A DNA stretch of 64,000 nt from Waterburya agarophytonicola KI4 (GTDB lineage Bacteria > Cyanobacteriota > Cyanobacteriia > Cyanobacteriales > Xenococcaceae): NCBI RefSeq assembly GCF_020640915.1, contig NZ_JADWDC010000008.1, positions 1 to 64,000 of the forward strand, given 5' to 3'. Below the pieces are notes generated by a model. That model was not told where the DNA came from. It searched no databases and saw nothing but the letters and a program-made list of their open reading frames with translations. Positions 1 through 64,000 of the stretch are shown in pieces (position 1 is the first letter of the stretch; each line of letters opens with the position of its first letter). Made by a program: the position numbers and the translations under genes.

Positions 1-30
1 GTTAAGGCTAAAATCACGGTTTTGATGTCA

Positions 31-50
31 ACTATCCCCAAGGGGGTAGT
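31..50. other. Short inverted repeat (hairpin)
   Basis: Two 9-base arms, ACTATCCCC and GGGGGTAGT, pair almost perfectly (one G-T wobble) around a two-base centre. The repeat lies just beyond the stop codon of the leftward gene at 68-658. It could be a terminator stem or a protein-binding palindrome. No clear T-run follows it on either strand, so the role is uncertain. Confidence 0.3.
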
Positions 51-67
51 ATGTCTATTACCCCTAT

Positions 68-658
68 TTAATGACTAGAGGGAAGATTGTCTCTTTGTTC
101 CAAATCAGTTTTAACTTTATCAACGAAATTAACTCCAAGAGGCAAAATACCATCAATACAGACTAAAGCTACCATGCGTAGCAAAGCTTCTTTTTGATAG
201 TTGTCTTTGAGGCTGGAAGCAAACTGTACTGGATTGAGAGATAAACCGTTAAGCTTACTAAAAATAATTAATTCTGCTACTAATTTAATCCTGAGATCGA
301 CGCTCTGTATCGAATCTGCTTTGGGAGTAATTTTATCTAAAAAAGGAATAAAACGAAACTTATCGCCCAGTTTATCAGCGATCGCAGCTGCTGCGATCGC
401 CTTATCGGTATTGTCTACGGTACGATATAGCCAAATAGCAGTTTGATAACCTTGTTTTTTATCATCGTACAAAGCCACGGCGCGATCGCGAATTTTATCG
501 ATTTCTTGAGGGGAAATCACACCAGTAATGGCGGTAATTGTATTGTCGAAACCGACTAAATTTTCCCACTTACCAGGAATAAAAGTGCTGATAGTTTTGA
601 GAACTTTAACTGTAATATTATCTGTAGGAAGACTATCGACGATTTCAATAATTGACAT
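68..658 (-). CDS. Conserved cyanobacterial hypothetical protein
   Basis: A 196-residue protein with no signal peptide or membrane segment. The sequence is mostly helical in character, with Ala-rich and Leu-rich stretches around residues 75-95 and 115-145. I recognise it only as resembling proteins of unknown function found in many cyanobacteria; no catalytic motif is visible. The ATG start is followed by a plausible cytosolic N-terminus. It is on the same strand as the thioredoxin-like gene at 707-1015, with about 50 bases between, so the two could be co-transcribed. Function not assigned. Confidence 0.75.
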   Translation of the reverse strand: MSIIEIVDSLPTDNITVKVLKTISTFIPGKWENLVGFDNTITAITGVISPQEIDKIRDRAVALYDDKKQGYQTAIWLYRTVDNTDKAIAAAAIADKLGDKFRFIPFLDKITPKADSIQSVDLRIKLVAELIIFSKLNGLSLNPVQFASSLKDNYQKEALLRMVALVCIDGILPLGVNFVDKVKTDLEQRDNLPSSH

Positions 659-706
659 TTGATTGAAGAATAAGGAATAAGGAACAAAGAAGAAGTAAAC
701 TAGATT

Positions 707-1015
707 TTAGTTCGACAAAATTGCTTGTAAGCGACTGCGAAATTCTCCTTTAGGGTGTCCGCCTTTGACTTCTCCCAAGATTTTAAAATCTCCTTCAGGA
801 GATTCACAAAGGATATAAGTAGGCCATCCCATCTCTTTTTTATCAGGATATTGTGCCATTAAAATCTGGCGATACTTACGATACGTGGCAGTATCCTGCA
901 TTTTTACATCAATAAATTCTAAATCTAGTTCCTTTGCTACCTTGGCATCATAAAAAGACATTTTATGACAGACACCGCAGTCTTCAGAAGAAAATTTAAC
1001 AAGAGCTTGAGTCAT
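707..1015 (-). CDS. Thioredoxin-like protein with CGVC motif
   Basis: A 102-residue single-domain thioredoxin-fold protein. The redox motif is Cys13-Gly-Val-Cys16 followed by His-Lys, placed directly after the first beta strand as in thioredoxins. A cis-proline region is suggested by GWPTYIL near residue 65. The CGVC motif differs from the classical WCGPC of the thioredoxin at 7613-7948, so this is probably a specialised dithiol oxidoreductase or a thioredoxin-like reductase of unknown partner. It has no signal peptide and should act in the cytosol. The family is clear; the substrate is not. Confidence 0.85.
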   Translation of the reverse strand: MTQALVKFSSEDCGVCHKMSFYDAKVAKELDLEFIDVKMQDTATYRKYRQILMAQYPDKKEMGWPTYILCESPEGDFKILGEVKGGHPKGEFRSRLQAILSN

Positions 1016-1077
1016 AGTTGATACCTAAATTCCATCGATCGAATTGTAGAATCGATTGGCTAATTACCTCTCGATCT

Positions 1078-1746
1078 TCAGAGAAATTTAGCATAAATAT
1101 AAGCAATTGCTTCAGAGAATATTTTCCGAAAACCTTCGCTAGAAGCCCACCAAACTTCGGGATCGTAATCTAAAGGGGGATGAGAAATTATACCGACAGA
1201 TACTTCTGGTTCAAATACTTGCTTGTAAAGGAACCAAGTACGACGGCTGTGTACATCTACGGTATAGACATTGATGGCTTGAGGATTTAATTGACTGCGA
1301 TCGAGCCATTGTTTAACTGCACCTGCTGAAGTTAAAGTGCGATCGCGTATCACTTGGGGAGTAAATATAGGTTGTATCTGGGCAGGATCTAAACCCAAAC
1401 TTACCATAGTCGCCCAGGAAAGATGGGCAAAATCTCGATATTCCGATAAATATTCTCCTCTGCCAAAAGGTGCGCCCGCAGTGATTATTAGCTGGTAAGG
1501 ATTGCGTTCAAATTCGTCGATCGCACCGATAATACCTTCATCACCGATCCATCCTTCTACAACCAAAATTTCTGCTTTTACTGGTGCAGAATATGCTAAA
1601 AAAGGTTCTAACTTGAATATAACTAACCAAAATAAAAAAGCGATCGCCAAAAAAATCCCCAACCAACCTCGAATATTTAATCCCCATCGAGGTTTATATG
1701 ATATTAAGCCCCACAGTTTTATTTTTTTTCTTGGCATATTGTTCAA
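1078..1746 (-). CDS. YdcF/ElyC-like DUF218 membrane protein
   Basis: A 222-residue protein. Residues about 25-55 form one membrane anchor (LGIFLAIAFLFWLVIF), followed by a DUF218-like domain that begins with AEILVVEGWIGDEG. The family includes ElyC and SanA, which act in envelope biogenesis in enterobacteria; the biochemical activity is unknown. The acidic and glycine residues of the first strand-loop are present. An alternative start is the Met at residue 4 (MPRKK), giving a basic N-terminus before the anchor and thus an in-out topology with the domain outside the membrane. The role in this organism is inferred only from the family. Confidence 0.75.
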   Translation of the reverse strand: MNNMPRKKIKLWGLISYKPRWGLNIRGWLGIFLAIAFLFWLVIFKLEPFLAYSAPVKAEILVVEGWIGDEGIIGAIDEFERNPYQLIITAGAPFGRGEYLSEYRDFAHLSWATMVSLGLDPAQIQPIFTPQVIRDRTLTSAGAVKQWLDRSQLNPQAINVYTVDVHSRRTWFLYKQVFEPEVSVGIISHPPLDYDPEVWWASSEGFRKIFSEAIAYIYAKFL

Positions 1747-1792
1747 GCTCTATCATTTTATGATGATGCAATATTCTAAATTCTTACTTTAA

Positions 1793-1830
1793 GAGAAAAA
1801 AAGTAGATATAGCGATCGCCATATCCACTT
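1793..1830 (-). terminator. Rho-independent terminator with HIP1 core
   Basis: The 30-base near-palindrome at 1801-1830 has AAGTAGATAT and ATATCCACTT arms (9 of 10 pairs) around the self-complementary GCGATCGC. Read leftward it is followed by a run of seven T (positions 1794-1802 region) and lies directly after the stop of the DUF3747 gene at 1865-2617. This geometry fits intrinsic termination of that gene. The HIP1 octamer forms the stem tip. Confidence 0.72.
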
Positions 1831-1864
1831 ATAGTTGTTATTGTTTTTTTGATTCCTCATTACT

Positions 1865-2617
1865 TTATTGACGGGGTTGATTGTTAGTATTTGCTTGAGA
1901 TAAATCTCGTAAGAAAGGACTAACGATGTTGTTATAAATTTGGTCGACACTATTAGCCAAAGTATTAGGTTGAGTATTATTGGGTTGAGTATTATTGGGT
2001 TTAGAAGGAGTTATTGGGGTAGAAGCAGTGGTGGAAATGGTATTAGGATTAGCAGAATAGGTATTTAAACCAGATTTGCCACTTAAGTAGAGATGGTCAA
2101 TTACTTCTCCTTCGTGAACTCTTTTGGTAATTTCCCAGCCAGGATTGAGAATCATCTTCATTGCACCATCGCTTAAGCCATTAGTTTTGCCGATAACGAT
2201 GCTGGGCTGGGAAGGATCTTTATGAAACGCCACCAATTGTAGCTCATTGTTGTTGGGAACAATTTTAACCACGTGAGCAACTCTTTCATCTCGACCATTA
2301 AGACGGAGAGTATAACCATTGGTGTTGATAATACGACGACAGCTATTGGTATGGTCGAAATCTAGCAATAACAAATCTAATTTGACAGGAGCAGAACCAG
2401 ATTCTTGCCAACATTGCTTTTTACCAGAGATTTGCTCGATTATTTCTAGTCGATGCTCTTGATAGCCAAAGGGTACTGCGACTACAGCAAAATCATTTTG
2501 ACTAACCTTTTGCTCTTGAAAAGAAACTGCCTTAGCTTGAGGTGCGGTGATTATAGCAGTAGTTGCGATCGCGGATAAAGCTAAGAATAATGATTGGATG
2601 CGATTATTAGATTTCAT
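1865..2617 (-). CDS. Secreted DUF3747-domain protein
   Basis: A 250-residue protein with an N-terminal signal peptide: basic MKSNNR, a hydrophobic core to about residue 26, then Ala-x-Ala before VSFQEQ. Residues about 30-180 match my memory of the cyanobacterial DUF3747 family (F-x-Q-x-x-V near the start, AVAVPFGYQ, CWQESG, then NTNGYTLRLNGRD). Two cysteines could form a disulfide after export. The tail from about residue 190 is Thr/Ser/Asn/Pro-rich and includes two copies of TQPNN, so it is probably disordered. Function of the family is unknown. A strong terminator follows at 1793-1830. Confidence 0.8.
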   Translation of the reverse strand: MKSNNRIQSLFLALSAIATTAIITAPQAKAVSFQEQKVSQNDFAVVAVPFGYQEHRLEIIEQISGKKQCWQESGSAPVKLDLLLLDFDHTNSCRRIINTNGYTLRLNGRDERVAHVVKIVPNNNELQLVAFHKDPSQPSIVIGKTNGLSDGAMKMILNPGWEITKRVHEGEVIDHLYLSGKSGLNTYSANPNTISTTASTPITPSKPNNTQPNNTQPNTLANSVDQIYNNIVSPFLRDLSQANTNNQPRQ

Positions 2618-2722
2618 ATCAGAAAGCCTCTATATTATTTTGTTTAAGTTGTTACTTTCTGAATACGCCACAAGTCTAATGTTTATGCACCATTAATGAA
2701 CGATTAATTAACTAATGCTGAG

Positions 2723-3841
2723 TTATTGATGAGGAGAGCGATAAAAAGGTTTTTTCACCACTGTTGCGGGATGGGTTTTGCCGCGAATTTCGATCTCTAA
2801 AGCTTGTCCTACCTTACTCAAATCCTTCGCAACATATGCCAAAGCGATCGCTTTTTCTATCGTCGGTGCTAAAGTACCGCTAGTCACCTCTCCTACTGTT
2901 TTCCCTTCATACATCACTCTATAACCATGGCGAGCAATATGTCTTCCTGACATTTCTATTCCCACCAAACGGCGTTTGATTCCCGATGCTTTTTGTGACT
3001 CTAGTGATTCGCGTCCGATAAAATCTCCTTTATCCTGGAGATGAACTACCCAACCCAAACTAGCTTCTAAAGGTGTTGTTGTCTCATCGATATCTTGTCC
3101 GTAGAGACTCATTGCTGCTTCTAGGCGGAGAGTATCTCTCGCCCCCAGCCCACAGGGAATAACCCCCGCCGATAACAAAGATTGCCATAATTCTCTTGCT
3201 GCTTCGGGAGCAAGCATGATTTCAAAGCCATCTTCTCCTGTATAGCCCGTACGAGCAATAAATGCTGGTTCTCCATTAACATCTACAGTTTGATGGCGGA
3301 AAGCTTTCATCTTACTAAGATCTTCTTTGACTAAAGTCTGAAGAACAGTTGCAGCCTGAGAACCTTGAAGGGCAATTAGAGCTTGTTCTCTAGAAATATC
3401 TTTCATTACTATAGAACTGTCTTGCAAGTGGCTTAAAATCCAATTTTTGTCTTTATCTGTAGTACCTGCATTAACAATAACGACTGCTTTTTGCTCGCTT
3501 TGTGTTGCCGAGGAAAGATAAAAAATAATATCGTCAATAATTCCTCCCTCGGCGTTGAGCAACACGGTATACATCGCTTCTCCAGGCTTGAGACGACTTA
3601 AATCCGAAGGTACTAAAGTTTGCCAGGCATCAATTAAACCTTGACCCTCAAAAGTAAATTTTCCCATGTGAGAAATATCAAACATGCCTACGTGGGATCG
3701 CACTGCTTGATGTTCTAACTTCAATCCCTGATATTGTACGGGCATTTCCCAGCCAGAAAAAGCTGTAAATCTAGCTTTTTGAGACTGAGCTAGTTCAAAC
3801 AAAGGAGTGCGTAACAAATTTGACGATTGATTATCTGCCAT
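2723..3841 (-). CDS. gcvT: Glycine cleavage system T protein (aminomethyltransferase)
   Basis: A 372-residue protein of normal length for GcvT. It transfers the aminomethyl carbon from lipoyl H protein to tetrahydrofolate, releasing ammonia, in the glycine cleavage complex; in cyanobacteria this supports the photorespiratory 2-phosphoglycolate pathway. Family hallmarks include FSGWEMPVQY near residue 28, HVGMFDISHMGK near 51, the folate-site TGYTGEDGFEI near 200, and the C-terminal GEVTSGTLAPTI and KPFYRSP segments. The gene stands alone: no gcvH or gcvP is adjacent. The start ATG gives MADNQSS, consistent with a short leader before TPLFEL. Confidence 0.97.
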   Translation of the reverse strand: MADNQSSNLLRTPLFELAQSQKARFTAFSGWEMPVQYQGLKLEHQAVRSHVGMFDISHMGKFTFEGQGLIDAWQTLVPSDLSRLKPGEAMYTVLLNAEGGIIDDIIFYLSSATQSEQKAVVIVNAGTTDKDKNWILSHLQDSSIVMKDISREQALIALQGSQAATVLQTLVKEDLSKMKAFRHQTVDVNGEPAFIARTGYTGEDGFEIMLAPEAARELWQSLLSAGVIPCGLGARDTLRLEAAMSLYGQDIDETTTPLEASLGWVVHLQDKGDFIGRESLESQKASGIKRRLVGIEMSGRHIARHGYRVMYEGKTVGEVTSGTLAPTIEKAIALAYVAKDLSKVGQALEIEIRGKTHPATVVKKPFYRSPHQ

Positions 3842-4148
3842 GTCTGGTTAAAAATATCTACATTTAATTGGCTTATAACTTATAGCCTACCGCTTAAGAC
3901 TAATCCCTTGGGAGTTACAAAAGAGAAATCGAATTATGGTAAGGTATTTATTCGGGTATGATTTAATAATTACGTAAAGTCTTTTGTCGAGAATTTTGCT
4001 TAGTCTGCCAAAAGTGCGATCGCCTTTTAAGTAGACCTTTTACTAATAATATTTTTAGTTAGTTCAATTCCGTAACAAAAACATTCATAAATAATTCAAT
4101 CAATTTACTTGTCAACTTTTTTTTTAGACTTATTAGGAGAAAATTAAA
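3842..4148. promoter_or_regulatory. Divergent intergenic region between gcvT and psbI
   Basis: About 307 bases without a coding frame that I can support. It must carry the promoters of leftward gcvT and rightward psbI. It holds a HIP1 octamer near 4018 and a ribosome-binding sequence AGGAGA at 4135-4140, nine bases before the psbI start. I see no glycine riboswitch elements on the gcvT side, and no promoter hexamers I would call with confidence. Confidence 0.45.
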
Positions 4149-4265
4149 ATGGCTACTCTCAAAATTGCTGTTTATATTACTGTATTTTTCTTTATCGGCA
4201 TCTTCATCTTTGGTTTCCTATCAAGCGATCCCGCTCGTAATCCTGGTCGTAGCGATTCTGAATAA
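4149..4265 (+). CDS. psbI: Photosystem II reaction centre protein I
   Basis: A 38-codon gene. The product begins MATLKIAVY, crosses the membrane once ([15 protein letters not shown]) and ends [13 protein letters not shown]. This matches cyanobacterial PsbI, whose luminal or cytosolic tail carries the conserved DP-x-RNPGR. PsbI is a small subunit next to D1 and helps early photosystem II assembly. An AGGAGA ribosome-binding site ends nine bases upstream, and a strong terminator follows at 4304-4336, so it is a monocistronic unit. Identification is firm despite the short length. Confidence 0.92.
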
Positions 4266-4303
4266 TACTTTTCATTCAAAATTAGATCGATATACAAATA
4301 ACG

Positions 4304-4336
4304 AGAAGCTCTAATCACTTAAAGCTTCTTTTTTTT
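4304..4336 (+). terminator. Rho-independent terminator of psbI
   Basis: AGAAGCT at 4304-4310 pairs with AGCTTCT at 4323-4329 across a 12-base loop, followed by an uninterrupted T-run to 4336. It sits about 40 bases after the psbI stop codon and just before the small gene at 4348. Confidence 0.85.
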
Positions 4337-4347
4337 ATCTAAAAATC

Positions 4348-4545
4348 ATGAGTAATAATAAAAGTTTTTGGTATGTGGTTAGGCAAGAAGACGGAACTTG
4401 TGAAGTAGTCGAGTCAGACTGGGAACGAGCAAAAACCCCAGAGAAATCAGACCACAAATCTCAATGGGGTTCGTTTAACAATGAGCAAGAGGCAATTGCT
4501 AAAAAAATTGGCTTGATTCGCGGGGGAAAATGCCAACCGAAATAA
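4348..4545 (+). CDS. Small conserved cyanobacterial protein
   Basis: A 65-residue protein with WYVVRQEDGTCEVV at the start and WGSFNNEQEAIAKKIGLIRGGKCQPK at the end, quoted here as two short conserved blocks. Similar short proteins are common in cyanobacteria and are often labelled DDE transposase family in automatic annotation, but there is no DDE catalytic triad in so short a protein and I do not support that label. It starts 12 bases after the psbI terminator, and its stop codon abuts the stop codon of the convergent protease gene at 4546. Function unknown. Confidence 0.7.
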   Translation: MSNNKSFWYVVRQEDGTCEVVESDWERAKTPEKSDHKSQWGSFNNEQEAIAKKIGLIRGGKCQPK

Positions 4546-5841
4546 TTACTTTGCTGCTTGAGGTTCAGAATTTTGGTATGCTCGAACTTCTTCTGTCAGT
4601 ATTTCGAGTGCTTTAGCAAATTGAGGATCTGCTTCCGTTCCCAACTTAGAGCGATCGCCACCATACAGTTCTTTTAGCTGTTCTTCATCTAATTCAACTA
4701 AAATATCGGGGGGAATGCCTTCTTTATTAATATCCGTACCGTTGGGAGTAAGATATTTAGCAATAGTTACGGCCAATCCCGAACCATCTCCTAAAGGACG
4801 AACTGACTGCACTAAACCCTTACCAAAGGTTTTTGTCCCCAACAAAGTTGCTCGTTTGTTATCTTTCAAAGCACCGGAAAGTATTTCACTAGCACTAGCC
4901 GAACCTTCGTTAACTAGTACGACCAAAGGCTTGTCAGTCAAAGCTTTGTTTTTAGCAGATTCTTTGTCGCTAATTCCTTTACGATCAACGGTAGATACAA
5001 TCGTTCCTTCATCTAGCCACATCCGAGCAATATTAATACTAGAATAAAGCAAACCGCCAGGATTGGAACGCAGATCCATCACGTAGGCTACTACCCCTTC
5101 TTTTTCTTGGGCTTCGATCGCATTCTGCATATCTCTAGCAGCATATTCGTTAAAAGTAGTCAGGCGAATATAACCTATCTTCCCTAGTTCCGTGTCTCTG
5201 ACTTGGGCGCGAACGGGGTGAATTTCAATTTTTTCTCGAACAATTTCATAATCGCTTTCTTTGCCATTGCGATCAATGGTGAGAGTAACTTTGCTACCTC
5301 TTTCTCCTCTAATCAATTTGACAGCATCATTTACATCCATTCCTGTAGTGTCAGTGCCGTCTATTTTGACAATCAAATCTTGAGCCAAAATCCCCACTGA
5401 AGATGCGGGAGTGTCTTCAATAGGAGAAATGACGATCAGTCTGTCTGTCTCTTCATCTTTAGCAATTTGAATACCTACTCCAGTTAATTCTCCTGAAGTG
5501 TCGATCCTCATATTCTGAAACTCTTCTGGGTTCATGAACCTTGTATAAGGATCTTCTAGCTTACCCAGCATATCGCGAATTGCTTTGTAGGCATCTTCTT
5601 GATTTTCATAAGAAGCATCTTTGACAAATTCTTGGCGAATTTTGAGCCAATCGTTGTGATTAAAACTAGTATCAACATATTGATGGTTGATAATTTGCCA
5701 AACTTCATCTACTGTTTCTTTGGGGCCACTTTGAATTAAAGCTTGACTTTGGGACAGGTGAATCCCCGCTCCAGTAACGGCTACTGTTGATAGTGCCACA
5801 GCAGTTGTTCCCAGAAGCAGTCCTTTCTTTTTCGTTACCAT
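4546..5841 (-). CDS. ctpC: C-terminal processing protease (S41 family), CtpC type
   Basis: A 431-residue exported serine protease. Residues 1-35 form a signal or anchor segment (KKKGLLLGTTAVALSTVAVTGAGIHLSQ). A PDZ domain lies around 115-200 with the carboxylate-binding GELTGVGIQI loop. The S41 core follows, with Ser316 in NEGSASASEI and Lys341 in FGKGLVQ, 25 residues apart as in the Ser-Lys dyad. The N-terminal style (MVxKKGLLLG, VTGAGIHLSQ) resembles what is called CtpC in other cyanobacteria, rather than CtpA, which matures D1. The A/B/C assignment is from memory and less certain than the family. It is convergent with, and directly abuts, the gene ending at 4545. Confidence 0.88.
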   Translation of the reverse strand: MVTKKKGLLLGTTAVALSTVAVTGAGIHLSQSQALIQSGPKETVDEVWQIINHQYVDTSFNHNDWLKIRQEFVKDASYENQEDAYKAIRDMLGKLEDPYTRFMNPEEFQNMRIDTSGELTGVGIQIAKDEETDRLIVISPIEDTPASSVGILAQDLIVKIDGTDTTGMDVNDAVKLIRGERGSKVTLTIDRNGKESDYEIVREKIEIHPVRAQVRDTELGKIGYIRLTTFNEYAARDMQNAIEAQEKEGVVAYVMDLRSNPGGLLYSSINIARMWLDEGTIVSTVDRKGISDKESAKNKALTDKPLVVLVNEGSASASEILSGALKDNKRATLLGTKTFGKGLVQSVRPLGDGSGLAVTIAKYLTPNGTDINKEGIPPDILVELDEEQLKELYGGDRSKLGTEADPQFAKALEILTEEVRAYQNSEPQAAK

Positions 5842-6046
5842 AAGCTTAAAAATATAATAAATGTAGCAAGAGCGATCTACAACAACAGATTCTTATAGTT
5901 AAAGTCTAATCTACCACAAATGACTTTTTTGATTGGGGATAGCTCAACGATAAGCATAAACTCGATGTCGATCAGCTTTGTTGGGATTTACTAACAACTT
6001 TTACAACTTACCTAAATCTTTAACTATTTATTAATCATACATTTTA

Positions 6047-6499
6047 TCAATCATAAATTCTTGCTTCTAAGGCACTGGGATTGTCTTCGCAATATAGTTC
6101 AAACTCACTTTTAGGCTTTTCAACAAAATCACTTTTGTTAAGAATGTCGCTAATAGAAATAACGCCTAATAATTGACCTTTAACTACAGGAGCGCGACGA
6201 ATGCGAGTATTGGCAAACAAACGAGCTACATATTCAACTCCTAAATCGGGGTTAACTGTAATGCAGGGTTTGGTCATGATTTCGTACACCCGCATTTTTT
6301 TGGGGTCGTGTCCGAATGCTGCTATCTTGTAGACAATATCGGTTTCGGTCACTATTCCATAGGGATCGCCATCGCTTCTACGCTCTACAATCAAAGCTCG
6401 CAAACCTTGATCCTTCATAATTTTCACGGCTTCTGCGACCGTTGAAGAGCCGCTAATGGTAACAACATCTTTGGTCATTATTTCTTGAGCTTGCATCAT
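6047..6499 (-). CDS. CBS-pair protein with decayed CP12 tail
   Basis: A 150-residue protein with two CBS motifs (about 7-60 and 72-125). Residues 45-105 are identical to the neighbour at 6549-7163. The C-terminal segment ELYCEDNPSALEARIYD aligns with the last part of that neighbour's CP12 tail, but about 50 residues of CP12 are missing and the last redox cysteine is replaced by Ala146, leaving Cys137 unpaired. CBS pairs bind adenosine nucleotides. Without the CP12 core it should not form the GAPDH-PRK bridge through disulfides. It is probably a tandem duplicate that has lost the CP12 function or competes for CBS oligomerisation. The start has two adjacent Met codons. Confidence 0.88.
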   Translation of the reverse strand: MMQAQEIMTKDVVTISGSSTVAEAVKIMKDQGLRALIVERRSDGDPYGIVTETDIVYKIAAFGHDPKKMRVYEIMTKPCITVNPDLGVEYVARLFANTRIRRAPVVKGQLLGVISISDILNKSDFVEKPKSEFELYCEDNPSALEARIYD

Positions 6500-6548
6500 C
6501 TTGATATCTTCTTCAATTACAATTTCGTTAGATTAAACACGATCGAAA

Positions 6549-7163
6549 CTAGTCTTCATAAATCCGACATTCTCTAGCATCGGGATTTTCAGCGCAATAT
6601 GCTTCTAAAGAACTAGGTTTTTTTTCAGACTGACGTTTATCCGCAGCAGCGGCCTGTAATTCTTCTACTTCATCCCAAGCAGCAGCACATTCAGGGGAGG
6701 TTGCACCCTTCGCAGCGCAGACAGCACGAGCCTCCTCTCTGGCTACATCTAATCTGTCTTCAATATATAACTGCTTGGGTTTTTCGACGAAATCGCCTTT
6801 TTTGAGGATGTCACTGACAGAGATAATTCCCTGTAATTTGCCTTCAATCACGGGAGCGCGACGAATGCGAGTATTGGCAAACAAACGAGCTACATATTCA
6901 ACTCCTAAATCGGGATTGACTGTGATGCAGGGTTTGGTCATGATTTCGTATACCCGCATTTTTTTGGGGTCGTGTCCGAATGCTGCTATTTTGTAGACAA
7001 TATCGGTTTCGGTCACGATTCCATAGGGATCGCTATCGCTACGGCGGTCTACAACCAAAGCTCGCAAACCTTTGTCTTTCATTATTTTTACGGCTTCTGC
7101 TACCGTTGCCGAACCACTAATTGTAATTACATTAGGGGTCATAATATCTTTGGCTAACAGCAT
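6549..7163 (-). CDS. CBS-CP12 fusion protein
   Basis: A 204-residue fusion of a CBS pair (about 7-125) and a CP12 tail (about 138-204). CP12 is the intrinsically disordered, redox-switched linker that binds GAPDH and phosphoribulokinase in the dark and turns down the Calvin cycle. All four redox cysteines are present: Cys149 and Cys159 in the first pair, Cys190 and Cys199 in the second. The core AAWDEVEELQA and the GAPDH-binding end ENPDARECRIYED are intact. CBS-CP12 fusions are known from cyanobacteria and are thought to add adenylate sensing. The gene is followed by its truncated paralog 49 bases downstream, so the two are probably co-transcribed. Confidence 0.93.
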   Translation of the reverse strand: MLLAKDIMTPNVITISGSATVAEAVKIMKDKGLRALVVDRRSDSDPYGIVTETDIVYKIAAFGHDPKKMRVYEIMTKPCITVNPDLGVEYVARLFANTRIRRAPVIEGKLQGIISVSDILKKGDFVEKPKQLYIEDRLDVAREEARAVCAAKGATSPECAAAWDEVEELQAAAADKRQSEKKPSSLEAYCAENPDARECRIYED

Positions 7164-7233
7164 TTATTGGAATCTCCTGAAAATTTAGATAAAATTGGCT
7201 AACTAAGGTTAAATTTGACTATATGCTCTATTT

Positions 7234-7524
7234 CTATGCGGATCGCCTTATAGACCAAGAAATTGCCGATCCGACTCTAGGGGAAATCGAAGGATGGTCG
7301 TCGATTGGTTGTTTTCTGGCAATGACTGATGTGGTAGAAGAGTGAGCGTCAAGTACTTTGCCACTCACAGAACAGGTAACTAATAAATAGTCACAACTAG
7401 GGCATTCTGTTGCCATAGTTTCGTCGATCGCACCCTCGCTTTTTGGTTCGACTCTCCTTTTGAGGTGGCTACGTATTGCCAAGTGTCCGCAATCAGGGCA
7501 TCGGACAGTATAAGTTCGATTCAT
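7234..7524 (-). CDS. Small zinc-ribbon protein
   Basis: A 96-residue protein. Two CxxC knuckles, CPDCG near residue 9 and CPSCD near residue 42, form a likely zinc ribbon, with a further Cys in VTCSVSGKV. The tail after about residue 60 is polar and probably flexible. A shorter relative lies at 30455-30652, sharing the pattern RCPxCGxxAxRS, ECxSCDYLL and SGKVLDA. Automatic annotation often calls such cyanobacterial proteins replication restart helicase PriA, from zinc-ribbon resemblance, but there is no helicase domain here. Function unknown; nucleic-acid or protein binding is a guess. Confidence 0.72.
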   Translation of the reverse strand: MNRTYTVRCPDCGHLAIRSHLKRRVEPKSEGAIDETMATECPSCDYLLVTCSVSGKVLDAHSSTTSVIARKQPIDDHPSISPRVGSAISWSIRRSA

Positions 7525-7612
7525 AACTGGATTTTTTCGACAAATTTATCGATCTAAAGAAATAGAGACAATTGCTACAATTCTGACAGTATCTCTAATA
7601 GGCTGACAAACT

Positions 7613-7948
7613 TTAAAGTCTGATTTGAGTTTCCAAAATATTGCTGTAGATTTCGTAAGGTTGCGAACCAAAAAGATTTTCGATCACTTCTCCATCTCTA
7701 AATACCATTACAGCGGGAATGCTCCTAATGCCATACTTTTTGGCGGAGTCGCGATTTTCATCGATATCCACTTTGACTACCGTAGAGCGATCGCCGTATT
7801 CTGTAGCTAGGCGATCCATTAGGGGCGCGACTACTTTACAAGGACCACACCAAGTTGCCGTATAGTCTACTAAGACTAGTTTGTTATTAGCGATTAATTC
7901 TTCTAATTGCTCGGAGTTAATAAAGTTTGCTTTGGTCGTAGAAGTCAT
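7613..7948 (-). CDS. trxA: Thioredoxin
   Basis: A 111-residue classical thioredoxin. The active site WCGPC occupies residues 33-37, the buried Asp precedes it in VLVDYTATW, and the cis-Pro occurs in IRSIPAVMVF. It reduces protein disulfides in the cytosol using electrons from thioredoxin reductases; in cyanobacteria, thioredoxins also activate Calvin-cycle enzymes in the light and release CP12 complexes. It lies 62 bases from the ferredoxin gene on the same strand and close to the CBS-CP12 gene, an apt neighbourhood for light-dependent redox control. Which thioredoxin subtype (m, x, y) it is cannot be decided by eye. Confidence 0.93.
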   Translation of the reverse strand: MTSTTKANFINSEQLEELIANNKLVLVDYTATWCGPCKVVAPLMDRLATEYGDRSTVVKVDIDENRDSAKKYGIRSIPAVMVFRDGEVIENLFGSQPYEIYSNILETQIRL

Positions 7949-8010
7949 AAAATTATCCTTTTCTTAAATAGTTTTGGTAGAGGTCTTTGTTATTGTTTTT
8001 AATTATTCGC

Positions 8011-8310
8011 TTAGTAGAGTTCGTCTTCTTGATGAGTCATAATTTTGCAGTCAGAAGTGGGATATGCAACGCAAGTTAAAACAAATCCTTGTTCTAATTG
8101 TTCGTCATCAAGAAATGCTTGATCTGATTGATCTACAGTTCCTTCAAGAATTTTTCCCGCACAACTGGAACAAGAACCTGAACGACAAGAAACAGGTAAC
8201 TCCAGGTCGTTATCTTCGGCAGCATCGAAAATATATTGGTCGTCTGCCACTTCAATAGTTTGATTTAATCCCTCTGCTTCGTTAACTAAAGTTACTTTGT
8301 AAGTTGTCAT
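8011..8310 (-). CDS. petF: Plant-type [2Fe-2S] ferredoxin
   Basis: A 99-residue ferredoxin of standard length. The cluster ligands are Cys42, Cys47, Cys50 and Cys80 in [12 protein letters not shown] and FVLTCVAYP. It carries electrons from photosystem I to ferredoxin-NADP reductase, ferredoxin-thioredoxin reductase and other acceptors in the cytosol. The C-terminus ends HQEDELY, the usual acidic tail with a terminal aromatic residue. The gene is followed on the same strand by thioredoxin. Cyanobacteria have several paralogs; this one has the features of the main photosynthetic type, but I cannot exclude a minor isoform. Confidence 0.93.
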
Positions 8311-8398
8311 AATTTTGATTTTGTTAATTATTGGAAGATAAAACTTTTATTGATAGACTTACGAATACGAGATTCTTTATTTTTCATTCAGTTGTTTT

Positions 8399-8761
8399 AT
8401 GAGCGCGGAAAAATCCAACGCCGAAAATGCAATTTGGCATAAATTAGAACGAGGGAGAAAAGCCAAAGCCGCCCTAGGAGGCTATGCTGGTTACGGTTCT
8501 CCTGCTTTCGGTCAAAAGGCAGTAGATGGAGAACTAGTTACCAATTCTCAAGAACAGGAAATTATTGAATTAATTCGTCGCCATCATAAATCTGGTAAAT
8601 CTCTTCAACAGATTGCTGATTGGTTAAACGGCAATGGTTATAAAACCAAGCGAGGTCAACAATGGCGTAGAATATCCATTAAGCGCGTTTTAGACCGTCT
8701 TTATGGCAAAACCGACCACACTAGTGACATCCCTCAATCCCCCTCGAACGGAACAACCTAA
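8399..8761 (+). CDS. Recombinase-domain protein without resolvase catalytic domain
   Basis: A 120-residue protein resembling the middle Recombinase domain of large serine recombinases: AGYGSPAFGQ near 35, then the helical block EIIELIRRHHKSGKSLQQIA and WLNGNGYKTKRGQQWRRISIKRVL. The catalytic serine domain and the zinc-ribbon/coiled-coil end of a full recombinase are absent. The ATG start and clean length suggest a stand-alone small protein, as seen in other cyanobacteria, rather than a fresh truncation. It may act as a DNA-binding protein. No att-like repeats or integrase partners were seen nearby. Confidence 0.7.
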   Translation: MSAEKSNAENAIWHKLERGRKAKAALGGYAGYGSPAFGQKAVDGELVTNSQEQEIIELIRRHHKSGKSLQQIADWLNGNGYKTKRGQQWRRISIKRVLDRLYGKTDHTSDIPQSPSNGTT

Positions 8762-9016
8762 AGTAAGTTGCATGGCTCTTGTTTGTTGGCTCTTGGCTCT
8801 CGATTCGTAACATCCGTAATCATGATAACCTTAAACTAGTCAAGATTTAGGTATGACAGTGAATAAAAGTTATTTTTTGTTACATCTGTCGAATAGTTTT
8901 GGGAGATATAGCGATCGTTATCTGCTGGAAGTCTCAGTAGATCTTAAAAAAAATTTAATTAAAGCCAAATCTGTTTAATTGAGAGGGTTGAATCAAATAA
9001 TTTCAAAGATCGCTTT

Positions 9017-10003
9017 ATGGAATCTAATAACCACCTTGATTTTGCTTCTCCAGACTTAGAAACAGCGATAGATCGAGAACCTTTAATCGTTACTCCAGAT
9101 ATTTCTTTGGTACAGGCGATCGCTCTTATGGGTCGAGCGGTTGGAGTTAGTTGTGGGATGGGAGACAAAAGTGCAGAATTAGATTTTTCTCACTCTCAAA
9201 AAAGTCGTTCTGGATGCGTCTTAGTCATGGAAGAGTCTAAGCTATTAGGCATTTTGACAGAGCGAGATATCGTTAAGTTGACCGCCCGAGAATTAAGTTT
9301 TGAAGATGTAACAGTGGCAGAAGTAATGACTCGCCCAGTAGTTATTCTTTCAAAGAGTAACTTTAAAGATATATTTGCAGCTTTGTTTTTGTTCCGACGC
9401 TATCGCATTCGCCATTTGCCCCTCGTTGACGAGTCAAATTGCCTACTGGGAGTAATTTCTCCAGGAACGATCCGCCAAGCAATGCGACCAGCAAATTTGC
9501 TCAAATTAAGGCGGGTAGCTGATGTAATGAGTAAAAATGTCATCCACGCACCTATCAATGCCACAGTACTGGATATCGCGCGGTTAATGACAGAAAATAG
9601 AGTTAGTTGTATTGTGATTGTGGAAGTAGACGAAGCCGAAAATATTCTGATTCCCGTAGGAATTATTACCGAAAGAGATATTTTACAGTTTAAGTTTTTG
9701 CAAGCCAGATTAGATAACTTGGAAGCAGGACAAGTAATGAGTACACCTTTGTTTTTACTCAGCCCTGAAGATTCTTTATTAATGGCAAATCAAGAAATGC
9801 AGCGTCGTAAAGTAAGACGTTTGGTTGTTTCTTGGAATTGGGGACAAGGTTTGGGAATTGTAACTCAAACTAGTATTTTGCGGATTTTCGATCCGATGGA
9901 AATGTATGGTGTCATCGAAACTTTGCAAAGTACGGTGCAACAGTTAGAAAGAGAAAAAGCGGAATTATTGGCTTTGGTCGAGCAAAAAGAAATTGAAAGA
10001 TAG
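9017..10003 (+). CDS. Protein with four CBS motifs
   Basis: A 328-residue soluble protein with two CBS pairs in a row: motifs start near residues 22, 105 (VAEVMTRPVVIL), 170 (VADVMSKNVIHA) and 240 (AGQVMSTPLFLL). The C-terminal 30 residues form a coiled coil (TLQSTVQQLEREKAELLALVEQ). In many cyanobacterial signalling proteins such CBS arrays are followed by PAS, GAF or kinase domains joined by the same kind of coiled coil. Here the gene ends right after it, so it is either a stand-alone sensor module or a protein that lost its output domain. It likely binds adenine nucleotides. It is in the same direction as the CHAT gene downstream, 118 bases away. Confidence 0.85.
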   Translation: MESNNHLDFASPDLETAIDREPLIVTPDISLVQAIALMGRAVGVSCGMGDKSAELDFSHSQKSRSGCVLVMEESKLLGILTERDIVKLTARELSFEDVTVAEVMTRPVVILSKSNFKDIFAALFLFRRYRIRHLPLVDESNCLLGVISPGTIRQAMRPANLLKLRRVADVMSKNVIHAPINATVLDIARLMTENRVSCIVIVEVDEAENILIPVGIITERDILQFKFLQARLDNLEAGQVMSTPLFLLSPEDSLLMANQEMQRRKVRRLVVSWNWGQGLGIVTQTSILRIFDPMEMYGVIETLQSTVQQLEREKAELLALVEQKEIER

Positions 10004-10121
10004 ACTCAGGATAATTTAAGTAACCGTTAATTCAAAATGAGCTATTTTAGATCCTTAACTAGATAGTAACCGATTAATTTAAGACTAGATTAAGACTAGA
10101 TCAAATTTATCCTTAAGCATT

Positions 10122-11501
10122 ATGTTTTATCAACTGTTGAAAAGTATCGAAGGAATATGGCACAGCTATATGTATTGGCTAATCTCGATCTTAGTTGCGA
10201 TCGCAATCATCTTCACCAATGTTAGCCCCTTAAATTCTCAGACAATATCTGCTAATGAATCTAATAACGAACCCGAAGCAGAATTAGTAGATTTAGCAGA
10301 ATTTTCCGATACTCTCGACAAATTAGAAACCAAATGGGAAGCAGATTACGAACAGTATTTTGACCGCAATTTTTCTCATAGTTCGAGATCGGCAAAAAAA
10401 ATTGCTCGGCAATTAACGGACGTTAAAGAAAGATCTAAAATCAATCCTGCGGTAATTTGGGCGATACCTAATGATGATTTTTTACAGTTAATGTTGGTTA
10501 CTCCCAACAATCAATTTGTCGTTAAACAAGTGCGAGGTGCTACTCGCAAAAGATTAACCCAAAGGATTAGGGATTTAGAAGCGGGAATTGGCGATCGCAA
10601 TTCTCTTAAATATCTGCCTCCTGCAAGATTGATTTATAACTGGCTGTTTAAACCGTTAGATCCTTATTTAGCAGCAGAAGGGATCGATACAGTATTACTT
10701 TGTACTGGGACTACTTTGCGATCTTTACCCTTTTCTGCACTACACGACGGAGAAAAGTTTGTGGTTGAAAAATATAACATCGCTCGTATACCTGCATTTA
10801 GTTTGACCGATACTAGTTATCAACCCCGAACCGATAAAAAAGTTTTAGCCACAGGTGCGTCAGAGTTTGACGATCTGCCATCCTTACCAGGAGTAGAGAT
10901 CGAGTTGGATACTATTGTGCCAAAATTATGGTCGGGAGAAAAAATACTCAATCAAGATTTTACCGTTGCCAATCTTAAACAAGCCCATCAGTCAGGAAGT
11001 TTTGATATTATTCATATCGCCTCCCACTCATTGTTTGATTCAGGATCCCCCGAAAATTCTTATATTCAATTTGACGATCGTAAGTTAAGCTTAGACCAAC
11101 TTACTAATTTAGAATTAGATTTACCCCAAGTAGATCTGTTGGTTTTGAGTGCTTGTGAAACTGCTTTGGGTAATAAAGATGCAGAATTTGGTTTTGCGGG
11201 GTTAGCCATGCAATCAGGAGTTAAATCAGCCTTGGCTAGCCTCTGGACGATTAGCGACGCGGGAACGGTTGTTTTGATGAGTGAATTCTATCAGGAATTG
11301 AGATCGACTCCCATCAAAGCAGAAGCTTTGAGAAAAGCTCAATTGAGTATGTTGCAGCAAAAGGTATATGTCGAAGGGACTAAAGTTCGAGGTTCGGCAA
11401 TAGAAGTCGATTTACCCTCAAATACCGCCAGGGCAGAATTACAAAACTTTAACCACCCTTTTTATTGGGCGGGATTTACGATTATCGGCAATCCTTGGTA
11501 A
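10122..11501 (+). CDS. CHAT-domain (caspase-like) protein with membrane anchor
   Basis: A 459-residue protein. Residues 19-34 form one hydrophobic segment (WLISILVAIAIIFTNV), either a signal anchor or an uncleaved signal. The rest, from about residue 160, is a CHAT domain, a caspase-related cysteine peptidase fold. The catalytic pair is visible as His302 in IIHIASHSLF and Cys345 in VLSACETALG, and the fold ends with AGFTIIGNPW. CHAT proteins usually have N-terminal TPR repeats; here these are missing and replaced by a short charged region. The substrate is unknown. Placement after a nucleotide-sensing CBS protein could hint at regulated proteolysis, but that is inference. Confidence 0.88.
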   Translation: MFYQLLKSIEGIWHSYMYWLISILVAIAIIFTNVSPLNSQTISANESNNEPEAELVDLAEFSDTLDKLETKWEADYEQYFDRNFSHSSRSAKKIARQLTDVKERSKINPAVIWAIPNDDFLQLMLVTPNNQFVVKQVRGATRKRLTQRIRDLEAGIGDRNSLKYLPPARLIYNWLFKPLDPYLAAEGIDTVLLCTGTTLRSLPFSALHDGEKFVVEKYNIARIPAFSLTDTSYQPRTDKKVLATGASEFDDLPSLPGVEIELDTIVPKLWSGEKILNQDFTVANLKQAHQSGSFDIIHIASHSLFDSGSPENSYIQFDDRKLSLDQLTNLELDLPQVDLLVLSACETALGNKDAEFGFAGLAMQSGVKSALASLWTISDAGTVVLMSEFYQELRSTPIKAEALRKAQLSMLQQKVYVEGTKVRGSAIEVDLPSNTARAELQNFNHPFYWAGFTIIGNPW

Positions 11502-11742
11502 TTACATCATAACCAAGAAAAATATAAACAAATATTACAAAATTCTCATTTATACATAAAAACTTACCTGGAACAGGAAGTAAGACTTAGACCAGTATCA
11601 GAATTTTTCCTCTAGATATTACGGTCAATTTTGTCGAGGAGCAGGATGCAAGCAAAATGAATATATCTTCTAGATTTATACGGGACTTGGCTGAACTAGA
11701 ATATATTTAATTGCTTAAAACAATACTGCTCTTCTTTAATTC
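11502..11742. other. Intergenic region between CHAT gene and prlC terminator
   Basis: AT-rich sequence between two convergent genes. It holds an imperfect inverted repeat around 11566-11587 (CTTAC ... GTAAG) without a clear T-run, which could serve as weak terminator of the CHAT gene. I see no coding frame or RNA gene in it. Confidence 0.35.
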
Positions 11743-11779
11743 AAAAAAAATCCCCAATAGATTAAAATCCTATTGGAGA
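11743..11779 (-). terminator. Rho-independent terminator of prlC
   Basis: TCCCCAATAG at 11751-11760 and CTATTGGAGA at 11770-11779 form a 10-pair stem (one G-U) with a nine-base loop. On the minus strand this is followed by eight T (11743-11750). It lies 40 bases after the stop of the oligopeptidase gene. This is a textbook intrinsic terminator. Confidence 0.9.
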
Positions 11780-11819
11780 ATGATGGAATTTAATTACCCA
11801 AAATCGCTTTGGAGAGTAT

Positions 11820-13904
11820 TTAAGCAGTTTTGACCAAACCACTGTGTCTTAACAATGGTTCTGTATTTGGTTCTCTACCTCGAAAAGACTTAAATACTTC
11901 CATCGGGTGCAAACTACCACCAAGAGATAGTACGGTATCTTTAAATTTCTTACCGACAGATTTAACTGCGTCTTCGTCTTCCAATCCGACTTCCTCAAAA
12001 GCAGCAAAAGCATCCGCACTCAAAACTTCTGCCCACTTATAGCTATAGTATCCTGCTGCATATCCTCCAGCAAAAATATGTCCGAAAGCACACAAGAAAT
12101 TGTCTTCAGGAATAGGAGGAATCACCGTAGTAGTCTCTGCCAAACGATTGCGAACATCGTTAGGAGTTTCGTCTCCTCCTGGCTCATAATTAGAATGGAG
12201 TTCCATATCTAACATACCAAAGTGTAACTGGCGCAGCATAGCTGATCCACTCATATAGTTTTTGGCAGCTACTAATTTTTGATAGTATTCTTCAGGGAGA
12301 GTTTCGCCAGTTTCGTAGTGTTTTGCCATGCCGAAAAGAGTAGGGCGATCGTAACACCAGTTTTCCATAAATTGACTTGGTAATTCTACCGCATCCCATT
12401 CCACGTTGTTAATGCCCGATGCACCAACATAGTCAATAGTAGTCAACATATGTTGTAAGCCGTGACCGAATTCGTGGAAAAGAGTAGTTACTTCGTTAAA
12501 TGTCATCAAGCTAGGCTTATCGTCTACGGGGGGAGTTTGGTTACAGGTTAGATAAGCTACAGGCAAACGAGTTTCGGTTTTACCATCAAGGTTTATTTTA
12601 GCGCGACCAATACAGTCGTTCATCCACGCACCTCCCCGTTTTTCAGCAGGGCGAGAATAAGGATCGAGGTAGAAAAAAGCGATCGCATTTCCAGTTTCGT
12701 CGGCTATCTTAAAGTAACGTACATCCTCATGCCATATTGGTGCTTCGCCATCAGCAGCAGTAATAGTGACATCGAAGATGCGGTTAGCCAAACCGAATAA
12801 ACCGTCTAATACTTTAGGTAAAGAGAAGTAAGGACGTAATTCCTCTTCATTAAAGTCAAATTTTGCTTCCCGTTGCTTTTCTGCCCAATAACTAGTATCC
12901 CAATTTTTCAGATCACTTTGCCCTGCAAAGGATTTTAACTCTTCAAACTCTTGGACTGCTGCATCGTAACTAGCTACGCGCAAATCTTCCTGTAGATTCT
13001 GCACTGCATCCACATCCGTCGCCATTTTCTTCGCGAGACTTAATTCGGCAAAGTTAGCAAAACCAAGAATATTAGCTGTTTCCTTTCTCAATGCCAAAAT
13101 GCGATCGATATTACCGCGATTATCAAATTCGCCATCAGAAGCGCGAGAAACAAAGGCTTTGTATAGCTTCTCTCTTAATTCCCTGTTAGTTGCATACTTC
13201 ATGTAGGGAACATAACTAGGATAATCCAAAGTAACTACCCAAGGACCATTCTCAGGTGTAGCATCTTCATTGCCTTCAGCTTTGGCAGTTTGAGCCATCA
13301 AACCTAAAGCAGAGGGAGGTAAACCTTCTACGTCTTTTTTGTCGGTAAGCTTTAGTTTAAATGCTTTTGTGGCATCTAAAACATTATTAGAAAACTTCGT
13401 CGACAATTCCCCAGACTCCAATTGGATCTGATTAAATCTCTCTTTAGTTTCCCCTTCTAAGCCAACCCCAGACAGTTCAAAATCTTTGATAGAAGATTCG
13501 ACAATCCGTTTTTGAGATGTTTCTAATTTATCCCACTCTGCACCATCTTTAATTCCTTTAAAGGCTTCGTATAAAGGCTTGCTTTGACTTAGCTTAGTAT
13601 AAAACTTGATAACCTCTGGCTGCATTTTCTCATAAGCTTCACGCAACTGAGAACTGTTTTTAACTCCCATCAAATGTCCCACAATCCCCCAACTCCAGCC
13701 CAAACGCTCTTCAATAGCTGTCAAGGGTTCAACTAAACCAGACCAAGTAGAAGTTACATTTTTCTCTAGTTTCGTAACTTCCTCTGATAACTCTTTTAAT
13801 AGTTGCGTCATTGCAGGAACAACTTGTTCCGCCTCGATTTCGTTAAAGGGTGGCAATCCCTTGCCAATTAATAAACAATTTTTGGTAATAGCTGCGTCTG
13901 TCAT
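11820..13904 (-). CDS. prlC: Oligopeptidase A, M3 family zinc metallopeptidase
   Basis: A 694-residue M3-family peptidase of normal length. The zinc motif HEFGH is at residues 477-481, with the third ligand Glu about 30 residues on in the ELPSQ segment. The enzyme degrades short peptides, including cleaved signal peptides, in the cytosol. The N-terminal region starts NCLLIGKGLPPFNEI, matching the usual beginning of oligopeptidase A, where PPF is typical. There is no signal peptide. The gene is monocistronic: a strong terminator follows and a non-coding gap precedes it. M3 members are hard to separate by eye; OpdA/PrlC fits better than PepF or Dcp. Confidence 0.92.
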   Translation of the reverse strand: MTDAAITKNCLLIGKGLPPFNEIEAEQVVPAMTQLLKELSEEVTKLEKNVTSTWSGLVEPLTAIEERLGWSWGIVGHLMGVKNSSQLREAYEKMQPEVIKFYTKLSQSKPLYEAFKGIKDGAEWDKLETSQKRIVESSIKDFELSGVGLEGETKERFNQIQLESGELSTKFSNNVLDATKAFKLKLTDKKDVEGLPPSALGLMAQTAKAEGNEDATPENGPWVVTLDYPSYVPYMKYATNRELREKLYKAFVSRASDGEFDNRGNIDRILALRKETANILGFANFAELSLAKKMATDVDAVQNLQEDLRVASYDAAVQEFEELKSFAGQSDLKNWDTSYWAEKQREAKFDFNEEELRPYFSLPKVLDGLFGLANRIFDVTITAADGEAPIWHEDVRYFKIADETGNAIAFFYLDPYSRPAEKRGGAWMNDCIGRAKINLDGKTETRLPVAYLTCNQTPPVDDKPSLMTFNEVTTLFHEFGHGLQHMLTTIDYVGASGINNVEWDAVELPSQFMENWCYDRPTLFGMAKHYETGETLPEEYYQKLVAAKNYMSGSAMLRQLHFGMLDMELHSNYEPGGDETPNDVRNRLAETTTVIPPIPEDNFLCAFGHIFAGGYAAGYYSYKWAEVLSADAFAAFEEVGLEDEDAVKSVGKKFKDTVLSLGGSLHPMEVFKSFRGREPNTEPLLRHSGLVKTA

Positions 13905-13999
13905 GTAAATAGATGTCTGGGGATTATATTTATATTTATTTACATTAACGCTTTGAGTAGTTGCATGACAGTAGCAATCAGGTTGGGATTACCGAAATT

Positions 14000-14134
14000 T
14001 TAGTCTGAACTAGAGTTCTCTTCTACAGATTTTTTTCGGGGTAATTTCGTTCCCATTTCCGTTGCTGCGGAGAAAATCAAGTAGAGAATCAAAAAACCCA
14101 CTCCTGCTAAAAAAGGAATTAAATCGTTATCCAT
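14000..14134 (-). CDS. Small single-pass membrane protein
   Basis: A 44-codon frame whose product starts MDNDLIPFLAGVGFLILYLIF, one membrane span, followed by a basic patch KLPRKK and an acidic/serine tail. It starts 20 bases after the stop of the glycosyltransferase gene on the same strand, so it is likely the second gene of that transcript. The hydrophobic pattern and compact spacing support it as a real gene, but I do not recognise a family. It could be an accessory subunit of the glycosyltransferase; that is inference. Confidence 0.5.
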   Translation of the reverse strand: MDNDLIPFLAGVGFLILYLIFSAATEMGTKLPRKKSVEENSSSD

Positions 14135-14153
14135 AATTACTTGTTGTTTATAA

Positions 14154-16376
14154 TTAGTACTGCAACTTTAACTTACTAACTTTCTTAGAATTTAAGAACA
14201 TCAAAGGTCGCAACACTAGCTTAAAGAGAATAAATATAGACTGTAATTCATTGGGGGTATTTCTTTTTTGCCATCTACCAGGAACACAATAGAGCATTTC
14301 CACTAATTCTCGATGTTGTTCGAGGTTAAGCTGGTTAAACTTGATGGTTACAATTAGATAATCATTTTCAAGATAACTACGAGTTACTTTTCCTGAAACA
14401 ATCAGTACTTCAGGTAAAAGTTCGACAAATACATCTGTGGATAAATCTGCCGATCGCTCTAAAATGATTTCGACTCCTTCTTCTGAGATTTTTTGGGTTA
14501 CACTTTGGTAGGTAGAGCGATCGCTATATACATCAATCTCTTTTTTAATTGTGAACCATTCGTAAAAGCTAGGCTTGGGCAAGTCTAATAAAGTTATCAT
14601 TGCCACACTAATGGTTAGTAAGTTGTAGCTACTCCAATACAATCCTAAATTAAAACTAGTAGAAGGAGGATTGAGCAAACTAACGCTAAAACTAACCATA
14701 GTTGCGCCAAATAGGATTGTCATGGGTAAAGCCAATGACCAATTGTAGTTGAATTTATCTCTAGATAAACCTTTGGGAGTTACTTTAAATCCTTTGCCAA
14801 AAGGACTAAACATAACTTTGAATACCGTCACAAATACGGGGATAGCTTGAATTAAGGAATAGACATCTGATAATAATACAGAACGAGATCGCTTGTTCAA
14901 CCAACTAAACATAGTAAGCTGCATCATGTAATAGGGTAAAAAGATGTATACCATTTCAGACGAGCTACTTAATACGGGATTCAACTGACCAAAAATACAA
15001 ATTACAGGAACAATTAAAAAGAAGACGCGGGGAATACAGGTAAACCAGTGGAAAATTCCTTCTAGATGTCCCAATCTTTGCCATAGATTTAAACCAGGAA
15101 TGGTTAAAGGATTGGATTTAATAAAGAAAGCTTGCAGAGTACCCCTTACCCAGCGCAATCTTTGTTCGATATGGGCGCCAATACTCTCGGCGGCTAAACC
15201 CGCACTGAGTTTTTCATCGAGATAGACCAATTCATAACCTCTGGCGGATAATTGAATTCCCGTGAAGTAGTCTTCACTAACTGACTGCGTGGCAAAGTAA
15301 CCAATTTCTCTTAAGGCATTACGTCTAGCGACAAAAGATGTCCCCGCACAAACCACACTACCCGTACCGTCTTTTATCGGTTGGAGATGGCGATAGAATA
15401 CTTCTTCTTCAGAGGTTAAGACTTCTTGCAAACCCAGGTTATGCGCTATGGGATCGGAATTGTAAAAGCTTTGGGGTGTTTGAACCAAGGCTATTTTGTC
15501 TTTCTGGAAAAACCCCACCGTACGCTCTAAAAAGTTGGTGGTAGGAACAAAATCTGCATCAAAAACCACTACCAACTCCCCACTGGTTTTCTTGAGGGCG
15601 TTGTTCAAATTTCCTGCTTTAGCACCAAAATTATCAGATCTAGTAATGTAGTGACAGCCTAATTCTTGAGCTAATTGCTTGACACTTTGTCTTCTGGTGT
15701 CATCTAAAATATATACTTGCTTGTTGTCGTAATTTATCGCCTGACAACCAATTATAGTTCGCTTGAGAATAAAATCAGGTTCGTTATAGGTAGGAATTAA
15801 GATATCTACTGATGGATTGTAAGAATTCTCCTTGACAGCTACACTATATTTTTCTGCTTCGCGATCGCGATTTTTTACTGTCAGCAATAACAGCAACTGC
15901 AACGCACCACCACCCATTGCTAACAATTCCATCAAGAAAAGCATTAAGCTAAATATACCTTCTACTGGAGTTGCTAAATTTAGTGAAGAAAGGGATCTCC
16001 AGAAAAAATAGCGCAGGAATAATGCAAACAATGTCATTGCTACCAAACGACGCGACCAAGTAGTAGGCTCTGGTGACAACTTCATCACAACTTGTGCCAA
16101 GACAAGTAAAATTACTGTCGGTGCCAGCAAATAATATTTATTACTTACTTCGGGCGGCATCAACCAGCTAGGAGGGTTTGCTTGAATTAAATGTAGCTGA
16201 ATAAATAGTTCTGTAACGTGACTATTACCCAACAGCCAGGAAACAGCGATCGCGCCCAAAAAACCTAATACGGACAAAATCCCTAGGGTTGCAAAATGTA
16301 AGGAAAATCTGGTTGAAGACTTTCGCTTGACATAAATCCCTCTGTTTGACTCTGAGACTGGCTTGATAGTTTGCAT
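14154..16376 (-). CDS. Cellulose-synthase-like family 2 glycosyltransferase
   Basis: A 740-residue membrane glycosyltransferase of the BcsA/CesA type. Four or so membrane spans precede the catalytic domain, with more after it. The processive GT2 signature is complete: Asp225-Asp226, DAD at 273-275, SED at 367-369 and Q-R-L-R-W at 405-409. These polymerise UDP-sugars and extrude the chain. A PilZ-like region follows at roughly 620-720 (KISEEGVEI), but the usual RxxxR motif that binds cyclic di-GMP is not evident. There is no adjacent BcsB, cellulase or tripartite export gene; some cyanobacteria use stand-alone synthases of this kind for cellulose-dependent aggregation. The product could be cellulose or another beta-glucan. 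Confidence 0.88.
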   Translation of the reverse strand: MQTIKPVSESNRGIYVKRKSSTRFSLHFATLGILSVLGFLGAIAVSWLLGNSHVTELFIQLHLIQANPPSWLMPPEVSNKYYLLAPTVILLVLAQVVMKLSPEPTTWSRRLVAMTLFALFLRYFFWRSLSSLNLATPVEGIFSLMLFLMELLAMGGGALQLLLLLTVKNRDREAEKYSVAVKENSYNPSVDILIPTYNEPDFILKRTIIGCQAINYDNKQVYILDDTRRQSVKQLAQELGCHYITRSDNFGAKAGNLNNALKKTSGELVVVFDADFVPTTNFLERTVGFFQKDKIALVQTPQSFYNSDPIAHNLGLQEVLTSEEEVFYRHLQPIKDGTGSVVCAGTSFVARRNALREIGYFATQSVSEDYFTGIQLSARGYELVYLDEKLSAGLAAESIGAHIEQRLRWVRGTLQAFFIKSNPLTIPGLNLWQRLGHLEGIFHWFTCIPRVFFLIVPVICIFGQLNPVLSSSSEMVYIFLPYYMMQLTMFSWLNKRSRSVLLSDVYSLIQAIPVFVTVFKVMFSPFGKGFKVTPKGLSRDKFNYNWSLALPMTILFGATMVSFSVSLLNPPSTSFNLGLYWSSYNLLTISVAMITLLDLPKPSFYEWFTIKKEIDVYSDRSTYQSVTQKISEEGVEIILERSADLSTDVFVELLPEVLIVSGKVTRSYLENDYLIVTIKFNQLNLEQHRELVEMLYCVPGRWQKRNTPNELQSIFILFKLVLRPLMFLNSKKVSKLKLQY

Positions 16377-16976
16377 TATATATATAGGAGTGATGATACC
16401 TATCTAAGTAGAGCCAGCTTAACAAAACATATGTAAATTTCTCGTTAACATACATTTTATTCGTCTTGAACTGTGATAAAAACAGCAAAAAAAAGAGCTT
16501 TTAGACTAAATTACGGCTTGAGTTCGATTGCGTGAAATTGCTGAGACATAAAAGTGAAGCTAATAACTTAAACCACAGTCTATCTTGAGAATAAGTTTGT
16601 TATAAGCTCAAATAGATATTATTAACAAGAAAGGATTTTTTAAGTATATTTTGAAAATGAAAATCTTTAGGCATAGAGGCAATCAATTGCTATATTAATA
16701 GTCATTAGTCTATTCAGAGAGTATTAAAAATCTATCATTTTTCAGGGTTGAATAACTTTAAAGCAAGTTAATTAAGCTTAAAATATTCTACGAACAAGAT
16801 ATTAATTCATTGAAAAATGCGATCAAATATTGTACTCAAAAAATTAATATTCAAGCTTTTTGCTCCAGTAAAATACTCTAATGTACTTGACATAGATTAA
16901 AATCAGTATCTTGTCAGATAGCTAGCTTGAGAAAATAGTTATGACTAAATGTTATTCAAGTTATTCAAAAATTAGT
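16377..16976. other. 600-base AT-rich gap
   Basis: This is one of the longest non-coding stretches in the window. It is strongly AT-rich, has several homopolymer runs and lacks HIP1 octamers. It contains the promoter region of the leftward glycosyltransferase gene (a TATATATATA stretch is just upstream of the start, near 16378-16387). I found no coding frame with good signals, no tRNA and no hairpin with a T-run. A small RNA cannot be excluded. Confidence 0.4.
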
Positions 16977-17843
16977 TTATTGCTTATTGAGCGACCAATC
17001 ATAGTCTAAATACTTGACTTGATAGTCATTATTTTGGAGAAATTGAAGATCTTGAGGAGCTAATTGACTGCTGAAATAATTCAAAACGGCTCTTTGCTGT
17101 TCGTTTCCCTGAAATCCTGCATTAATACCATAGGTTTCGATGAAATCTTTGCCATACCACTTAAAGATAGAAGATAAATAAACTCGATTGTCTTGGCGAT
17201 CCAAGCTAAAACCATGAATGCTTTGGGCAAATTTAGCTGTTTGCTCATCTAGTTGAGCCTCAAGTTTTTCTGAGACGTATGGCTCGTTGCGCAAAGGAGG
17301 ACAACTCATCGCAGCACAAACTAATGCTACATGAATTCTCGGTTCGTTAAAGTCTTGGCGCAGAGTATCGTGTTCTATATTGTCGAGAGTTCTTTCCTCT
17401 CCAAGCAAATTAAACTTACGCCTATTCCAGACTCCACGAATATCTCTGATACTGTCTTTGAGAGGATCTTGATCGATTATAGATTGGAGAGTAAAAGCAT
17501 TATAAGCATTAGTCAAAAAAGCAATTTGCTCTGCTTGATTCCAAGATGTATAGGTTTCGGGCGGGACCTTTCCAAGAGATTGATTAAAACGATCTAGCTG
17601 TTCTCTATTTGCCTGTAAGCCAACATAGTCAACTAATCCGCGGTCGTCTACGTAAGTTTGCAAGACTGCTTGATAGTCTTGGTAATCAAAGGCTCGATTA
17701 GCTGCAATTTCTGTTCGAGCAATATTTGAAGAATTTTTCCCAGTTAATATCTCGGAGGAATTAGCGAGATTAGCCGATCTGGCGATCGCTATTATTCCTA
17801 AAATTCTGGCAAATAAAATAGTTTTGTTCATGATGCCCATCAA
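16977..17843 (-). CDS. DUF547-domain exported protein
   Basis: A 288-residue protein. The first 30 residues are a hydrophobic leader (TILFARILGIIAIARSANLANS) compatible with a signal peptide, followed by a DUF547 domain from about residue 55: YQAVLQTYVDDRGLVDYVGL, then FLTNAYNAFTLQSII near 110 and HVALVCAAMSCPPL near 170. The domain is widespread in cyanobacteria and plants; its biochemical role is not established. The Cys and His residues in the VCAAMSCPPL block are well conserved in the family. A Met at residue 5 is an alternative start. It is flanked by long non-coding stretches and appears monocistronic. Confidence 0.85.
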   Translation of the reverse strand: MMGIMNKTILFARILGIIAIARSANLANSSEILTGKNSSNIARTEIAANRAFDYQDYQAVLQTYVDDRGLVDYVGLQANREQLDRFNQSLGKVPPETYTSWNQAEQIAFLTNAYNAFTLQSIIDQDPLKDSIRDIRGVWNRRKFNLLGEERTLDNIEHDTLRQDFNEPRIHVALVCAAMSCPPLRNEPYVSEKLEAQLDEQTAKFAQSIHGFSLDRQDNRVYLSSIFKWYGKDFIETYGINAGFQGNEQQRAVLNYFSSQLAPQDLQFLQNNDYQVKYLDYDWSLNKQ

Positions 17844-18062
17844 AAGTAGGTTGAATATATCTGAATATAATCGAACTTATCCATCAGTAAATTAATTTCA
17901 GATTAAAACCTGGGGATTTCCCTATTTGCCACAACCCGATAAACTTAAACTTGTTTATCGCTCTTTATGAGTATTACATTTCAACCAATAGAAATTGATA
18001 TCAGACCCTTGATGTAACAGTTTTTTAGCAAAGCACTTTACTCAAACACTATAAGATAAATC

Positions 18063-19973
18063 ATGACAGCAACAAGTACTAGTTTTCCCATCGATCTTGA
18101 CGCCTATAAACCTCTAGCTCTAGATCCTAGCAATTCTACTTTGACAAACCAACAAAGAGAAGACCTCAAAGCCAATATTCAACTTTGTCGCGAAGCGATC
18201 GTTTTCTTTACTGCTACTGGTGCAGCCAGAGGTGTTGGGGGACATACTGGAGGACCTTTTGATACTGTACCCGAGGTAATGATTCTCGATGCTTTTTTCC
18301 GTGGCGCACCCGATAAATTTGTGTCTATCTTCTTTGATGAAGCAGGTCATCGCGTTGCAACTCAATATTTAATGGCAGTGTTGCATGGCGATTTACCTAA
18401 AGAGAATTTACTTAACTATCGCGCAGCCAATTCCAAATTACCAGGACACCCTGAATTGGGTCTAACTCCAGGGGTCAAATTTAGTTCTGGTCGATTGGGT
18501 CATATGTGGCCTTATATTAATGGTATAGCTTTAGCAAATCCAGATAAGGTAGTAGTCTGTTTGGGTTCGGATGGTTCGCAACAAGAAGGTAATGATGCCG
18601 AGGCTGCCCGTCTTGCAGTGGCACAAAATCTGAATGTAAAACTATTTATTGACGATAATGACGTGACGATCGCAGGTCATCCTTCTGACTATTTACCAGG
18701 TTATACTGTTGAAAAAACTCTGGCTGGTCATGGTTTAGAAGTTAATGAGGGAGACGGCGAGGATATTGATGCTCTCTACACCCGCATGTGTGCAGCAGTA
18801 ACTAGTGATGGCCCAGTTGCGTTAATTAATAAACGTCCAATGTGTCCTGGTATCGAAGGAATCGAGGGTTCTACTCACGGACATGATGTAATTGCTGTAG
18901 ATAAAGCGATCGCATATTTAGAAAAGCATGGTCAAGGTGCTGCAGCAGATTTCCTTAAAAACATCAAAAAACCCAGCAACGACTATCAATTCTTGGGTGT
19001 GAGCGACAAACTTGGTTCTAATCGTAATGTCTTTGGCGAGGCGGTAGTATCTGTACTTGGTGAAATGAGTGACAGCGATCGCAAAGAGAAAGTAATCTTT
19101 ATTGATAGTGACTTAGAAGGTTCGTGTGGTTTCAAACAAATCCACGATGCTTATCCTGAAGTCTTTATTCCTTCGGGAATTATGGAACGAGGAAACCTTT
19201 CGGCTGCTGCGGGTTTTGGTATGGAAGAAGGCAAGCAGGGCGTGTTTGCTACTTTTAGTGCTTTCTTAGAAATGTGTGTTTCTGAGATTACTATGGCACG
19301 TTTGAATAAGTCCAACTTGTTGTGTCATTTCTCCCACGCTGGTATTGATGATATGGCAGATAATACCTGTCACTTTGGTATTAATAATATGTATGCAGAT
19401 AACGGACTAGAAGATGGTTATGAAACCCGTCTCTATTTCCCTGCTGATGCCAATCAAATGAGTGCTTGCGTTAAAAAAGTATTTCATAACCCAGGAATGC
19501 GCTTTATCTTCTCCACTCGTTCCAAAGTTCCCATGATTTTAGATGATGGAGGTAAGGAATTCTTCGGCGGTGACTATACCTTTACCCCAGGCAAAGATGA
19601 AGTGATTCGCGAAGGTGATGCGGGTTATATTGTCAGCTTTGGCGATGCTTTATATCGTTCTTTGGATGCGGTAGAACGTCTGAAAGAAGAGGGGATTAAT
19701 GTAGGTTTGATCAATAAATCTACTCTTAATGTAGTTGACGAAGAGACGATCGCCAAAATTGGGAAAGCACCCTTTGTTTTAGTTGTTGAATCTTTCAATC
19801 GTCGTACTGGTTTAGGTAGTCGTTTTGGTTCTTGGTTACTAGAACGTGGTTTAACTCCCAAGTATGCCTATTTGGGCGTTCACGAAGAAGGTTGTGGCGG
19901 ACTTTGGGAACAGTTTCCCTATCAAGGATTAGATCCAGAAGGCATTATGAGTCATGTTAAAGGCTTGATGTAA
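18063..19973 (+). CDS. Transketolase-like thiamine diphosphate enzyme
   Basis: A 636-residue protein with full transketolase layout: N-terminal ThDP-binding half with GSDGSQQEGNDAEAARLAV near 165 and DDND near 200, middle Pyr domain with GIMERGNLSAAAGFGMEEG near 375, and C-terminal domain with VVESFNRRTGLGSRFG near 585. The TPP motif has GSDG in place of the common GDG. The sequence departs clearly from the usual Calvin-cycle TktA and from Dxs, for instance in GGHTGGPFDTVPEV near 60. It may be a second transketolase or a related ketol-transfer enzyme; the substrate is unknown. A strong terminator follows within ten bases of the stop. Confidence 0.85.
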   Translation: MTATSTSFPIDLDAYKPLALDPSNSTLTNQQREDLKANIQLCREAIVFFTATGAARGVGGHTGGPFDTVPEVMILDAFFRGAPDKFVSIFFDEAGHRVATQYLMAVLHGDLPKENLLNYRAANSKLPGHPELGLTPGVKFSSGRLGHMWPYINGIALANPDKVVVCLGSDGSQQEGNDAEAARLAVAQNLNVKLFIDDNDVTIAGHPSDYLPGYTVEKTLAGHGLEVNEGDGEDIDALYTRMCAAVTSDGPVALINKRPMCPGIEGIEGSTHGHDVIAVDKAIAYLEKHGQGAAADFLKNIKKPSNDYQFLGVSDKLGSNRNVFGEAVVSVLGEMSDSDRKEKVIFIDSDLEGSCGFKQIHDAYPEVFIPSGIMERGNLSAAAGFGMEEGKQGVFATFSAFLEMCVSEITMARLNKSNLLCHFSHAGIDDMADNTCHFGINNMYADNGLEDGYETRLYFPADANQMSACVKKVFHNPGMRFIFSTRSKVPMILDDGGKEFFGGDYTFTPGKDEVIREGDAGYIVSFGDALYRSLDAVERLKEEGINVGLINKSTLNVVDEETIAKIGKAPFVLVVESFNRRTGLGSRFGSWLLERGLTPKYAYLGVHEEGCGGLWEQFPYQGLDPEGIMSHVKGLM

Positions 19974-19979
19974 TTTGAT

Positions 19980-20009
19980 CGAGGGCGAATACTTATTCGT
20001 CCTCGTTTT
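19980..20009 (+). terminator. Rho-independent terminator of the transketolase-like gene
   Basis: CGAGGGCGAATA and TATTCGTCCTCG form a 12-base stem with one mismatch and a tight loop (19980-20005), followed by TTTT. It begins six bases after the stop codon. The stem is GC-rich at its base, as expected for intrinsic termination. Confidence 0.82.
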
Positions 20010-20030
20010 GTAACTATTTAATTAGGCAAA

Positions 20031-20609
20031 CTATTGACAATATTTATCTAATAAAGACACAGCTAATTCATAACTATTGGTTTGAGTTTGTACAACATAG
20101 GCTTCTCTTTCTATTTGTTGACTGTAAGTATTTACATATCTTTTAAAAAAAGGCTGGGCTTGTTTGATAGGTTCGATATCTAGTTCTAGTACTTGCAAAT
20201 TACCCTTTCCTTGGCAAAATTGTGCTGCGTGAATAGTTTCGTGAATTAATACAGGCTGGCTAATTCCTAATTCAAATACAATGGGATTAATCCAAATCGA
20301 TTTATTGGAAGCATTTAATAAACCATAGGGCTTTCTGACTCTTCTCCGTTGAAAATCTTGTCGTTGCGGGGTTAATTGATAGTCTGGTGGAATAGCAATA
20401 TTCACTACAAATCCATAGCCTTCTAGTTTATGTTTCAGTTCCCTAAAATTGGGAGATATTGCGTAGGGAGAAAAAGCGTTGCTAAAGTTTCCTTCATTAT
20501 AGAAATTGTCGACAGTGCGATCGCTTTTAGTCGACTGACTTACTAATAATATAGAACTTAATAATAAAGACTTTAACATGGAAAAATATTTGCAATAATT
20601 AGCAAACAA
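20031..20609 (-). CDS. Putative exported zinc-peptidase-like protein
   Basis: A 192-residue protein. A better start may be the Met at residue 11 (MLKSLLLSSILLVSQS), which makes a clean signal peptide. The key feature is LIHETIHAAQFC near residue 132, an HExxH zinc motif, followed 40 residues later by REAYVVQTQTN, whose Glu could be the third ligand. This resembles gluzincin-like proteins of unknown substrate found in cyanobacteria. The rest of the protein has no known domain that I recognise. It is next to the response regulator on the same strand, 42 bases apart. Confidence 0.65.
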   Translation of the reverse strand: MFANYCKYFSMLKSLLLSSILLVSQSTKSDRTVDNFYNEGNFSNAFSPYAISPNFRELKHKLEGYGFVVNIAIPPDYQLTPQRQDFQRRRVRKPYGLLNASNKSIWINPIVFELGISQPVLIHETIHAAQFCQGKGNLQVLELDIEPIKQAQPFFKRYVNTYSQQIEREAYVVQTQTNSYELAVSLLDKYCQ

Positions 20610-20651
20610 TATATTTTTCTAGATTATAAATCTATAACTTATGCTGAAAAA

Positions 20652-21695
20652 TTAATTTCCCACATCCTCAGTAGAATTAAAGGGAAAATTACCAGATTGA
20701 ACTTGAGAAAATAATAAATAGCCAGAAATAACTAAAGCAATAAGAGTAAAAATACTACTGGCAATTGTCCAGGTACGCATTTTTTTAAATTGTTTATCGA
20801 CATCACCAAAAGAAGCTCTAATAGGATTAACAACACTCATCAATTCATGACGATTTTTTGATTCATATTCTTCCATAGAAGGACGCATTTCATCTCGTTG
20901 TACAGCCCATTCTTGCAAAGCTGCTCGTTGACGCAACCAATCTTCTAAAGCATCGGATAATTTTTCATCCAAATCTTGTTTAAGAAGATTTATTTGCTGA
21001 TTAAACTGTAATGTCAAATTACGATTTGCTTGATTGAATTGACTGTTAACACTGATTAACTCTTTACGAACTGATTCCCAACTAGATTGATTTTTATATT
21101 CTAATTCGTTGATTTTTTTTACTTGTTTGGCATATAATTTATCTTCGATTTCACGAATGCGCTGTTCGTATTTCTGTTCGAGATCGTCAGAAAAATTACT
21201 ATTTGCGATCACATTTTCATGTTCGGCAAGGCGATCAATAAATTTTTGTTGATAGGTTTCAATTAACTCTTCCAATTGATTTTGGAAAAATCCTAAAGAT
21301 TTGTTATTTCCACTCGAATCTAGTAAATTTACGTCATTGTAGACAGAACGAATTTTGAGTACCAATTCTTCTGCGGTAGTATTTTTGAGTAAGTAACCTT
21401 TTGCTCCCGCCCGTAATGATTTACCTAAATAAGCATCATCATCGTGACCGCTTAAAAAAATCACTTTTACTTGGGGAAAGCGTTGGCAAATGATTTTAGT
21501 TGCATTCAAGCCATTCATCTGTGGCATATCAATATCCATCAAGACAATATCAGGTTGAAGCTTCTCAACCTGATCGATCGCTTCTTCTCCATTGTGAGCT
21601 ACTCCTACAACTTGAAGATCTTGTTCGATATCAAGCCAGGTTTTTAGAACTTCGCATAAAAGGGCTTGGTCGTCTACTAATAAAATATTAATCAT
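20652..21695 (-). CDS. Membrane-anchored response regulator (REC, coiled coil, C-terminal TM)
   Basis: A 347-residue protein with an unusual layout. Residues 1-120 are a receiver domain with the acidic pair Asp8-Asp9, phosphoacceptor Asp54 in VLMDIDMPQMNG, and the conserved Lys near 104 in KGYLLKN. Instead of a DNA-binding domain there is a long charged coiled coil (about 140-290), then one membrane span near 313-335 (TIASSIFTLIALVISGYLLF). The receiver is of NarL type and should be phosphorylated by a histidine kinase. The output is probably a conformational change transmitted through the coiled coil at the membrane. No kinase gene is adjacent. Confidence 0.85.
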   Translation of the reverse strand: MINILLVDDQALLCEVLKTWLDIEQDLQVVGVAHNGEEAIDQVEKLQPDIVLMDIDMPQMNGLNATKIICQRFPQVKVIFLSGHDDDAYLGKSLRAGAKGYLLKNTTAEELVLKIRSVYNDVNLLDSSGNNKSLGFFQNQLEELIETYQQKFIDRLAEHENVIANSNFSDDLEQKYEQRIREIEDKLYAKQVKKINELEYKNQSSWESVRKELISVNSQFNQANRNLTLQFNQQINLLKQDLDEKLSDALEDWLRQRAALQEWAVQRDEMRPSMEEYESKNRHELMSVVNPIRASFGDVDKQFKKMRTWTIASSIFTLIALVISGYLLFSQVQSGNFPFNSTEDVGN

Positions 21696-22093
21696 TTAAT
21701 ATACCTAAAATAATAGAATCAATACGTCTATATAATCGACGATTTCAAATTATCTTAATAGATAACTAGCCAAAAAAATAATCATACATAAACTCTTCAA
21801 AGGATTGTAAAGCAGCATTTGCCCTGAAAATAAAGGTTATTGGGCTTATAGATAAAATGTTACGAAAAATCCCAATTTTCCATTGCGATCGAGTCACAAG
21901 ATCTTATATAAATCCAGTCAATTAGAGCGATTTGTTGTTCAATATTAATCAGTGTAATTAGATCGGCGATCGCTTATTACATAGTTTATCGATAACATCG
22001 GTAATTTCCTGATTAGGCTTTTTTTCTACTTAGTTTTACCGCTTAAATTAAGCGAATATTTGATCCGAGATTCTATGGTGAAATAAAATTGGT
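21696..22093. promoter_or_regulatory. Divergent intergenic region, response regulator / speE
   Basis: About 398 AT-rich bases between two divergent genes. It must contain both promoters. A GCGATCGC octamer lies near 21966. No coding frame, RNA gene or clear operator was found. Confidence 0.4.
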
Positions 22094-23077
22094 ATGATTA
22101 ACGTCTGTTTAATCACTAATTCTTCATCTTTTAAAATGTCTGGTAGCGAATTAAAAGCCGATCTGTGGATCAATGAATATATTACTTCTTGGGATATCTA
22201 TACTCATGGAGTAACTAAAGTCCTAGCATATCAACAAACCCCTTATCAAGAGATGTATATCGTTGAAACGGGAGCTTTTGGCAAAGGATTGGTGTTAGAT
22301 GGGAAATGGCAGTCTTGTACTGTTGATGAATTTATTTATCACGAAGCTTTAGTACATCCTGCTTTAATCGCTCATCAAAATCCCCAGAGAGTTTTAGTGC
22401 TTGGTGGTGGAGAAGGGGCAACTATTCGCGAGATATTGCGCTGGAATACTGTCGAAAAAGTGATGATGATTGATATTGATGGACAAGTAGTAGAGGCTTG
22501 CAAGCAACACCTCCCTGAAATGCACCAAAATGCTTTTGAAGATCCTCGTGTAGAATTGGTCATTGCCGACGCGCTAAAAGTTTTAGACACTACGGAAGAG
22601 ACTTGGGATATTATTATCTCCGATCTTAGCGATCCTATAGAGTCGGGGCCATCTTTTCCCCTGTTTACCAAAGAATACTTTACCAAATTGAAGCGGGTAC
22701 TCAACCCTGGAGGCTATGTAATGGTACAAGCAGGGCCTATATCTCCCCCAGAAGTCGGGGATCATGCTCGTTTGGTTAGCACCCTTAAAGCAGTGTTTGA
22801 CGAAGTTACGTCTCTATCTGCGCCAACCCCTTCTTACGGACGCTCTTGGGGATTCGCTCTTTGCTCTGATGTCGCAATTAATACGAAGCCACAACCAGAA
22901 TTAGTCGATAAATTGCTGTCCGATAAAACTAAAGGAGGATATCGTTTTATCGATGGAATAACACTATTAGGAATTCTCCAAACTCCATTATATATCCGTA
23001 AAGCGATCGCCGAAGAAACTACTGTTTATACTCTTAAAGAGCCGCCCAAGTTTTTTGGTACGGGGGCAATGAGTTGA
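22094..23077 (+). CDS. speE: Spermidine synthase (polyamine aminopropyltransferase)
   Basis: A 327-residue aminopropyltransferase. Hallmarks are LGGGEGATIRE near 98-108, the decarboxylated S-adenosylmethionine site, IDIDGQVVEACK near 122, and DALKVL plus DIIISDLSDP near 160-180. It transfers an aminopropyl group from decarboxylated SAM to putrescine (or agmatine) in the cytosol. The start is uncertain: the Met at residue 15 (22136, MSGSELKADLWINEYI) fits the usual family N-terminus better than the first ATG. The 14 extra residues have no motif. No speD is near. Confidence 0.9.
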   Translation: MINVCLITNSSSFKMSGSELKADLWINEYITSWDIYTHGVTKVLAYQQTPYQEMYIVETGAFGKGLVLDGKWQSCTVDEFIYHEALVHPALIAHQNPQRVLVLGGGEGATIREILRWNTVEKVMMIDIDGQVVEACKQHLPEMHQNAFEDPRVELVIADALKVLDTTEETWDIIISDLSDPIESGPSFPLFTKEYFTKLKRVLNPGGYVMVQAGPISPPEVGDHARLVSTLKAVFDEVTSLSAPTPSYGRSWGFALCSDVAINTKPQPELVDKLLSDKTKGGYRFIDGITLLGILQTPLYIRKAIAEETTVYTLKEPPKFFGTGAMS

Positions 23078-23097
23078 AAATAAGGAATGAAGGAGCT

Positions 23098-23131
23098 AAA
23101 AATCATTCATTTATTATTTGTAAATGAATGA
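23098..23131 (-). terminator. AT-rich terminator hairpin downstream of the HCP gene
   Basis: TCATTCATTTA at 23103-23113 pairs perfectly with TAAATGAATGA at 23121-23131 around a seven-base loop. On the minus strand it is followed by TTTTT. It lies between convergent speE and the HCP gene and best fits termination of the latter. Confidence 0.65.
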
Positions 23132-23163
23132 CTATTAAATCGTTAAATTATCGACTTACTAAC

Positions 23164-23646
23164 TTACACTCCTGCGCCAGTTTTTGGTTCTGCGCCAGCA
23201 TTGACTACCGCATCTCTTAATAGAGTAATTTGCTGCTCGAATTCCATTGATTCAATTTGAGATAACAGCTGAGTTACATTGCCTGTAGGTTCGTAATCGT
23301 CGGGTACGGGGATGATTGTTCCTGCTTCCATTCCCTGTGCCAAACGATACCAGAAGTATAGTTTAGTATTTTCGCTCAAAGAGCCATATTCGCGAGAGAT
23401 GATGGTATCTTTGCCTTCAATAATGCTGCGCTGTACTTCAATTTGTTTTTCAAAAGACAATTCTTTCACCTGATTGAATAGTCCTCCTGCAATTTCGTCT
23501 GCTGCTGCCCCTGGTGCTGCGGGAGTTACAGAAGTACCCATCTTAGTATAAACATACCAAAGTAGAGCTAATTTTTCGTCTGTCGATAAGCTACTGTAGC
23601 TGTTTAGTATTACGCTGACATTGGAATCTGATGCTGTTGCACCCAT
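23164..23646 (-). CDS. Helical carotenoid protein (OCP N-terminal domain homolog)
   Basis: A 160-residue all-helical carotenoid-binding protein, equal to the N-terminal domain of orange carotenoid protein. Residues expected to line the carotenoid tunnel are present: Trp30 and Tyr33 in LLWYVYTKMG, and Trp99-Tyr100 in YFWYRLAQGM. Arg144 in LLRDAVVNAG matches the OCP arginine that contacts the phycobilisome and the C-terminal domain. Depending on clade, HCPs quench singlet oxygen or phycobilisome energy. The tail ends GAEPKTGAGV, with no C-terminal domain. The complementary CTDH gene is the next gene upstream on the same strand, 174 bases away, consistent with a paired split OCP. Confidence 0.92.
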   Translation of the reverse strand: MGATASDSNVSVILNSYSSLSTDEKLALLWYVYTKMGTSVTPAAPGAAADEIAGGLFNQVKELSFEKQIEVQRSIIEGKDTIISREYGSLSENTKLYFWYRLAQGMEAGTIIPVPDDYEPTGNVTQLLSQIESMEFEQQITLLRDAVVNAGAEPKTGAGV

Positions 23647-23820
23647 ATTGTTTATACTCCTAATTCAAGAATTTTAAGATTTCTGTGAGCTTTTGATTGT
23701 AAAAGCCGTAATATCTATACACTATGAATTTATGAGTTTTTAAATAACCGCACAAAGATAGATAAATGCTTGTATTCAACTATAACTAAGGACAGACGAT
23801 CAATAATCAGAGAAAAGAAT

Positions 23821-24234
23821 TTAACTTTGGAACCTTTTTAATCCTAATAACTCTTGAGGTGATGCTATTAATTTAATTCTGGCGATCGCAATTTGTCGAT
23901 CTGGATTTAACTGAAAATGCCAGACTACATTTACTTGAAACAGAGACGTTTTAACTTTACCTGTTACCTCAATCCGTTCTACCTCCCCTTCTATTTCTTT
24001 GATACCTTTTTGGGGAAATAATTGCATTACCGCTGCTTCTTTAGTTAAATAAGATGCGATCGCATTTCTGCCCGCAATTGGTTTTTCAAAAGGTGCGTGC
24101 AGTTCTCCTTCTTCTGCAAATAGACTTGCAGTCTGTTCAAATTCTGCTTGATTTATAGTCGTAAAATAATTGAAAATCGTCGACTCTTCTACTCCTTCGA
24201 TAGTAATAGGCTGATCGATCTCGGTATAGGTCAT
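23821..24234 (-). CDS. OCP C-terminal domain homolog (CTDH), carotenoid carrier
   Basis: A 137-residue NTF2-fold protein equivalent to the OCP C-terminal domain. Such CTDHs bind a ketocarotenoid as dimers and deliver it to HCPs or apo-OCP. Tyr23 in IFNYFTTIN and Trp105 in VVWHFQLN match the two OCP residues that hydrogen-bond the carotenoid keto group. The segment before it reads KVKTSLF, so the neighbouring OCP tryptophan is Leu98 here, and the protein has no cysteine at all. The Anabaena CTDH, as I recall, dimerises through a cysteine in this loop, so redox-linked dimerisation is unlikely here. The gene is upstream of the HCP gene on the same strand. Confidence 0.9.
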   Translation of the reverse strand: MTYTEIDQPITIEGVEESTIFNYFTTINQAEFEQTASLFAEEGELHAPFEKPIAGRNAIASYLTKEAAVMQLFPQKGIKEIEGEVERIEVTGKVKTSLFQVNVVWHFQLNPDRQIAIARIKLIASPQELLGLKRFQS

Positions 24235-24369
24235 TTAATTAATATAGATATAGTTTACCTACCATTAAAAATACGCTAAATTATAATGCGATCGCTTCTA
24301 TCAAAAGATTTATACTGTCGAGGGTGAGGGATTTTTGTTGTATTTAATTTAGATTAGTTTCAATTCATA

Positions 24370-24404
24370 TTTGCGATCTTGATAACTAACACAAAGATCG
24401 CAAA
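24370..24404 (-). other. Perfect 11-bp inverted repeat downstream of DUF2103 gene
   Basis: TTTGCGATCTT at 24370-24380 and AAGATCGCAAA at 24394-24404 are exact complements with a 13-base loop. It lies eight bases after the stop of the leftward DUF2103 gene, so it may act in termination or message stability. There is no T-run, so I do not call it a standard terminator. Confidence 0.5.
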
Positions 24405-24411
24405 ATCTCGA

Positions 24412-24693
24412 CTACATAATATTAGCGATCGCCTGTTCTAAAACAGTTTGTTCTAAAGTAGTTAAAATAAAAACCTCTTGGACGGTTTTGCCTTGACGAG
24501 CAATAACCTTATAACCACCGCGAATAGGAACAGAAACTTTGAGTTTGATTTTAGGTATATGGCTTCTGGTTTTTTTAATTCTGCCTGGAGTAATGGTAGT
24601 AATTCCTTCACACTTAACCAATTTTTCTAAGATGGGAATCAAACCATCAAGATGAGTTGAATGATTCCAGACTAACCGACCATCAGAAGCCAT
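24412..24693 (-). CDS. DUF2103 protein (predicted metal-binding)
   Basis: A 93-residue basic protein that matches the small DUF2103 family as I remember it, with LVWNHSTHLDGLIPIL near the start, EGITTITPGRIKKTRSH, and a C-terminal GGYKVIARQGKTVQEVF. The family is described as a predicted metal-binding protein; the conserved His in NHSTHLDG would be a likely ligand. Its positive charge and TPGRI block also suggest nucleic-acid contact, but this is inference. It follows clpS on the same strand with 40 bases between, and the pair may be co-transcribed. Confidence 0.78.
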   Translation of the reverse strand: MASDGRLVWNHSTHLDGLIPILEKLVKCEGITTITPGRIKKTRSHIPKIKLKVSVPIRGGYKVIARQGKTVQEVFILTTLEQTVLEQAIANIM

Positions 24694-24733
24694 AACTTAC
24701 TTTGTTTAATGATAAATAATAAATGTTCAACGA

Positions 24734-25027
24734 TTAAGCCTTTTCTAACGGTGCCATAGTCAAACCAGCACGCTTCAACTGTTGATGATATAATTCCGCT
24801 TGTTCTTGAGGGCCTACCCAAACCAAAGCTTGTCCTTGAGTGTGTATTTCATCGGCTAATTCTCTAGCGCGATCGCCACTCATCCCAGGAATATATGTAA
24901 CTAAACACTCTATGACGTGTTTAAAAGTATTAAAATCATCATTTAACACAATTATTTTGTAGTTAGGATAGTGTTGCTTGATGGTTTGACCAGACTTCTC
25001 TTTGATTACTGTTGGTGTAGCAGTCAT
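24734..25027 (-). CDS. clpS: ATP-dependent Clp protease adaptor ClpS
   Basis: A 97-residue adaptor. The core begins YKIIVLNDDFNTFKHVIECL, the signature N-degron binding region of ClpS, and continues GDRARELADEIHTQGQALVW and EQAELYHQQLKRAGLTM. It delivers substrates with destabilising N-terminal residues to ClpC-ClpP in the cytosol. Cyanobacteria often have two ClpS paralogs; the preserved NDDFNTF loop fits the ClpS1 type, but I cannot decide this by eye. The N-terminal about 20 residues are the expected flexible extension that helps gate the Clp ATPase. Confidence 0.95.
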   Translation of the reverse strand: MTATPTVIKEKSGQTIKQHYPNYKIIVLNDDFNTFKHVIECLVTYIPGMSGDRARELADEIHTQGQALVWVGPQEQAELYHQQLKRAGLTMAPLEKA

Positions 25028-25213
25028 TCAGGTAAATCCTTATAATTCAACTCAATAGATATTTACAATTAATCTATTTATAACGACGATTAATTCTTAC
25101 TGTACAAATAGTCTAGCTATTTTTAACTATTTCTTCAAAATTGATTTGGCACATTTTTCTAATTTAATAGCCATATTTTAATTTGCTATTATCAATCTTT
25201 TACTACTATAGAA

Positions 25214-26008
25214 ATGAAAATTGCAATCGGCTGGCTTTATCCCACATTGATGAGTACTTATGGCGATCGCGGTAATGTTATCTGCATACAAAGACGTTGT
25301 CAGTGGCGGGATATAGAGGTAGAAGTTATTCCCCTAAAAAAAGAAACCACCCCAGAAGTATTCGAGGGAGTAGATATCATTGTGGGAGGGGGAGCGCAAG
25401 ATCGCCAGCAAGAGATTGTCATGCGAGATTTGCAAGGGGCAAAAGCTGAAGCTTTAAAAAACAAGTTGGATCGGGGTACGCCAGGAGTTTTCACCTGTGG
25501 ATCCCCACAGCTTTTAGGACACTACTACGAACCCGCATTAGGCAAAAGAATTGATGGTTTGGGTTTGTTGGATATGGTAAGCAAACATCCTGGAATTGAT
25601 GCTCGACGTTGCATTGGTAATTTAGTATTTGAAATTACTGCCAATCCCATTGCTTCTGAATTAGCAGCCATGGTGGGAGAAAAACCGATCGCTATTGGCT
25701 TTGAAAATCACGGAGGAAGAACTTATCTTAATGACGTGCAACCCTTGGGCAAAGTTATTAGAGGATATGGCAATAACGGAGAAGATCAAACCGCAGGAGC
25801 TTTTTATCAAAATGCGATCGCAACTTATTCTCATGGCCCTTTGTTGCCCAAAAATCCTTTTATTGCCGATTGGCTGATCGTTAAAGCCTTGCAAAATAAG
25901 TACGAGCGAGCCATTGAATTAAAGGCGATCGATGATTCGATCGCTATTGCAGCACGTAAAGCTATGTTGCAACGTCTTGACTTATTCAATGTTCTTGCAA
26001 CAGTTTAG
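25214..26008 (+). CDS. GatD-like class I glutamine amidotransferase
   Basis: A 264-residue CobB/CobQ-type glutamine amidotransferase. The start MKIAIGWLYPTLMSTYGDRGN is characteristic of GatD, the glutaminase subunit of the MurT-GatD lipid II amidase that makes isoglutamine in peptidoglycan; here quoted as a family comparison. The catalytic Cys is Cys95 in VFTCGSPQLLG, and the His is in YSHGPLLPKNP. GatD needs MurT to supply and use ammonia. No murT gene is adjacent; the next gene is an unrelated membrane protein. The partner may be elsewhere, or the enzyme may serve another ligase. Confidence 0.82.
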   Translation: MKIAIGWLYPTLMSTYGDRGNVICIQRRCQWRDIEVEVIPLKKETTPEVFEGVDIIVGGGAQDRQQEIVMRDLQGAKAEALKNKLDRGTPGVFTCGSPQLLGHYYEPALGKRIDGLGLLDMVSKHPGIDARRCIGNLVFEITANPIASELAAMVGEKPIAIGFENHGGRTYLNDVQPLGKVIRGYGNNGEDQTAGAFYQNAIATYSHGPLLPKNPFIADWLIVKALQNKYERAIELKAIDDSIAIAARKAMLQRLDLFNVLATV

Positions 26009-26136
26009 ACATTAATTGTTAATCTTTGCATTAAGTTGCGTGCTATGCAACATAATTTGCCTTAGTATTGCAATTAGAGAAAATATGCAAGATAATCTTG
26101 CAACAGATCAATATAAATGCAATTGCAACCAAAACT

Positions 26137-26931
26137 ATGACGGTCAAAGTACTAGATAATGGCTCTGCTGGAATTTTAATTCTGATCATACCTTTCGCTT
26201 TTGGTTTTGTTGTTTTATATCAGCTATGGCCTTTTTTGCTTGCCCTTGCAGCATTAATCGTAGCTTTTAAAATTTGGCAAAACTATCGATGGCAAAAATG
26301 GTGTGGAGAAATCAACCCTTACTTCAATCAGTCGATCAAAGAAAATAAGGGTTATCTAACTCCAGTAGATCTATCCGTAAAAGCAAATATTTCCCTTAAA
26401 GATGCCAAAACATTTTTGATTCGCAAAAGTGATGAATATGGCACTACTCCTCAAAAAATCAAAGACAAAGGTTTCGTTTATTATTTTCCTACTGCTAGTG
26501 CTTTAGGAAGTATTTTTGATGATAGCGAACCCGAACCTGTCATCAATTCTTATCAGCTAGCAGCTAAAGAATCTAATAAATTATCCGTTAGAGGAATTGC
26601 CCTGTTAGCCAAGCAAGAAAAAAACGGATCGAGCGAATCTTCTTCTAGTGTTGCTCAGTTAACCAAAGAAGAATCAACGTCTTCAACAGCAACTATCGAG
26701 CCTGAAATCGAATCAAACGATCTAGATATCGAAGAAAATTCTTCGATTGATGTTGGCAGATCTTTAATTCAAGCTGAATTAGCCAAACGTCTCGATCTTA
26801 ATACTAGTACTGTCGGCAGACGTAAATCAGATCCAGATTTTGAAGAGTGGAGTCAAAGTAAAGATCCAGAGGGAATAGCTTGGAGATATGAAGAAGAAAC
26901 CAAGCTTTTTGTCGCAATCGTTCCAGACTAA
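26137..26931 (+). CDS. Membrane protein with putative C-terminal HTH
   Basis: I start this gene at the ATG at 26137 (MTVKVLDNGSAG) rather than at the upstream TTG, because the extra 23 residues look non-native. The product has about 264 residues: two close hydrophobic segments near the N-terminus (GILILIIPFAFGFVVL and FLLALAALIVAF), a compact domain with DLSVKANISLKDAKTFLIRK that looks like a winged helix, a serine- and glutamate-rich linker, and a C-terminal block LIQAELAKRLDLNTSTVGRR that reads as a helix-turn-helix. The combination suggests a membrane-bound DNA-binding or scaffold protein. I do not recognise a named family. Confidence 0.6.
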   Translation: MTVKVLDNGSAGILILIIPFAFGFVVLYQLWPFLLALAALIVAFKIWQNYRWQKWCGEINPYFNQSIKENKGYLTPVDLSVKANISLKDAKTFLIRKSDEYGTTPQKIKDKGFVYYFPTASALGSIFDDSEPEPVINSYQLAAKESNKLSVRGIALLAKQEKNGSSESSSSVAQLTKEESTSSTATIEPEIESNDLDIEENSSIDVGRSLIQAELAKRLDLNTSTVGRRKSDPDFEEWSQSKDPEGIAWRYEEETKLFVAIVPD

Positions 26932-27018
26932 ATTTTTTACTGTTTTTTCAATTGTCTTGCTTATTTAGCGCGATTGTTTTTAGGTCAAAAATAAAGCTAT
27001 TTGTTTCAACTTAAAATT

Positions 27019-27052
27019 GGGGATTATAGAAGAATTGTTATCTATAGTCCCC
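27019..27052 (+). terminator. Hairpin between 26931 and pgeF
   Basis: GGGGATTATAGA and TCTATAGTCCCC form a 12-base stem with one G-T wobble around a ten-base loop. It follows the membrane-protein gene by about 90 bases and precedes pgeF by about 40 bases. The T-run is weak (TCTTGTATG), so it may be a terminator or an RNA structure in the pgeF leader. Confidence 0.5.
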
Positions 27053-27089
27053 TCTTGTATGTCTAGCGATAAATATTTAACAATTAATA

Positions 27090-27893
27090 ATGAATAACTT
27101 ACATGGTTGGCAATGGCAAACAGTTGAAGGCAATTCTTATTTAACTTGCGATTTGCTATCAGCGTGGCAGCATGGATTCTTTACGAAAGTATTTTATCCC
27201 AGCACTCCTGAAGATTTGACTTCTATTTTGCAACCAAAAACCAGTGCTTATAGAGTCAAACAGGTACACGGAAACATAGTGCTGACTTCTCAAGAAATAA
27301 CTACCGCGATCGCAAAACAAAATTTAGATAATCCCTTCCCCGATGGAGATGGAGTTATTAGTCATATTTCAGAACAATCAGTCTGGGTAGCCAGTGCAGA
27401 CTGTACTCCTATCTTAATTGGCGATCGCAAAACTGGTGGAGTTTGCGCAATTCATGCTGGTTGGCGAGGAACATCTCAAGAAATTGTCAAAAGTGCGATC
27501 GCGCGCTTGGTTGAGTTTGGCAGCGAGCGAGAAAATCTTAGAATTGCAATTGGCCCTGCCATCTCAGGTAAGATGTATCAGGTAAACGAAAATGTCGCCA
27601 TAGAAGTTGGTAAAACCATCATCTCTGATGCAATCGACAAAACAGAAGGGGAAATACTCCACGAACTAAAACAACTACCAAATTCACCTTTATTTGATGA
27701 TGAATTACCAGGGAAAGTTCGCCTTGATGTATCCAGGGTAAATCAAATACAGTTAGAACAACTAAATATTAATCCAGAACATATAGCGATCGCTCGTAAC
27801 TACTGTACTTATCAACACGACGATTTCTTTTTCTCTTATCGACGTACGGGAGAAAAAAAAGTGCAATGGTCGGGAATAATAACTAATAACTAA
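27090..27893 (+). CDS. pgeF: Peptidoglycan editing factor PgeF (YfiH/laccase-domain family)
   Basis: A 267-residue protein of the YfiH (DUF152) family. Metal-site residues are His in VKQVHGNIV near 60, and Cys-His in GGVCAIHAGWRGT near 128-138. In Escherichia coli the family removes misincorporated L-Ser from UDP-MurNAc; members have also been called polyphenol oxidases or purine nucleoside phosphorylases, so the physiological substrate here is not certain. The C-terminus runs into a heptamer repeat: the last codons and the stop lie inside it. Confidence 0.88.
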   Translation: MNNLHGWQWQTVEGNSYLTCDLLSAWQHGFFTKVFYPSTPEDLTSILQPKTSAYRVKQVHGNIVLTSQEITTAIAKQNLDNPFPDGDGVISHISEQSVWVASADCTPILIGDRKTGGVCAIHAGWRGTSQEIVKSAIARLVEFGSERENLRIAIGPAISGKMYQVNENVAIEVGKTIISDAIDKTEGEILHELKQLPNSPLFDDELPGKVRLDVSRVNQIQLEQLNINPEHIAIARNYCTYQHDDFFFSYRRTGEKKVQWSGIITNN

Positions 27894-27932
27894 TAACTAA
27901 TAACTAATAACTAATAACTAATAACTAATAAC
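27877..27932 (+). repeat. Heptamer tandem repeat (TAATAAC)8
   Basis: Eight perfect head-to-tail copies of TAATAAC, 56 bases. The array begins inside the last codons of pgeF, supplies its stop codon, and ends six bases before the TTG start of the DciA-like gene. Short tandemly repeated sequences with seven-base units are a known feature of cyanobacterial genomes. Stop codons occur in all three frames, so copy number would not extend pgeF by much. Confidence 0.95.
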
Positions 27933-27938
27933 AAACTA

Positions 27939-28574
27939 TTGCACTTCCATTCTGTCGAAAAAATCCTCACCCAACTAGAACAACAGCCTGGTTGGGAAAA
28001 ATTCCGCGACTATCGCCAGCTTTTGCAATGTTGGCATAATACCGTTAATAAAAATACCGCAGAACATACTCGTCCCCTTTATATCAACCGACAAATTCTT
28101 TGGATTGCTACTTCTAGTGCATCTAGAGCGCAAGAGCTTTCTTTTCAACGCTATAGCCTGCTCAAGAGACTAAATAAACAATTACCCTTTACCCTCAAAG
28201 ACATCCGCTTTTCATCTTCAGGATGGCATCAAACGGCCCATCAAGATCGTTCTACTCAGATTTTATTTGAGATTTCTCAAAAGCAAAAATCTCAAAAACC
28301 TAAAAAAAATCTAATGAATTCGTCCTTTAGTGAAAACAAGTTAGAGAATACCAGAGACGATCATTCTCCCTCAGAAAAAGCCAAGATAGCAGCAAAGCGT
28401 TGGTTGGATACTATCAGTCAAAATAGACGAAAATCTTCATCTTTATTGTCTTGTCCTATTTGTAATTCTCCCACCCCTACAGGAGAGATAGAACGCTGGA
28501 ATTCATGTTATATTTGTATAGCACAAAAGCGATCGCGAGAATATCGTCCGCCAACTTTTTCAGACTCAAAATAG
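27939..28574 (+). CDS. dciA: DciA/DUF721-family protein with C-terminal zinc ribbon
   Basis: A 211-residue protein. Residues 1-95 match the DUF721 (DciA) domain: VEKILTQLEQQPGWEKF, then RPLYINRQILWIATSSASRAQELSF and LKRLNKQLP. DciA is the ancestral bacterial loader or partner of the replicative helicase DnaB. The middle is a polar linker. The end has CPIC and CYIC separated by about 18 residues, a likely zinc ribbon, and a basic tail. No ATG precedes the domain in frame: an in-frame stop lies in the repeat at 27915, so the start is TTG at 27939, giving MHFHSV. The upstream repeat may have displaced an older start. Confidence 0.85.
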   Translation: MHFHSVEKILTQLEQQPGWEKFRDYRQLLQCWHNTVNKNTAEHTRPLYINRQILWIATSSASRAQELSFQRYSLLKRLNKQLPFTLKDIRFSSSGWHQTAHQDRSTQILFEISQKQKSQKPKKNLMNSSFSENKLENTRDDHSPSEKAKIAAKRWLDTISQNRRKSSSLLSCPICNSPTPTGEIERWNSCYICIAQKRSREYRPPTFSDSK

Positions 28575-28862
28575 ATCGTATTATAAAAGCCGATTTTCTT
28601 TCTTGTTCGCGATCCCTATAGGTTTTTTATCCTACTCTCCATATATTCACTGATAAAAAACCGTATTTTTTGATACTTTTTTTTGATATTTCATGTCTAT
28701 TCATTAATAGATTATAAAGACAATATAAAACTTTTTAACTGCTTGGGGATCACTCTAAGCCTTGACACATATCGGCTTCAATGGGATCGGTGTGATTATG
28801 AAGAAAGCGCAGAATAGAGGTATCGGAATGGATATGGAATAAAACCAATTCTAAAAATCTAA

Positions 28863-29177
28863 ATGAAAGAAATGAATTTTGCAACTTCTGCCTGTCGTTA
28901 CTGTCGCTTTTATAAGCCAGAAGGTCGTCGTGGTGGGTCTTGTCAAATGTTAGGAGTACCAGTCGAAAGTAGCTGGAAAGCCTGTACTTTTGCTAGTCCT
29001 CCCTTTGACACTACTTTGAAAAAATTAGAAGAGATCTTTCACTTAGAAACTTCCATAAACAGAGAATCCGATCGCCAAATATCTTCCAAAATATCTCCCA
29101 AAATATCCGAGATCAAAATTGAGAATAACTTGCAAACGGCAACTTCTCAAACAACAATTACTCATCTATCAGAGTAG
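28863..29177 (+). CDS. Small cysteine-rich conserved cyanobacterial protein
   Basis: A 104-residue protein. The first half contains CRYCRFYKPEGRRGGSCQ and later WKACTFASPPF, giving four spaced cysteines suited to metal binding. I recognise the pattern as a conserved cyanobacterial protein of unknown function. The C-terminal half (from about residue 60) is polar and Ser/Ile-rich, and probably variable. The second Met at residue 4 is an alternative start. A strong terminator follows at 29280-29310. It is preceded by a 288-base gap. Confidence 0.72.
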   Translation: MKEMNFATSACRYCRFYKPEGRRGGSCQMLGVPVESSWKACTFASPPFDTTLKKLEEIFHLETSINRESDRQISSKISPKISEIKIENNLQTATSQTTITHLSE

Positions 29178-29279
29178 TTGCTGGAAAAACTTTGTTGTGA
29201 ATTTTGGAAATAATTTTTTTCAAGAAAAAAGATAAAATAATTCAAATTAAACGAATATTAATAATTTGCGATCGCAATA

Positions 29280-29310
29280 CGCTCCCGATATCTTGGGAGC
29301 GCATTTTTTT
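29280..29310 (+). terminator. Rho-independent terminator
   Basis: CGCTCCC at 29280-29286 and GGGAGCG at 29295-29301 form a perfect seven-pair GC-rich stem with an eight-base loop, then CA and seven T up to 29310. It terminates the small cysteine-rich gene; the convergent menB gene ends just beyond. Confidence 0.9.
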
Positions 29311-29327
29311 GGCAGGATATCTTTGGC

Positions 29328-30161
29328 CTATGGCAACCAGGGATATTGCTGAAAGTCGGGCGGACGTTTTTCTAAGAATGCTTGTTTTCCTTCTGCTCCT
29401 TCTTCCGTCATGTAGTAAAGCATCGTGGCATTACCTGCCAATTCTTGTATACCAGCCTGACCGTCACAGTCGGCATTAAAAGCAGCTTTTAGGCAGCGAA
29501 TTGCAATCGGACTTTTTTGTAATATTTCTTGCGACCATTCGATCCCCTCTGCTTCTAATCGATCTACTGGTACGACACGATTGACTAATCCCATATCTAA
29601 AGCTTCCTGGGCATTATATTGACGGCAGAGAAACCAAATCTCTCTTGCTTTTTTTTGCCCGACAATCCGAGCCAAATAACCAGAACCAAATCCACCATCA
29701 AAACTACCTACTTTCGGGCCAGTTTGTCCGAATATGGCGTTATCCGCAGCAATAGTAAGATCGCATAAAACATGAAGGACGTGACCCCCCCCAATGGCAT
29801 AGCCAGCAACTAAAGCAATAGTTACTTTAGGTAGGGAGCGAATTAAACGCTGTAAATCTAATACGTTTAATCTAGGCGTACCTTGATCATCGATATATCC
29901 TGCCTTGCCTCGAATGCTTTGATCTCCCCCCGCACAAAAAGCGTATTTACCATCGGTATGAGGTCCTGCACCCGTCAAAAGAACTACGCCGACGGTATTG
30001 TCTTCACGAGCATCTATAAAAGCCTCGTACATTTCAAATACTGTCTTCGGGCGAAAGGCATTGCGTTTGTGGGGACGGTTGATGGTTATTTTGGCGATGC
30101 CATTATATTTTTGATAAATAATATCTTCGTAAGTTTTAGCTGTTTGCCATTCGACTTGCAT
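29328..30161 (-). CDS. menB: 1,4-dihydroxy-2-naphthoyl-CoA synthase
   Basis: A 277-residue crotonase-fold enzyme that closes the second ring in phylloquinone (vitamin K1) synthesis, converting o-succinylbenzoyl-CoA to DHNA-CoA. Phylloquinone is the secondary acceptor of photosystem I. Diagnostic blocks are [14 protein letters not shown] near 25, [11 protein letters not shown] near 78, the oxyanion hole [12 protein letters not shown] near 115, [19 protein letters not shown] near 145, and the C-terminal [13 protein letters not shown]. The length is typical. No other men gene is adjacent, which is common in cyanobacteria, where the pathway genes are scattered. Confidence 0.97.
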
Positions 30162-30454
30162 AGGTTGTTGCTATAGAAAGCATAATTATTGTTTTCTAAA
30201 ATTAAATCATCTTTTTGAGGGATGAAATATAAGAAACAAAGAAAAAAGAACAAGTAACAAGTAAGAATTACAATTATCTTTTTTTGATATGGCTGGGGAT
30301 CGCGATTGAACTATCTAAAATCTATATAAAGAATGATAAATGTCTCTTAGAAGGAAATTATAATTAAAACAGATAACAAAGAACCTTTTAAAATTGATAT
30401 GTAAATAGAATTAATGACTTAAATTTAATAAGTTTTAAAGTTCTATAAAAAAAA

Positions 30455-30652
30455 ATGACTAAAACACAAACGATTCATTGTCCCAATTGTGGCGATCGCG
30501 CTACCAGAAGTGTTATCGACAATAGTATTAAGCGCACTGCTTGCGAATCCTGCGATTATCTCTTGATACAGTGTTTTAAAACTGGCAAGGTAATTGAGGC
30601 TTACGCCCCTGGAATCAAGAGTTTTTGCGCAATCAATCCTGTTTCTGCTTGA
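30455..30652 (+). CDS. Small zinc-ribbon protein (paralog of 7234-7524)
   Basis: A 65-residue protein with CPNCGDRATRS near residue 10, CESCDYLL near 32 and a further Cys in IQCFKTGKV. Two CxxC pairs should form one zinc ribbon. It is related to the protein at 7234-7524, which has the same order of motifs and a longer tail. Automatic names referring to PriA helicase are not supported, since no helicase domain exists. The start ATG follows a run of A residues with a weak ribosome-binding site. Function unknown. Confidence 0.7.
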   Translation: MTKTQTIHCPNCGDRATRSVIDNSIKRTACESCDYLLIQCFKTGKVIEAYAPGIKSFCAINPVSA

Positions 30653-30739
30653 ATTGTTAACTAGCATTAATATAGCGGTAAAATTATCGCGATCGCAGCA
30701 AAAAGCAAGACGTTGATTAAATTTATCTATTAAGACCAA

Positions 30740-31786
30740 TCAACCAACTTTAGAAGCTCTTAATTGTCCGCAAGCTGCATCTGCTTCCAATCCGCGAGAA
30801 TAGCGGACGCTGACGGCTATGTTTGAACTTTCTAAGATATTGACAAACTCCTTGATGCGGTATTGTTTTGGTCTTTGATAATCAACCTCAGAAATAGGAT
30901 TGTAGGGAATAAGATTAACGTGGGTTTGAAACCCTTTTAGTTTTTCGGCTAACTCTCGCGCATTTTCGGGTAAATCGTTGACTCCCGATAGCAAAACATA
31001 TTCAAAAGTGACTCTTCTGCCCGTTACCTGGACGTAATCTCGACATTCATCTAATAGATTGTCTATGGTATATTTTTTGGCACTGGGAATCAATTGTCGG
31101 CGCAAATCTTGATTGGAAGCATGAAGGCTCACCGCGAGAACAATTTGCAATTTGTGCTGGGCTAGCTGTTGAATTTTGCCAGGAATACCTACTGTAGATA
31201 CTGTAAGCGATCGCGCGCCAATTCCTACATCTTGGTTGAGGGATTTGACCGCAGGGACTACATTTTCGATGTTTGCCATCGGCTCGCCCATCCCCATAAA
31301 GACGACGTTGCTGACTCTTTGTCCAAAATCTTCTTGGACGGTGAGGACTTGATCGATAATTTCATGGCTCTTGAGATTGCGAGTAAAACCGCCTTTTCCT
31401 GTAGCGCAGAAATCGCAGTCCATCGGGCAACCAACTTGGGAAGATACGCATACCGTTAAGCGTTTGGCTGTGGGAATGCCTACTGCTTCAATAATCAAAC
31501 CATCCGCCAGACGGAGTAAATATTTACGAGTCTCGTCGGGAGCAACACTGCGATAATGAATAGTAGAGCGTCCAATAGGATAGTCTGCCATTGATTCGCG
31601 CCACTGTTTGGGAAATACCGAAATATCTAAAAGCGATCGCGAGGCTTTTTGGTATAACCATTGATAGAGTTGCTTTCCCCTATAAGGTGGTTGACCTTGT
31701 TGCTGCACCCACTCAGTTAATTCTTCTAAAGACTTACCTAATAAAACTTCTGAATTAGTAGATGGCGTGACTGTTTGTAGCGTCAT
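30740..31786 (-). CDS. rlmN: Dual-specificity 23S rRNA/tRNA methyltransferase RlmN
   Basis: A 348-residue radical SAM enzyme that makes 2-methyladenosine at 23S rRNA A2503 and in some tRNAs at position 37. The Fe-S motif [15 protein letters not shown] near 120 has the CxxxCxxC spacing. [13 protein letters not shown] near 170, and the catalytic C-terminal cysteine in AACGQLRAS, match RlmN. The N-terminal helical part has the expected [14 protein letters not shown]. The length is normal. The gene is followed on the opposite strand by a small zinc-ribbon gene. Confidence 0.96.
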
Positions 31787-31855
31787 TATGTTTTAATGCT
31801 GTGGCGGTTAATTCTTTTACCTAGATACATTTATTTTATAGAATTAACCGACAAA

Positions 31856-32605
31856 TTATTGTTTAACTTTACCAAAACGGCGATCGCGTTGTTGAAAAGA
31901 TTCTATAGCGCGATCAAATTGTTCGAGATTAAAATCTGGCCAAAGAGTATCAGTGACGTATATTTCTGTATAGGCTAGCTGCCACAATAAGAAGTTGCTC
32001 AAACGCATTTCTCCGCTAGTGCGAATTAATAAATCGGGGTCAGGACTAGCAGAAGTATAAAGATGCTGAGAGATGGTTGACTCATCGATTTCGCTGGCGG
32101 TTAATTCACCTTTTTGCACCTTTTCAGCAATAGCCTGACAAGCCCCGATCATTTCGTGGCGACTGCCATAATTAATTGCTACGTTGAAAAACACGCCCTG
32201 ATTATCTTGAGTACGCTCCATTGAATGGCGCATTTCTTGTTGCAAAGAGACGGGTAAAGGACTCAAGTCACCAATAAAGTTGATACAGACTTCTTCTGCT
32301 TCCATCTCTTTTAATTCTTTTTGGAGCAATCTTTCAAACAAGCCCATCAAAAAATTAACTTCCCCCGTAGGACGACCCCAATTTTCGGTGGAAAAGGCAT
32401 AAGCCGTTAAAGTTTTAATCCCCAAATCTTTGCAATAGCGCAGCATTTCCTTGAGAGTATTTGCACCCCTGCGATGTCCTTCGATTCGAGGCAAACCTCT
32501 TTGTTTTGCCCAGCGACCATTGCCATCCATAATTACAGCAACGTGGTTTGGCAATTTGGCTAGATTAGTTTCGCTAGATAAAGTAGTTAATAGTTGGGCT
32601 GTCAT
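31856..32605 (-). CDS. uppS: Isoprenyl (undecaprenyl) diphosphate synthase
   Basis: A 249-residue cis-prenyltransferase. The start has [14 protein letters not shown] near 20-35 with the catalytic Asp, then RRGANTL, and the later [20 protein letters not shown] near 200 and the C-terminal DRRFGKV. It makes the C55 lipid carrier used for peptidoglycan and glycan synthesis; cyanobacteria may have more than one paralog with different chain lengths. It is upstream of rlmN on the same strand, 69 bases apart, and a common transcript is possible. Confidence 0.96.
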
Positions 32606-32660
32606 GGGAATTATTTTAAATTAAGAAGATGAAATAAATAGAAATTTTGATTTTTAGGAT

Positions 32661-33725
32661 TTAGAAGATGATAATTTCAGAGCGATCGCATTCAAGATTA
32701 TTATTCCCAAAAAACTCTGGTGAGGCACAGCATGATTGTAAATACTCTGGGGTTAATTGGCTACTCCAGTGATACATTTGCTTCAATGTCCAGATAAAAG
32801 TATAAATTAATTCCCCCTGGGATAAAATCGACCATGATTGCCAATTCAAGACTGACATCATACGTTGAAAAGTCGATTTCAGAGTCGATTTAGATTTTGC
32901 GTCCGATTCAGAGGATACAGGTAAGATAGTATGAATTTGGTTAAGAAGATACTTAATTAGCTGTTCTGTCCCATCGGGATATAACCACATTCCCATCCCC
33001 AAAAATTTAGTTAAATGATTGACTTCATCTTGTAATAATTCTCCTAATACTTGTTGAGTTGTTCCCGTCGTATGAGACATTAACCAGATATATAGACAAA
33101 CCGCGCTATATTCTGTAGCTACGCGGTGTAATCCGTGTTTGTACAAGTCTTGGTAGGGATTTTCTCTAGCTTGGTAAACTTTAGCAGTTTTGGGTTGAGG
33201 AATAATTTTGTCGTGGCTGAGTTGTTGATAAATTTTAATCAAGGCTGGAGTATGCTGACGCTCTTCTTTTTCCCACAAGCCCAATGCGGTCATTTTGCCA
33301 TCTGCCGATACGCTTCCACCAACGAATTTTGCCATACTAGGGTGGATTGGTTCGAGGTATTGGCGAGCGACCCCGCGTCGCCTAAAGGCGCAAGGGAACG
33401 CGCGAGCTTGTCTGCTAGCTTGGGTATAGCCCCTTATAGGTGCTTCGGTGTCTAATGCACCCTTGATAATAGACAAAAAAATATTTAGTTCAATGCCGAT
33501 AACATCGTCTGGATTTATATCTTGCCAAGTTATTTTCGACCATTGACGGGGTTGAGGATCTCTAAATTGGTCTGGTAATTCCTCCATGAGATCGCGTAAT
33601 TCATCGAGATTTAGATATTCATTAATTAAGTAATTAATTCTCCCTTTCGTTTGCCAAAAGTTAGGGCGAAAACAAACTTCTCCCGCCAAATCGATCTTTT
33701 GCTGATACATAATGCTTGCTGTCAA
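32661..33725 (-). CDS. Ferritin-like domain protein
   Basis: A 354-residue soluble protein. The metal-site pattern of a ferritin-like four-helix bundle is visible: Glu in GLWEKEERQHTP near 160-172, with ExxH, and later EYSAVCLYIWLMSHT and LLQDEVNHLTKF, again ExxH. These could bind a di-iron centre, as in desaturases or ferritin-like oxidases; the reaction is unknown. Around residues 104-120 a basic stretch QARAFPCAFRRRGVAR interrupts the otherwise smooth sequence and is encoded by a GC-rich palindromic repeat (33363-33411). It may form an extra loop. The start MTASIMYQQ contains two Met options. Confidence 0.75.
   Translation of the reverse strand: MTASIMYQQKIDLAGEVCFRPNFWQTKGRINYLINEYLNLDELRDLMEELPDQFRDPQPRQWSKITWQDINPDDVIGIELNIFLSIIKGALDTEAPIRGYTQASRQARAFPCAFRRRGVARQYLEPIHPSMAKFVGGSVSADGKMTALGLWEKEERQHTPALIKIYQQLSHDKIIPQPKTAKVYQARENPYQDLYKHGLHRVATEYSAVCLYIWLMSHTTGTTQQVLGELLQDEVNHLTKFLGMGMWLYPDGTEQLIKYLLNQIHTILPVSSESDAKSKSTLKSTFQRMMSVLNWQSWSILSQGELIYTFIWTLKQMYHWSSQLTPEYLQSCCASPEFFGNNNLECDRSEIIIF
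33363..33411 (-). repeat. GC-rich palindromic repeat inserted in a gene
   Basis: About 48 bases with much higher G+C content than the surroundings, containing the hairpin core CGCC-TAAA-GGCG. The length is a multiple of three and the frame stays open, adding about 16 residues to the ferritin-like protein. The type of sequence, GCGTTCCC ... GGCGACGCGG on the minus strand, is like the dispersed palindromic elements common in cyanobacterial genomes. The exact edges are uncertain. Confidence 0.7.
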
Positions 33726-33850
33726 AACTGTATTTTATTTGCTTACATAACAGCTTACGTAAATCCTCTTAGTTTGTCTGTCGGGGAAAGTCGGAAGTTT
33801 TTTGTCTAGATAAAGTCGGCAAAAGTATGATTGTTAGTAGATCGCTTTAA

Positions 33851-35182
33851 TTATTGCAATTGTTTTAATTTCTTTTGGGCAAACCCCATCAGACTCAAAG
33901 AGTCTTGATAAACAGTGGTACGAGGTTTAATTTTCTCTAATTGGTTGATGATGGTGAGTATTTCCCTCGCAGTGCGATCGCGATTGTAGGGATCTACCGA
34001 TTTGGGTAAGTTGGCGATCGCATTTTGAGCAGATTCATAAGCTCGTTGAGAATATTCTTCTTCTTGCAGACGAATACGCATCTCGCCCAATTCTGCTTCG
34101 TAATTAGCAAGCAAAGTTTGAGCTTCTAAGTAACCCCCATCTTCTAAAGGTACTCTTTCTAAACTAGCGATCGCTCTTTCTAAAAGTTTAATACATTGTT
34201 GCCAGCGATGGGCAGAGTGAGACAATTCAGGACAACTACTATTAGCCTGGGTATAAAATTGTTCGGCTACGGCAATAATAGTATTCGTACGTTGATTTCC
34301 TGCTATCAAACCAGATACCTGACGAAAATCTCTTCTATAAGCCTCATAAGCTGCGTCTGCTTGTTTTTTGGCTACAGTACTTTGGGGGAGTCGCTCCAGT
34401 TTATCAATTCCAGCTTGCCAAGCTGCGATCGCTTGTTGCTTGCTGAGAGTATCTTCCGACTTTCGATAATTGTCTTTTGCCTGTTGAATTTCTGTTTGTG
34501 CTTGTTCTAGTTTCTCAAAGGCATTGACTTCTTGAAAAATTTTGGCATCCATTCGTCCTACTTTTGCCCTTGCTGCTTCAAATTCGTCAAACGTAAACTT
34601 CCAACCAAAACTAAAAAAAGTACGATACATCTGAGGCTCATAACCCAAAAACCAAACAGGTAAGGCATCCAAATGTTTTTGCGCTTGTTTAACTTTTTCT
34701 TGTCCCAGATTGATATCTGCCAAACTAGTAGCTTGATTGACTAATTGGTCTGCTTGTTCTACTCTAGCGATCGCACTGCGATAGTTACGATCCATTCTTA
34801 GATAACTTGGTAGAAGGATTAATGGAGCAGTTTTGGCTAGAGGGCGACGAATCATGGGATAGGGTAAGTTAAGCAACCAGACTAATCCAGCCAATCCACC
34901 CCAGCCGATAGCTATTTTGGGTAATAGCCACAGTTTACTTGGGGGACGATTAACTTTAATCGCTTTGTGAATAACTTTCGGATTAAAATCGGGAAACAGA
35001 TCGCCAATTAAAGATTTTAATTCTGCTTCAGTAACGGGTTTCCCCGTGATCGAACTTAACTTGTCGAGTCGCTTTAAAGCAATTTTCTGGGATACCTCTC
35101 CCGCATATTTATCTTTCACTGCTGCCTTATTGATTTCAGCAACAAGAATTTTATAGGCTTTATGATTCAGACGTAATGACAT
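33851..35182 (-). CDS. Conserved cyanobacterial membrane protein with coiled coils
   Basis: A 443-residue protein. Residues 1-80 form a small helical cytosolic domain, a membrane segment lies at about 88-108 (LPKIAIGWGGLAGLVWLLNL), and the remaining 300 residues are a series of helical hairpins with Gln, Ala and Leu heptads (for example QAQTEIQQAKDNYRK). The C-terminal pattern resembles tetratricopeptide or spectrin-like repeats. I recognise it only as a conserved cyanobacterial protein of unknown function, possibly part of an envelope or transport complex. No catalytic motif is visible. It follows a gap of 118 bases and is transcribed alone. Confidence 0.65.
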   Translation of the reverse strand: MSLRLNHKAYKILVAEINKAAVKDKYAGEVSQKIALKRLDKLSSITGKPVTEAELKSLIGDLFPDFNPKVIHKAIKVNRPPSKLWLLPKIAIGWGGLAGLVWLLNLPYPMIRRPLAKTAPLILLPSYLRMDRNYRSAIARVEQADQLVNQATSLADINLGQEKVKQAQKHLDALPVWFLGYEPQMYRTFFSFGWKFTFDEFEAARAKVGRMDAKIFQEVNAFEKLEQAQTEIQQAKDNYRKSEDTLSKQQAIAAWQAGIDKLERLPQSTVAKKQADAAYEAYRRDFRQVSGLIAGNQRTNTIIAVAEQFYTQANSSCPELSHSAHRWQQCIKLLERAIASLERVPLEDGGYLEAQTLLANYEAELGEMRIRLQEEEYSQRAYESAQNAIANLPKSVDPYNRDRTAREILTIINQLEKIKPRTTVYQDSLSLMGFAQKKLKQLQ

Positions 35183-35300
35183 GGAGTAAGACTAAACATG
35201 ATCAACGTAGTTTCTTGTGTTTAGTGTTCCCTGAATATAGATTATTTATTGCCTACCTATCTTAAAATATTTGCGATCGCTGAAAAATAAACAGAAATAA

Positions 35301-35882
35301 CTATAAATGCCCTGTTTTTAACCAAACTTTTGCACCTTTATCCCCTGTATATGCGATCGCCATACTGTTAGCTGGCAGTCGCAACCAAGACTGAGGGCGA
35401 AAATTGTCTTCTCCTTCAATAAAACTTCCCTCTAGTACGAGTAATTCCGCACCATTAGAGGCATCAATAATAACTTCTGTATTGGCAAGCCATGATTCTA
35501 TCCGAACTTCTTCTCGTTCGTCTTTGAATAACGGCTGGATCGAAACTCCCAAGCGATGAAGATCGGCAACGCCAGGTATATCTTGAATATTTATTTTGAT
35601 CTCAGTGCGATCGCTTTGATCGAATTGCCACAGTTTAACAAAAATAACACAACCCTCTTCTGAACCTGGAGTATGCTTAGATTGGGGTGGATTGCGGACA
35701 TAAGATCCTGGAGGATAGTCCCCGTGTTCGTCTTGAAACACACCTTCTAAAACTATAAATTCTTCTCCTCCACCGTGTATGTGAGCGGAAAACTTACTAT
35801 TCGGTGCATAACGCACAATAGAAGTTGCTCTGGCTACTTCATCACCAATGCGATCGAGCATCCTGCGTTCAACTCCCGCCAT
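35301..35882 (-). CDS. ChrR-like bicupin, N-terminally truncated
   Basis: A 193-residue protein with two cupin domains. The first has HIHGGGEEFIVLEG near 33-46, with metal-ligand His and Glu; the second has lost most ligands. This arrangement is that of ChrR-like cupin proteins, related to the zinc anti-sigma factor. The family motif W-x-x-SPM-x-GVERRMLDR starts before the first ATG here: upstream codons still read KWQASP in frame, but no start codon precedes them before an in-frame stop. So the original start seems lost, and translation probably begins at the conserved Met. The divergent neighbour is a TetR fragment that is truncated at the same place. Confidence 0.75.
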   Translation of the reverse strand: MAGVERRMLDRIGDEVARATSIVRYAPNSKFSAHIHGGGEEFIVLEGVFQDEHGDYPPGSYVRNPPQSKHTPGSEEGCVIFVKLWQFDQSDRTEIKINIQDIPGVADLHRLGVSIQPLFKDEREEVRIESWLANTEVIIDASNGAELLVLEGSFIEGEDNFRPQSWLRLPANSMAIAYTGDKGAKVWLKTGHL

Positions 35883-35910
35883 CGGCGATGCTTGCCATTT
35901 TAGGCGATCG

Positions 35911-36246
35911 CAATTAGTAGCATATGTACAATTGTTTCAAGATAACTTAGCGGTCGATAACAAATTTTGTTTGTGTGGAATGCTCGCATCAGAAATTAAT
36001 TCCCTCTCCGATGAAGTCAAGCAAGCAATTCAAGATTTTTTTACCGATAACGAATTATGGCTGAGTCAATCAATTGAGAAAGGAAAAGTCGATGGTAGTT
36101 TAAAAATTACAACTTCCCCCGATCTGATTGCAGCGCAGTTGTTGGCTACCTTAGAAGGTGCAATGCTAATCGCGAGATCGAGGTCAGATAACAGCGTATC
36201 CAAATTTCAACAAGTAGTAGAAGGTGCAATCCAAAATCTTTATTAA
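35911..36246 (+). pseudogene. C-terminal fragment of a TetR-family regulator
   Basis: The frame is open from 35848, but the homologous part begins near 35911: LVAYVQLFQD, FCLCGMLASEINSL, then LLATLEGAMLIARS and the C-terminal helix. These are typical of the ligand-binding C-terminal domain of TetR regulators. The DNA-binding helix-turn-helix that should precede it is missing; the first 21 residues of the open frame are read from the antisense of the cupin gene. So this is a remnant unless another start is used. A HIP1 octamer at 35904-35911 sits at the join. Confidence 0.75.
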
Positions 36247-36331
36247 ATTGGCAAACTAATAACTCTTAACTTTACTGTTGCAATCAATTAAACTACTGCG
36301 ATAATAGATCGATTATGGTTGAGGACAAGCT

Positions 36332-36940
36332 TTGAAAAAGCTAATACAAGACACTGGAGAGATAATATTATCGATCGCCAGTAAAATAATATCGCCTATC
36401 GCCCGTAAAGCTGTACCCATAGCCAGAGCGATCGATCTCATAAATGAATGGATTGGTCGTCTGACCTATTGGCTAGTACTATTAATGGTGGTAGTGGGTG
36501 CGTGGAATGTTATCGGGAGATACATTGGGCGTATTATTGGGATAAATCTTACTTCCAATGCTGCGATCGAAATACAGTGGTATCTGTTTGATGTGGTATT
36601 TTTGTTCGGTGCAGCCTATGCTCTCAAATACAACGATCATGTCAGGGTAGATATTTTTTATAAAGGCTGGAGTCGTCGTCGTCAAGCTCTAGCTAATTTT
36701 TTAGGTAGTATTTTCTTTTTAATTCCCTTTAGCTGTTTAATAATTTACTATTCCTGGGGAACAGTATTAAATTCTTGGAAAATAGGAGAAATGTCTGCTG
36801 ATCCTGGCGGCTTACCGCGCTATCCGATTAAATCTGCGATTATTTTTGCCTTTATCTTATTAATCTTACAAGGAATATCCGAAGCAATTAAAAACTGGAA
36901 TATATATATAGAAACTAGCTCCAGTCAGGAGGAAAGCTAA
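36332..36940 (+). CDS. TRAP transporter small permease (DctQ family)
   Basis: A 202-residue membrane protein with four predicted spans. It matches DctQ-type subunits: LTYWLVLLMVVVGAWNVIGRY near 50, then IEIQWYLFDVVFLFGAAYALKYNDHVRVDI near 85-115, the most conserved part (given as two blocks). The start is TTG (36332), preceded by GAGG about eight bases upstream; no ATG is available in frame. The stop codon abuts the ATG of the large permease, so they are translated together. TRAP systems use ion gradients to import organic acids and other solutes bound by a periplasmic protein, which is absent here. Confidence 0.9.
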   Translation: MKKLIQDTGEIILSIASKIISPIARKAVPIARAIDLINEWIGRLTYWLVLLMVVVGAWNVIGRYIGRIIGINLTSNAAIEIQWYLFDVVFLFGAAYALKYNDHVRVDIFYKGWSRRRQALANFLGSIFFLIPFSCLIIYYSWGTVLNSWKIGEMSADPGGLPRYPIKSAIIFAFILLILQGISEAIKNWNIYIETSSSQEES

Positions 36941-38287
36941 ATGATGAGTTATGACTGGTTAGGAATGGCAATGTTCGCAGGGGCATTAGTCTTATTATCC
37001 GTTGGTTTTCCCGTCGCTTTCTCTTTAGGCGGTGTGGCAATATTATTCGCCCTAATAGGTGCGGCAGTAGGAGACTTTAATTTTGCTTTTTTTAATGCCA
37101 TGCCCAGTCGCATTTTCGGCATCATGGCTAACTATACCCTCTTGGCAATTCCCTATTTCATTTTTCTGGGTTCGATGCTGGAAAAAACTGGCATCGCCGA
37201 AAAGTTATTAGAAACAATGGGTATCCTCTTTGGAAAAGTTAGAGGAGGTTTAGCTTTAGCTGTAGTAATTGTGGGGGCGTTACTAGCTGCATCGACGGGA
37301 GTCGTGGCTGCAACAGTGGTAGCAATGGGTTTAATCTCTTTACCGATCATGCTGCGCTATGGCTACAGTAAGGAATTAGCTGCGGGGGTAATTGTTGCAT
37401 CGGGTACGTTGGGACAGATTATTCCTCCTAGTGTGGTGTTGGTAGTATTGGGAGATCAATTAGGTGTTCCCGTTGGTGATTTATTTATTGGTTCGTTAAT
37501 TCCTGGGTTAATGATGGCAACAGCCTTTGCCCTTCATGTATTGATTGTGGCATTTCTTAATCCCGAAGTTGCCCCCGCTTTGCCTGCTAGCGTCAGGATT
37601 AGCGGAAAAAAGCTTTTAGTTAGAGTCATAACTGTAATGCTTCCTCCATTATTGTTAATTATGGTGGTGTTGGGCAGTATTTTTTTTGGTATCGCCACCC
37701 CGACAGAAGCAGGTGCATTAGGCTCGGTTGGTGCAATTAGTTTAGCTGCGGTTAATCGTCAGTTAAATTGGGCTGCACTGCGGGAAGTGTGCGATGCAAC
37801 TATGCGAATTACTACGATGGTAATGTTTATTTTACTCGGCTCCACGGCATTTAGTTTGGTTTTTAGAGGCTTGGGGGGAGATAGATTTATGGAAAGTCTT
37901 CTGATCGATATTCCAGGGGGAACAATTGGCTTTTTACTAGTCAATATGCTGGTAATCTTTTTCTTGGGTTTCTTTATTGACTTCTTTGAAATTGCCTTTA
38001 TTGTAATTCCTATCTTTGCCCCCGTAGCCCAACAGTTAGGCATAGATTTAGTTTGGTATGGGGTAATTATTGGGGCTAATTTACAAACTTCTTTCTTGAC
38101 TCCACCTTTTGGCTTTGCTCTCTTCTATTTACGAGGCGTAGCACCACCAGAGTTGACAACAGAAGATATCTATCGCGGAGCGATTCCTTTTATTTGCTTG
38201 CAGCTTTTGGTATTGGCTTTGATTATTATTTTTCCTCAAATAGTTAGTTTTTTGCCATCTTTGAGTGCATCCCCAAGGGCGGTTTAA
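36941..38287 (+). CDS. TRAP transporter large permease (DctM family)
   Basis: A 448-residue membrane protein with about 12 spans. Family features are FALIGAAVG, PLFIFLGS-like segments (here IPYFIFLGSMLEKTGIA near 70), and GTLGQIIPPSVVLVVLGDQ near 160 with the conserved IPPS. It forms the translocation core with the DctQ subunit. It begins directly after the small permease. No DctP-type binding protein is in the window, so the substrate cannot be guessed from context; in cyanobacteria related systems have been linked to glutamate or other acids. It is convergent with moaE, five bases apart. Confidence 0.93.
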   Translation: MMSYDWLGMAMFAGALVLLSVGFPVAFSLGGVAILFALIGAAVGDFNFAFFNAMPSRIFGIMANYTLLAIPYFIFLGSMLEKTGIAEKLLETMGILFGKVRGGLALAVVIVGALLAASTGVVAATVVAMGLISLPIMLRYGYSKELAAGVIVASGTLGQIIPPSVVLVVLGDQLGVPVGDLFIGSLIPGLMMATAFALHVLIVAFLNPEVAPALPASVRISGKKLLVRVITVMLPPLLLIMVVLGSIFFGIATPTEAGALGSVGAISLAAVNRQLNWAALREVCDATMRITTMVMFILLGSTAFSLVFRGLGGDRFMESLLIDIPGGTIGFLLVNMLVIFFLGFFIDFFEIAFIVIPIFAPVAQQLGIDLVWYGVIIGANLQTSFLTPPFGFALFYLRGVAPPELTTEDIYRGAIPFICLQLLVLALIIIFPQIVSFLPSLSASPRAV

Positions 38288-38292
38288 TTGTT

Positions 38293-38808
38293 CTAGTTAT
38301 CTTGCTCGCAAGCACCAATAGAAACCCAAGAACCTGAGACTATTTTTTTCCCTGTTTTTTCATCCAGCAGGATATTATACTCTTTTTTCCAAATGGGTGC
38401 ATTGTGTTTTAGATTGTCGATCGCATAGCGACAGGCAGCAAACGCTTCGCCTCGATGGGGACAACCAACTGCTACAATTACACTGATTTCGCCAATTTTG
38501 AGCTTACCGACGCGATGATGAATCACAATACGGTTAACATCCTGCCATTGATTGCGAATCTGAAGGGCAATCGAATTGAAAACGGCGATCGCCATGGGCT
38601 GATATGCCTGATATTCTAAATATTCTACAGCTTTACCACCAGTTTGATTGCGTACCGTACCACTCATTACTACCACTGCACCATTAGCGGGATCGTCAGC
38701 TAGATTATAGGCTTCTGCTATGGATAGAGGCGCGATTGTAATAGCAAAATCATCGCCATGATGGCGATCGCCAGAGGAAGATGTAATAGATGTACTGAGA
38801 TTAGCCAT
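38293..38808 (-). CDS. moaE: Molybdopterin synthase catalytic subunit
   Basis: A 171-residue MoaE, slightly longer than average because of an N-terminal Ser/Thr-rich stretch of about 20 residues. MoaE with thiocarboxylated MoaD inserts sulfur into cyclic pyranopterin monophosphate to make molybdopterin. Signature parts are GAVVVMSGTVRNQTGGK near 45, YLEYQAYQPMA, HRVGKLKIGEISVIVAVG near 105, and KHNAPIWKKE with the catalytic lysines near 145. No other molybdenum cofactor gene is near. The last codons are five bases from the DctM stop. Confidence 0.95.
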   Translation of the reverse strand: MANLSTSITSSSGDRHHGDDFAITIAPLSIAEAYNLADDPANGAVVVMSGTVRNQTGGKAVEYLEYQAYQPMAIAVFNSIALQIRNQWQDVNRIVIHHRVGKLKIGEISVIVAVGCPHRGEAFAACRYAIDNLKHNAPIWKKEYNILLDEKTGKKIVSGSWVSIGACEQDN

Positions 38809-38914
38809 ATTTTATTTTAAAACAAATTAATCTTTATAACTAGATCGAGATATCGGGAAATCTTTCGATGACTGATAAAATAAAAAGTCTGCAATTTTAC
38901 CGAAGGAATCAACC

Positions 38915-40717
38915 ATGCGACTAAACCAGATGCTGTTTGTGACATTGCGAGAAACTCCAGCAGAGGCAGAAATACCCAGCCATCAATTGTTGCTCCGAGG
39001 GGGCTACATTCGTCGTATTGGTAGCGGTATCTATGCTTATATGCCTTTGATGTGGCGAGTGTTACAAAAGGTTTCTAAGATCGTACGAGAAGAAATGAAT
39101 GCAAAGGGAGCGCAAGAGTGCTTGTTACCCCAGTTACAGCCTTCCCAGCTATGGCAAGAGTCAGGGCGTTGGGATACCTATACCAAAGCTGAAGGAATTA
39201 TGTTTTCCCTGACAGATCGGGGAGACAGAGAGTTAGGCTTAGGGCCAACTCATGAAGAGATTATCACAACTATCGCTCGCGAGACAATTCGTTCTTATCG
39301 TCAATTACCTCTTAATTTATATCAAATTCAAACCAAATTCCGCGATGAAATTCGTCCTCGTTTTGGTTTGATGCGCGGTCGAGAATTTATTATGAAAGAT
39401 GCCTATTCTTTTCATACTGATGAGGAGAGTTTAAAACAGACTTATCAAGAGATGGATCGGGCATATCGCAATATTATGACTCGCTGTGGGTTGGAATTTC
39501 GTCCTGTAGATGCAGATTCTGGGGCAATCGGGGGTTCTGGTTCTCAAGAGTTTATGATCCTTGCCGAAGCTGGAGAAGATGAGATTTTATATACCGAAGA
39601 TGGCAAATATGCAGCTAATACAGAAAAAGCTATCTCTCTTCCTCCAGATGTTGAAGAGTCTCCCTTCAATAGTTATGAAAAGATTGCCACTCCCGATACA
39701 GACACTATTGCCAAACTCACAGAGATTTTGAAATGTTCTCCTACAGTAGTTGTCAAAAATGTGCTTTATGAGGTTATTTATGATAGTGGAATGACGGTAT
39801 TGGCATTGATTAATATTCGTGGCGATCGCGATGTTAACGAAACAAAACTTACTAACGAACTTACTAAACTCGCACCCCAATATAAAGCTAAGACAATTAT
39901 TTCTTTAACCGTACCCGATCCAACAGCCCAGAAGAAATGGGCAGCAAAATCTTTACCCTTGGGCTATGTTGCACCCGATCTTGAGGATAATTATATTAGT
40001 GTTGATAAAAATGTAGCCCAGAAATTTCTGAGATTAGTCGATCGCACTGTTGTCGATCTCAAAAACTTTGTTACGGGAGCGAATCAAGTGGGTTATCACG
40101 TCGTGGGGGCAAACTGGGGCGAGAACTTTACCCTACCAGAATTACAGGTAGATATTCAAGAAGCTAAAGCTGGCGATCGCTCTGTTGGCGATCCCAATCA
40201 AACTTTAATCAGTGCCAGGGGTATAGAAGCGGGGCATATCTTCCAACTAGGGACAAAATATTCTGAAGCGATGGGTGCAAATTTTACCAACGAACAAGGT
40301 AAAACAGAACCATTGTGGATGGGTTGCTATGGTATTGGTGTTTCTCGTTTAGCTCAAGCAGCAGTAGAACAATCTTACGATCAAGATGGTATTATTTGGC
40401 CTGTGGCGATCGCACCTTATCATGTAGTTGTGATTGTACCCAATATTGCCGATACCGAGAAAATGGCTGCGGGAGAAAAGCTTTATAAGGAGTTTAAACA
40501 AGCAGGAGTAGAAGTCTTACTTGACGATCGCAAAGAAAGAGCGGGAGTTAAATTCAAGGATAGCGAGTTAGTGGGTATTCCCTATCGAGTAGTGACAGGG
40601 CGTTCTCTTGAGGAGGGTAAAGTGGAAGTGGTCAAACGAGCTACGAAAGAGTCTCAAGATATAGCAATTGAATCAGTAGTAGAAATAATTAAAGGATGGA
40701 TTGAAGAGGAAAGTTAA
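38915..40717 (+). CDS. proS: Prolyl-tRNA synthetase (bacterial type)
   Basis: A 600-residue class II synthetase. The catalytic motifs are visible: motif 1 with [17 protein letters not shown] near 30, motif 2 [21 protein letters not shown] near 140 (cited as two blocks), and motif 3 [10 protein letters not shown] near 475. An editing insertion lies near 230-400. This is the long bacterial type with the INS domain. It charges tRNA-Pro with proline in the cytosol. The start is ATG with GGAATC upstream. The next gene, 100 bases downstream, is the phosphatidylinositol-synthase-like gene. Confidence 0.97.
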
Positions 40718-40816
40718 GTTTAAATATTAAATTAATGGACAATCGATAATGGACAATGGACAATTGTTGAAATCTAGTTTTTATTTAATTAATTCAACTA
40801 ATTCATTGTCCGCCAT

Positions 40817-41467
40817 ATGGCTATTAATAAAGTATTTCTGTTTGTTCCAAATATTATTGGTTATGCTAGGTTTCTTTTTTACCTAATTGCCTTTATTTGC
40901 CATAGTTTAGGTAGTTGGCAATTATGTATTGGTTTTTACGCGTTCGCCTTCATTTTAGATGAATTTGATGGGCGTGCTGCTCGTGCTTATAACCAAAGTA
41001 GTAACTTTGGCGCAGCTTTGGACATGGTGGCAGATCGTTCTGCTACGGCGGGTTTTTGTCTGATTTTGGCGCAGTTATATCCGCAGTATTTATTATTTTT
41101 CATCGGTGCGATCGCTCTCGATATTAGCAGCCATTATTATTTGATTTACGCTACGGGAATGTTGGGACTAGGTAGTCATAAAGATTCATCTGAATGGACA
41201 AATAATGGGCTAATGAGGCTTTATTATGGCAACAAAACTTTCATGGATCTATTAATCTTGGGCAATGAATTATTTTACATTTTGCTATATTTTAATTTTT
41301 ATCTGACTGGCGGGGAGTTCACCATAAATGATTTTAATTTAGATGTATGGCAACTATTATTAATATTTTGCCTACCAATCTATCTTTTAAAACAATCTAC
41401 CAATATTTTACAATTGCAAAGTGCAGCCCAAGAAATAGCCAAAATAGATTTGAATGATCGTCATTAA
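40817..41467 (+). CDS. CDP-alcohol phosphatidyltransferase resembling eukaryotic phosphatidylinositol synthase
   Basis: A 216-residue membrane protein with the complete CDP-alcohol phosphatidyltransferase motif: Asp48, Asp51-Gly52, Ala55-Arg56, Gly65, Asp69 and Asp73. What is striking is its resemblance over the whole length to animal and fungal phosphatidylinositol synthase: FLFVPNIIGYAR at the start, ALDISSHYYLIYA near 103, LGLGSHKDSS near 118, LMRLYYGNKTF near 131, LGNELFYILLY near 148, and a terminal DLNDRH. From memory, human CDIPT has corresponding blocks (FLFVPNLIGYAR, LRIYYTSR, AGNELFYCLLYL). Cyanobacterial PgsA and other bacterial relatives do not share these outer blocks. The likely reaction is CDP-diacylglycerol plus myo-inositol to phosphatidylinositol; substrate is inference. 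Confidence 0.85.
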   Translation: MAINKVFLFVPNIIGYARFLFYLIAFICHSLGSWQLCIGFYAFAFILDEFDGRAARAYNQSSNFGAALDMVADRSATAGFCLILAQLYPQYLLFFIGAIALDISSHYYLIYATGMLGLGSHKDSSEWTNNGLMRLYYGNKTFMDLLILGNELFYILLYFNFYLTGGEFTINDFNLDVWQLLLIFCLPIYLLKQSTNILQLQSAAQEIAKIDLNDRH

Positions 41468-41501
41468 AACAGTCAAATTAATTAAAGATTTACTTGTCAA
41501 C

Positions 41502-43481
41502 TCAAGCATCATAAATATCAATAATCATACCTAACAAATAATTGTTACCATCAAGATCTTGAAAACAAGACTTTTGAGTAACAATTATTTTCTCATTACC
41601 ATCTCGATCTGTGAACGGTTCTTCTTCAGTTTCTCGACCGCCCGACAGCATGACTAATTCATCTTTTGCCCAATAAATATCAGCTTCCTCTGGGGCGTAA
41701 AAATCTGGTTCGGATTTACCCAACATTTCTTCTTTGGAATAGCCTAAAAAATCACAATAAGCATCATTTATTAGTACCCAACGATGATTGGTATCTTTAA
41801 CAAAAATGGGATTACGAATACTATCTATAGCTTTAGCTAAAAAGTCTTGTGCTTTTTCAGTTTTTTGTTGTTGTTGACTGATGGTACTAATATCTTCATA
41901 GCAACCAAACAAACCAATCGTACGACCATTTTTATCTTTTAACGGTAATTTGCTAGTTTTAATGGTCAGAATAGTACCATCATCTCTAATTTGAGACTCT
42001 TCATAATTAATTTTAGGCGAGCCACCAGCCATAATCACTTCATCATCAGCACGATATAGATGAGCAGATTTATGCCAACTTAATTCAAAATCATTTTTGC
42101 CCACAACTTCTTCAGGAGAACTCAACCCGGTATCACTAGCAAATAATTTATTACAACCCAAATAATTAAAATTAGTATCTTTCCAAAAAATTCTTTGAGG
42201 TAAAGTATCAAATATTAAATGTAGTAGTTGTTGAGATTCTCTTAGTTCTCGTTCTGATTGTTTGCGATCGCTAATATCAGTCATTAGTCCATCCCAAATA
42301 ATCGAACCATCCCCTTGTTTTTCTGGTTTGGATGCAGTTTGAATCCATTTTTTCTTACCAGAAGGAGTTACAATTCTTCCTTCCCAATGTTTAGGCTTAA
42401 GAGTTTGGGCAGAATGACTGACTACCTGTTCAAAATTCGATATGTCCTCTTGACAGATTAAAGAAATAACTAACTCAGAATTTTGGATGATTTGCTCTGA
42501 AGTGTATTCAAGTATTTCTTCACAATCAGAGCTAATATAAGGAAAAGAAAATTTACCAGTGGTATGGAGTTTGAATTGATAAATTGCACCTGGCACGTTG
42601 GTAACTAGCTTTTCAAAACGAGCTTTACTAGCAATTAATTCTTCAGTTCTTTTGACGATTAAACTTTCTAAGTTTTGTGCTTGTTCTGCCAGTTGTTTTT
42701 CTAACTCAACTCTTTCGGTAATGTCTTCAAAAGTTCCCGCTATACCAATTACCTTGTTTTGTGAGTCGCGTAAAAGAAATTTATTAGTTTTTAACCATTT
42801 TTCGCCACCATCTGCTTGCTTTTGTGACTCAATGATATTGTGTTCAGGTTTTTCCGATTCTATTATACGGCGATCGCATTCTCTAAACCAATCTGCTTCT
42901 TCTTTTTTCCAAGGAAGATCGTAGTCAGTTTTGCCTATAATTTCCTCAGGAGAAGCTAACCCCGCAACATCGGCTAGAACTTGATTGCAACCTAAAAAGA
43001 CAGAATCTCGATCCTTCCAAAAAACAGCCATCGGCAATTTATCCAATACCTCTTGGATTTGTTGAGTAGATTGGGAATTACGAACCTCAACAGTAGTAGA
43101 AGAAGATATTTTCGTTGCGTTTAACAAAACTAAACTATTTCCTTCTAATTCCAGTTTGACCGCCGACAATCTCACAGGTACGCGCTTGCCAGTAGAATCT
43201 AAATAAGCTCTTTCGATGGTAAAGCTTCCCTCTTGTTCTAAGCGAGCTTGCTCTATCGGCTGCTTGTAATGATATTCCTGGGGTGTAATTGCCCAGATGT
43301 TTAAGCCTAGAGTCTCTATAATATTACGACCGATCAAAGTAGCAAAAGCCTGGTTGGCATCTAAAATTGTGCCGTCAAATTCATAGACAGCTTGGGGAGT
43401 AGGAGAATTATCCCATAAAGCTCGATGATATTTTTGACTTTTATCAGAGGTAACTAATGGGTCAAATTTCTGCTTTACCAT
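41502..43481 (-). CDS. Multi-PAS sensor protein without an output domain
   Basis: A 659-residue soluble protein made of about five PAS domains: near 20-135, 145-265, 290-410, 425-540 and 550-659. PAC ends such as GIAGTFEDITERVELE and DGLMTDISDRKQSE are clear, and a coiled coil lies near 270. Such strings usually lead into histidine kinase, GGDEF or EAL domains. Here the gene stops right after the last PAS (MIIDIYDA), so it has no output. It may be a kinase that lost its catalytic half, or a stand-alone ligand sensor. It is convergent with the phosphatidylinositol-synthase-like gene. Confidence 0.88.
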   Translation of the reverse strand: MVKQKFDPLVTSDKSQKYHRALWDNSPTPQAVYEFDGTILDANQAFATLIGRNIIETLGLNIWAITPQEYHYKQPIEQARLEQEGSFTIERAYLDSTGKRVPVRLSAVKLELEGNSLVLLNATKISSSTTVEVRNSQSTQQIQEVLDKLPMAVFWKDRDSVFLGCNQVLADVAGLASPEEIIGKTDYDLPWKKEEADWFRECDRRIIESEKPEHNIIESQKQADGGEKWLKTNKFLLRDSQNKVIGIAGTFEDITERVELEKQLAEQAQNLESLIVKRTEELIASKARFEKLVTNVPGAIYQFKLHTTGKFSFPYISSDCEEILEYTSEQIIQNSELVISLICQEDISNFEQVVSHSAQTLKPKHWEGRIVTPSGKKKWIQTASKPEKQGDGSIIWDGLMTDISDRKQSERELRESQQLLHLIFDTLPQRIFWKDTNFNYLGCNKLFASDTGLSSPEEVVGKNDFELSWHKSAHLYRADDEVIMAGGSPKINYEESQIRDDGTILTIKTSKLPLKDKNGRTIGLFGCYEDISTISQQQQKTEKAQDFLAKAIDSIRNPIFVKDTNHRWVLINDAYCDFLGYSKEEMLGKSEPDFYAPEEADIYWAKDELVMLSGGRETEEEPFTDRDGNEKIIVTQKSCFQDLDGNNYLLGMIIDIYDA

Positions 43482-43594
43482 TGATAGCTTAATTTTCCTA
43501 TCTAAAATTTGGGCTTAATTTCAACTCGATTTTGTATCTTATCCTAGGTTCTCCTGCAATCAGTGTTCCCCAAAATGCCAGAGAAGTTAACAAA

Positions 43595-44287
43595 TCAATT
43601 GTTGGATACTTGATAGTGAAGAAAAACTTCTGACTCAACTTGTTGAAACTCCAGCAATTTTAGCTTCTTACTCTGAGATTGTAAAAATCCTTTACCGCCG
43701 ACTGGAGTCGGAGAATTATTGCCACCAAATATTACGGGACATACTGTCAACCATAATTCATCAATCGAGTTTTGCGCCATAAGAGATGCGATCGATTCTC
43801 CTCCACCTAAAATAGCTAATTTATTTAAACCTAGTTTTTTTAACAAAATTAAAGTAGATAGCCAGTCGATTTGAGAATCATTTTCTCGGGCAGTATTAGC
43901 AACTATAATGCGCTCAAATTCTGGTTTATTACGCCATAATTGGGCATTTATGGGTAAAGTTAACAACCATCGCGGTACTGGCTGTTGAAAAAATCGCCAC
44001 TGCGGATTGAGATTTCCCGATGCGGAAAGCACTATTTGCACAGGTTGTACGGATTGCGATCGCATTTTTCTGGCTTTTTGTAGTTGAGGATCGGATACGG
44101 ATAGAGTCGTGCCATAGGCTCTCAATGTACCCGCACCAAAAATCACTCCATCCACCAAAGAAACTTGTCTTTCTAAATGAAGTTTGTCTTGAGCCGAGCC
44201 AAAACGGGCAGCAGAGCCTTGATTGTCGGCTATTTTTCCATCCGCAGTCATGGCTAAAATAGCGATAGTTCGGGATCTATTATTCAT
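43595..44287 (-). CDS. RibD C-terminal-domain reductase
   Basis: A 230-residue protein of the dihydrofolate-reductase-like RibD_C family. It starts with IAILAMTADGKIAD, the classic substrate-NADPH loop, followed by DGVIFGAGTLRAYGT near 47 and LAILGGGESIASLM near 160. In riboflavin synthesis this domain reduces the ribosylaminopyrimidine intermediate. Here there is no deaminase half, so the protein is a stand-alone reductase that may complement a separate deaminase or act on another pterin-like substrate. The C-terminal block DELWLTVCPVIFGG is well conserved. Divergent from the kinase gene, with 121 bases between. Confidence 0.88.
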   Translation of the reverse strand: MNNRSRTIAILAMTADGKIADNQGSAARFGSAQDKLHLERQVSLVDGVIFGAGTLRAYGTTLSVSDPQLQKARKMRSQSVQPVQIVLSASGNLNPQWRFFQQPVPRWLLTLPINAQLWRNKPEFERIIVANTARENDSQIDWLSTLILLKKLGLNKLAILGGGESIASLMAQNSIDELWLTVCPVIFGGNNSPTPVGGKGFLQSQSKKLKLLEFQQVESEVFLHYQVSNN

Positions 44288-44408
44288 AGTTTGTTTTCAA
44301 GTGGGCTTAATTTTCTAGATTATAAGCATGGCAAATATTGTCTTAGTGGCTATGATAAAAATACAACGATAGAGATTATAGTGTAAGCATGCGCCTCGAT
44401 CTATTCTT

Positions 44409-46532
44409 ATGACACCTGGTCAATCTTCTTTCCGACGTATATTACTTTCGCGCATTCTTTTGGTTAGTGTGCCAATTTTGTTAATTGGAGTTTATGTCAC
44501 TTACAGAAAAGCTCGCTCTGCTTTTTTGGAAACTGCTAGGCAAAATTTGACTGAAAGTGCTGTGAGAAAAGGAGATCTAGTTAAACAATCAATAGAAGCT
44601 TTACGCAATAATCTCGCTAGTGCTAGCGATGCCGCCATTTCTCGTTCGGATATGTTAGAGCCAGATCTATTAATCTCTCAACTAAAAGAAGTTTTGCCCA
44701 CCGAGATTTTATGCGCTCAAATTACCGATCTCAACACTAGTCAAGTTACTGCCACTACCTGCAATGAAGCGATCGAGTTGGAAAGTAGCACTTGGAAGAA
44801 AAAGAAACAGCGCATTTTTACTACTGCTGCTCAAACAAGTGTCAAACTCTTGTTGCCTTCAACTTCTTTGATTCGGGATGCGGAGGATTCTAACGAAAAT
44901 CCTTTACGCAGACAACTCAAGCTTTGGATTACCGCTCCAGTTTACGATCGCAATGGCGATTTGCGCTACGCTCTTAGCGTCAAGTCGGCTATTTTGGCAC
45001 AGGAAATTATCGAACCAGGATCTTTAGAAGGTTATCCCGTAGTCATCGATCAAGATGGCACTATTTTGGCACATCCTTTTATTCAGAGAGTGGGGCGTAA
45101 CATCAAACAAATGCCAGATTCTCAAAGACTCAATGCTCTACTCAACAATGCAATCTCTAACAAGCCCGATTTTTTACATTTATTTTATTTAGAAACTGAT
45201 GGAGTGGAGTTAGTTGCTGGATATAGTTCGATTTCTTCTCCTGTTACCAATAAGAATTCAGAGAAATGGATTATCTTGGCGGTAAGCCCCATTGATGCTG
45301 CCCTCGAACCCCTCAAGGATATTCGCCAAGCTTTGGTGGGGATGACTTTGGGCTTGATTGCTGCTAGCTCTTTGGTTACTCTTTATTTATCCCGCGAATT
45401 GGCTCGCCCTTTAGAGCAAATTAGAGACTACTCTCTGCGAGAAGAGCGTTTGCACGGTAGCAGCGATCGATCTAATGATGAAGTTGATTCTGCTGAATTT
45501 GTTTCCCAGGTAAAACGCCTTCCAGAGAATTTCCAAATCAGGGAGTTTAATCAGCTTTCTGTAGCTCTCAATGATATGGTGAGTCGACTTAGAGCCTGGG
45601 GAGATGAAATTGTTTCAGCGTGGAAAGAAGCACAGGCAGCTAATAAGTTAAAGAGCGAATTTTTGGCAACTACTTCTCATGAGTTAAGAACGCCTCTCAA
45701 TGGCATTATTAACTGTATTCGTATTGTTCAAGATGGCTATTGTGATACCAAGGAAGAAGAAAGAGAATTCCTACAACAGGCGGATGATGCAGCAATTCAT
45801 TTGTTGGGAATTATCAATGATGTTTTAGATATTTCTAAAATTGAAGCGGGTAAATTGTCGGTAAATATTGTCAAGGTTGACCTAAAAAAAATCTTACATG
45901 AAGTTATAGATTTACATTTAGTATCGATTCAACATAAGAAACTATGCTTAAAAACTCCTCTTTGGCAAGAAAATATTTATGTTTTAGCAGATTCGGCAAA
46001 ATTGAAACAAGTTCTAATTAATATAATTAGCAACGCAGTTAAATTTACGGATCGTGGCACGGTGGCAATTGAAGTTAGCACCAAAGTGAAAATCAACAGT
46101 TTAGAAGTAGAAAATAGTCAATCTTTATTAGATTTAGAGCGCGCAAAAGAAGGCAGTGATTTCCCATCTCTATCCAGGGATGATTTTTATCGAAGTGAAA
46201 TTTTAGAATCTGATGAAAATGATTTATCGAACAAAAATCAGCATAGTTTATCTAGTAAAGAACAAAATTATAATAATCCAGAAGTAATAGTTATTGTTGA
46301 AGATACGGGCATTGGTATTGAAACAAATCAGCAAGATAAGTTATTTAATCCTTTTGTTATGGTAGATGGTTCGACAACCAGAAAATTTGGCGGAACTGGA
46401 CTAGGCTTGGCTATTTCTCGCAATTTAATTGAATTGATGAATGGGTCTATTTCTTTATATAGTGCAGGAGAAAACCAAGGCACGACAGTTAAAATATCTC
46501 TACCATTGGCAGAAATAACAAGTAATAAGTAA
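44409..46532 (+). CDS. Membrane sensor histidine kinase
   Basis: A 707-residue kinase. A first span (about 10-30) and a second (about 303-325) enclose an extracytoplasmic dCACHE-like sensor. A linker and coiled coil follow, then HisKA with His424 in TTSHELRTPLNG, and an ATPase domain with N box IISNAVKFTD, G1 VEDTGIGIE and G2 GGTGLGLAIS. An unusual insertion of about 60 polar residues (roughly 570-630) lies between the N box and G1, in the area of the ATP lid. No response regulator is adjacent. The RNA ligase gene starts seven bases after the stop, so the kinase heads an operon with the RNA repair genes. Confidence 0.92.
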   Translation: MTPGQSSFRRILLSRILLVSVPILLIGVYVTYRKARSAFLETARQNLTESAVRKGDLVKQSIEALRNNLASASDAAISRSDMLEPDLLISQLKEVLPTEILCAQITDLNTSQVTATTCNEAIELESSTWKKKKQRIFTTAAQTSVKLLLPSTSLIRDAEDSNENPLRRQLKLWITAPVYDRNGDLRYALSVKSAILAQEIIEPGSLEGYPVVIDQDGTILAHPFIQRVGRNIKQMPDSQRLNALLNNAISNKPDFLHLFYLETDGVELVAGYSSISSPVTNKNSEKWIILAVSPIDAALEPLKDIRQALVGMTLGLIAASSLVTLYLSRELARPLEQIRDYSLREERLHGSSDRSNDEVDSAEFVSQVKRLPENFQIREFNQLSVALNDMVSRLRAWGDEIVSAWKEAQAANKLKSEFLATTSHELRTPLNGIINCIRIVQDGYCDTKEEEREFLQQADDAAIHLLGIINDVLDISKIEAGKLSVNIVKVDLKKILHEVIDLHLVSIQHKKLCLKTPLWQENIYVLADSAKLKQVLINIISNAVKFTDRGTVAIEVSTKVKINSLEVENSQSLLDLERAKEGSDFPSLSRDDFYRSEILESDENDLSNKNQHSLSSKEQNYNNPEVIVIVEDTGIGIETNQQDKLFNPFVMVDGSTTRKFGGTGLGLAISRNLIELMNGSISLYSAGENQGTTVKISLPLAEITSNK

Positions 46533-46539
46533 TAAATAA

Positions 46540-47622
46540 ATGGAATTACAGGACTATTTAAGAAATAGAGGATTAGATAAATTAACTGAAGAATATAATA
46601 TTAAAGTCAATCGTCATAGCAAGATTGATAATTTAGTCTGTCTTAAATATTCTCAATTAGAATCGCCAATGGGAGAAAAAATAGTTCAACAATGTCGGGG
46701 AATAATTTTTGATGAAACTAATAATTGGAATATAGTTTCTTATCCCTATGATAAGTTTTTTAATTATGGAGAAAGCTACGCTCCTAAGTTGAATTGGGAT
46801 GCTGCACGGATATATGAAAAGCTTGATGGTTCTTTAATGACTCTTTTTTATTATGAAGGAGAATGGCGAGTTCAATCTAGTGGTATGGCAGATGCTGGAG
46901 GAGATGTAAGTGGCTTCAAGTATACTTTTCAATCCTTATTTTGGAAAGTTTGGCAAGAATTAGATTATCAATTGCCAACAGAAACTGAATATTGTTTTAT
47001 GTTTGAGTTGATGACTCCTTACAATCGAATTGTAGTCAGACACGATCGCCATAAGTTAGTATTGCATGGAGTTCGTAACAAGGTTACTTTAAAAGAAGAA
47101 GATCCTCAGATTTGGACAGACAAATATAACTGGCAATTGGTTGCAACTTATCCCCTGCAAACCTTAGAGGAAATTGTTGCCATGACCGATAAGTTGGACC
47201 CGATGGACTCGGAAGGCTATATTATTTGCGATCGCGAGTTTAAGAGAATTAAGGTCAAATCTCCTCAATACGTAGCTATTTCTCATTTAAAAACAGGCTT
47301 TTCTTCTAGAAGAATGTTAGAGATTGTTGTTACCAATGAAGGGGAAGAATTTCTCAATTATTATCCCGAATGGCAAGAGCTATATCAACAAATTGCAACT
47401 CAATATAATGCCTTAATTGAAGAAATTGAAGAGCAATATTATAAGTACCAAAATATTCCCGTACAAAAGGATTTTGCGATAGCTGTCAAAAATTTGAGCT
47501 ATTCGGGGATTTTATTCGCCTTACGGGCGGGAAAATCGAATAGTGTTAAAGAATCTCTGGCACAAACTTCAATTTATAAACTGGAGAATTTATTAAATAT
47601 TAATTTTCAAGAATTAGGATAA
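46540..47622 (+). CDS. T4 Rnl1-like RNA ligase
   Basis: A 360-residue ATP-dependent ligase. The adenylated lysine is Lys94 in YEKLDGSLMT (motif I). Other motifs follow: RVQSSG (Ia), MFELMTPYNRIV (IIIa region), DSEGYII (IV) and KRIKVKSPQYV (V). The stretch DKFFNYGE just upstream of motif I resembles phage T4 RNA ligase 1, which has KFFN there. The C-terminal about 120 residues are helical, as in Rnl1, which uses such a domain for tRNA specificity. Rnl1 reseals broken tRNA anticodon loops with the help of a polynucleotide kinase. The next gene encodes exactly such an enzyme. Confidence 0.9.
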   Translation: MELQDYLRNRGLDKLTEEYNIKVNRHSKIDNLVCLKYSQLESPMGEKIVQQCRGIIFDETNNWNIVSYPYDKFFNYGESYAPKLNWDAARIYEKLDGSLMTLFYYEGEWRVQSSGMADAGGDVSGFKYTFQSLFWKVWQELDYQLPTETEYCFMFELMTPYNRIVVRHDRHKLVLHGVRNKVTLKEEDPQIWTDKYNWQLVATYPLQTLEEIVAMTDKLDPMDSEGYIICDREFKRIKVKSPQYVAISHLKTGFSSRRMLEIVVTNEGEEFLNYYPEWQELYQQIATQYNALIEEIEEQYYKYQNIPVQKDFAIAVKNLSYSGILFALRAGKSNSVKESLAQTSIYKLENLLNINFQELG

Positions 47623-47636
47623 GCGACTAACAATTA

Positions 47637-48488
47637 ATGAAAAAAGTTTTAATTTTACAAGGTTTACCTGCATCAGGAAAATCCCAGTTTGCCAAAGAAT
47701 TATTATTAGCAAATCCTGGTCGTTGGGTGCGAACAAATAAAGATCTATTACGGGAAATGGCTCACGCTTCTTATTGGTCGAAAGGGAATGAAAAGTTTAT
47801 TCTCCAACTGCGAGATACGACAATTCTAATGGCACTAAAAGCGGGGAAGCACGTAGTTATTGACGATACTAATTTCGGACATAATATCGATCGCATTAAA
47901 GAATTGGTAGCAGGAAAAGCGCGAGTCATTATTAATGATTCTTTCTTAAAAGTTCCCGTTGAAGAATGTATTCGTCGGGATTTATTAAGACCAAAATCGG
48001 TGGGTAAAGATGTAATTATGAAGATGTACAATCAATTTGTACGATCGCAAGTTGTCAAGCCAGTAATTCATAACCCAGATCTACCCGATGCCATTATTGT
48101 AGATATGGATGGTACATTAGCTATTATGGGGGATCGCAGTCCTTTTGATGTCTCTCGTTGCGATTTGGATTTACCCAACTATCCCGTACTCGAAACCGTC
48201 CATAAATGGCAAGATAGCAAAACTATTATCATTATGTCGGGACGTACTGATGACGGCAAGGAAAAAACCGAAGGGTGGTTAAACAAATACGGCGTTAAAT
48301 ACCAACATATTTATATGCGTAAAACTGGCGATCTGAGAAAAGATTCTACTATCAAACAAGAATTATACGAAAATCATATAAAGGATAAATATAATATTGT
48401 TTTCATCTTAGACGATCGCCAACAAGTAGTAGATATGTGGCGAGGTTTGGGTTTGACTGTATTCCAGGTAGCAGAAGGCGACTTTTGA
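47637..48488 (+). CDS. T4-type polynucleotide kinase/phosphatase
   Basis: A 283-residue bifunctional end-healing enzyme. The N-terminal kinase has the P-loop GLPASGKS at 9-16, the catalytic Asp in TNKDLLRE, and lid arginines in CIRRDLLRPKSVG. The C-terminal half is a HAD-type 3'-phosphatase with Asp156 and Asp158 in DMDGTLA, then MSGRTDD and FILDDRQQVVDMW. In T4 the order kinase-phosphatase is the same. The enzyme removes 3'-phosphate or 2',3'-cyclic phosphate and adds a 5'-phosphate so the ligase can seal. It begins 14 bases after the ligase stop. Confidence 0.92.
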   Translation: MKKVLILQGLPASGKSQFAKELLLANPGRWVRTNKDLLREMAHASYWSKGNEKFILQLRDTTILMALKAGKHVVIDDTNFGHNIDRIKELVAGKARVIINDSFLKVPVEECIRRDLLRPKSVGKDVIMKMYNQFVRSQVVKPVIHNPDLPDAIIVDMDGTLAIMGDRSPFDVSRCDLDLPNYPVLETVHKWQDSKTIIIMSGRTDDGKEKTEGWLNKYGVKYQHIYMRKTGDLRKDSTIKQELYENHIKDKYNIVFILDDRQQVVDMWRGLGLTVFQVAEGDF

Positions 48489-48505
48489 ATAATAATTAAT
48501 ATTCT

Positions 48506-48973
48506 TTAACTCACTACCCAGATGTATTTGGAAAATACCATGGCAATACTAATACCCAAGCTCAAACCTACCAAAACCTGAAAAGGAGTATGTCCGAGCA
48601 ATTCTTTTAATCTTTCCTCGTTGAAATTATGTTCTTCTTGAAATAACTCATCGATTAATTGATTGAGAATTTTGGCTTGCTTCCCCGCAGCTTGACGTAC
48701 TCCCGCAGCATCGTACATGACAATGATTGCAAAAAGACAAGCGATCGCAAATTCGGCAGACGACCAACCCTTAGTCAGCCCAACACTAGTAGCCAATGCG
48801 CCAACTAAAGCAGAGTGTGCGCTAGGCATTCCTCCAGGGGACATTAGATACGTAACATTTAATTTACGGCTTCTAAATAGGTCAATAACTAACTTTAACC
48901 CTTGTGCTGTAATACAGGCTAAGAGTGCGACCATTAATATCTGATTGTGTAAGATATCGGCAAATTCTTGCAT
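48506..48973 (-). CDS. Divergent PAP2 family (DUF212) membrane protein
   Basis: A 155-residue membrane protein. I start it at the ATG at 48973 (MQEFADILHNQIL), where the family usually begins, and not at the TTG upstream. The diagnostic blocks are TYLMSPGGMPSAHSALVGALAT near 50-65 (cited as one block), then FAIACLFAIIVMYDAAGVRQAAGKQAKILN. This is the acid-phosphatase/vanadium haloperoxidase-related family; the catalytic histidines of real PAP2 enzymes are only partly present. It may dephosphorylate a lipid carrier such as undecaprenyl or geranylgeranyl diphosphate. It follows crtE on the same strand with 50 bases between, a common arrangement in cyanobacteria. Confidence 0.88.
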   Translation of the reverse strand: MQEFADILHNQILMVALLACITAQGLKLVIDLFRSRKLNVTYLMSPGGMPSAHSALVGALATSVGLTKGWSSAEFAIACLFAIIVMYDAAGVRQAAGKQAKILNQLIDELFQEEHNFNEERLKELLGHTPFQVLVGLSLGISIAMVFSKYIWVVS

Positions 48974-49023
48974 GGTTTTTCTTCTTTGCCCCAAAAATGT
49001 TGTTAGTCGGTGGATATTATCTT

Positions 49024-49953
49024 CTAGCGATCGCGAGTTACTATATAGTTGGCTACTGCTCTTAAAGGCTCGGCTTTTGCACCATAAATCGATAATTGTG
49101 CGATGGCACTATCTACCAATTCTTGTGCTTTAACGCGGGATTTTTCTAAGCCCCATAGACTAGGATAAGTAGCCTTTTGTGCTTCAAGATCTTTACCAGC
49201 AGTTTTGCCCAGTTGCTCGTCTGTTGCCGTAATATCTAAAATATCATCAATTATCTGAAAAGCTAGACCAATATTTTGAGCATATTTAGATAGTCTATCG
49301 ATATCTTCTTGAGGAGCGTTGGCTAAAATTGCTCCAGACACTACGGAGGCTTCTAACAACGCACCTGTTTTATGAGTATGAATAAAACTTAAAGTTTCGG
49401 CAGTAACATCAGGTTTTCCTTCGGACTCCAAATCTAATACTTGTCCGCCAACTAAACCAGCAGCACCTACTGTATGTCCCAAACAAGCTACTACCCGAAT
49501 TATATTCTCTGGAGCGACATTTTTGGTTTGGGTAGCAACATATTCAAAGGCATAAGCCAATAAGCCATCTCCTGCTAGGATAGCAATATCGTCGCCGTAT
49601 ACTTTGTGATTGGTTGGTTTTCCGCGACGAAAATCATCGTTGTCCATTGCAGGTAGATCGTCGTGAATCAAGGACATGGTGTGAATCATTTCCAAAGCAC
49701 AAGCAGTAGGCATCGCCATCTCGGCATCACCACCAGTCAATTCACAAGTAGCCAAACAGAGAATGGGACGCAAACGTTTGCCACCAGCTAGCAAAGAATA
49801 ACGCATGGCTTCGTAAATTTTTTCTGGTCTAGCGATCGCAATAGATCGATCTAACGCCTTTTCCACTAGATCTTTTTGCTGTTTTAAATAGCTATTTAAG
49901 TCAAACGTAAGAGGTTTTTCTGACTTTCTGGGTTTTTTGTCTGCTTGCACCAT
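49024..49953 (-). CDS. crtE: Geranylgeranyl diphosphate synthase
   Basis: A 309-residue trans-prenyltransferase. It has the first aspartate-rich motif [15 protein letters not shown] near 98-112 and the second one [13 protein letters not shown] near 232. [10 protein letters not shown] near 58 binds the diphosphate. In cyanobacteria this enzyme makes C20 geranylgeranyl diphosphate for carotenoids, chlorophyll phytol and phylloquinone. The residues before the first motif, [13 protein letters not shown], with a small residue near position -5, fit a C20 product. It is followed by the PAP2-related gene. Confidence 0.94.
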
Positions 49954-50061
49954 ACAACAGGAAAATGTACTTAATTCGATCGATCTTCATTATTACCTGA
50001 TGAGGAACTTTAACCAAGCTTTATGAAGCTATATGTGAATTTTGACTTTCTTACCCTTTTT

Positions 50062-50955
50062 TTAGTTATTAAGCGGTGCTTTTTTTGGCTCATAAAATAG
50101 AGCAGGCTGCTGTTTAATGTTTTCTGTAATCGGTTTTACCCTTTTGATTACATCGATCAAATACTCATACTGGGGTGTTTTTTCGGTAGGTAAAAATTTA
50201 GCCGACGCAGCAATATGAGAGGGAGCTGTGGCTAAAGCTTTTTGGATTGCTACAAACTCTCTGCTACCAATTTTATTGGAAATGATGATTGCTCCAGTGG
50301 GAATAACGTGAGAATCAAGATCGATGATACGAAATTGATTTGCTTTGAAGTTTTGACGATATTGATTGAATTCTTCCACAGACAAAGCAGCCCCATCGAC
50401 TTCTCTTTGTTCGAGCAATTCTAGACTAGTTTGAGGAGTGGGAGAAAAAAGAACTTTCTCCATAGTTAAACCATAAAGATTATATATCGGTAAATAATAG
50501 CTGGTTGCCGAACCTTCTTGTCCTAAAACAATACTTTCTCCCCCCAGATCTAAAATTTTCTTAAAAGAGCTATCCTGGTTAACTACGATCGCCGAGCGTA
50601 ATTTTTCTATTCCTTCTAAAGGGACTAGGGGTTGATATTTGTAGCGATAAATTGCGATCGCCGCTAAACCAGAAGGGGCAAAAACTAAATCCCATTTTTC
50701 TTGACTAATTTGCTTTAAAGCTTGAATCTCATTATAGGCTGGCTCTAGTTCAACGATACTTTTTAATTGAATGCTTAAATAGTCTTGTAGATCAGAATAT
50801 TCTTCTAAAGAACTACTGCTTTCTCCATAACCGATTACCCCAATAACTAGTTTTTGATAAACTTCTTCTTCACCTCGACCGCAGGCTGTTATTGCCCACA
50901 AAACCAATATTAATCCCAGGAAATGATGGCGTAACATATTTTTGCTCAACTTCAA
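50062..50955 (-). CDS. PhnD-like periplasmic binding lipoprotein
   Basis: A 297-residue protein with a lipoprotein signal peptide ending ITAC at Cys25. The body is of the phosphate/phosphite/phosphonate-binding (PhnD) type: LVIGVIGYGESSS, DLVFAPSGLAAIAIYR near 95, and IVLGQEGSATSYYLP near 138. No ABC permease or ATPase gene is near. In cyanobacteria, such orphan PhnD-like proteins often lie next to sensor genes and may present a ligand to a membrane sensor. It is divergent from the haem-HAMP protein at 51213 with a 257-base gap. Confidence 0.82.
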   Translation of the reverse strand: MKLSKNMLRHHFLGLILVLWAITACGRGEEEVYQKLVIGVIGYGESSSSLEEYSDLQDYLSIQLKSIVELEPAYNEIQALKQISQEKWDLVFAPSGLAAIAIYRYKYQPLVPLEGIEKLRSAIVVNQDSSFKKILDLGGESIVLGQEGSATSYYLPIYNLYGLTMEKVLFSPTPQTSLELLEQREVDGAALSVEEFNQYRQNFKANQFRIIDLDSHVIPTGAIIISNKIGSREFVAIQKALATAPSHIAASAKFLPTEKTPQYEYLIDVIKRVKPITENIKQQPALFYEPKKAPLNN

Positions 50956-51212
50956 CTAAAATCTTTACAAATCCTTTGATCGTGCGAAATAAAATAGACT
51001 TGTTTTTATCTAATTAGTCAATCTAATTTTAACAATAAAGATCGATCTAGAACGATTGAGAAAAATATATTGTTCTAAATATTAATATTTATCATTTATT
51101 TTGTCATTTTTGTTCGTCGATTGCTAAGGTTTATTTTAGAAGAAGAAATATCGTTTCCAAAATTAAAACTTTTTCAATCTTTAATACTGTTTAGTTTGAA
51201 AGGAAAAATTAT

Positions 51213-52142
51213 ATGACCAAAAATATTAAATTAGGTATTAAGCTTAATATTCTGTTAGCTATAATTTTTCTATCCATAACTCTGGCTATTAGTTTTATTT
51301 TATCTAGAATATTGGAAAACTATGCAGAAGAAATAGTTGCAGACAAAGCATCTCTACTAATTGAAACGATGAACTCGGTACGTCAATATACTAGCAGTCA
51401 AATCCAGCCCGAACTATCATCGCGTCTAGAAACAGAGCAATTCTTCTTACCACAGACTGTACCCGCTTATTCAGCGAGAGAAATTTTTGAAAATCTCAGA
51501 AGTAATGAAAAATACAGTCAGTTTTTTTACAAAGAAGCTACTCTCAATCCTACTAATTTGAGAGATAAAGCAGATAAATTTGAAACAGAAATTGTTGAAT
51601 CTTTTCGTCGAGATGTTGGCTCTAGAGAAGGGAAGATGGCAGACTTTCAAAAGTATGGTTTTCGTACTATACCAGGAGGAGAATTATTTTATATTGCACG
51701 TCCTTTGGCGGTTAATAAAGAAAGTTGCTTGAGATGCCATAGCTTGCCTGAAAAAGCGCCTCCAAGCCAAATTGCTACTTATGGCAAAGATACTGGGTTT
51801 GGGTGGAAATTGAATGAAATTGTGGGAGCGCAAATTATTTCTGTTCCTGCCAGTGAAGTCGTACGACAAGCACGAGATTTACGGTGGCTAGTGATTGGCA
51901 GGGTTTTGATATTTTTGGTACTAGGAATTATTATCTTAAATATATTTCTGAAACTTACTATTACCGATCCGATTAATAAAATGTCCTCTTTTTCTAAAAA
52001 CTTGAGTACGGGAGATTTTAGCGTAGAGTTCCAACACGAAAGTAATGATGAAATAGGTATTTTAGCTCGTTCTTTGAACCGTCTTAAAGTAAGTTTAAAA
52101 ATGGCAATGGAAATGATTGAGAATAAGCCGCCAAAATCTTAA
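51213..52142 (+). CDS. Tll0287-like (DUF3365) haem sensor with HAMP
   Basis: A 309-residue membrane protein. The first span is at about 10-30, followed by an outer domain to residue 220 carrying CLRCH at 172-176, a c-type haem attachment site, as in the DUF3365/Tll0287 family. A second span lies at about 223-245, and a HAMP domain follows (FLKLTITDPINKMSSFS ... NDEIGILARSLNRLK). The protein ends after HAMP, with no kinase. It looks like a redox or gas-sensing receptor that signals by contact with a separate partner. The neighbouring genes are the PhnD-like lipoprotein and a convergent Ser/Thr kinase. Confidence 0.87.
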   Translation: MTKNIKLGIKLNILLAIIFLSITLAISFILSRILENYAEEIVADKASLLIETMNSVRQYTSSQIQPELSSRLETEQFFLPQTVPAYSAREIFENLRSNEKYSQFFYKEATLNPTNLRDKADKFETEIVESFRRDVGSREGKMADFQKYGFRTIPGGELFYIARPLAVNKESCLRCHSLPEKAPPSQIATYGKDTGFGWKLNEIVGAQIISVPASEVVRQARDLRWLVIGRVLIFLVLGIIILNIFLKLTITDPINKMSSFSKNLSTGDFSVEFQHESNDEIGILARSLNRLKVSLKMAMEMIENKPPKS

Positions 52143-52175
52143 TTTTTAATGATAGCTTGGATTAAAGCTAATACT

Positions 52176-53390
52176 TTAAAGTAAATGCTGTTTGAATTTT
52201 TGTGCATCTTGAGAATCGGAAATCTTGGTAGCCAATGCTAAAACAAATTCCGAACTGGATAAACCAGGATTATTACTTAAAGTTTGGTTGCAGATGATAC
52301 CAGCCATAGGACCAATGAACTCCGCTAATTCGTGACGACAGCGATCGACAAAATCTGAGGGAATTCGTCGATCTATTGGCTTTGGTTGTGCTGAATAATT
52401 AATGTTATAAGAAGCGACTGGTATTTGACTGAAGGAAGAAGTTACTTGAGAAGATGAATTTTTTGATGGCTCTATCCAGTAATTTTCTACACTTTGCAAA
52501 CTAGAATCAATTTTGACAATTTCTTGGAAGATATCTCTAGCATTTTGGGGTCTATCGGCGGGGAAAGAAGATACCATTGAATCGATTAGATTAACGAACT
52601 TAGGGGAAACATTTTCTACTGCTTGAGACCATTCAAATTTGTCTGCAAAAGAGTTATAAAAATCTAGAGGGTTGCAAGCTGTAAGGAGGAAGATCATCGT
52701 ACCCCCCAAAGCATAAAAATCTGATTGTTTGACAGCTTTGCCTCTCATTTGTTCTATGGGGGTATATCCGCTAGAAACTATCCCTGTAATTAATCCTTCT
52801 GACTGCTTGTGAATATATGTATCGGAAACCTGTCTGGCTGTCCCAAAATCAATCAAAACTAGACAACCATTTGCTTTTAACATGATATTGCTAGGTTTAA
52901 TATCTCGATGAAAAAAGTTGAATTTGTGTACTTGTTCTAAAATTAGGCTTAATTCAGCCAGCCAACGTAAAGCTCGCTTGTGAGAGATAGGTTTATTGCC
53001 TCTTTGAGCTAGATATTCTTCTAGATCCAAACCTTCAATTTTTTCCATTGCAATACAATGCAATGGCTCTGGAATGCCCTGAAGATAATAAGTAAAATAA
53101 CCATTCAAATCAATCTTGGGAATACCAGGATGATCCATAATTTCTAATACGCGAGCTTCTTGTTGAAATAGCTCCACATATTTCGGATGATTGTCAGTTA
53201 ATACTTTCAATACTTTTGGTCTAGAATTTAGATCTAAGACTTCATAAGTCAAACCGAATCCTCCTTGTCCGACCAAACGCTGTACCCGATAGCGTCCATC
53301 GATTAACAGTTCCGAGTGACAGCTTTGACAAAAAAGCATAGTATCAGAGTTTTCTGATTTTTCACATCGAGGATTGATACATAAACTCAT
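52176..53390 (-). CDS. Serine/threonine protein kinase with N-terminal zinc ribbon
   Basis: A 404-residue Hanks-type kinase. Cys4, Cys9, Cys21 and Cys24 make a small zinc ribbon. The kinase domain then starts with the glycine loop GQGGFG at 41-46, catalytic Lys62 in KVLKVL, HRDIKPSN at 161-168 and DFGTARQ near 179. The C-terminal region after about 290 has SSQVTSSFSQ and a helical end (about 340-400) found in other cyanobacterial kinases. There is no membrane span. It is convergent with the haem-HAMP gene; the stops are 33 bases apart, so a link between them is possible but not shown. Confidence 0.93.
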   Translation of the reverse strand: MSLCINPRCEKSENSDTMLFCQSCHSELLIDGRYRVQRLVGQGGFGLTYEVLDLNSRPKVLKVLTDNHPKYVELFQQEARVLEIMDHPGIPKIDLNGYFTYYLQGIPEPLHCIAMEKIEGLDLEEYLAQRGNKPISHKRALRWLAELSLILEQVHKFNFFHRDIKPSNIMLKANGCLVLIDFGTARQVSDTYIHKQSEGLITGIVSSGYTPIEQMRGKAVKQSDFYALGGTMIFLLTACNPLDFYNSFADKFEWSQAVENVSPKFVNLIDSMVSSFPADRPQNARDIFQEIVKIDSSLQSVENYWIEPSKNSSSQVTSSFSQIPVASYNINYSAQPKPIDRRIPSDFVDRCRHELAEFIGPMAGIICNQTLSNNPGLSSSEFVLALATKISDSQDAQKFKQHLL

Positions 53391-53594
53391 GGTCGCAATT
53401 AATAAAAATTAACTATATAACTCGTAGTTAATACTACAGTTGTGAATGTTTTTTTATGCCGAAGTATCTTTATATAAGGAATGGAACTTGATTAAGATAC
53501 TATTCTATCTCTCTTGAATTACTATAACCAGAGTTTTACATCAAGCTTAGAACAACAAAAGATGAAATAAAAGTAAACTAATATTTTTATTTTC

Positions 53595-54458
53595 TTATTT
53601 TTCTTCTAGAATAATTTCCGATAAAGTTCGATTTTTTTTGCTTAATTCTACACCACATTGTTTGCAAAATAAAGCATCGGGATCGTGGCGAGATAATTTA
53701 CAATTAGAGCATTTTTGTTCTACTAAATTAGAAGTTTTTACTACTTGCCCAATTAGTTCGCTTAATTGCCAAGGAATAAATAATACTCCCGTAAAAATCA
53801 TCAGCAAAGTCATGACTCGACCCGCTTGAGATAGAGGAGTTACATCGCCATAACCTACAGTAGTCATAGTTACCACCACAAAATAAAAAGCATCAAAAAA
53901 GTTTTTTAGGCGATCGCTATTTATTTGATGCTCTACCTGATAAATTAATCCTGCATAGACAAAAATTAAAGTAAATAGAGTTAAAAATATCCTCACAAAA
54001 ACGATACTATCTTCATTGGCTATACCTAATAATCGCTTTTCGATTTTCCAAAACCTTACAATACGTACAATTCTAAACCAGCGAAATACCCGCAAAAAAC
54101 GAATATCCATCCAGCCTAATAGTAGGGGGAGTATCGATATTAAATCTATTAGAGAAAAGAAGCTGAAAAAGAATTTACGTGGGTTTTCTGCCGACCAAAA
54201 GCGTAGAATATATTCGCAGGTAAAAACAATTAAGATTGCTAAATCTAATAAACCTAAAATGTTTTCTAACTGTTGAGAAATAGGATAGGTTTGAGCTACA
54301 AAAATAGCTGAAGATAGTAATATTAAACCTAAAATACTCAGGTCAGAATATAAGCCTAAATTAGTTTGAGTATCTTCTAAATAAAAAGCTACTTTTTCCC
54401 GTAATGATAGTTTTTTGACTGGGGAATTACCTGGAATAAATAAGTCTTCTTGTGACAC
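53595..54458 (-). CDS. Voltage-gated-type potassium channel with C-terminal zinc ribbon
   Basis: A 287-residue 6TM cation channel. S4 has regularly spaced arginines (RFLRVFRWFRIVRIVRFWK, residues 120-138), and the pore has the K+ filter TVGYGD at 200-205. The C-terminus has Cys250, Cys253, Cys265 and Cys268, a zinc ribbon, then a basic tail. It is thus a Kv-like K+ channel of the inner membrane. The zinc ribbon is unusual for a channel but is found also in the neighbouring kinase. The two genes share a strand with 200 bases between them. Confidence 0.92.
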   Translation of the reverse strand: MSQEDLFIPGNSPVKKLSLREKVAFYLEDTQTNLGLYSDLSILGLILLSSAIFVAQTYPISQQLENILGLLDLAILIVFTCEYILRFWSAENPRKFFFSFFSLIDLISILPLLLGWMDIRFLRVFRWFRIVRIVRFWKIEKRLLGIANEDSIVFVRIFLTLFTLIFVYAGLIYQVEHQINSDRLKNFFDAFYFVVVTMTTVGYGDVTPLSQAGRVMTLLMIFTGVLFIPWQLSELIGQVVKTSNLVEQKCSNCKLSRHDPDALFCKQCGVELSKKNRTLSEIILEEK

Positions 54459-54743
54459 AATATATCGAGATAGTTTATTGATTCCTTCTCCTGAAGAGAA
54501 AGGCTATATTTACTTTAATATGTTTTAGGTTAGTTTAAATCATTAAACTATCTCTTGATGCGGCTATGATACTTTCTAAAAGTCTCTTAAATCTTGAATA
54601 TTGTTGCGATCGCTCTAAGTCAGTTAAGTTGGGGTAGTTCATTACTTGAGATTATTTTTACAAGAGACTGGGTAAATTGTCGATCAAACTTAGTTTTTTG
54701 GGAAATATATCAATATAAACAAAACATTATTGACTATATTGCA

Positions 54744-55190
54744 ATGAATTCAACTATTAAGACTTCCAATCTTCAAAAAGAACTAAATATCTATTTAACT
54801 CCTAAAGAATCTTTTGCTGCAATTATGTTGTGTGCAGTTAGTGTGGATGGACATATGGCAGAAACCGAATTGCAAAACTTGATGACAACTCTTCAAAGAA
54901 CAAAACTATTCAAAGATAAAACAAAAGCAAGTATTATAAATACCTTGAATAAACTGTTGAGAATCATTAAAACTTATGATGTAGATACTTTGTTGCAATT
55001 AGCCTTGCCCAATTTGCCAGAATATCTGAATGAAACTGTCTTTGCCTTGGCAACAGATATTACCCTTGCTGACGGGGCAATGTTTGAAGAAGAGTTGTCT
55101 ATGCTATCCAAACTATCAGACTGTTTATCTATTCCTGAAGATAAAGTCGATCGCATCACCGAAGTAATCATGATTAAGAATAAAGGCTAA
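54744..55190 (+). CDS. TerB-like protein
   Basis: A 148-residue helical protein. I start at the ATG at 54744 ([11 protein letters not shown]), because the earlier TTG adds 50 residues of hydrophobic, unlike sequence. The core has [22 protein letters not shown] near 35 and [20 protein letters not shown] near 110, two repeats with acidic pockets typical of TerB (tellurite resistance) proteins, which often bind a metal. The function in cyanobacteria is unknown. Its end overlaps the last four bases of the convergent hisC gene. Confidence 0.78.
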
Positions 55191-56332
55191 TTATTAATCA
55201 AAAGCGATACTTGCTTTTCTAACCTGGCTAAAGTGCGATCGCTTTCTTGAGGAGTACCAACAGTAATCCGCAAGCCACCTCCAGTATGACGTATTAGAGT
55301 TCCTTCTGCTTTTAAACTTGCAGTTACCTTGGCTAACAAACTATCTTGATGATTGCGATCGATATTATTCAAGCGGAGGTACAAAAAGTTAGCTTGACTC
55401 TGCCATACTTGGAAGTGGCTATTTTGCTGTAACACTGAATAGACTCGCTTTCTTTCTTCTATGGTTTCTTGAACTAAAGGTAAGAGTAATTGACGTTGTT
55501 GTAAGACGACGGAGACTGCTATTTGGGAAAAACTCGGTAGATTATAGGGTAAACGAACTTTTTCTAATACCCTAATGATATCGGGATTGGCGATCGCATA
55601 TCCGACGCGATGGGCAGCTAGTCGAAAAGCTTTGGAAAAGGTACGCAAAATAATCCAATTGTTACGTTGTTTTATTTCTCCCACTATAGAGGTTTGAGAG
55701 AATTCAAAATAGGCTTCATCTACTACTACTAAAATGTTCTCTGGCAAACTTTTCAACCAATCTAATTCTTTGTCAGCTAAAACATTGCCCGTTGGGGAGT
55801 TGGGATGCACGACAAACACAACTTTTATCGGTGGGTTATCCGTTGATTCGATCGCTTGTTGTGCTGCTGCTATATCTAGAGAAAAATCCGTTTCATCTCT
55901 GGCAATAGTAACAACGGGAATACCTAAAGTTTTGGCTAAGATAGCATACATAGAAAAGGTGGGAGTTGCGACCAAAATAGAACCATTACCCCCCAAACAA
56001 GTAGCAATCAGGATCGATCTGATTAATTCATCCGAACCATTCCCGACAGAGATATTATCGGTATTTAGACTGTCATTTAGATTAGCAGACTCAGTGGTAT
56101 ATTCAGCGATCGCTTTTTTCAATTCTTGATGGCTACCGTCGGGATAGCGATTTGCCTCTATTTGTTCTTGATATGCCCAAGCTAACTTAGATTTGATATC
56201 TGTTGGCAAGTCTAGAGGGCTTTCGTTAGTATCCAAGCGATCGACAATAGCTGGGGTTTCTCCTCCTGGGTGGGGCGTATATGCAGCTAATTGGGCTAGA
56301 TCGGGGCGTAGAAAAGAAGTGCGATCGCGCAT
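55187..56332 (-). CDS. hisC: Histidinol-phosphate aminotransferase
   Basis: A 381-residue PLP enzyme that converts imidazole acetol phosphate and glutamate to histidinol phosphate in histidine synthesis. The PLP lysine is in [16 protein letters not shown] near 232. Other features are [10 protein letters not shown] near 35, [11 protein letters not shown] near 95, and HPNSPTGN near 170. It has the type II aminotransferase fold, fold type I. The gene stands alone in terms of histidine genes. Its end overlaps the convergent terB-like gene by four bases. The C-terminal [14 protein letters not shown] is family-typical. Confidence 0.95.
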
Positions 56333-56413
56333 GATATTTTGAATACTAGATAGAGCTAAAATTATAAAATATTTAGCTTCTAGAAACTACTATCTCTCTA
56401 CAGTTACTTTGCT

Positions 56414-56644
56414 TTAACTTTTGGAAATAGGAGATTTTTGCTCGATTAAATCGACGAAAGTTTCTGATTTAAACTGAATATTACCCGCGCTTGAATGGCG
56501 ATAATGTTCCCCCGAAAACACCCATAATTTTATATTGGGTCGATCGCAAGTAGAGATCTGTTTTACCGTGCAGATCTGCATCTTGTTCTTGAAGTAGGCA
56601 ATAATGCGATCGCCAGTCTGAATACCTGAGGCTTTAATCTTCAT
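56414..56644 (-). CDS. Small hypothetical protein
   Basis: A 76-residue soluble protein with mostly beta-strand character: GIQTGDRIIAYFKNKMQICTVKQI near residue 6-28 reads like a small barrel or hedgehog-like strand pair (two blocks), then DRPNIKLWVF. I do not recognise the family. The start is ATG with no strong ribosome-binding site. It lies 82 bases upstream of hisC on the same strand, and the two could be in one transcript. Function unknown. Confidence 0.6.
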   Translation of the reverse strand: MKIKASGIQTGDRIIAYFKNKMQICTVKQISTCDRPNIKLWVFSGEHYRHSSAGNIQFKSETFVDLIEQKSPISKS

Positions 56645-56736
56645 ACATATTATCTTATATGAAATTTCATGTTAGGTGTACAAACTCTTCTAAACTTTGC
56701 CTAAAGGCTATCAAAGCGTAAGTTTAAAAAAAACTG

Positions 56737-56838
56737 TTAGCTCGATGCTTTAGCTCTAAATCTGTTTTGTCTGAAGTTACCGAGTATTGTACTAAAAGAT
56801 TTTATTATTTCTATGACTTCTTGACTTGTAAACATCAT
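56737..56838 (-). CDS. Possible 33-residue small protein
   Basis: An open frame of 33 codons starting with two ATGs (MMFTSQEVIEIIK) and ending in a basic tail KASS. A good ribosome-binding sequence AGGTG lies seven bases upstream on this strand. The product would be one amphipathic helix with a basic end. No family is recognised. It is in the gap between nblA and the gene at 56414. Support is moderate only, and it may be non-coding. Confidence 0.35.
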   Translation of the reverse strand: MMFTSQEVIEIIKSFSTILGNFRQNRFRAKASS

Positions 56839-57014
56839 TTTTCACCTACAAAAAGGCTAAGATTCAAAACATACTCAATCCCACCATCAAGATTATTGTT
56901 TGTCTTAAACCTTAACTCTTAACTTAATATTTTGTTTTTTTGTATCAATTTACGATATTAATAATTTAATCCTAACAAATCTATCTAAGATCGATTAATG
57001 AAATACAAAACTTA

Positions 57015-57209
57015 TCAATCTGTTTTGTAATGGCTTTTTCTTTGGCTGCGAAATAACTTTCGATAGAAGTTGTCTTTAAACAACATCTGCTTGTGAAATT
57101 TAACCAGCAATTCTTTAGTCTCTTCGTAGGATAACTCTTGAATTTTGGACACAAATACTTCATGTTTAAATTCTTGTTCTAAAGACAACTGATTAGACTC
57201 GAAATTCAT
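57015..57209 (-). CDS. nblA: NblA-family phycobilisome degradation protein
   Basis: A 64-residue protein of NblA type: LSLEQEFKHEVFVSKIQELS, then EETKELLVKFHKQMLFKDNFYRKL, the two-helix layout and conserved Leu/Met-Tyr-Arg residues of the family (quoted as two blocks). NblA binds phycobiliproteins and targets them to ClpC-ClpP during nitrogen or sulfur starvation and high light. A good AGGAG ribosome-binding site is upstream. The Lys/Arg/Ser-rich tail is longer than in canonical NblA. An overlapping frame at 56981-57163 is an artefact. A small open frame follows at 56737-56838. Confidence 0.82.
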   Translation of the reverse strand: MNFESNQLSLEQEFKHEVFVSKIQELSYEETKELLVKFHKQMLFKDNFYRKLFRSQRKSHYKTD

Positions 57210-57469
57210 TATTTAAACTCCTGATGTGGGGGAAGTGATTATTTAGACTAAGACAAGAACCAGCAAAAAATGAGATCGAAGAGGGACTTAATATAAAAGA
57301 GAAAGAGTGACTATCTCTGAGAAAATAAAATACTACAGTACTAATAAGCAGACAGTTAATTTAGCTTAGTTCTCGGCTTTACTTAAGAAAATATTAAATC
57401 ATAATTTCATGCCACATAAAAATCCTTTTAAAATAAAAAAGTGAACTCAAAAATTGGAGAATTTTAAAT

Positions 57470-57892
57470 ATGCGAATGTTGCACACCATGCTGCGAGTAG
57501 GAGACTTAGACAAATCGATCGCTTTTTATTGCGATATTTTAGGCATGACTCTATTACGTCGCAAAGACTATCCTAGTGGCGAATTTACCCTGGCGTTTGT
57601 GGGTTATGGCGAAGAAAAAGACAATACAGTAATCGAACTTACCTATAACTGGGGAGTCGAAGAATACGACTTGGGTAAAGGATACGGACACATTGCTTTA
57701 GGAGTGGATGACATCTATGGCACTTGCGATCGCATTAAGGCTCAGGGTGGTAAAATTAGTAGAGAACCAGGACCAATGAAACACGGTACTACTGTGATTG
57801 CTTTCGTGGAAGATCCAGATGGTTACAAAATTGAATTGATTCAGTTGGGTACGCAAGGATCGGCAAAAAAAGAAGCAGCAGCCACGGCTTGA
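57470..57892 (+). CDS. gloA: Lactoylglutathione lyase (glyoxalase I)
   Basis: A 140-residue glyoxalase. It detoxifies methylglyoxal via its glutathione hemithioacetal. Metal-ligand regions are visible: His in [12 protein letters not shown] near 5, Glu in [11 protein letters not shown] and [10 protein letters not shown] near 55, His in [10 protein letters not shown] near 75, and Glu in [11 protein letters not shown] near 120. The alanine-rich tail KKEAAATA is odd but harmless. The gene is followed 37 bases on by the convergent photolyase gene. A Met at residue 3 is another possible start. Confidence 0.95.
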
Positions 57893-57929
57893 TAAGTAGT
57901 AAGTGGTTCGGTTCGATCCAGTCACCTTT

Positions 57930-59441
57930 TTACCTAGTTTCTTTCTCCCACCATTGGCTAGCTAAAGAGGTTATTTGTGCTGATTCTTCGGGAGAAATTC
58001 TTTTGAGGTGAGAGAGGACTAAATTCATTCTACCAAGCGATCGCAATTTGTCTTGATGGCGAATCAGAAAATTCCAGTAAAAGAAATTAAAAGGACAAGC
58101 TTTTTCTCCCAAGCGATCGCTTTTTTTGTATTGACAACCTTGGCAATAGTCGCTCATTTTATTGATGTAGTTAGCGGAGGCTGCATAGGGTTTAGAAGCC
58201 AGGATACCTCCATCGGCAAATTGTCCCATACCGATTACATTTGTTTGCATTACCCAGTCATAGGCATCGATAAAGGCACTATGAAACCAGTTTTCGATCT
58301 CTTGGGGAGATATACCTGCAATGAGAGCAAAATTGCTGAGAATCATCAATCTTTGGATATGATGTGCGTAACCTGTTTCTTCTATTTGGGTTAGAGTTTG
58401 ACCCAAGCAATTCATTTTTGTTTTCGATCCATCCCAAAAGAATTCTGGTAAGGGTTGATGGTGATCGAACCAATTGTTTTGACTGTAGTCTTCATCTTGC
58501 AAATGATAAATACCGTGCATATATTCCCGCCATCCCATTACTTGGCGAATAAAACCTTCAACACTATTTAAAGGTAATTCTTGTTGATAATATGCCGTTT
58601 CAATTGCATCAATTACTTCCATCGGTTCGAGTAATCCCAGATTCAAATAAGGAGAAATTAAGCCATGCCACATAGTATATTCTCCCGCAAGCATGGCATC
58701 TTGATAAGTACCAAAATCAGCCAAACATTCTTCTACAAAATAAGCTAAAACCGATTGAGCTTGCTGTCTGGTAACAGCCCAATTAAAAGGCTCAATTTTG
58801 CCGTAATCAGATAAGTTTTCTTGTTTAATATATTCAATTATCTCTTGAGTAATGGCATCGGGAGTAAAAGTTAAAGGTTGGGGAGTTTTAAGTTCTTTTT
58901 TAGGTGCTTTGCGATTATCTTTATCGTAATTCCACTTTCCCCCCACGGGTTTTTGACCATCCATTAAAACATTGAATTTTTTTCTACTTTCTCGATAAAA
59001 ATCTTCCATCAATAAACGCTTACGAGGTTTTGCCCAAGCAATAAATTCATCCCGATCCCATAAAAAATGGGTGTCCTCTAGAAAAGTTACCTGACAGTTT
59101 AAAGCTAAATTTTTAATTAATTGATAAAAAGGGCGATCGCAGGGAATAGTTAGCTGTAATTCTGTAATTTTATACTGCTCAATCCAGTCTTCTAATGGAG
59201 TTATAAAATCCGAAGCGATTTTATAAGTTACTTGCCAATTATCTGCTTTTAACTCTTCAGCAAAATGACGCATTGCCGACCAAACTAATACCAATTTTTG
59301 CCGATGATAAAGTCGCTGCTGAACATAATTGTTAGACTCAATAAAGATAACAGGGGTTTGCTGTTTATTATCTTGATTATTTTTCAAGCTTAACTGTTTT
59401 GTTGTCAAGCGATCGCCTAAAATCCAAATACCGACTGTCAT
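57930..59441 (-). CDS. Fe-S cluster-containing photolyase/cryptochrome (FeS-BCP type)
   Basis: A 503-residue flavoprotein of the prokaryotic (6-4) photolyase family. The four cluster ligands are visible: Cys345 in KMNCLGQ, Cys433 and Cys436 in YCQGCQY, and Cys449 in KACPFNF. His360-His361 in YAHHIQRLMIL corresponds to the catalytic region. The N-terminal GIWILGDRLT is the usual photolyase-like domain. The family repairs UV photoproducts, uses a lumazine antenna in some members, and serves as a blue-light receptor in others. It is divergent from the MacB-type permease, with just 34 bases between. Confidence 0.93.
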   Translation of the reverse strand: MTVGIWILGDRLTTKQLSLKNNQDNKQQTPVIFIESNNYVQQRLYHRQKLVLVWSAMRHFAEELKADNWQVTYKIASDFITPLEDWIEQYKITELQLTIPCDRPFYQLIKNLALNCQVTFLEDTHFLWDRDEFIAWAKPRKRLLMEDFYRESRKKFNVLMDGQKPVGGKWNYDKDNRKAPKKELKTPQPLTFTPDAITQEIIEYIKQENLSDYGKIEPFNWAVTRQQAQSVLAYFVEECLADFGTYQDAMLAGEYTMWHGLISPYLNLGLLEPMEVIDAIETAYYQQELPLNSVEGFIRQVMGWREYMHGIYHLQDEDYSQNNWFDHHQPLPEFFWDGSKTKMNCLGQTLTQIEETGYAHHIQRLMILSNFALIAGISPQEIENWFHSAFIDAYDWVMQTNVIGMGQFADGGILASKPYAASANYINKMSDYCQGCQYKKSDRLGEKACPFNFFYWNFLIRHQDKLRSLGRMNLVLSHLKRISPEESAQITSLASQWWEKETR

Positions 59442-59475
59442 AAACTAATAATTTTAATAGTTAATTCCTAATCAT

Positions 59476-60693
59476 ATGAACATTATAGAAAGCTTTAGAA
59501 TGGCTACGGCTACTTTGGTAGCCAACAAAATGCGTAGCAGTCTGACAATGTTGGGTATTGTGATTGGCAATGCTTCGGTAATTGCTATGGTAGGAATAGG
59601 AGAAGGGGCAAAAAATCTCGCTTCAGAACAATTTGAATCTCTAGGTCCTAATGTAATCTTTGTTGGGGCGGGAACACAAGAAGAAAGACGAACCACTTTT
59701 AATACCCCACAAACCCTGGTATGGGAAGATGCGATCGCCATTAAAGAACAAGTCCCCAGTATACGGGATGTTGCCCCTCAAATCGCAGCAAATCAATTGA
59801 TTACCTATCGCAATCGTAACGCTAGCGAACAGATTATCGGTACTACCCCAGAATATTTAACTGTCAGAAGTTTTGAAGTAGATAAGGGCAGGTTTTTTAG
59901 TAGTATAGATGTCAAGCGCAACCGTCGGGTAGTGGTTTTAGGTGCGGAGATCGCTGACAAGTTTTTTCCCCAACAAGATCCTCTCGGCAAAAAAATTCGC
60001 GTCAAAAATATTAATTTAGAAATAATTGGCGTTTTAAAAGCTAAAGGTGCTTTTTTGGGGCAAAACCAAGACTTAACAGTATATGTACCCCTTACCACCA
60101 TGGCGAATCAAATTGTGGGTAACACATCTCCTTATGGTACTCAAGTAACCATCATTTCTATCGCAGCCAAGGACGAGGATAGCATTCGCGCAGCTAAGTT
60201 ACAGATCGAAAACCTCTTGCGTCTGCGCCACAAAATTACGGGAAAAGATGACTTTAGCGTCAGTACTCAAAAAGATGTTTTACAAATCGTCGGAACAATT
60301 ACTAGTGGCTTAACGGTATTGCTGGCTGCGATCGCAGGTATTTCCTTACTAGTAGGAGGTATTGGGGTGATGAATATCATGCTAGTAGCAGTATCCGAAA
60401 GAACCAAAGAAATCGGTTTGCGCAAGGCAATTGGGGCAAAAGAAGGCGATATTTTGTGGCAATTTCTCATTGAAGCTACTATCCTTTCTGCTGCGGGGGG
60501 TGCAGTCGGTACGGTAGTGGGAGTTACGGGTATTATAATCGTCGGGGCATTATCTCCCCTTGCACCTACAATATCCCCTGTAGCTATTGTATTAGCCGTC
60601 GGAGTCTCTGGAGCTATCGGTCTTTCTTTTGGGGTATTTCCTGCTAAAGCAGCAGCAAAATTAGATCCTATTGTGGCATTAAGAAGTATTTAA
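59476..60693 (+). CDS. MacB/FtsX-type ABC transporter permease
   Basis: A 405-residue permease. An N-terminal cytosolic helix and first span (MLGIVIGNASVIAMVGIGEGAKN) are followed by a large periplasmic MacB_PCD domain (about 45-245), then FtsX with three spans near 270-400, including RTKEIGLRKAIGAKEGDI near 310. Such permeases pair with an ATPase and a membrane-fusion protein, and export lipids, peptides or macrolides. No ATPase gene is adjacent; the next gene is an unrelated TPR protein on the opposite strand. So the partner must be elsewhere. Confidence 0.93.
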   Translation: MNIIESFRMATATLVANKMRSSLTMLGIVIGNASVIAMVGIGEGAKNLASEQFESLGPNVIFVGAGTQEERRTTFNTPQTLVWEDAIAIKEQVPSIRDVAPQIAANQLITYRNRNASEQIIGTTPEYLTVRSFEVDKGRFFSSIDVKRNRRVVVLGAEIADKFFPQQDPLGKKIRVKNINLEIIGVLKAKGAFLGQNQDLTVYVPLTTMANQIVGNTSPYGTQVTIISIAAKDEDSIRAAKLQIENLLRLRHKITGKDDFSVSTQKDVLQIVGTITSGLTVLLAAIAGISLLVGGIGVMNIMLVAVSERTKEIGLRKAIGAKEGDILWQFLIEATILSAAGGAVGTVVGVTGIIIVGALSPLAPTISPVAIVLAVGVSGAIGLSFGVFPAKAAAKLDPIVALRSI

Positions 60694-60793
60694 AAAGCGT
60701 TATTTCAGGCGATCGATATATCTCTAAAAATGTCAAGGGATCGATTACTTGTTAGTATAATCGCACTAATAATCTATCTACTGTTATATTTCT

Positions 60794-62626
60794 TCAATTT
60801 CGTTTGTATTCTTCTAATAACTGAGGAAGATAGTCATAGCCATCGACGCTAATTAAACTGATAATTTGCGATCGCCCTTGTCCCAGAATTCGTTTAAATT
60901 CCTCTTCTCCTACTTGTCCTTGTAAAATCGACAGCAATCCCGCCACCTGTCGCCATTCAATGGAATTGATTTGATGCAATAGATACATTCCCAGACTGCC
61001 ATAGGTAATAGCAGCAGCGCGATCTTCGATGCCATAGTGAGCTTCTGCTAGATAAGAGTAGCTTAAACCCTGAAGATAGACATCTCGGGAATATCGAGCT
61101 AATTCTGCCCCTTTTTCCAAAGCTGCGATCGCCGTAGTAGGTTGTTCTAAAGATACGTAGGCAATGCCCAAACTAGTATAACCAAAAGATTGACTTTGCC
61201 AGTCTTTTTGTTTGCTGGCTAATTCTACTCCTTGTTCGAGATAGCGAATGGCTTCAGTATAGTTTTCTAGATCGATACTTTCTAACTGTCGCGCTGCAAA
61301 CACCTGGGCATAGCCTAAGTTAACCGAGGCATTGGCTTCTCCTAGTTTATTTCCTACTTGTCGGGCTGCAATTAAGGCTCGTTGACTATAGTTAATTGCC
61401 TCATTATAATTTTTAAGGTTAACATTGGCGCGACTGAGATGATTGAGATTGGCGATTTCACAAGCAAAATCATTGGCTTCGATAGCGATTTCCAGAGCTT
61501 CCTCATGAAAAGCCACGGCTTTTTCGTACGCACCGATAGTTCTTTGAGAATAGCCTAGTAAAGTCATAATACGGGCTTTTTCTTCCGTTCCCTCTATTTG
61601 TTTTAAGGGTTCGTCAAAATAGTCGAGAGTATCTTGTAAATATTCCCCAGAGAAATCGGCAAACACGCCACTATATAAAGGAAAATCTTCTCGTTGAGCG
61701 AAGGCTCGTAAGATTTGTAGCATTACCAAAAAACAACCGTCTGCTAAAGCTGGATGGATATCGACAAATACCTGCCATAGTTCCCCCCAAATAGAAGCAA
61801 AAGTGAGCATCGTACTATAGGATAACTCTTTGCCAAACTTAGAATCGTAGGGCTGTTTGTCGTACCAATTGACTAAACCTCGTTCTAAATATTGCAAGAC
61901 AATGGCTAACTCTACCCAAGCTCTCAGTTCTAGATTACTCGCTATTTGGGCAAAAATTCTGGCTGACTGTTGTTGAGATAGAGTGAGAAATAACTGTTTT
62001 AATAAAGGACTAGATACTTTCTTTGACCATACTCGCCAAGGGTTGGGTTTTTCTGCACCAAAGCCTGAAAAGTTGCTAGCAGTGCCATACATCCAGCTTA
62101 CCAAGTCTCCTTCAAGGGCAGTAAAAGACTTCAAGCCTTCAGTAATACCCAGAGACAATTGTCGCCAATCTTGAGCCAAATTAACGTCTTCTTGGCTCAT
62201 TGCAGCATTTTTAAAACTTTCTGCTAGTTTATTTAATTCATCAAAACTCAAGGGTTCATCTTGGTTGGGATCGATCGCATCGACAATTGCCAAAAAGTAA
62301 TCTTCAGGCTCGACAGCTAAAATATCTTGAGCGATTTCGTTAATATCAGCATCAACTTGATTTTCTGCTTGCCAACGCAACCATTGCTTTTCGATGGTTT
62401 CTAATGCTCTAAGCACTCGTGCTGCTTTTAGCTTAGTATCTAATTGTGCTGTGGTTGTTTCGATTCTTTGATTGAGACAGCGTTCTAATATTTCTCCCGT
62501 ACCAATCTCAATATTTTCCAAGAGCATCCTGTAAACTCGCTCAAAGGAGCTTATTTTTCCTTGCAGAGTGAGTTCGACAATTTGGTCAATTAGAGCAAAA
62601 TAGCGATCGCTTAAAGATTCAGACAC
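60794..62626 (-). CDS. Tetratricopeptide repeat protein
   Basis: A 610-residue helical protein. Residues 1-330 form an alpha-helical domain with no recognised family (LAQDWRQLSLGITEGL near 155, VSPLLKQLFLTLSQQQSAR near 195). From about residue 340 there are at least five TPR units, for example YEKAVAFHEEALEIAIEAN, YNEAINYSQRALIAARQVG and YTEAIRYLEQGVELASKQ. The protein is a scaffold for protein interactions, but its partners are unknown. It is soluble, with no signal peptide. It is divergent from the DUF3685 gene. Confidence 0.85.
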   Translation of the reverse strand: MSESLSDRYFALIDQIVELTLQGKISSFERVYRMLLENIEIGTGEILERCLNQRIETTTAQLDTKLKAARVLRALETIEKQWLRWQAENQVDADINEIAQDILAVEPEDYFLAIVDAIDPNQDEPLSFDELNKLAESFKNAAMSQEDVNLAQDWRQLSLGITEGLKSFTALEGDLVSWMYGTASNFSGFGAEKPNPWRVWSKKVSSPLLKQLFLTLSQQQSARIFAQIASNLELRAWVELAIVLQYLERGLVNWYDKQPYDSKFGKELSYSTMLTFASIWGELWQVFVDIHPALADGCFLVMLQILRAFAQREDFPLYSGVFADFSGEYLQDTLDYFDEPLKQIEGTEEKARIMTLLGYSQRTIGAYEKAVAFHEEALEIAIEANDFACEIANLNHLSRANVNLKNYNEAINYSQRALIAARQVGNKLGEANASVNLGYAQVFAARQLESIDLENYTEAIRYLEQGVELASKQKDWQSQSFGYTSLGIAYVSLEQPTTAIAALEKGAELARYSRDVYLQGLSYSYLAEAHYGIEDRAAAITYGSLGMYLLHQINSIEWRQVAGLLSILQGQVGEEEFKRILGQGRSQIISLISVDGYDYLPQLLEEYKRN

Positions 62627-62716
62627 GCACAGTATATTAGTAGAGGAAAAAATTATTATACCGTTTATAGGACTGGGGATTGAGAACCATTAACTAATGA
62701 CACGCCCTAATAACTA

Positions 62717-64000
62717 ATGACTAAAATAACCACAGACAAGATTAAACTATACATTGTCGATCGCGATGCTATTTTTCGTTTGGGTTTGCGTACTGCGATC
62801 GCGCAATATGATAATTTTACTATTGTCGGCGAAGGTAGCATTGATAATGATACTTTCCGCGAATTGACTCAAGGATTGGTTTTAAATGTTTTAGTAATTG
62901 GTATTAGTCAGACAGATCCCTCCGAATTGAGCAGTCTAGAATTTTGCCAACAATTTAGGGAGTTATATCCTCAGTTACCCATATTTCTCTTAACTCCCAA
63001 TAATTTATCTCCCCGACACCTAGCCAGAATCAAAAGATGGGGTATTCGGGGTTGTTGCGATCGCACTGCCAGCATTCATACCGTCATGGAAGCCTTGTAT
63101 ACGGTGGCATATGGTAATGTATACTGGCAAAATAATGCTGTTCCTCGTAAGTTATGGCAAAAGGCTTTAGGACGTATCAGTCAGCCAGGAAGAATAGAAT
63201 TAGAAGAGACTTTGCAAAGGATTAATACTCGACTAACCAATCGCGATTTGTCTGACTGGGAACGAGTATTTTTGATTGGTAGAAAGCGAGAATTATTAAC
63301 TGCCCGTTGGTTATCCAATCGTTTGGTAGCCCAAGAAATTGTTTTGGATGAAAATAGTACAACAGCTATTGAATCTTCTCGTCAAGGAGAGCTTGTTGTC
63401 AGTAATGCTACAGAATTAGTGTCTTTACCAGTATTTGCTGATTCTGTTAATAAAAAGATTTTTGAACGAGTAGTTATTGATATTCAATTGGGATTGGTTA
63501 ATCGGACTTCTACATCACTTGAAATTGATATTCTCCAGCATCAAATTCAAAAAAAATTGTGTCATTTGATTGTAAAACGTCTGAGCGAAACTATCGAAAT
63601 GATTCCTGTTGCTAATACTTTAGATCGAAATTATACAGATTATTTAAAATCTCTTTGGTCGTGGACTATTGGTATGTTTTTTACCCAATATTACGGCGAA
63701 CTAACTATTGAAGAAGAACAAGAATTAACAATTCTTCTAGAGCAAAATTTTATTGCAGTCGATCTTAATATTTTTAATTATATATATGGCGTGCCTGAAT
63801 TATTTGAATATCTACAAGGACAACCAGGCTTTACTTTAGATAATGTCGATCGCAAATCTGACGATCCAGAGGCGATCGCTCGAATTGAATTTCTCTTACA
63901 TAATCTAATTATTAATTTGGCAAACTCCGTAATACAGGTGATATTAAACAACTTTTATGACGTAGAAAAACTAAAATACCAACTATATAAACCAGAATAT
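62717..64000 (+). CDS. DUF3685-domain protein, N-terminal part
   Basis: The frame is open from ATG at 62717 to the window end (428 codons), so the gene is cut off. The first 125 residues have a receiver-like domain: LYIVDRDAIFRLGLRTAI near 12, LVLNVLVIGISQTDPSEL near 57, and LLTPNNLSPRHLARIK near 95. The later sequence continues with WERVFLIGRKRELLTARWLSN near 180, typical of the cyanobacterial DUF3685 family. The phosphoacceptor Asp is replaced by a Gly/Ser region, so it is probably a pseudo-receiver. Function unknown. Divergent from the TPR gene. Confidence 0.8.
   Translation, partial: MTKITTDKIKLYIVDRDAIFRLGLRTAIAQYDNFTIVGEGSIDNDTFRELTQGLVLNVLVIGISQTDPSELSSLEFCQQFRELYPQLPIFLLTPNNLSPRHLARIKRWGIRGCCDRTASIHTVMEALYTVAYGNVYWQNNAVPRKLWQKALGRISQPGRIELEETLQRINTRLTNRDLSDWERVFLIGRKRELLTARWLSNRLVAQEIVLDENSTTAIESSRQGELVVSNATELVSLPVFADSVNKKIFERVVIDIQLGLVNRTSTSLEIDILQHQIQKKLCHLIVKRLSETIEMIPVANTLDRNYTDYLKSLWSWTIGMFFTQYYGELTIEEEQELTILLEQNFIAVDLNIFNYIYGVPELFEYLQGQPGFTLDNVDRKSDDPEAIARIEFLLHNLIINLANSVIQVILNNFYDVEKLKYQLYKPEY

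Follow-up and report, generated by a model that had tools for sequence, protein, structure and literature searches.

Comparison of sequences indicates that the short gene of the tandem CBS-CP12 pair at 6047-7163 of the window (the whole stretch of 64,000 nucleotides from Waterburya agarophytonicola KI4 that was analysed) is an old paralogue under selection with a conserved tail of its own, and that its near-identical middle is the result of partial gene conversion with the long gene, the C-flank clearly and the N-flank barely following gene type. The explanation that we consider best, and hold tentatively, with somewhat less than even confidence, is a joint one, in which the short protein is an old, selected CBS-CP12 paralogue that would serve as a redox-blind, adenylate-sensing partner subunit tuning the long protein.

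The gene pair and its surroundings

The features of the locus are as follows.

6047..6499, minus strand: short CBS-CP12 gene, 150 aa; two CBS domains, then a CP12-like end of about 21 residues
6050..6112, minus strand: conserved tail of the short protein, KSEFELYCEDNPSALEARIYD, with Ala at the position of the last Cys in canonical CP12
6185..6367, minus strand: codons 45-105 of the short gene, homogenised with the long gene
6500..6548, no strand: intergenic gap between the short and long genes, 49 bp
6549..7163, minus strand: long CBS-CP12 gene, 204 aa; complete four-Cys CP12; upstream of the short gene
6555..6764, minus strand: CP12 domain of the long protein
6849..7031, minus strand: codons 45-105 of the long gene, homogenised with the short gene
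7234..7524, minus strand: small zinc-ribbon-like protein, a recurrent neighbour, 96 aa; Pfam matches only below cut-off
7613..7948, minus strand: thioredoxin (WCGPC), above the TIGR01068 cut-off
8011..8310, minus strand: plant-type [2Fe-2S] ferredoxin, above the TIGR02008 cut-off
8399..8761, plus strand: Recombinase-domain protein, divergent and recurrent, 120 aa; PF07508 its sole domain match
9017..10003, plus strand: protein with four CBS stretches, divergent and recurrent

Both open reading frames described in the initial annotation were confirmed at these positions, on the same (minus) strand and 49 bp apart, and the short gene is an open, unbroken frame. Pfam recognised two PF00571 CBS stretches at the N-terminus of each protein, followed in the long protein by a full CP12 (positions 1-70 of 70, 98.5 bits) and in the short protein by a CP12 match covering only positions 47-70 of 70 (30.5 bits against a cut-off of 22.7). 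The CP12 cysteines of the long protein are residues 149, 159, 190 and 199, and both AWDEVEELQ and the CxxxPxxxxC end are present; the tail of the short protein has C137 and A146, that is, CxxxPxxxxA, and the N-terminal CP12 Cys pair and AWD_VEEL core are absent from it and from all 31 aligned short proteins. The initial account of the cysteines (four in the long protein, Ala146 in the short one) was thus accurate, but its statement that the short protein had lost residues was not borne out in that wording, as comparison marks the short tail as old and conserved and not as freshly lost from the neighbouring gene. We found no terminator-like site in 5900-8450, which is weak evidence since shuffles averaged 1.8, and the long and short genes of the window likely share one transcript; gaps of 31-78 bp between the paired genes in 14 of the 15 pairs of the window's family (L075 left out) suggest co-expression. 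The genome also carries a free CP12, an 85-codon open frame on a different contig.

The ferredoxin, thioredoxin and zinc-ribbon set (7234-8310) lies directly upstream of the CBS-CP12 genes, and the same genes are found in many short-bearing loci; the zinc-ribbon-like protein (7234..7524) had no NCBIfam match. Where at least 2 kb of upstream sequence was available, a thioredoxin, zinc-ribbon or divergent Recombinase-domain gene accompanied 39 of 41 distinct short-bearing loci, versus 2 of the 45 at which a full-length CBS-CP12 lacking the last Cys stands alone, a comparison for which three loci were reassigned by hand and 11 long proteins that fit no rule went uncounted; lone four-Cys CBS-CP12 loci had the same neighbours in 16 of 22 cases. 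CBS-CP12 appears to come in two kinds, one at the redox locus, usually four-Cys or N-only (ending after the AWD_VEEL core, without the C-terminal CP12 half), and one at other sites, mostly with Ala in place of the last Cys. A four-Cys CBS-CP12 group whose C-terminal stretch beyond the final Cys differs was also observed (L213, L218, L211, L259 and L229), and no thioredoxin-locus genes were seen near its members. The Recombinase-domain protein at 8399-8761 recurs beside the locus across distant cyanobacteria and, as so recurrent a neighbour, is probably not a mobile element here.

Age, constraint and partial conversion of the short gene

Comparison of orthologous loci points to a short form that is old and has its own conserved tail, the outcome that the initial annotation had itself named as counting against its reading. 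Among the 27 genomes of the window's family, searched with PF02672 and read as DNA, the same long-plus-short arrangement recurs, with 15 intact adjacent pairs in 14 of the 27; counterparts are found in Pleurocapsales LEGE 10410, Pleurocapsa, Xenococcus PCC 7305, Hyella patelloides and Xenococcaceae bins. With a 40-column short-tail profile, the tail was detected in at least 27 of 388 genomes of the class, at least 20 of them at E ≤3.1e-24 and at least 7 more, with the full tail, at 3.4e-17 to 1.7e-11; among those 27 genomes listed, a long CBS-CP12 was nearby in 20 and not in 7. Carriers outside the family include Calothrix parasitica NIES-267, Symploca, Mastigocoleus, Richelia, Zarconia navalis, Adonisia turfae, Leptolyngbya PCC 7375 and Oscillatoria CS-180. 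This spread contradicts the recent duplication put forward in the initial annotation. It refutes, in particular, the recency of a duplicated and decayed copy acting as a dominant-negative subunit, a rival explanation that we regard as very improbable: the middle is indeed near-identical within the genome and the PRK-facing half is absent from the short protein, but the tail is conserved and constrained, short genes without a long partner exist, and most tails of a separate CBS-CP12 class likewise have Ala at the position of the last Cys (36 of 48 aligned, in an early and partly wrong sorting).

In 14 of the 15 short genes of the family (L050, whose tail differs, was left out), constraint is strongest in the tail, initially described as collapsed, with a pN/pS of 0.07 over its last 17 aligned codons versus 0.14 in the CBS part. 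Tail pS in this sample was 0.70, close to saturation; the N-half of the long gene's CP12 had a pN/pS of 0.17. With the frame open and these ratios, the short gene does not look like a decayed copy, and recent pseudogenisation was ruled out by the pair common to relatives, the conserved tail and pN/pS. Residues F133, P141, R147 and Y149 are invariant in the 31 aligned short proteins, none of which has a second tail Cys (0/31), its place being mostly taken by Ala; the short proteins of L270 and L265, outside that alignment, have a Cys elsewhere near the end. As the first tail Cys is retained in just 24 of the 31 (two others have Trp or Ile there, and the five of Leptolyngbya type lack it), a lone tail thiol is not essential to the short form. 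In the five Leptolyngbya-type proteins only the last few tail residues are left, with no tail Cys. Such much altered tails, together with the low confidence of the modelled tail (pLDDT 57-65), are consistent with the tail being a vestige and the CBS pair alone mattering, an explanation that seems to us highly doubtful, since tail pN/pS is the lowest of the protein in the 14 family sequences and is still 0.15 in a wide set of 14 genomes across the class. In alignment A1, the L034 row carries upstream residues before the start and the L035 row one such residue.

Two proposals about descent gained no clear support. A single origin of the short form is not backed by the flank trees of the wide set, which reject one clade of short genes (AU p 8.6e-6, 33 pairs; within the family it is not rejected, p 0.2), or by the mixed gene order, the long gene coming first in 22 of 41 pairs and the short gene in 19. 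As to whether the tail descends from the class of CBS-CP12 that lacks the last Cys, mean tail identities to that class and to the four-Cys class (0.58 vs 0.51, from the early, partly wrong protein sorting) were too close to tell the two apart.

In the middle of the window pair, protein identity is complete over residues 45-105, as had been reported, with 8 nucleotide differences, every one synonymous, in the 183 nt that encode them. The two genes have 59 nucleotide differences in 128 codons, 51 of them within codons 1-44 and 106-128, and none of 20,000 codon-order shuffles matched the cleanest observed 61-codon stretch (7 nucleotide differences, from codon 42). We divided 33 of 34 long/short pairs (L060 left out of the codon analysis) into an N-flank (codons 1-44), a core (45-105) and a C-flank (106-128). 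Core third positions of the window's own long and short genes agree at 87%, compared with at most 62% (long) and 61% (short) when either is set against its own type in other genomes, and this free variation of same-core third positions between genomes (61-62%) excludes synonymous constraint as the cause of the clean core. C-flank third positions, by comparison, agree at 43% within the genome versus 65% (long) and 74% (short) with the same type elsewhere, and the N-flank at 77% versus 79% and 81% over all positions, with third positions at 61 within the genome versus 59 and 64 for the same type.

Over all positions, the within-genome pair exceeded both same-type best matches in 15 of the 33 pairs for the core, 5 for the N-flank and 2 for the C-flank, and long and short genes of one genome were joined in 17 of 33 pairs by core trees (SH-aLRT 46-100) and in 4 of 33 by flank trees. 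Core trees of the 33 pairs also reject one clade of short genes (AU p 2.4e-5). Among the 15 family pairs, this same-genome union was seen in 12 for the core, 3 for the N-flank and none for the C-flank, and one clade of short genes was rejected by the core (p 0.004) and not by the C-flank (p 0.61). A fresh whole-gene duplication predicts likeness throughout and an ancient one without exchange predicts none, so that partial conversion accounts for both the like core and the unlike flanks. Gene conversion, which the initial annotation had named beside duplication, is thus supported by the third-position agreement of the window core and by the core trees that pair genes of one genome. It appears to be recurrent and not universal, since in 13 of the 33 pairs the cores of the two genes in one genome resembled each other no more closely than either resembled its best same-type match.

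Long partners and lone short genes

Of the distinct short-bearing loci, 20 have a full-length long partner, 21 an N-only one and 5 (L268, L269, L271, L270 and L058) no adjacent long gene; at the 41 others the long gene lies within 1.6 kb. In three genomes (G391, G362 and G368) the short gene alone fills the slot after the zinc ribbon. No long CBS-CP12 was found in three bins of one genus (G362, G402 and G386, 82-92% complete) or in the Moorena bin G519, and G368, G391, G397 and G345 each carry a divergent CBS-CP12 that is unlinked and shares 48-49% identity with the long protein of the window. A lone short gene is not always kept, as G386 has it with a broken frame and in G414, of the same genus, none was found. 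In Spirulina SIO3F2, an N-only long gene and a short gene lie on separate contigs. The dominant-negative role proposed in the initial annotation is weakened by the five loci without a long neighbour and by the four bins in which no long gene was found.

The closest rival to a tuning partner is that the short protein forms homo-oligomers of its own, senses adenylates independently and docks through its tail to GAPDH or some other enzyme, free of redox control, conversion being a by-product of tandem closeness; both of these readings we infer, and this one we judge rather unlikely. The loci and bins just listed and the purifying selection on the tail argue for it, and are to be set against the 41 distinct short loci that do have a long gene nearby, the 31-78 bp family gaps that suggest co-expression, the short gene that is broken in G386 and was not found in G414, and the unlinked CBS-CP12 of G368, G391, G397 and G345.

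N-only long genes allow a further proposal, to which we assign a low probability, that in many cyanobacteria CP12 is split into two halves on two adjacent genes with a common CBS scaffold. The long protein would then keep the N-half (the Cys pair and AWD_VEEL, facing PRK) and the short protein only the C-half; a mixed CBS oligomer, its middle kept alike by conversion, would reunite the halves, and adenylates, not a covalent link, would decide whether both enzymes are held. Loci of the thioredoxin type comprised 19 with an N-only long gene and a short gene (the short gene being on another contig in one case), 20 with a full-length long gene and a short gene, 4 with an N-only gene alone and 19 with a full-length gene alone (22 minus L268, L269 and L271, reassigned by hand as short), for a Fisher p of 0.016. 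Earlier sorting rules gave the same association (p 0.015, 0.004 and 0.008); controlled for relatedness, it was not significant with the 5 usable pairs of an earlier sorting rule. N-only long genes form part of 3 of the 15 family pairs (L050, L055 and L067), and N-only CBS-CP12 without a detected short tail occurs in G231, G220, G174, G084, G070, G168, G140 and G074, so that the two halves are not strictly coupled. A strict association between N-only and short genes, which we had also considered, therefore held only partly, and split CP12 stays a suggestion because of these N-only genes without a short gene, the modest Fisher p and the relatedness control. Sixteen loci were dropped from the sorting as same-sequence, some of them from different genomes (e.g. 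L238 and L075), and 13 ORFs that fit no rule were left out, namely two broken fragments and 11 full-length long proteins.

Several individual loci were unusual. The Pleurocapsa bin G020 has two complete tandem pairs (L054 with a full-length and L055 with an N-only long gene); either the locus may be truly doubled or the bin may mix two strains. In G520:C189:3540-4151 (L097, Symploca SIO2E9), G340:C5 and G494:C11, similarity to the long protein continues past an in-frame TAA, as if some N-only forms arose by premature stop. In a Halomicronema-like bin, one CBS-CP12 copy is followed by another (L092, 5880-6220) that contains at least two in-frame stops and is decaying. At L046 2016-2468 (G017), an open frame seems to fuse a response-regulator-like part, recognised by eye, to the second CBS and tail of a short protein; it may be a chimeric gene, a remnant or an assembly join.

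A possible tuning subunit of CBS-CP12

The best AlphaFold model of the short protein (from 31 sequences) had a mean pLDDT of 82.9, with 56.7-74.4 for the other four models. It showed the CBS pair intact, and a tail, predicted weakly, in which a single helix spans 131-139 (pLDDT 57-65). The best PDB matches of this model were chains of the hexameric CBS-CP12 structures 5nmu, 5npl and 5nvd, from Microcystis. The CBS pair of the short protein is 65-75% identical to these over the structural alignment and has the same modelled fold, and residues 130-150 align weakly with the CP12 end; in contrast to Microcystis CBS-CP12, the short protein is without approximately residues 142-186 of that chain (the N-terminal Cys pair and AWD_VEEL) and has Ala in place of the last Cys. 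The long protein is a plain member of this family of proteins, with 5nmu as its best PDB match (E 1.5e-95) and a model (mean pLDDT 80.0, pTM 0.52) that adds helices at 130-152 and 157-179.

Classes of CBS-CP12 without one or both Cys pairs have been named CP12-N-CBS and CP12-0-CBS, names that go back to Stanley et al. 2013 and are given in the review PMC3906501. By name alone, the N-only long proteins of 21 short-bearing loci may resemble CP12-N-CBS. The short protein fits the wording for CP12-0-CBS (neither Cys pair) as the class is described in that review, but is without the AWD core in addition, and the short form may already have been classed in Stanley 2013 or Hackenberg 2018. The passages on CBS-CP12 in PMC3906501, PMC9406205, PMC9514657, PMC9623430 and PMC12612862 do not mention the tandem pair, the short form or conversion, nor do PMC9025218 and PMC7281370, where CBS-CP12 appears in reference lists; among the matches listed for literature on tandem genes or gene conversion none mentioned CBS-CP12, which says little. 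In a text search of the literature the term CP12-N-CBS occurred in one paper and CP12-0-CBS in none. Other proteins that bear only the CP12 end are the GapB subunit and Chlamydomonas adenylate kinase 3, as described in PMC9406205, in a passage according to which the CxxxPxxxxC end of CP12 contacts GAPDH; these keep CxxxPxxxxC, whereas in the short protein of the window the motif reads CxxxPxxxxA and is carried by a CBS pair. Microcystis CBS-CP12, in the passages of PMC9406205 and PMC9623430 that treat it, is a hexamer that inhibits PRK with AMP and forms no GAPDH-CP12-PRK complex, in-silico modelling cited in PMC3906501 speaks against GAPDH binding by CBS-CP12, and Synechococcus CBS-CP12 is described in PMC9514657 as having failed to replace free CP12 in Synechocystis. 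Given the missing ternary complex and the modelling, a GAPDH-PRK read-out for the short protein needs care.

Partner-subunit function is the role that we think most likely for the short protein. From what the relevant passages of the CBS-CP12 and CP12 literature report, the short protein would have no PRK control or switchable disulfide and would keep adenylate sensing, oligomerisation and perhaps docking. Its CBS pair would still bind adenylates, and it would still enter the CBS oligomer, along with the long protein where both are made. The conserved tail may still dock GAPDH or another enzyme, in a manner that an intramolecular disulfide could not switch. Mixed oligomers would have fewer PRK-facing, thioredoxin-switched CP12 arms, so that the ratio of long to short protein would set the strength of AMP and redox action on the Calvin cycle; in genomes that no longer have the long gene, the short protein would act alone through its tail. 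Mixing of both proteins in one oligomer would be plausible. Gene conversion does not imply it, since any closely spaced tandem repeats can undergo conversion, and the short genes that stand alone indicate that a partner is not always needed. The partner-subunit reading is favoured by the age and spread of the short form, the constraint on its tail, the converted core, the CBS-CP12 fold of its model, the close spacing of the paired genes and the redox neighbourhood; weighing against it are the 13 pairs in which the core is not closer within the genome, the nearly even N-flank of the window, the Leptolyngbya-type tails, the flank trees, the modelling that speaks against GAPDH binding and the lack of a ternary complex in Microcystis.

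CBS-CP12 is a Calvin-cycle regulator of cyanobacteria that ties the AMP level of the cell to the Calvin cycle, and a tuning subunit, if true, would make this link adjustable. The locus is also a case of gene conversion that mainly affects a single part of two tandem genes and leaves their functional ends distinct. Natural variants of one module (long alone, long and short, N-half and short, and short alone) occur in comparable organisms, and would let the roles of the two CP12 halves be tested singly.
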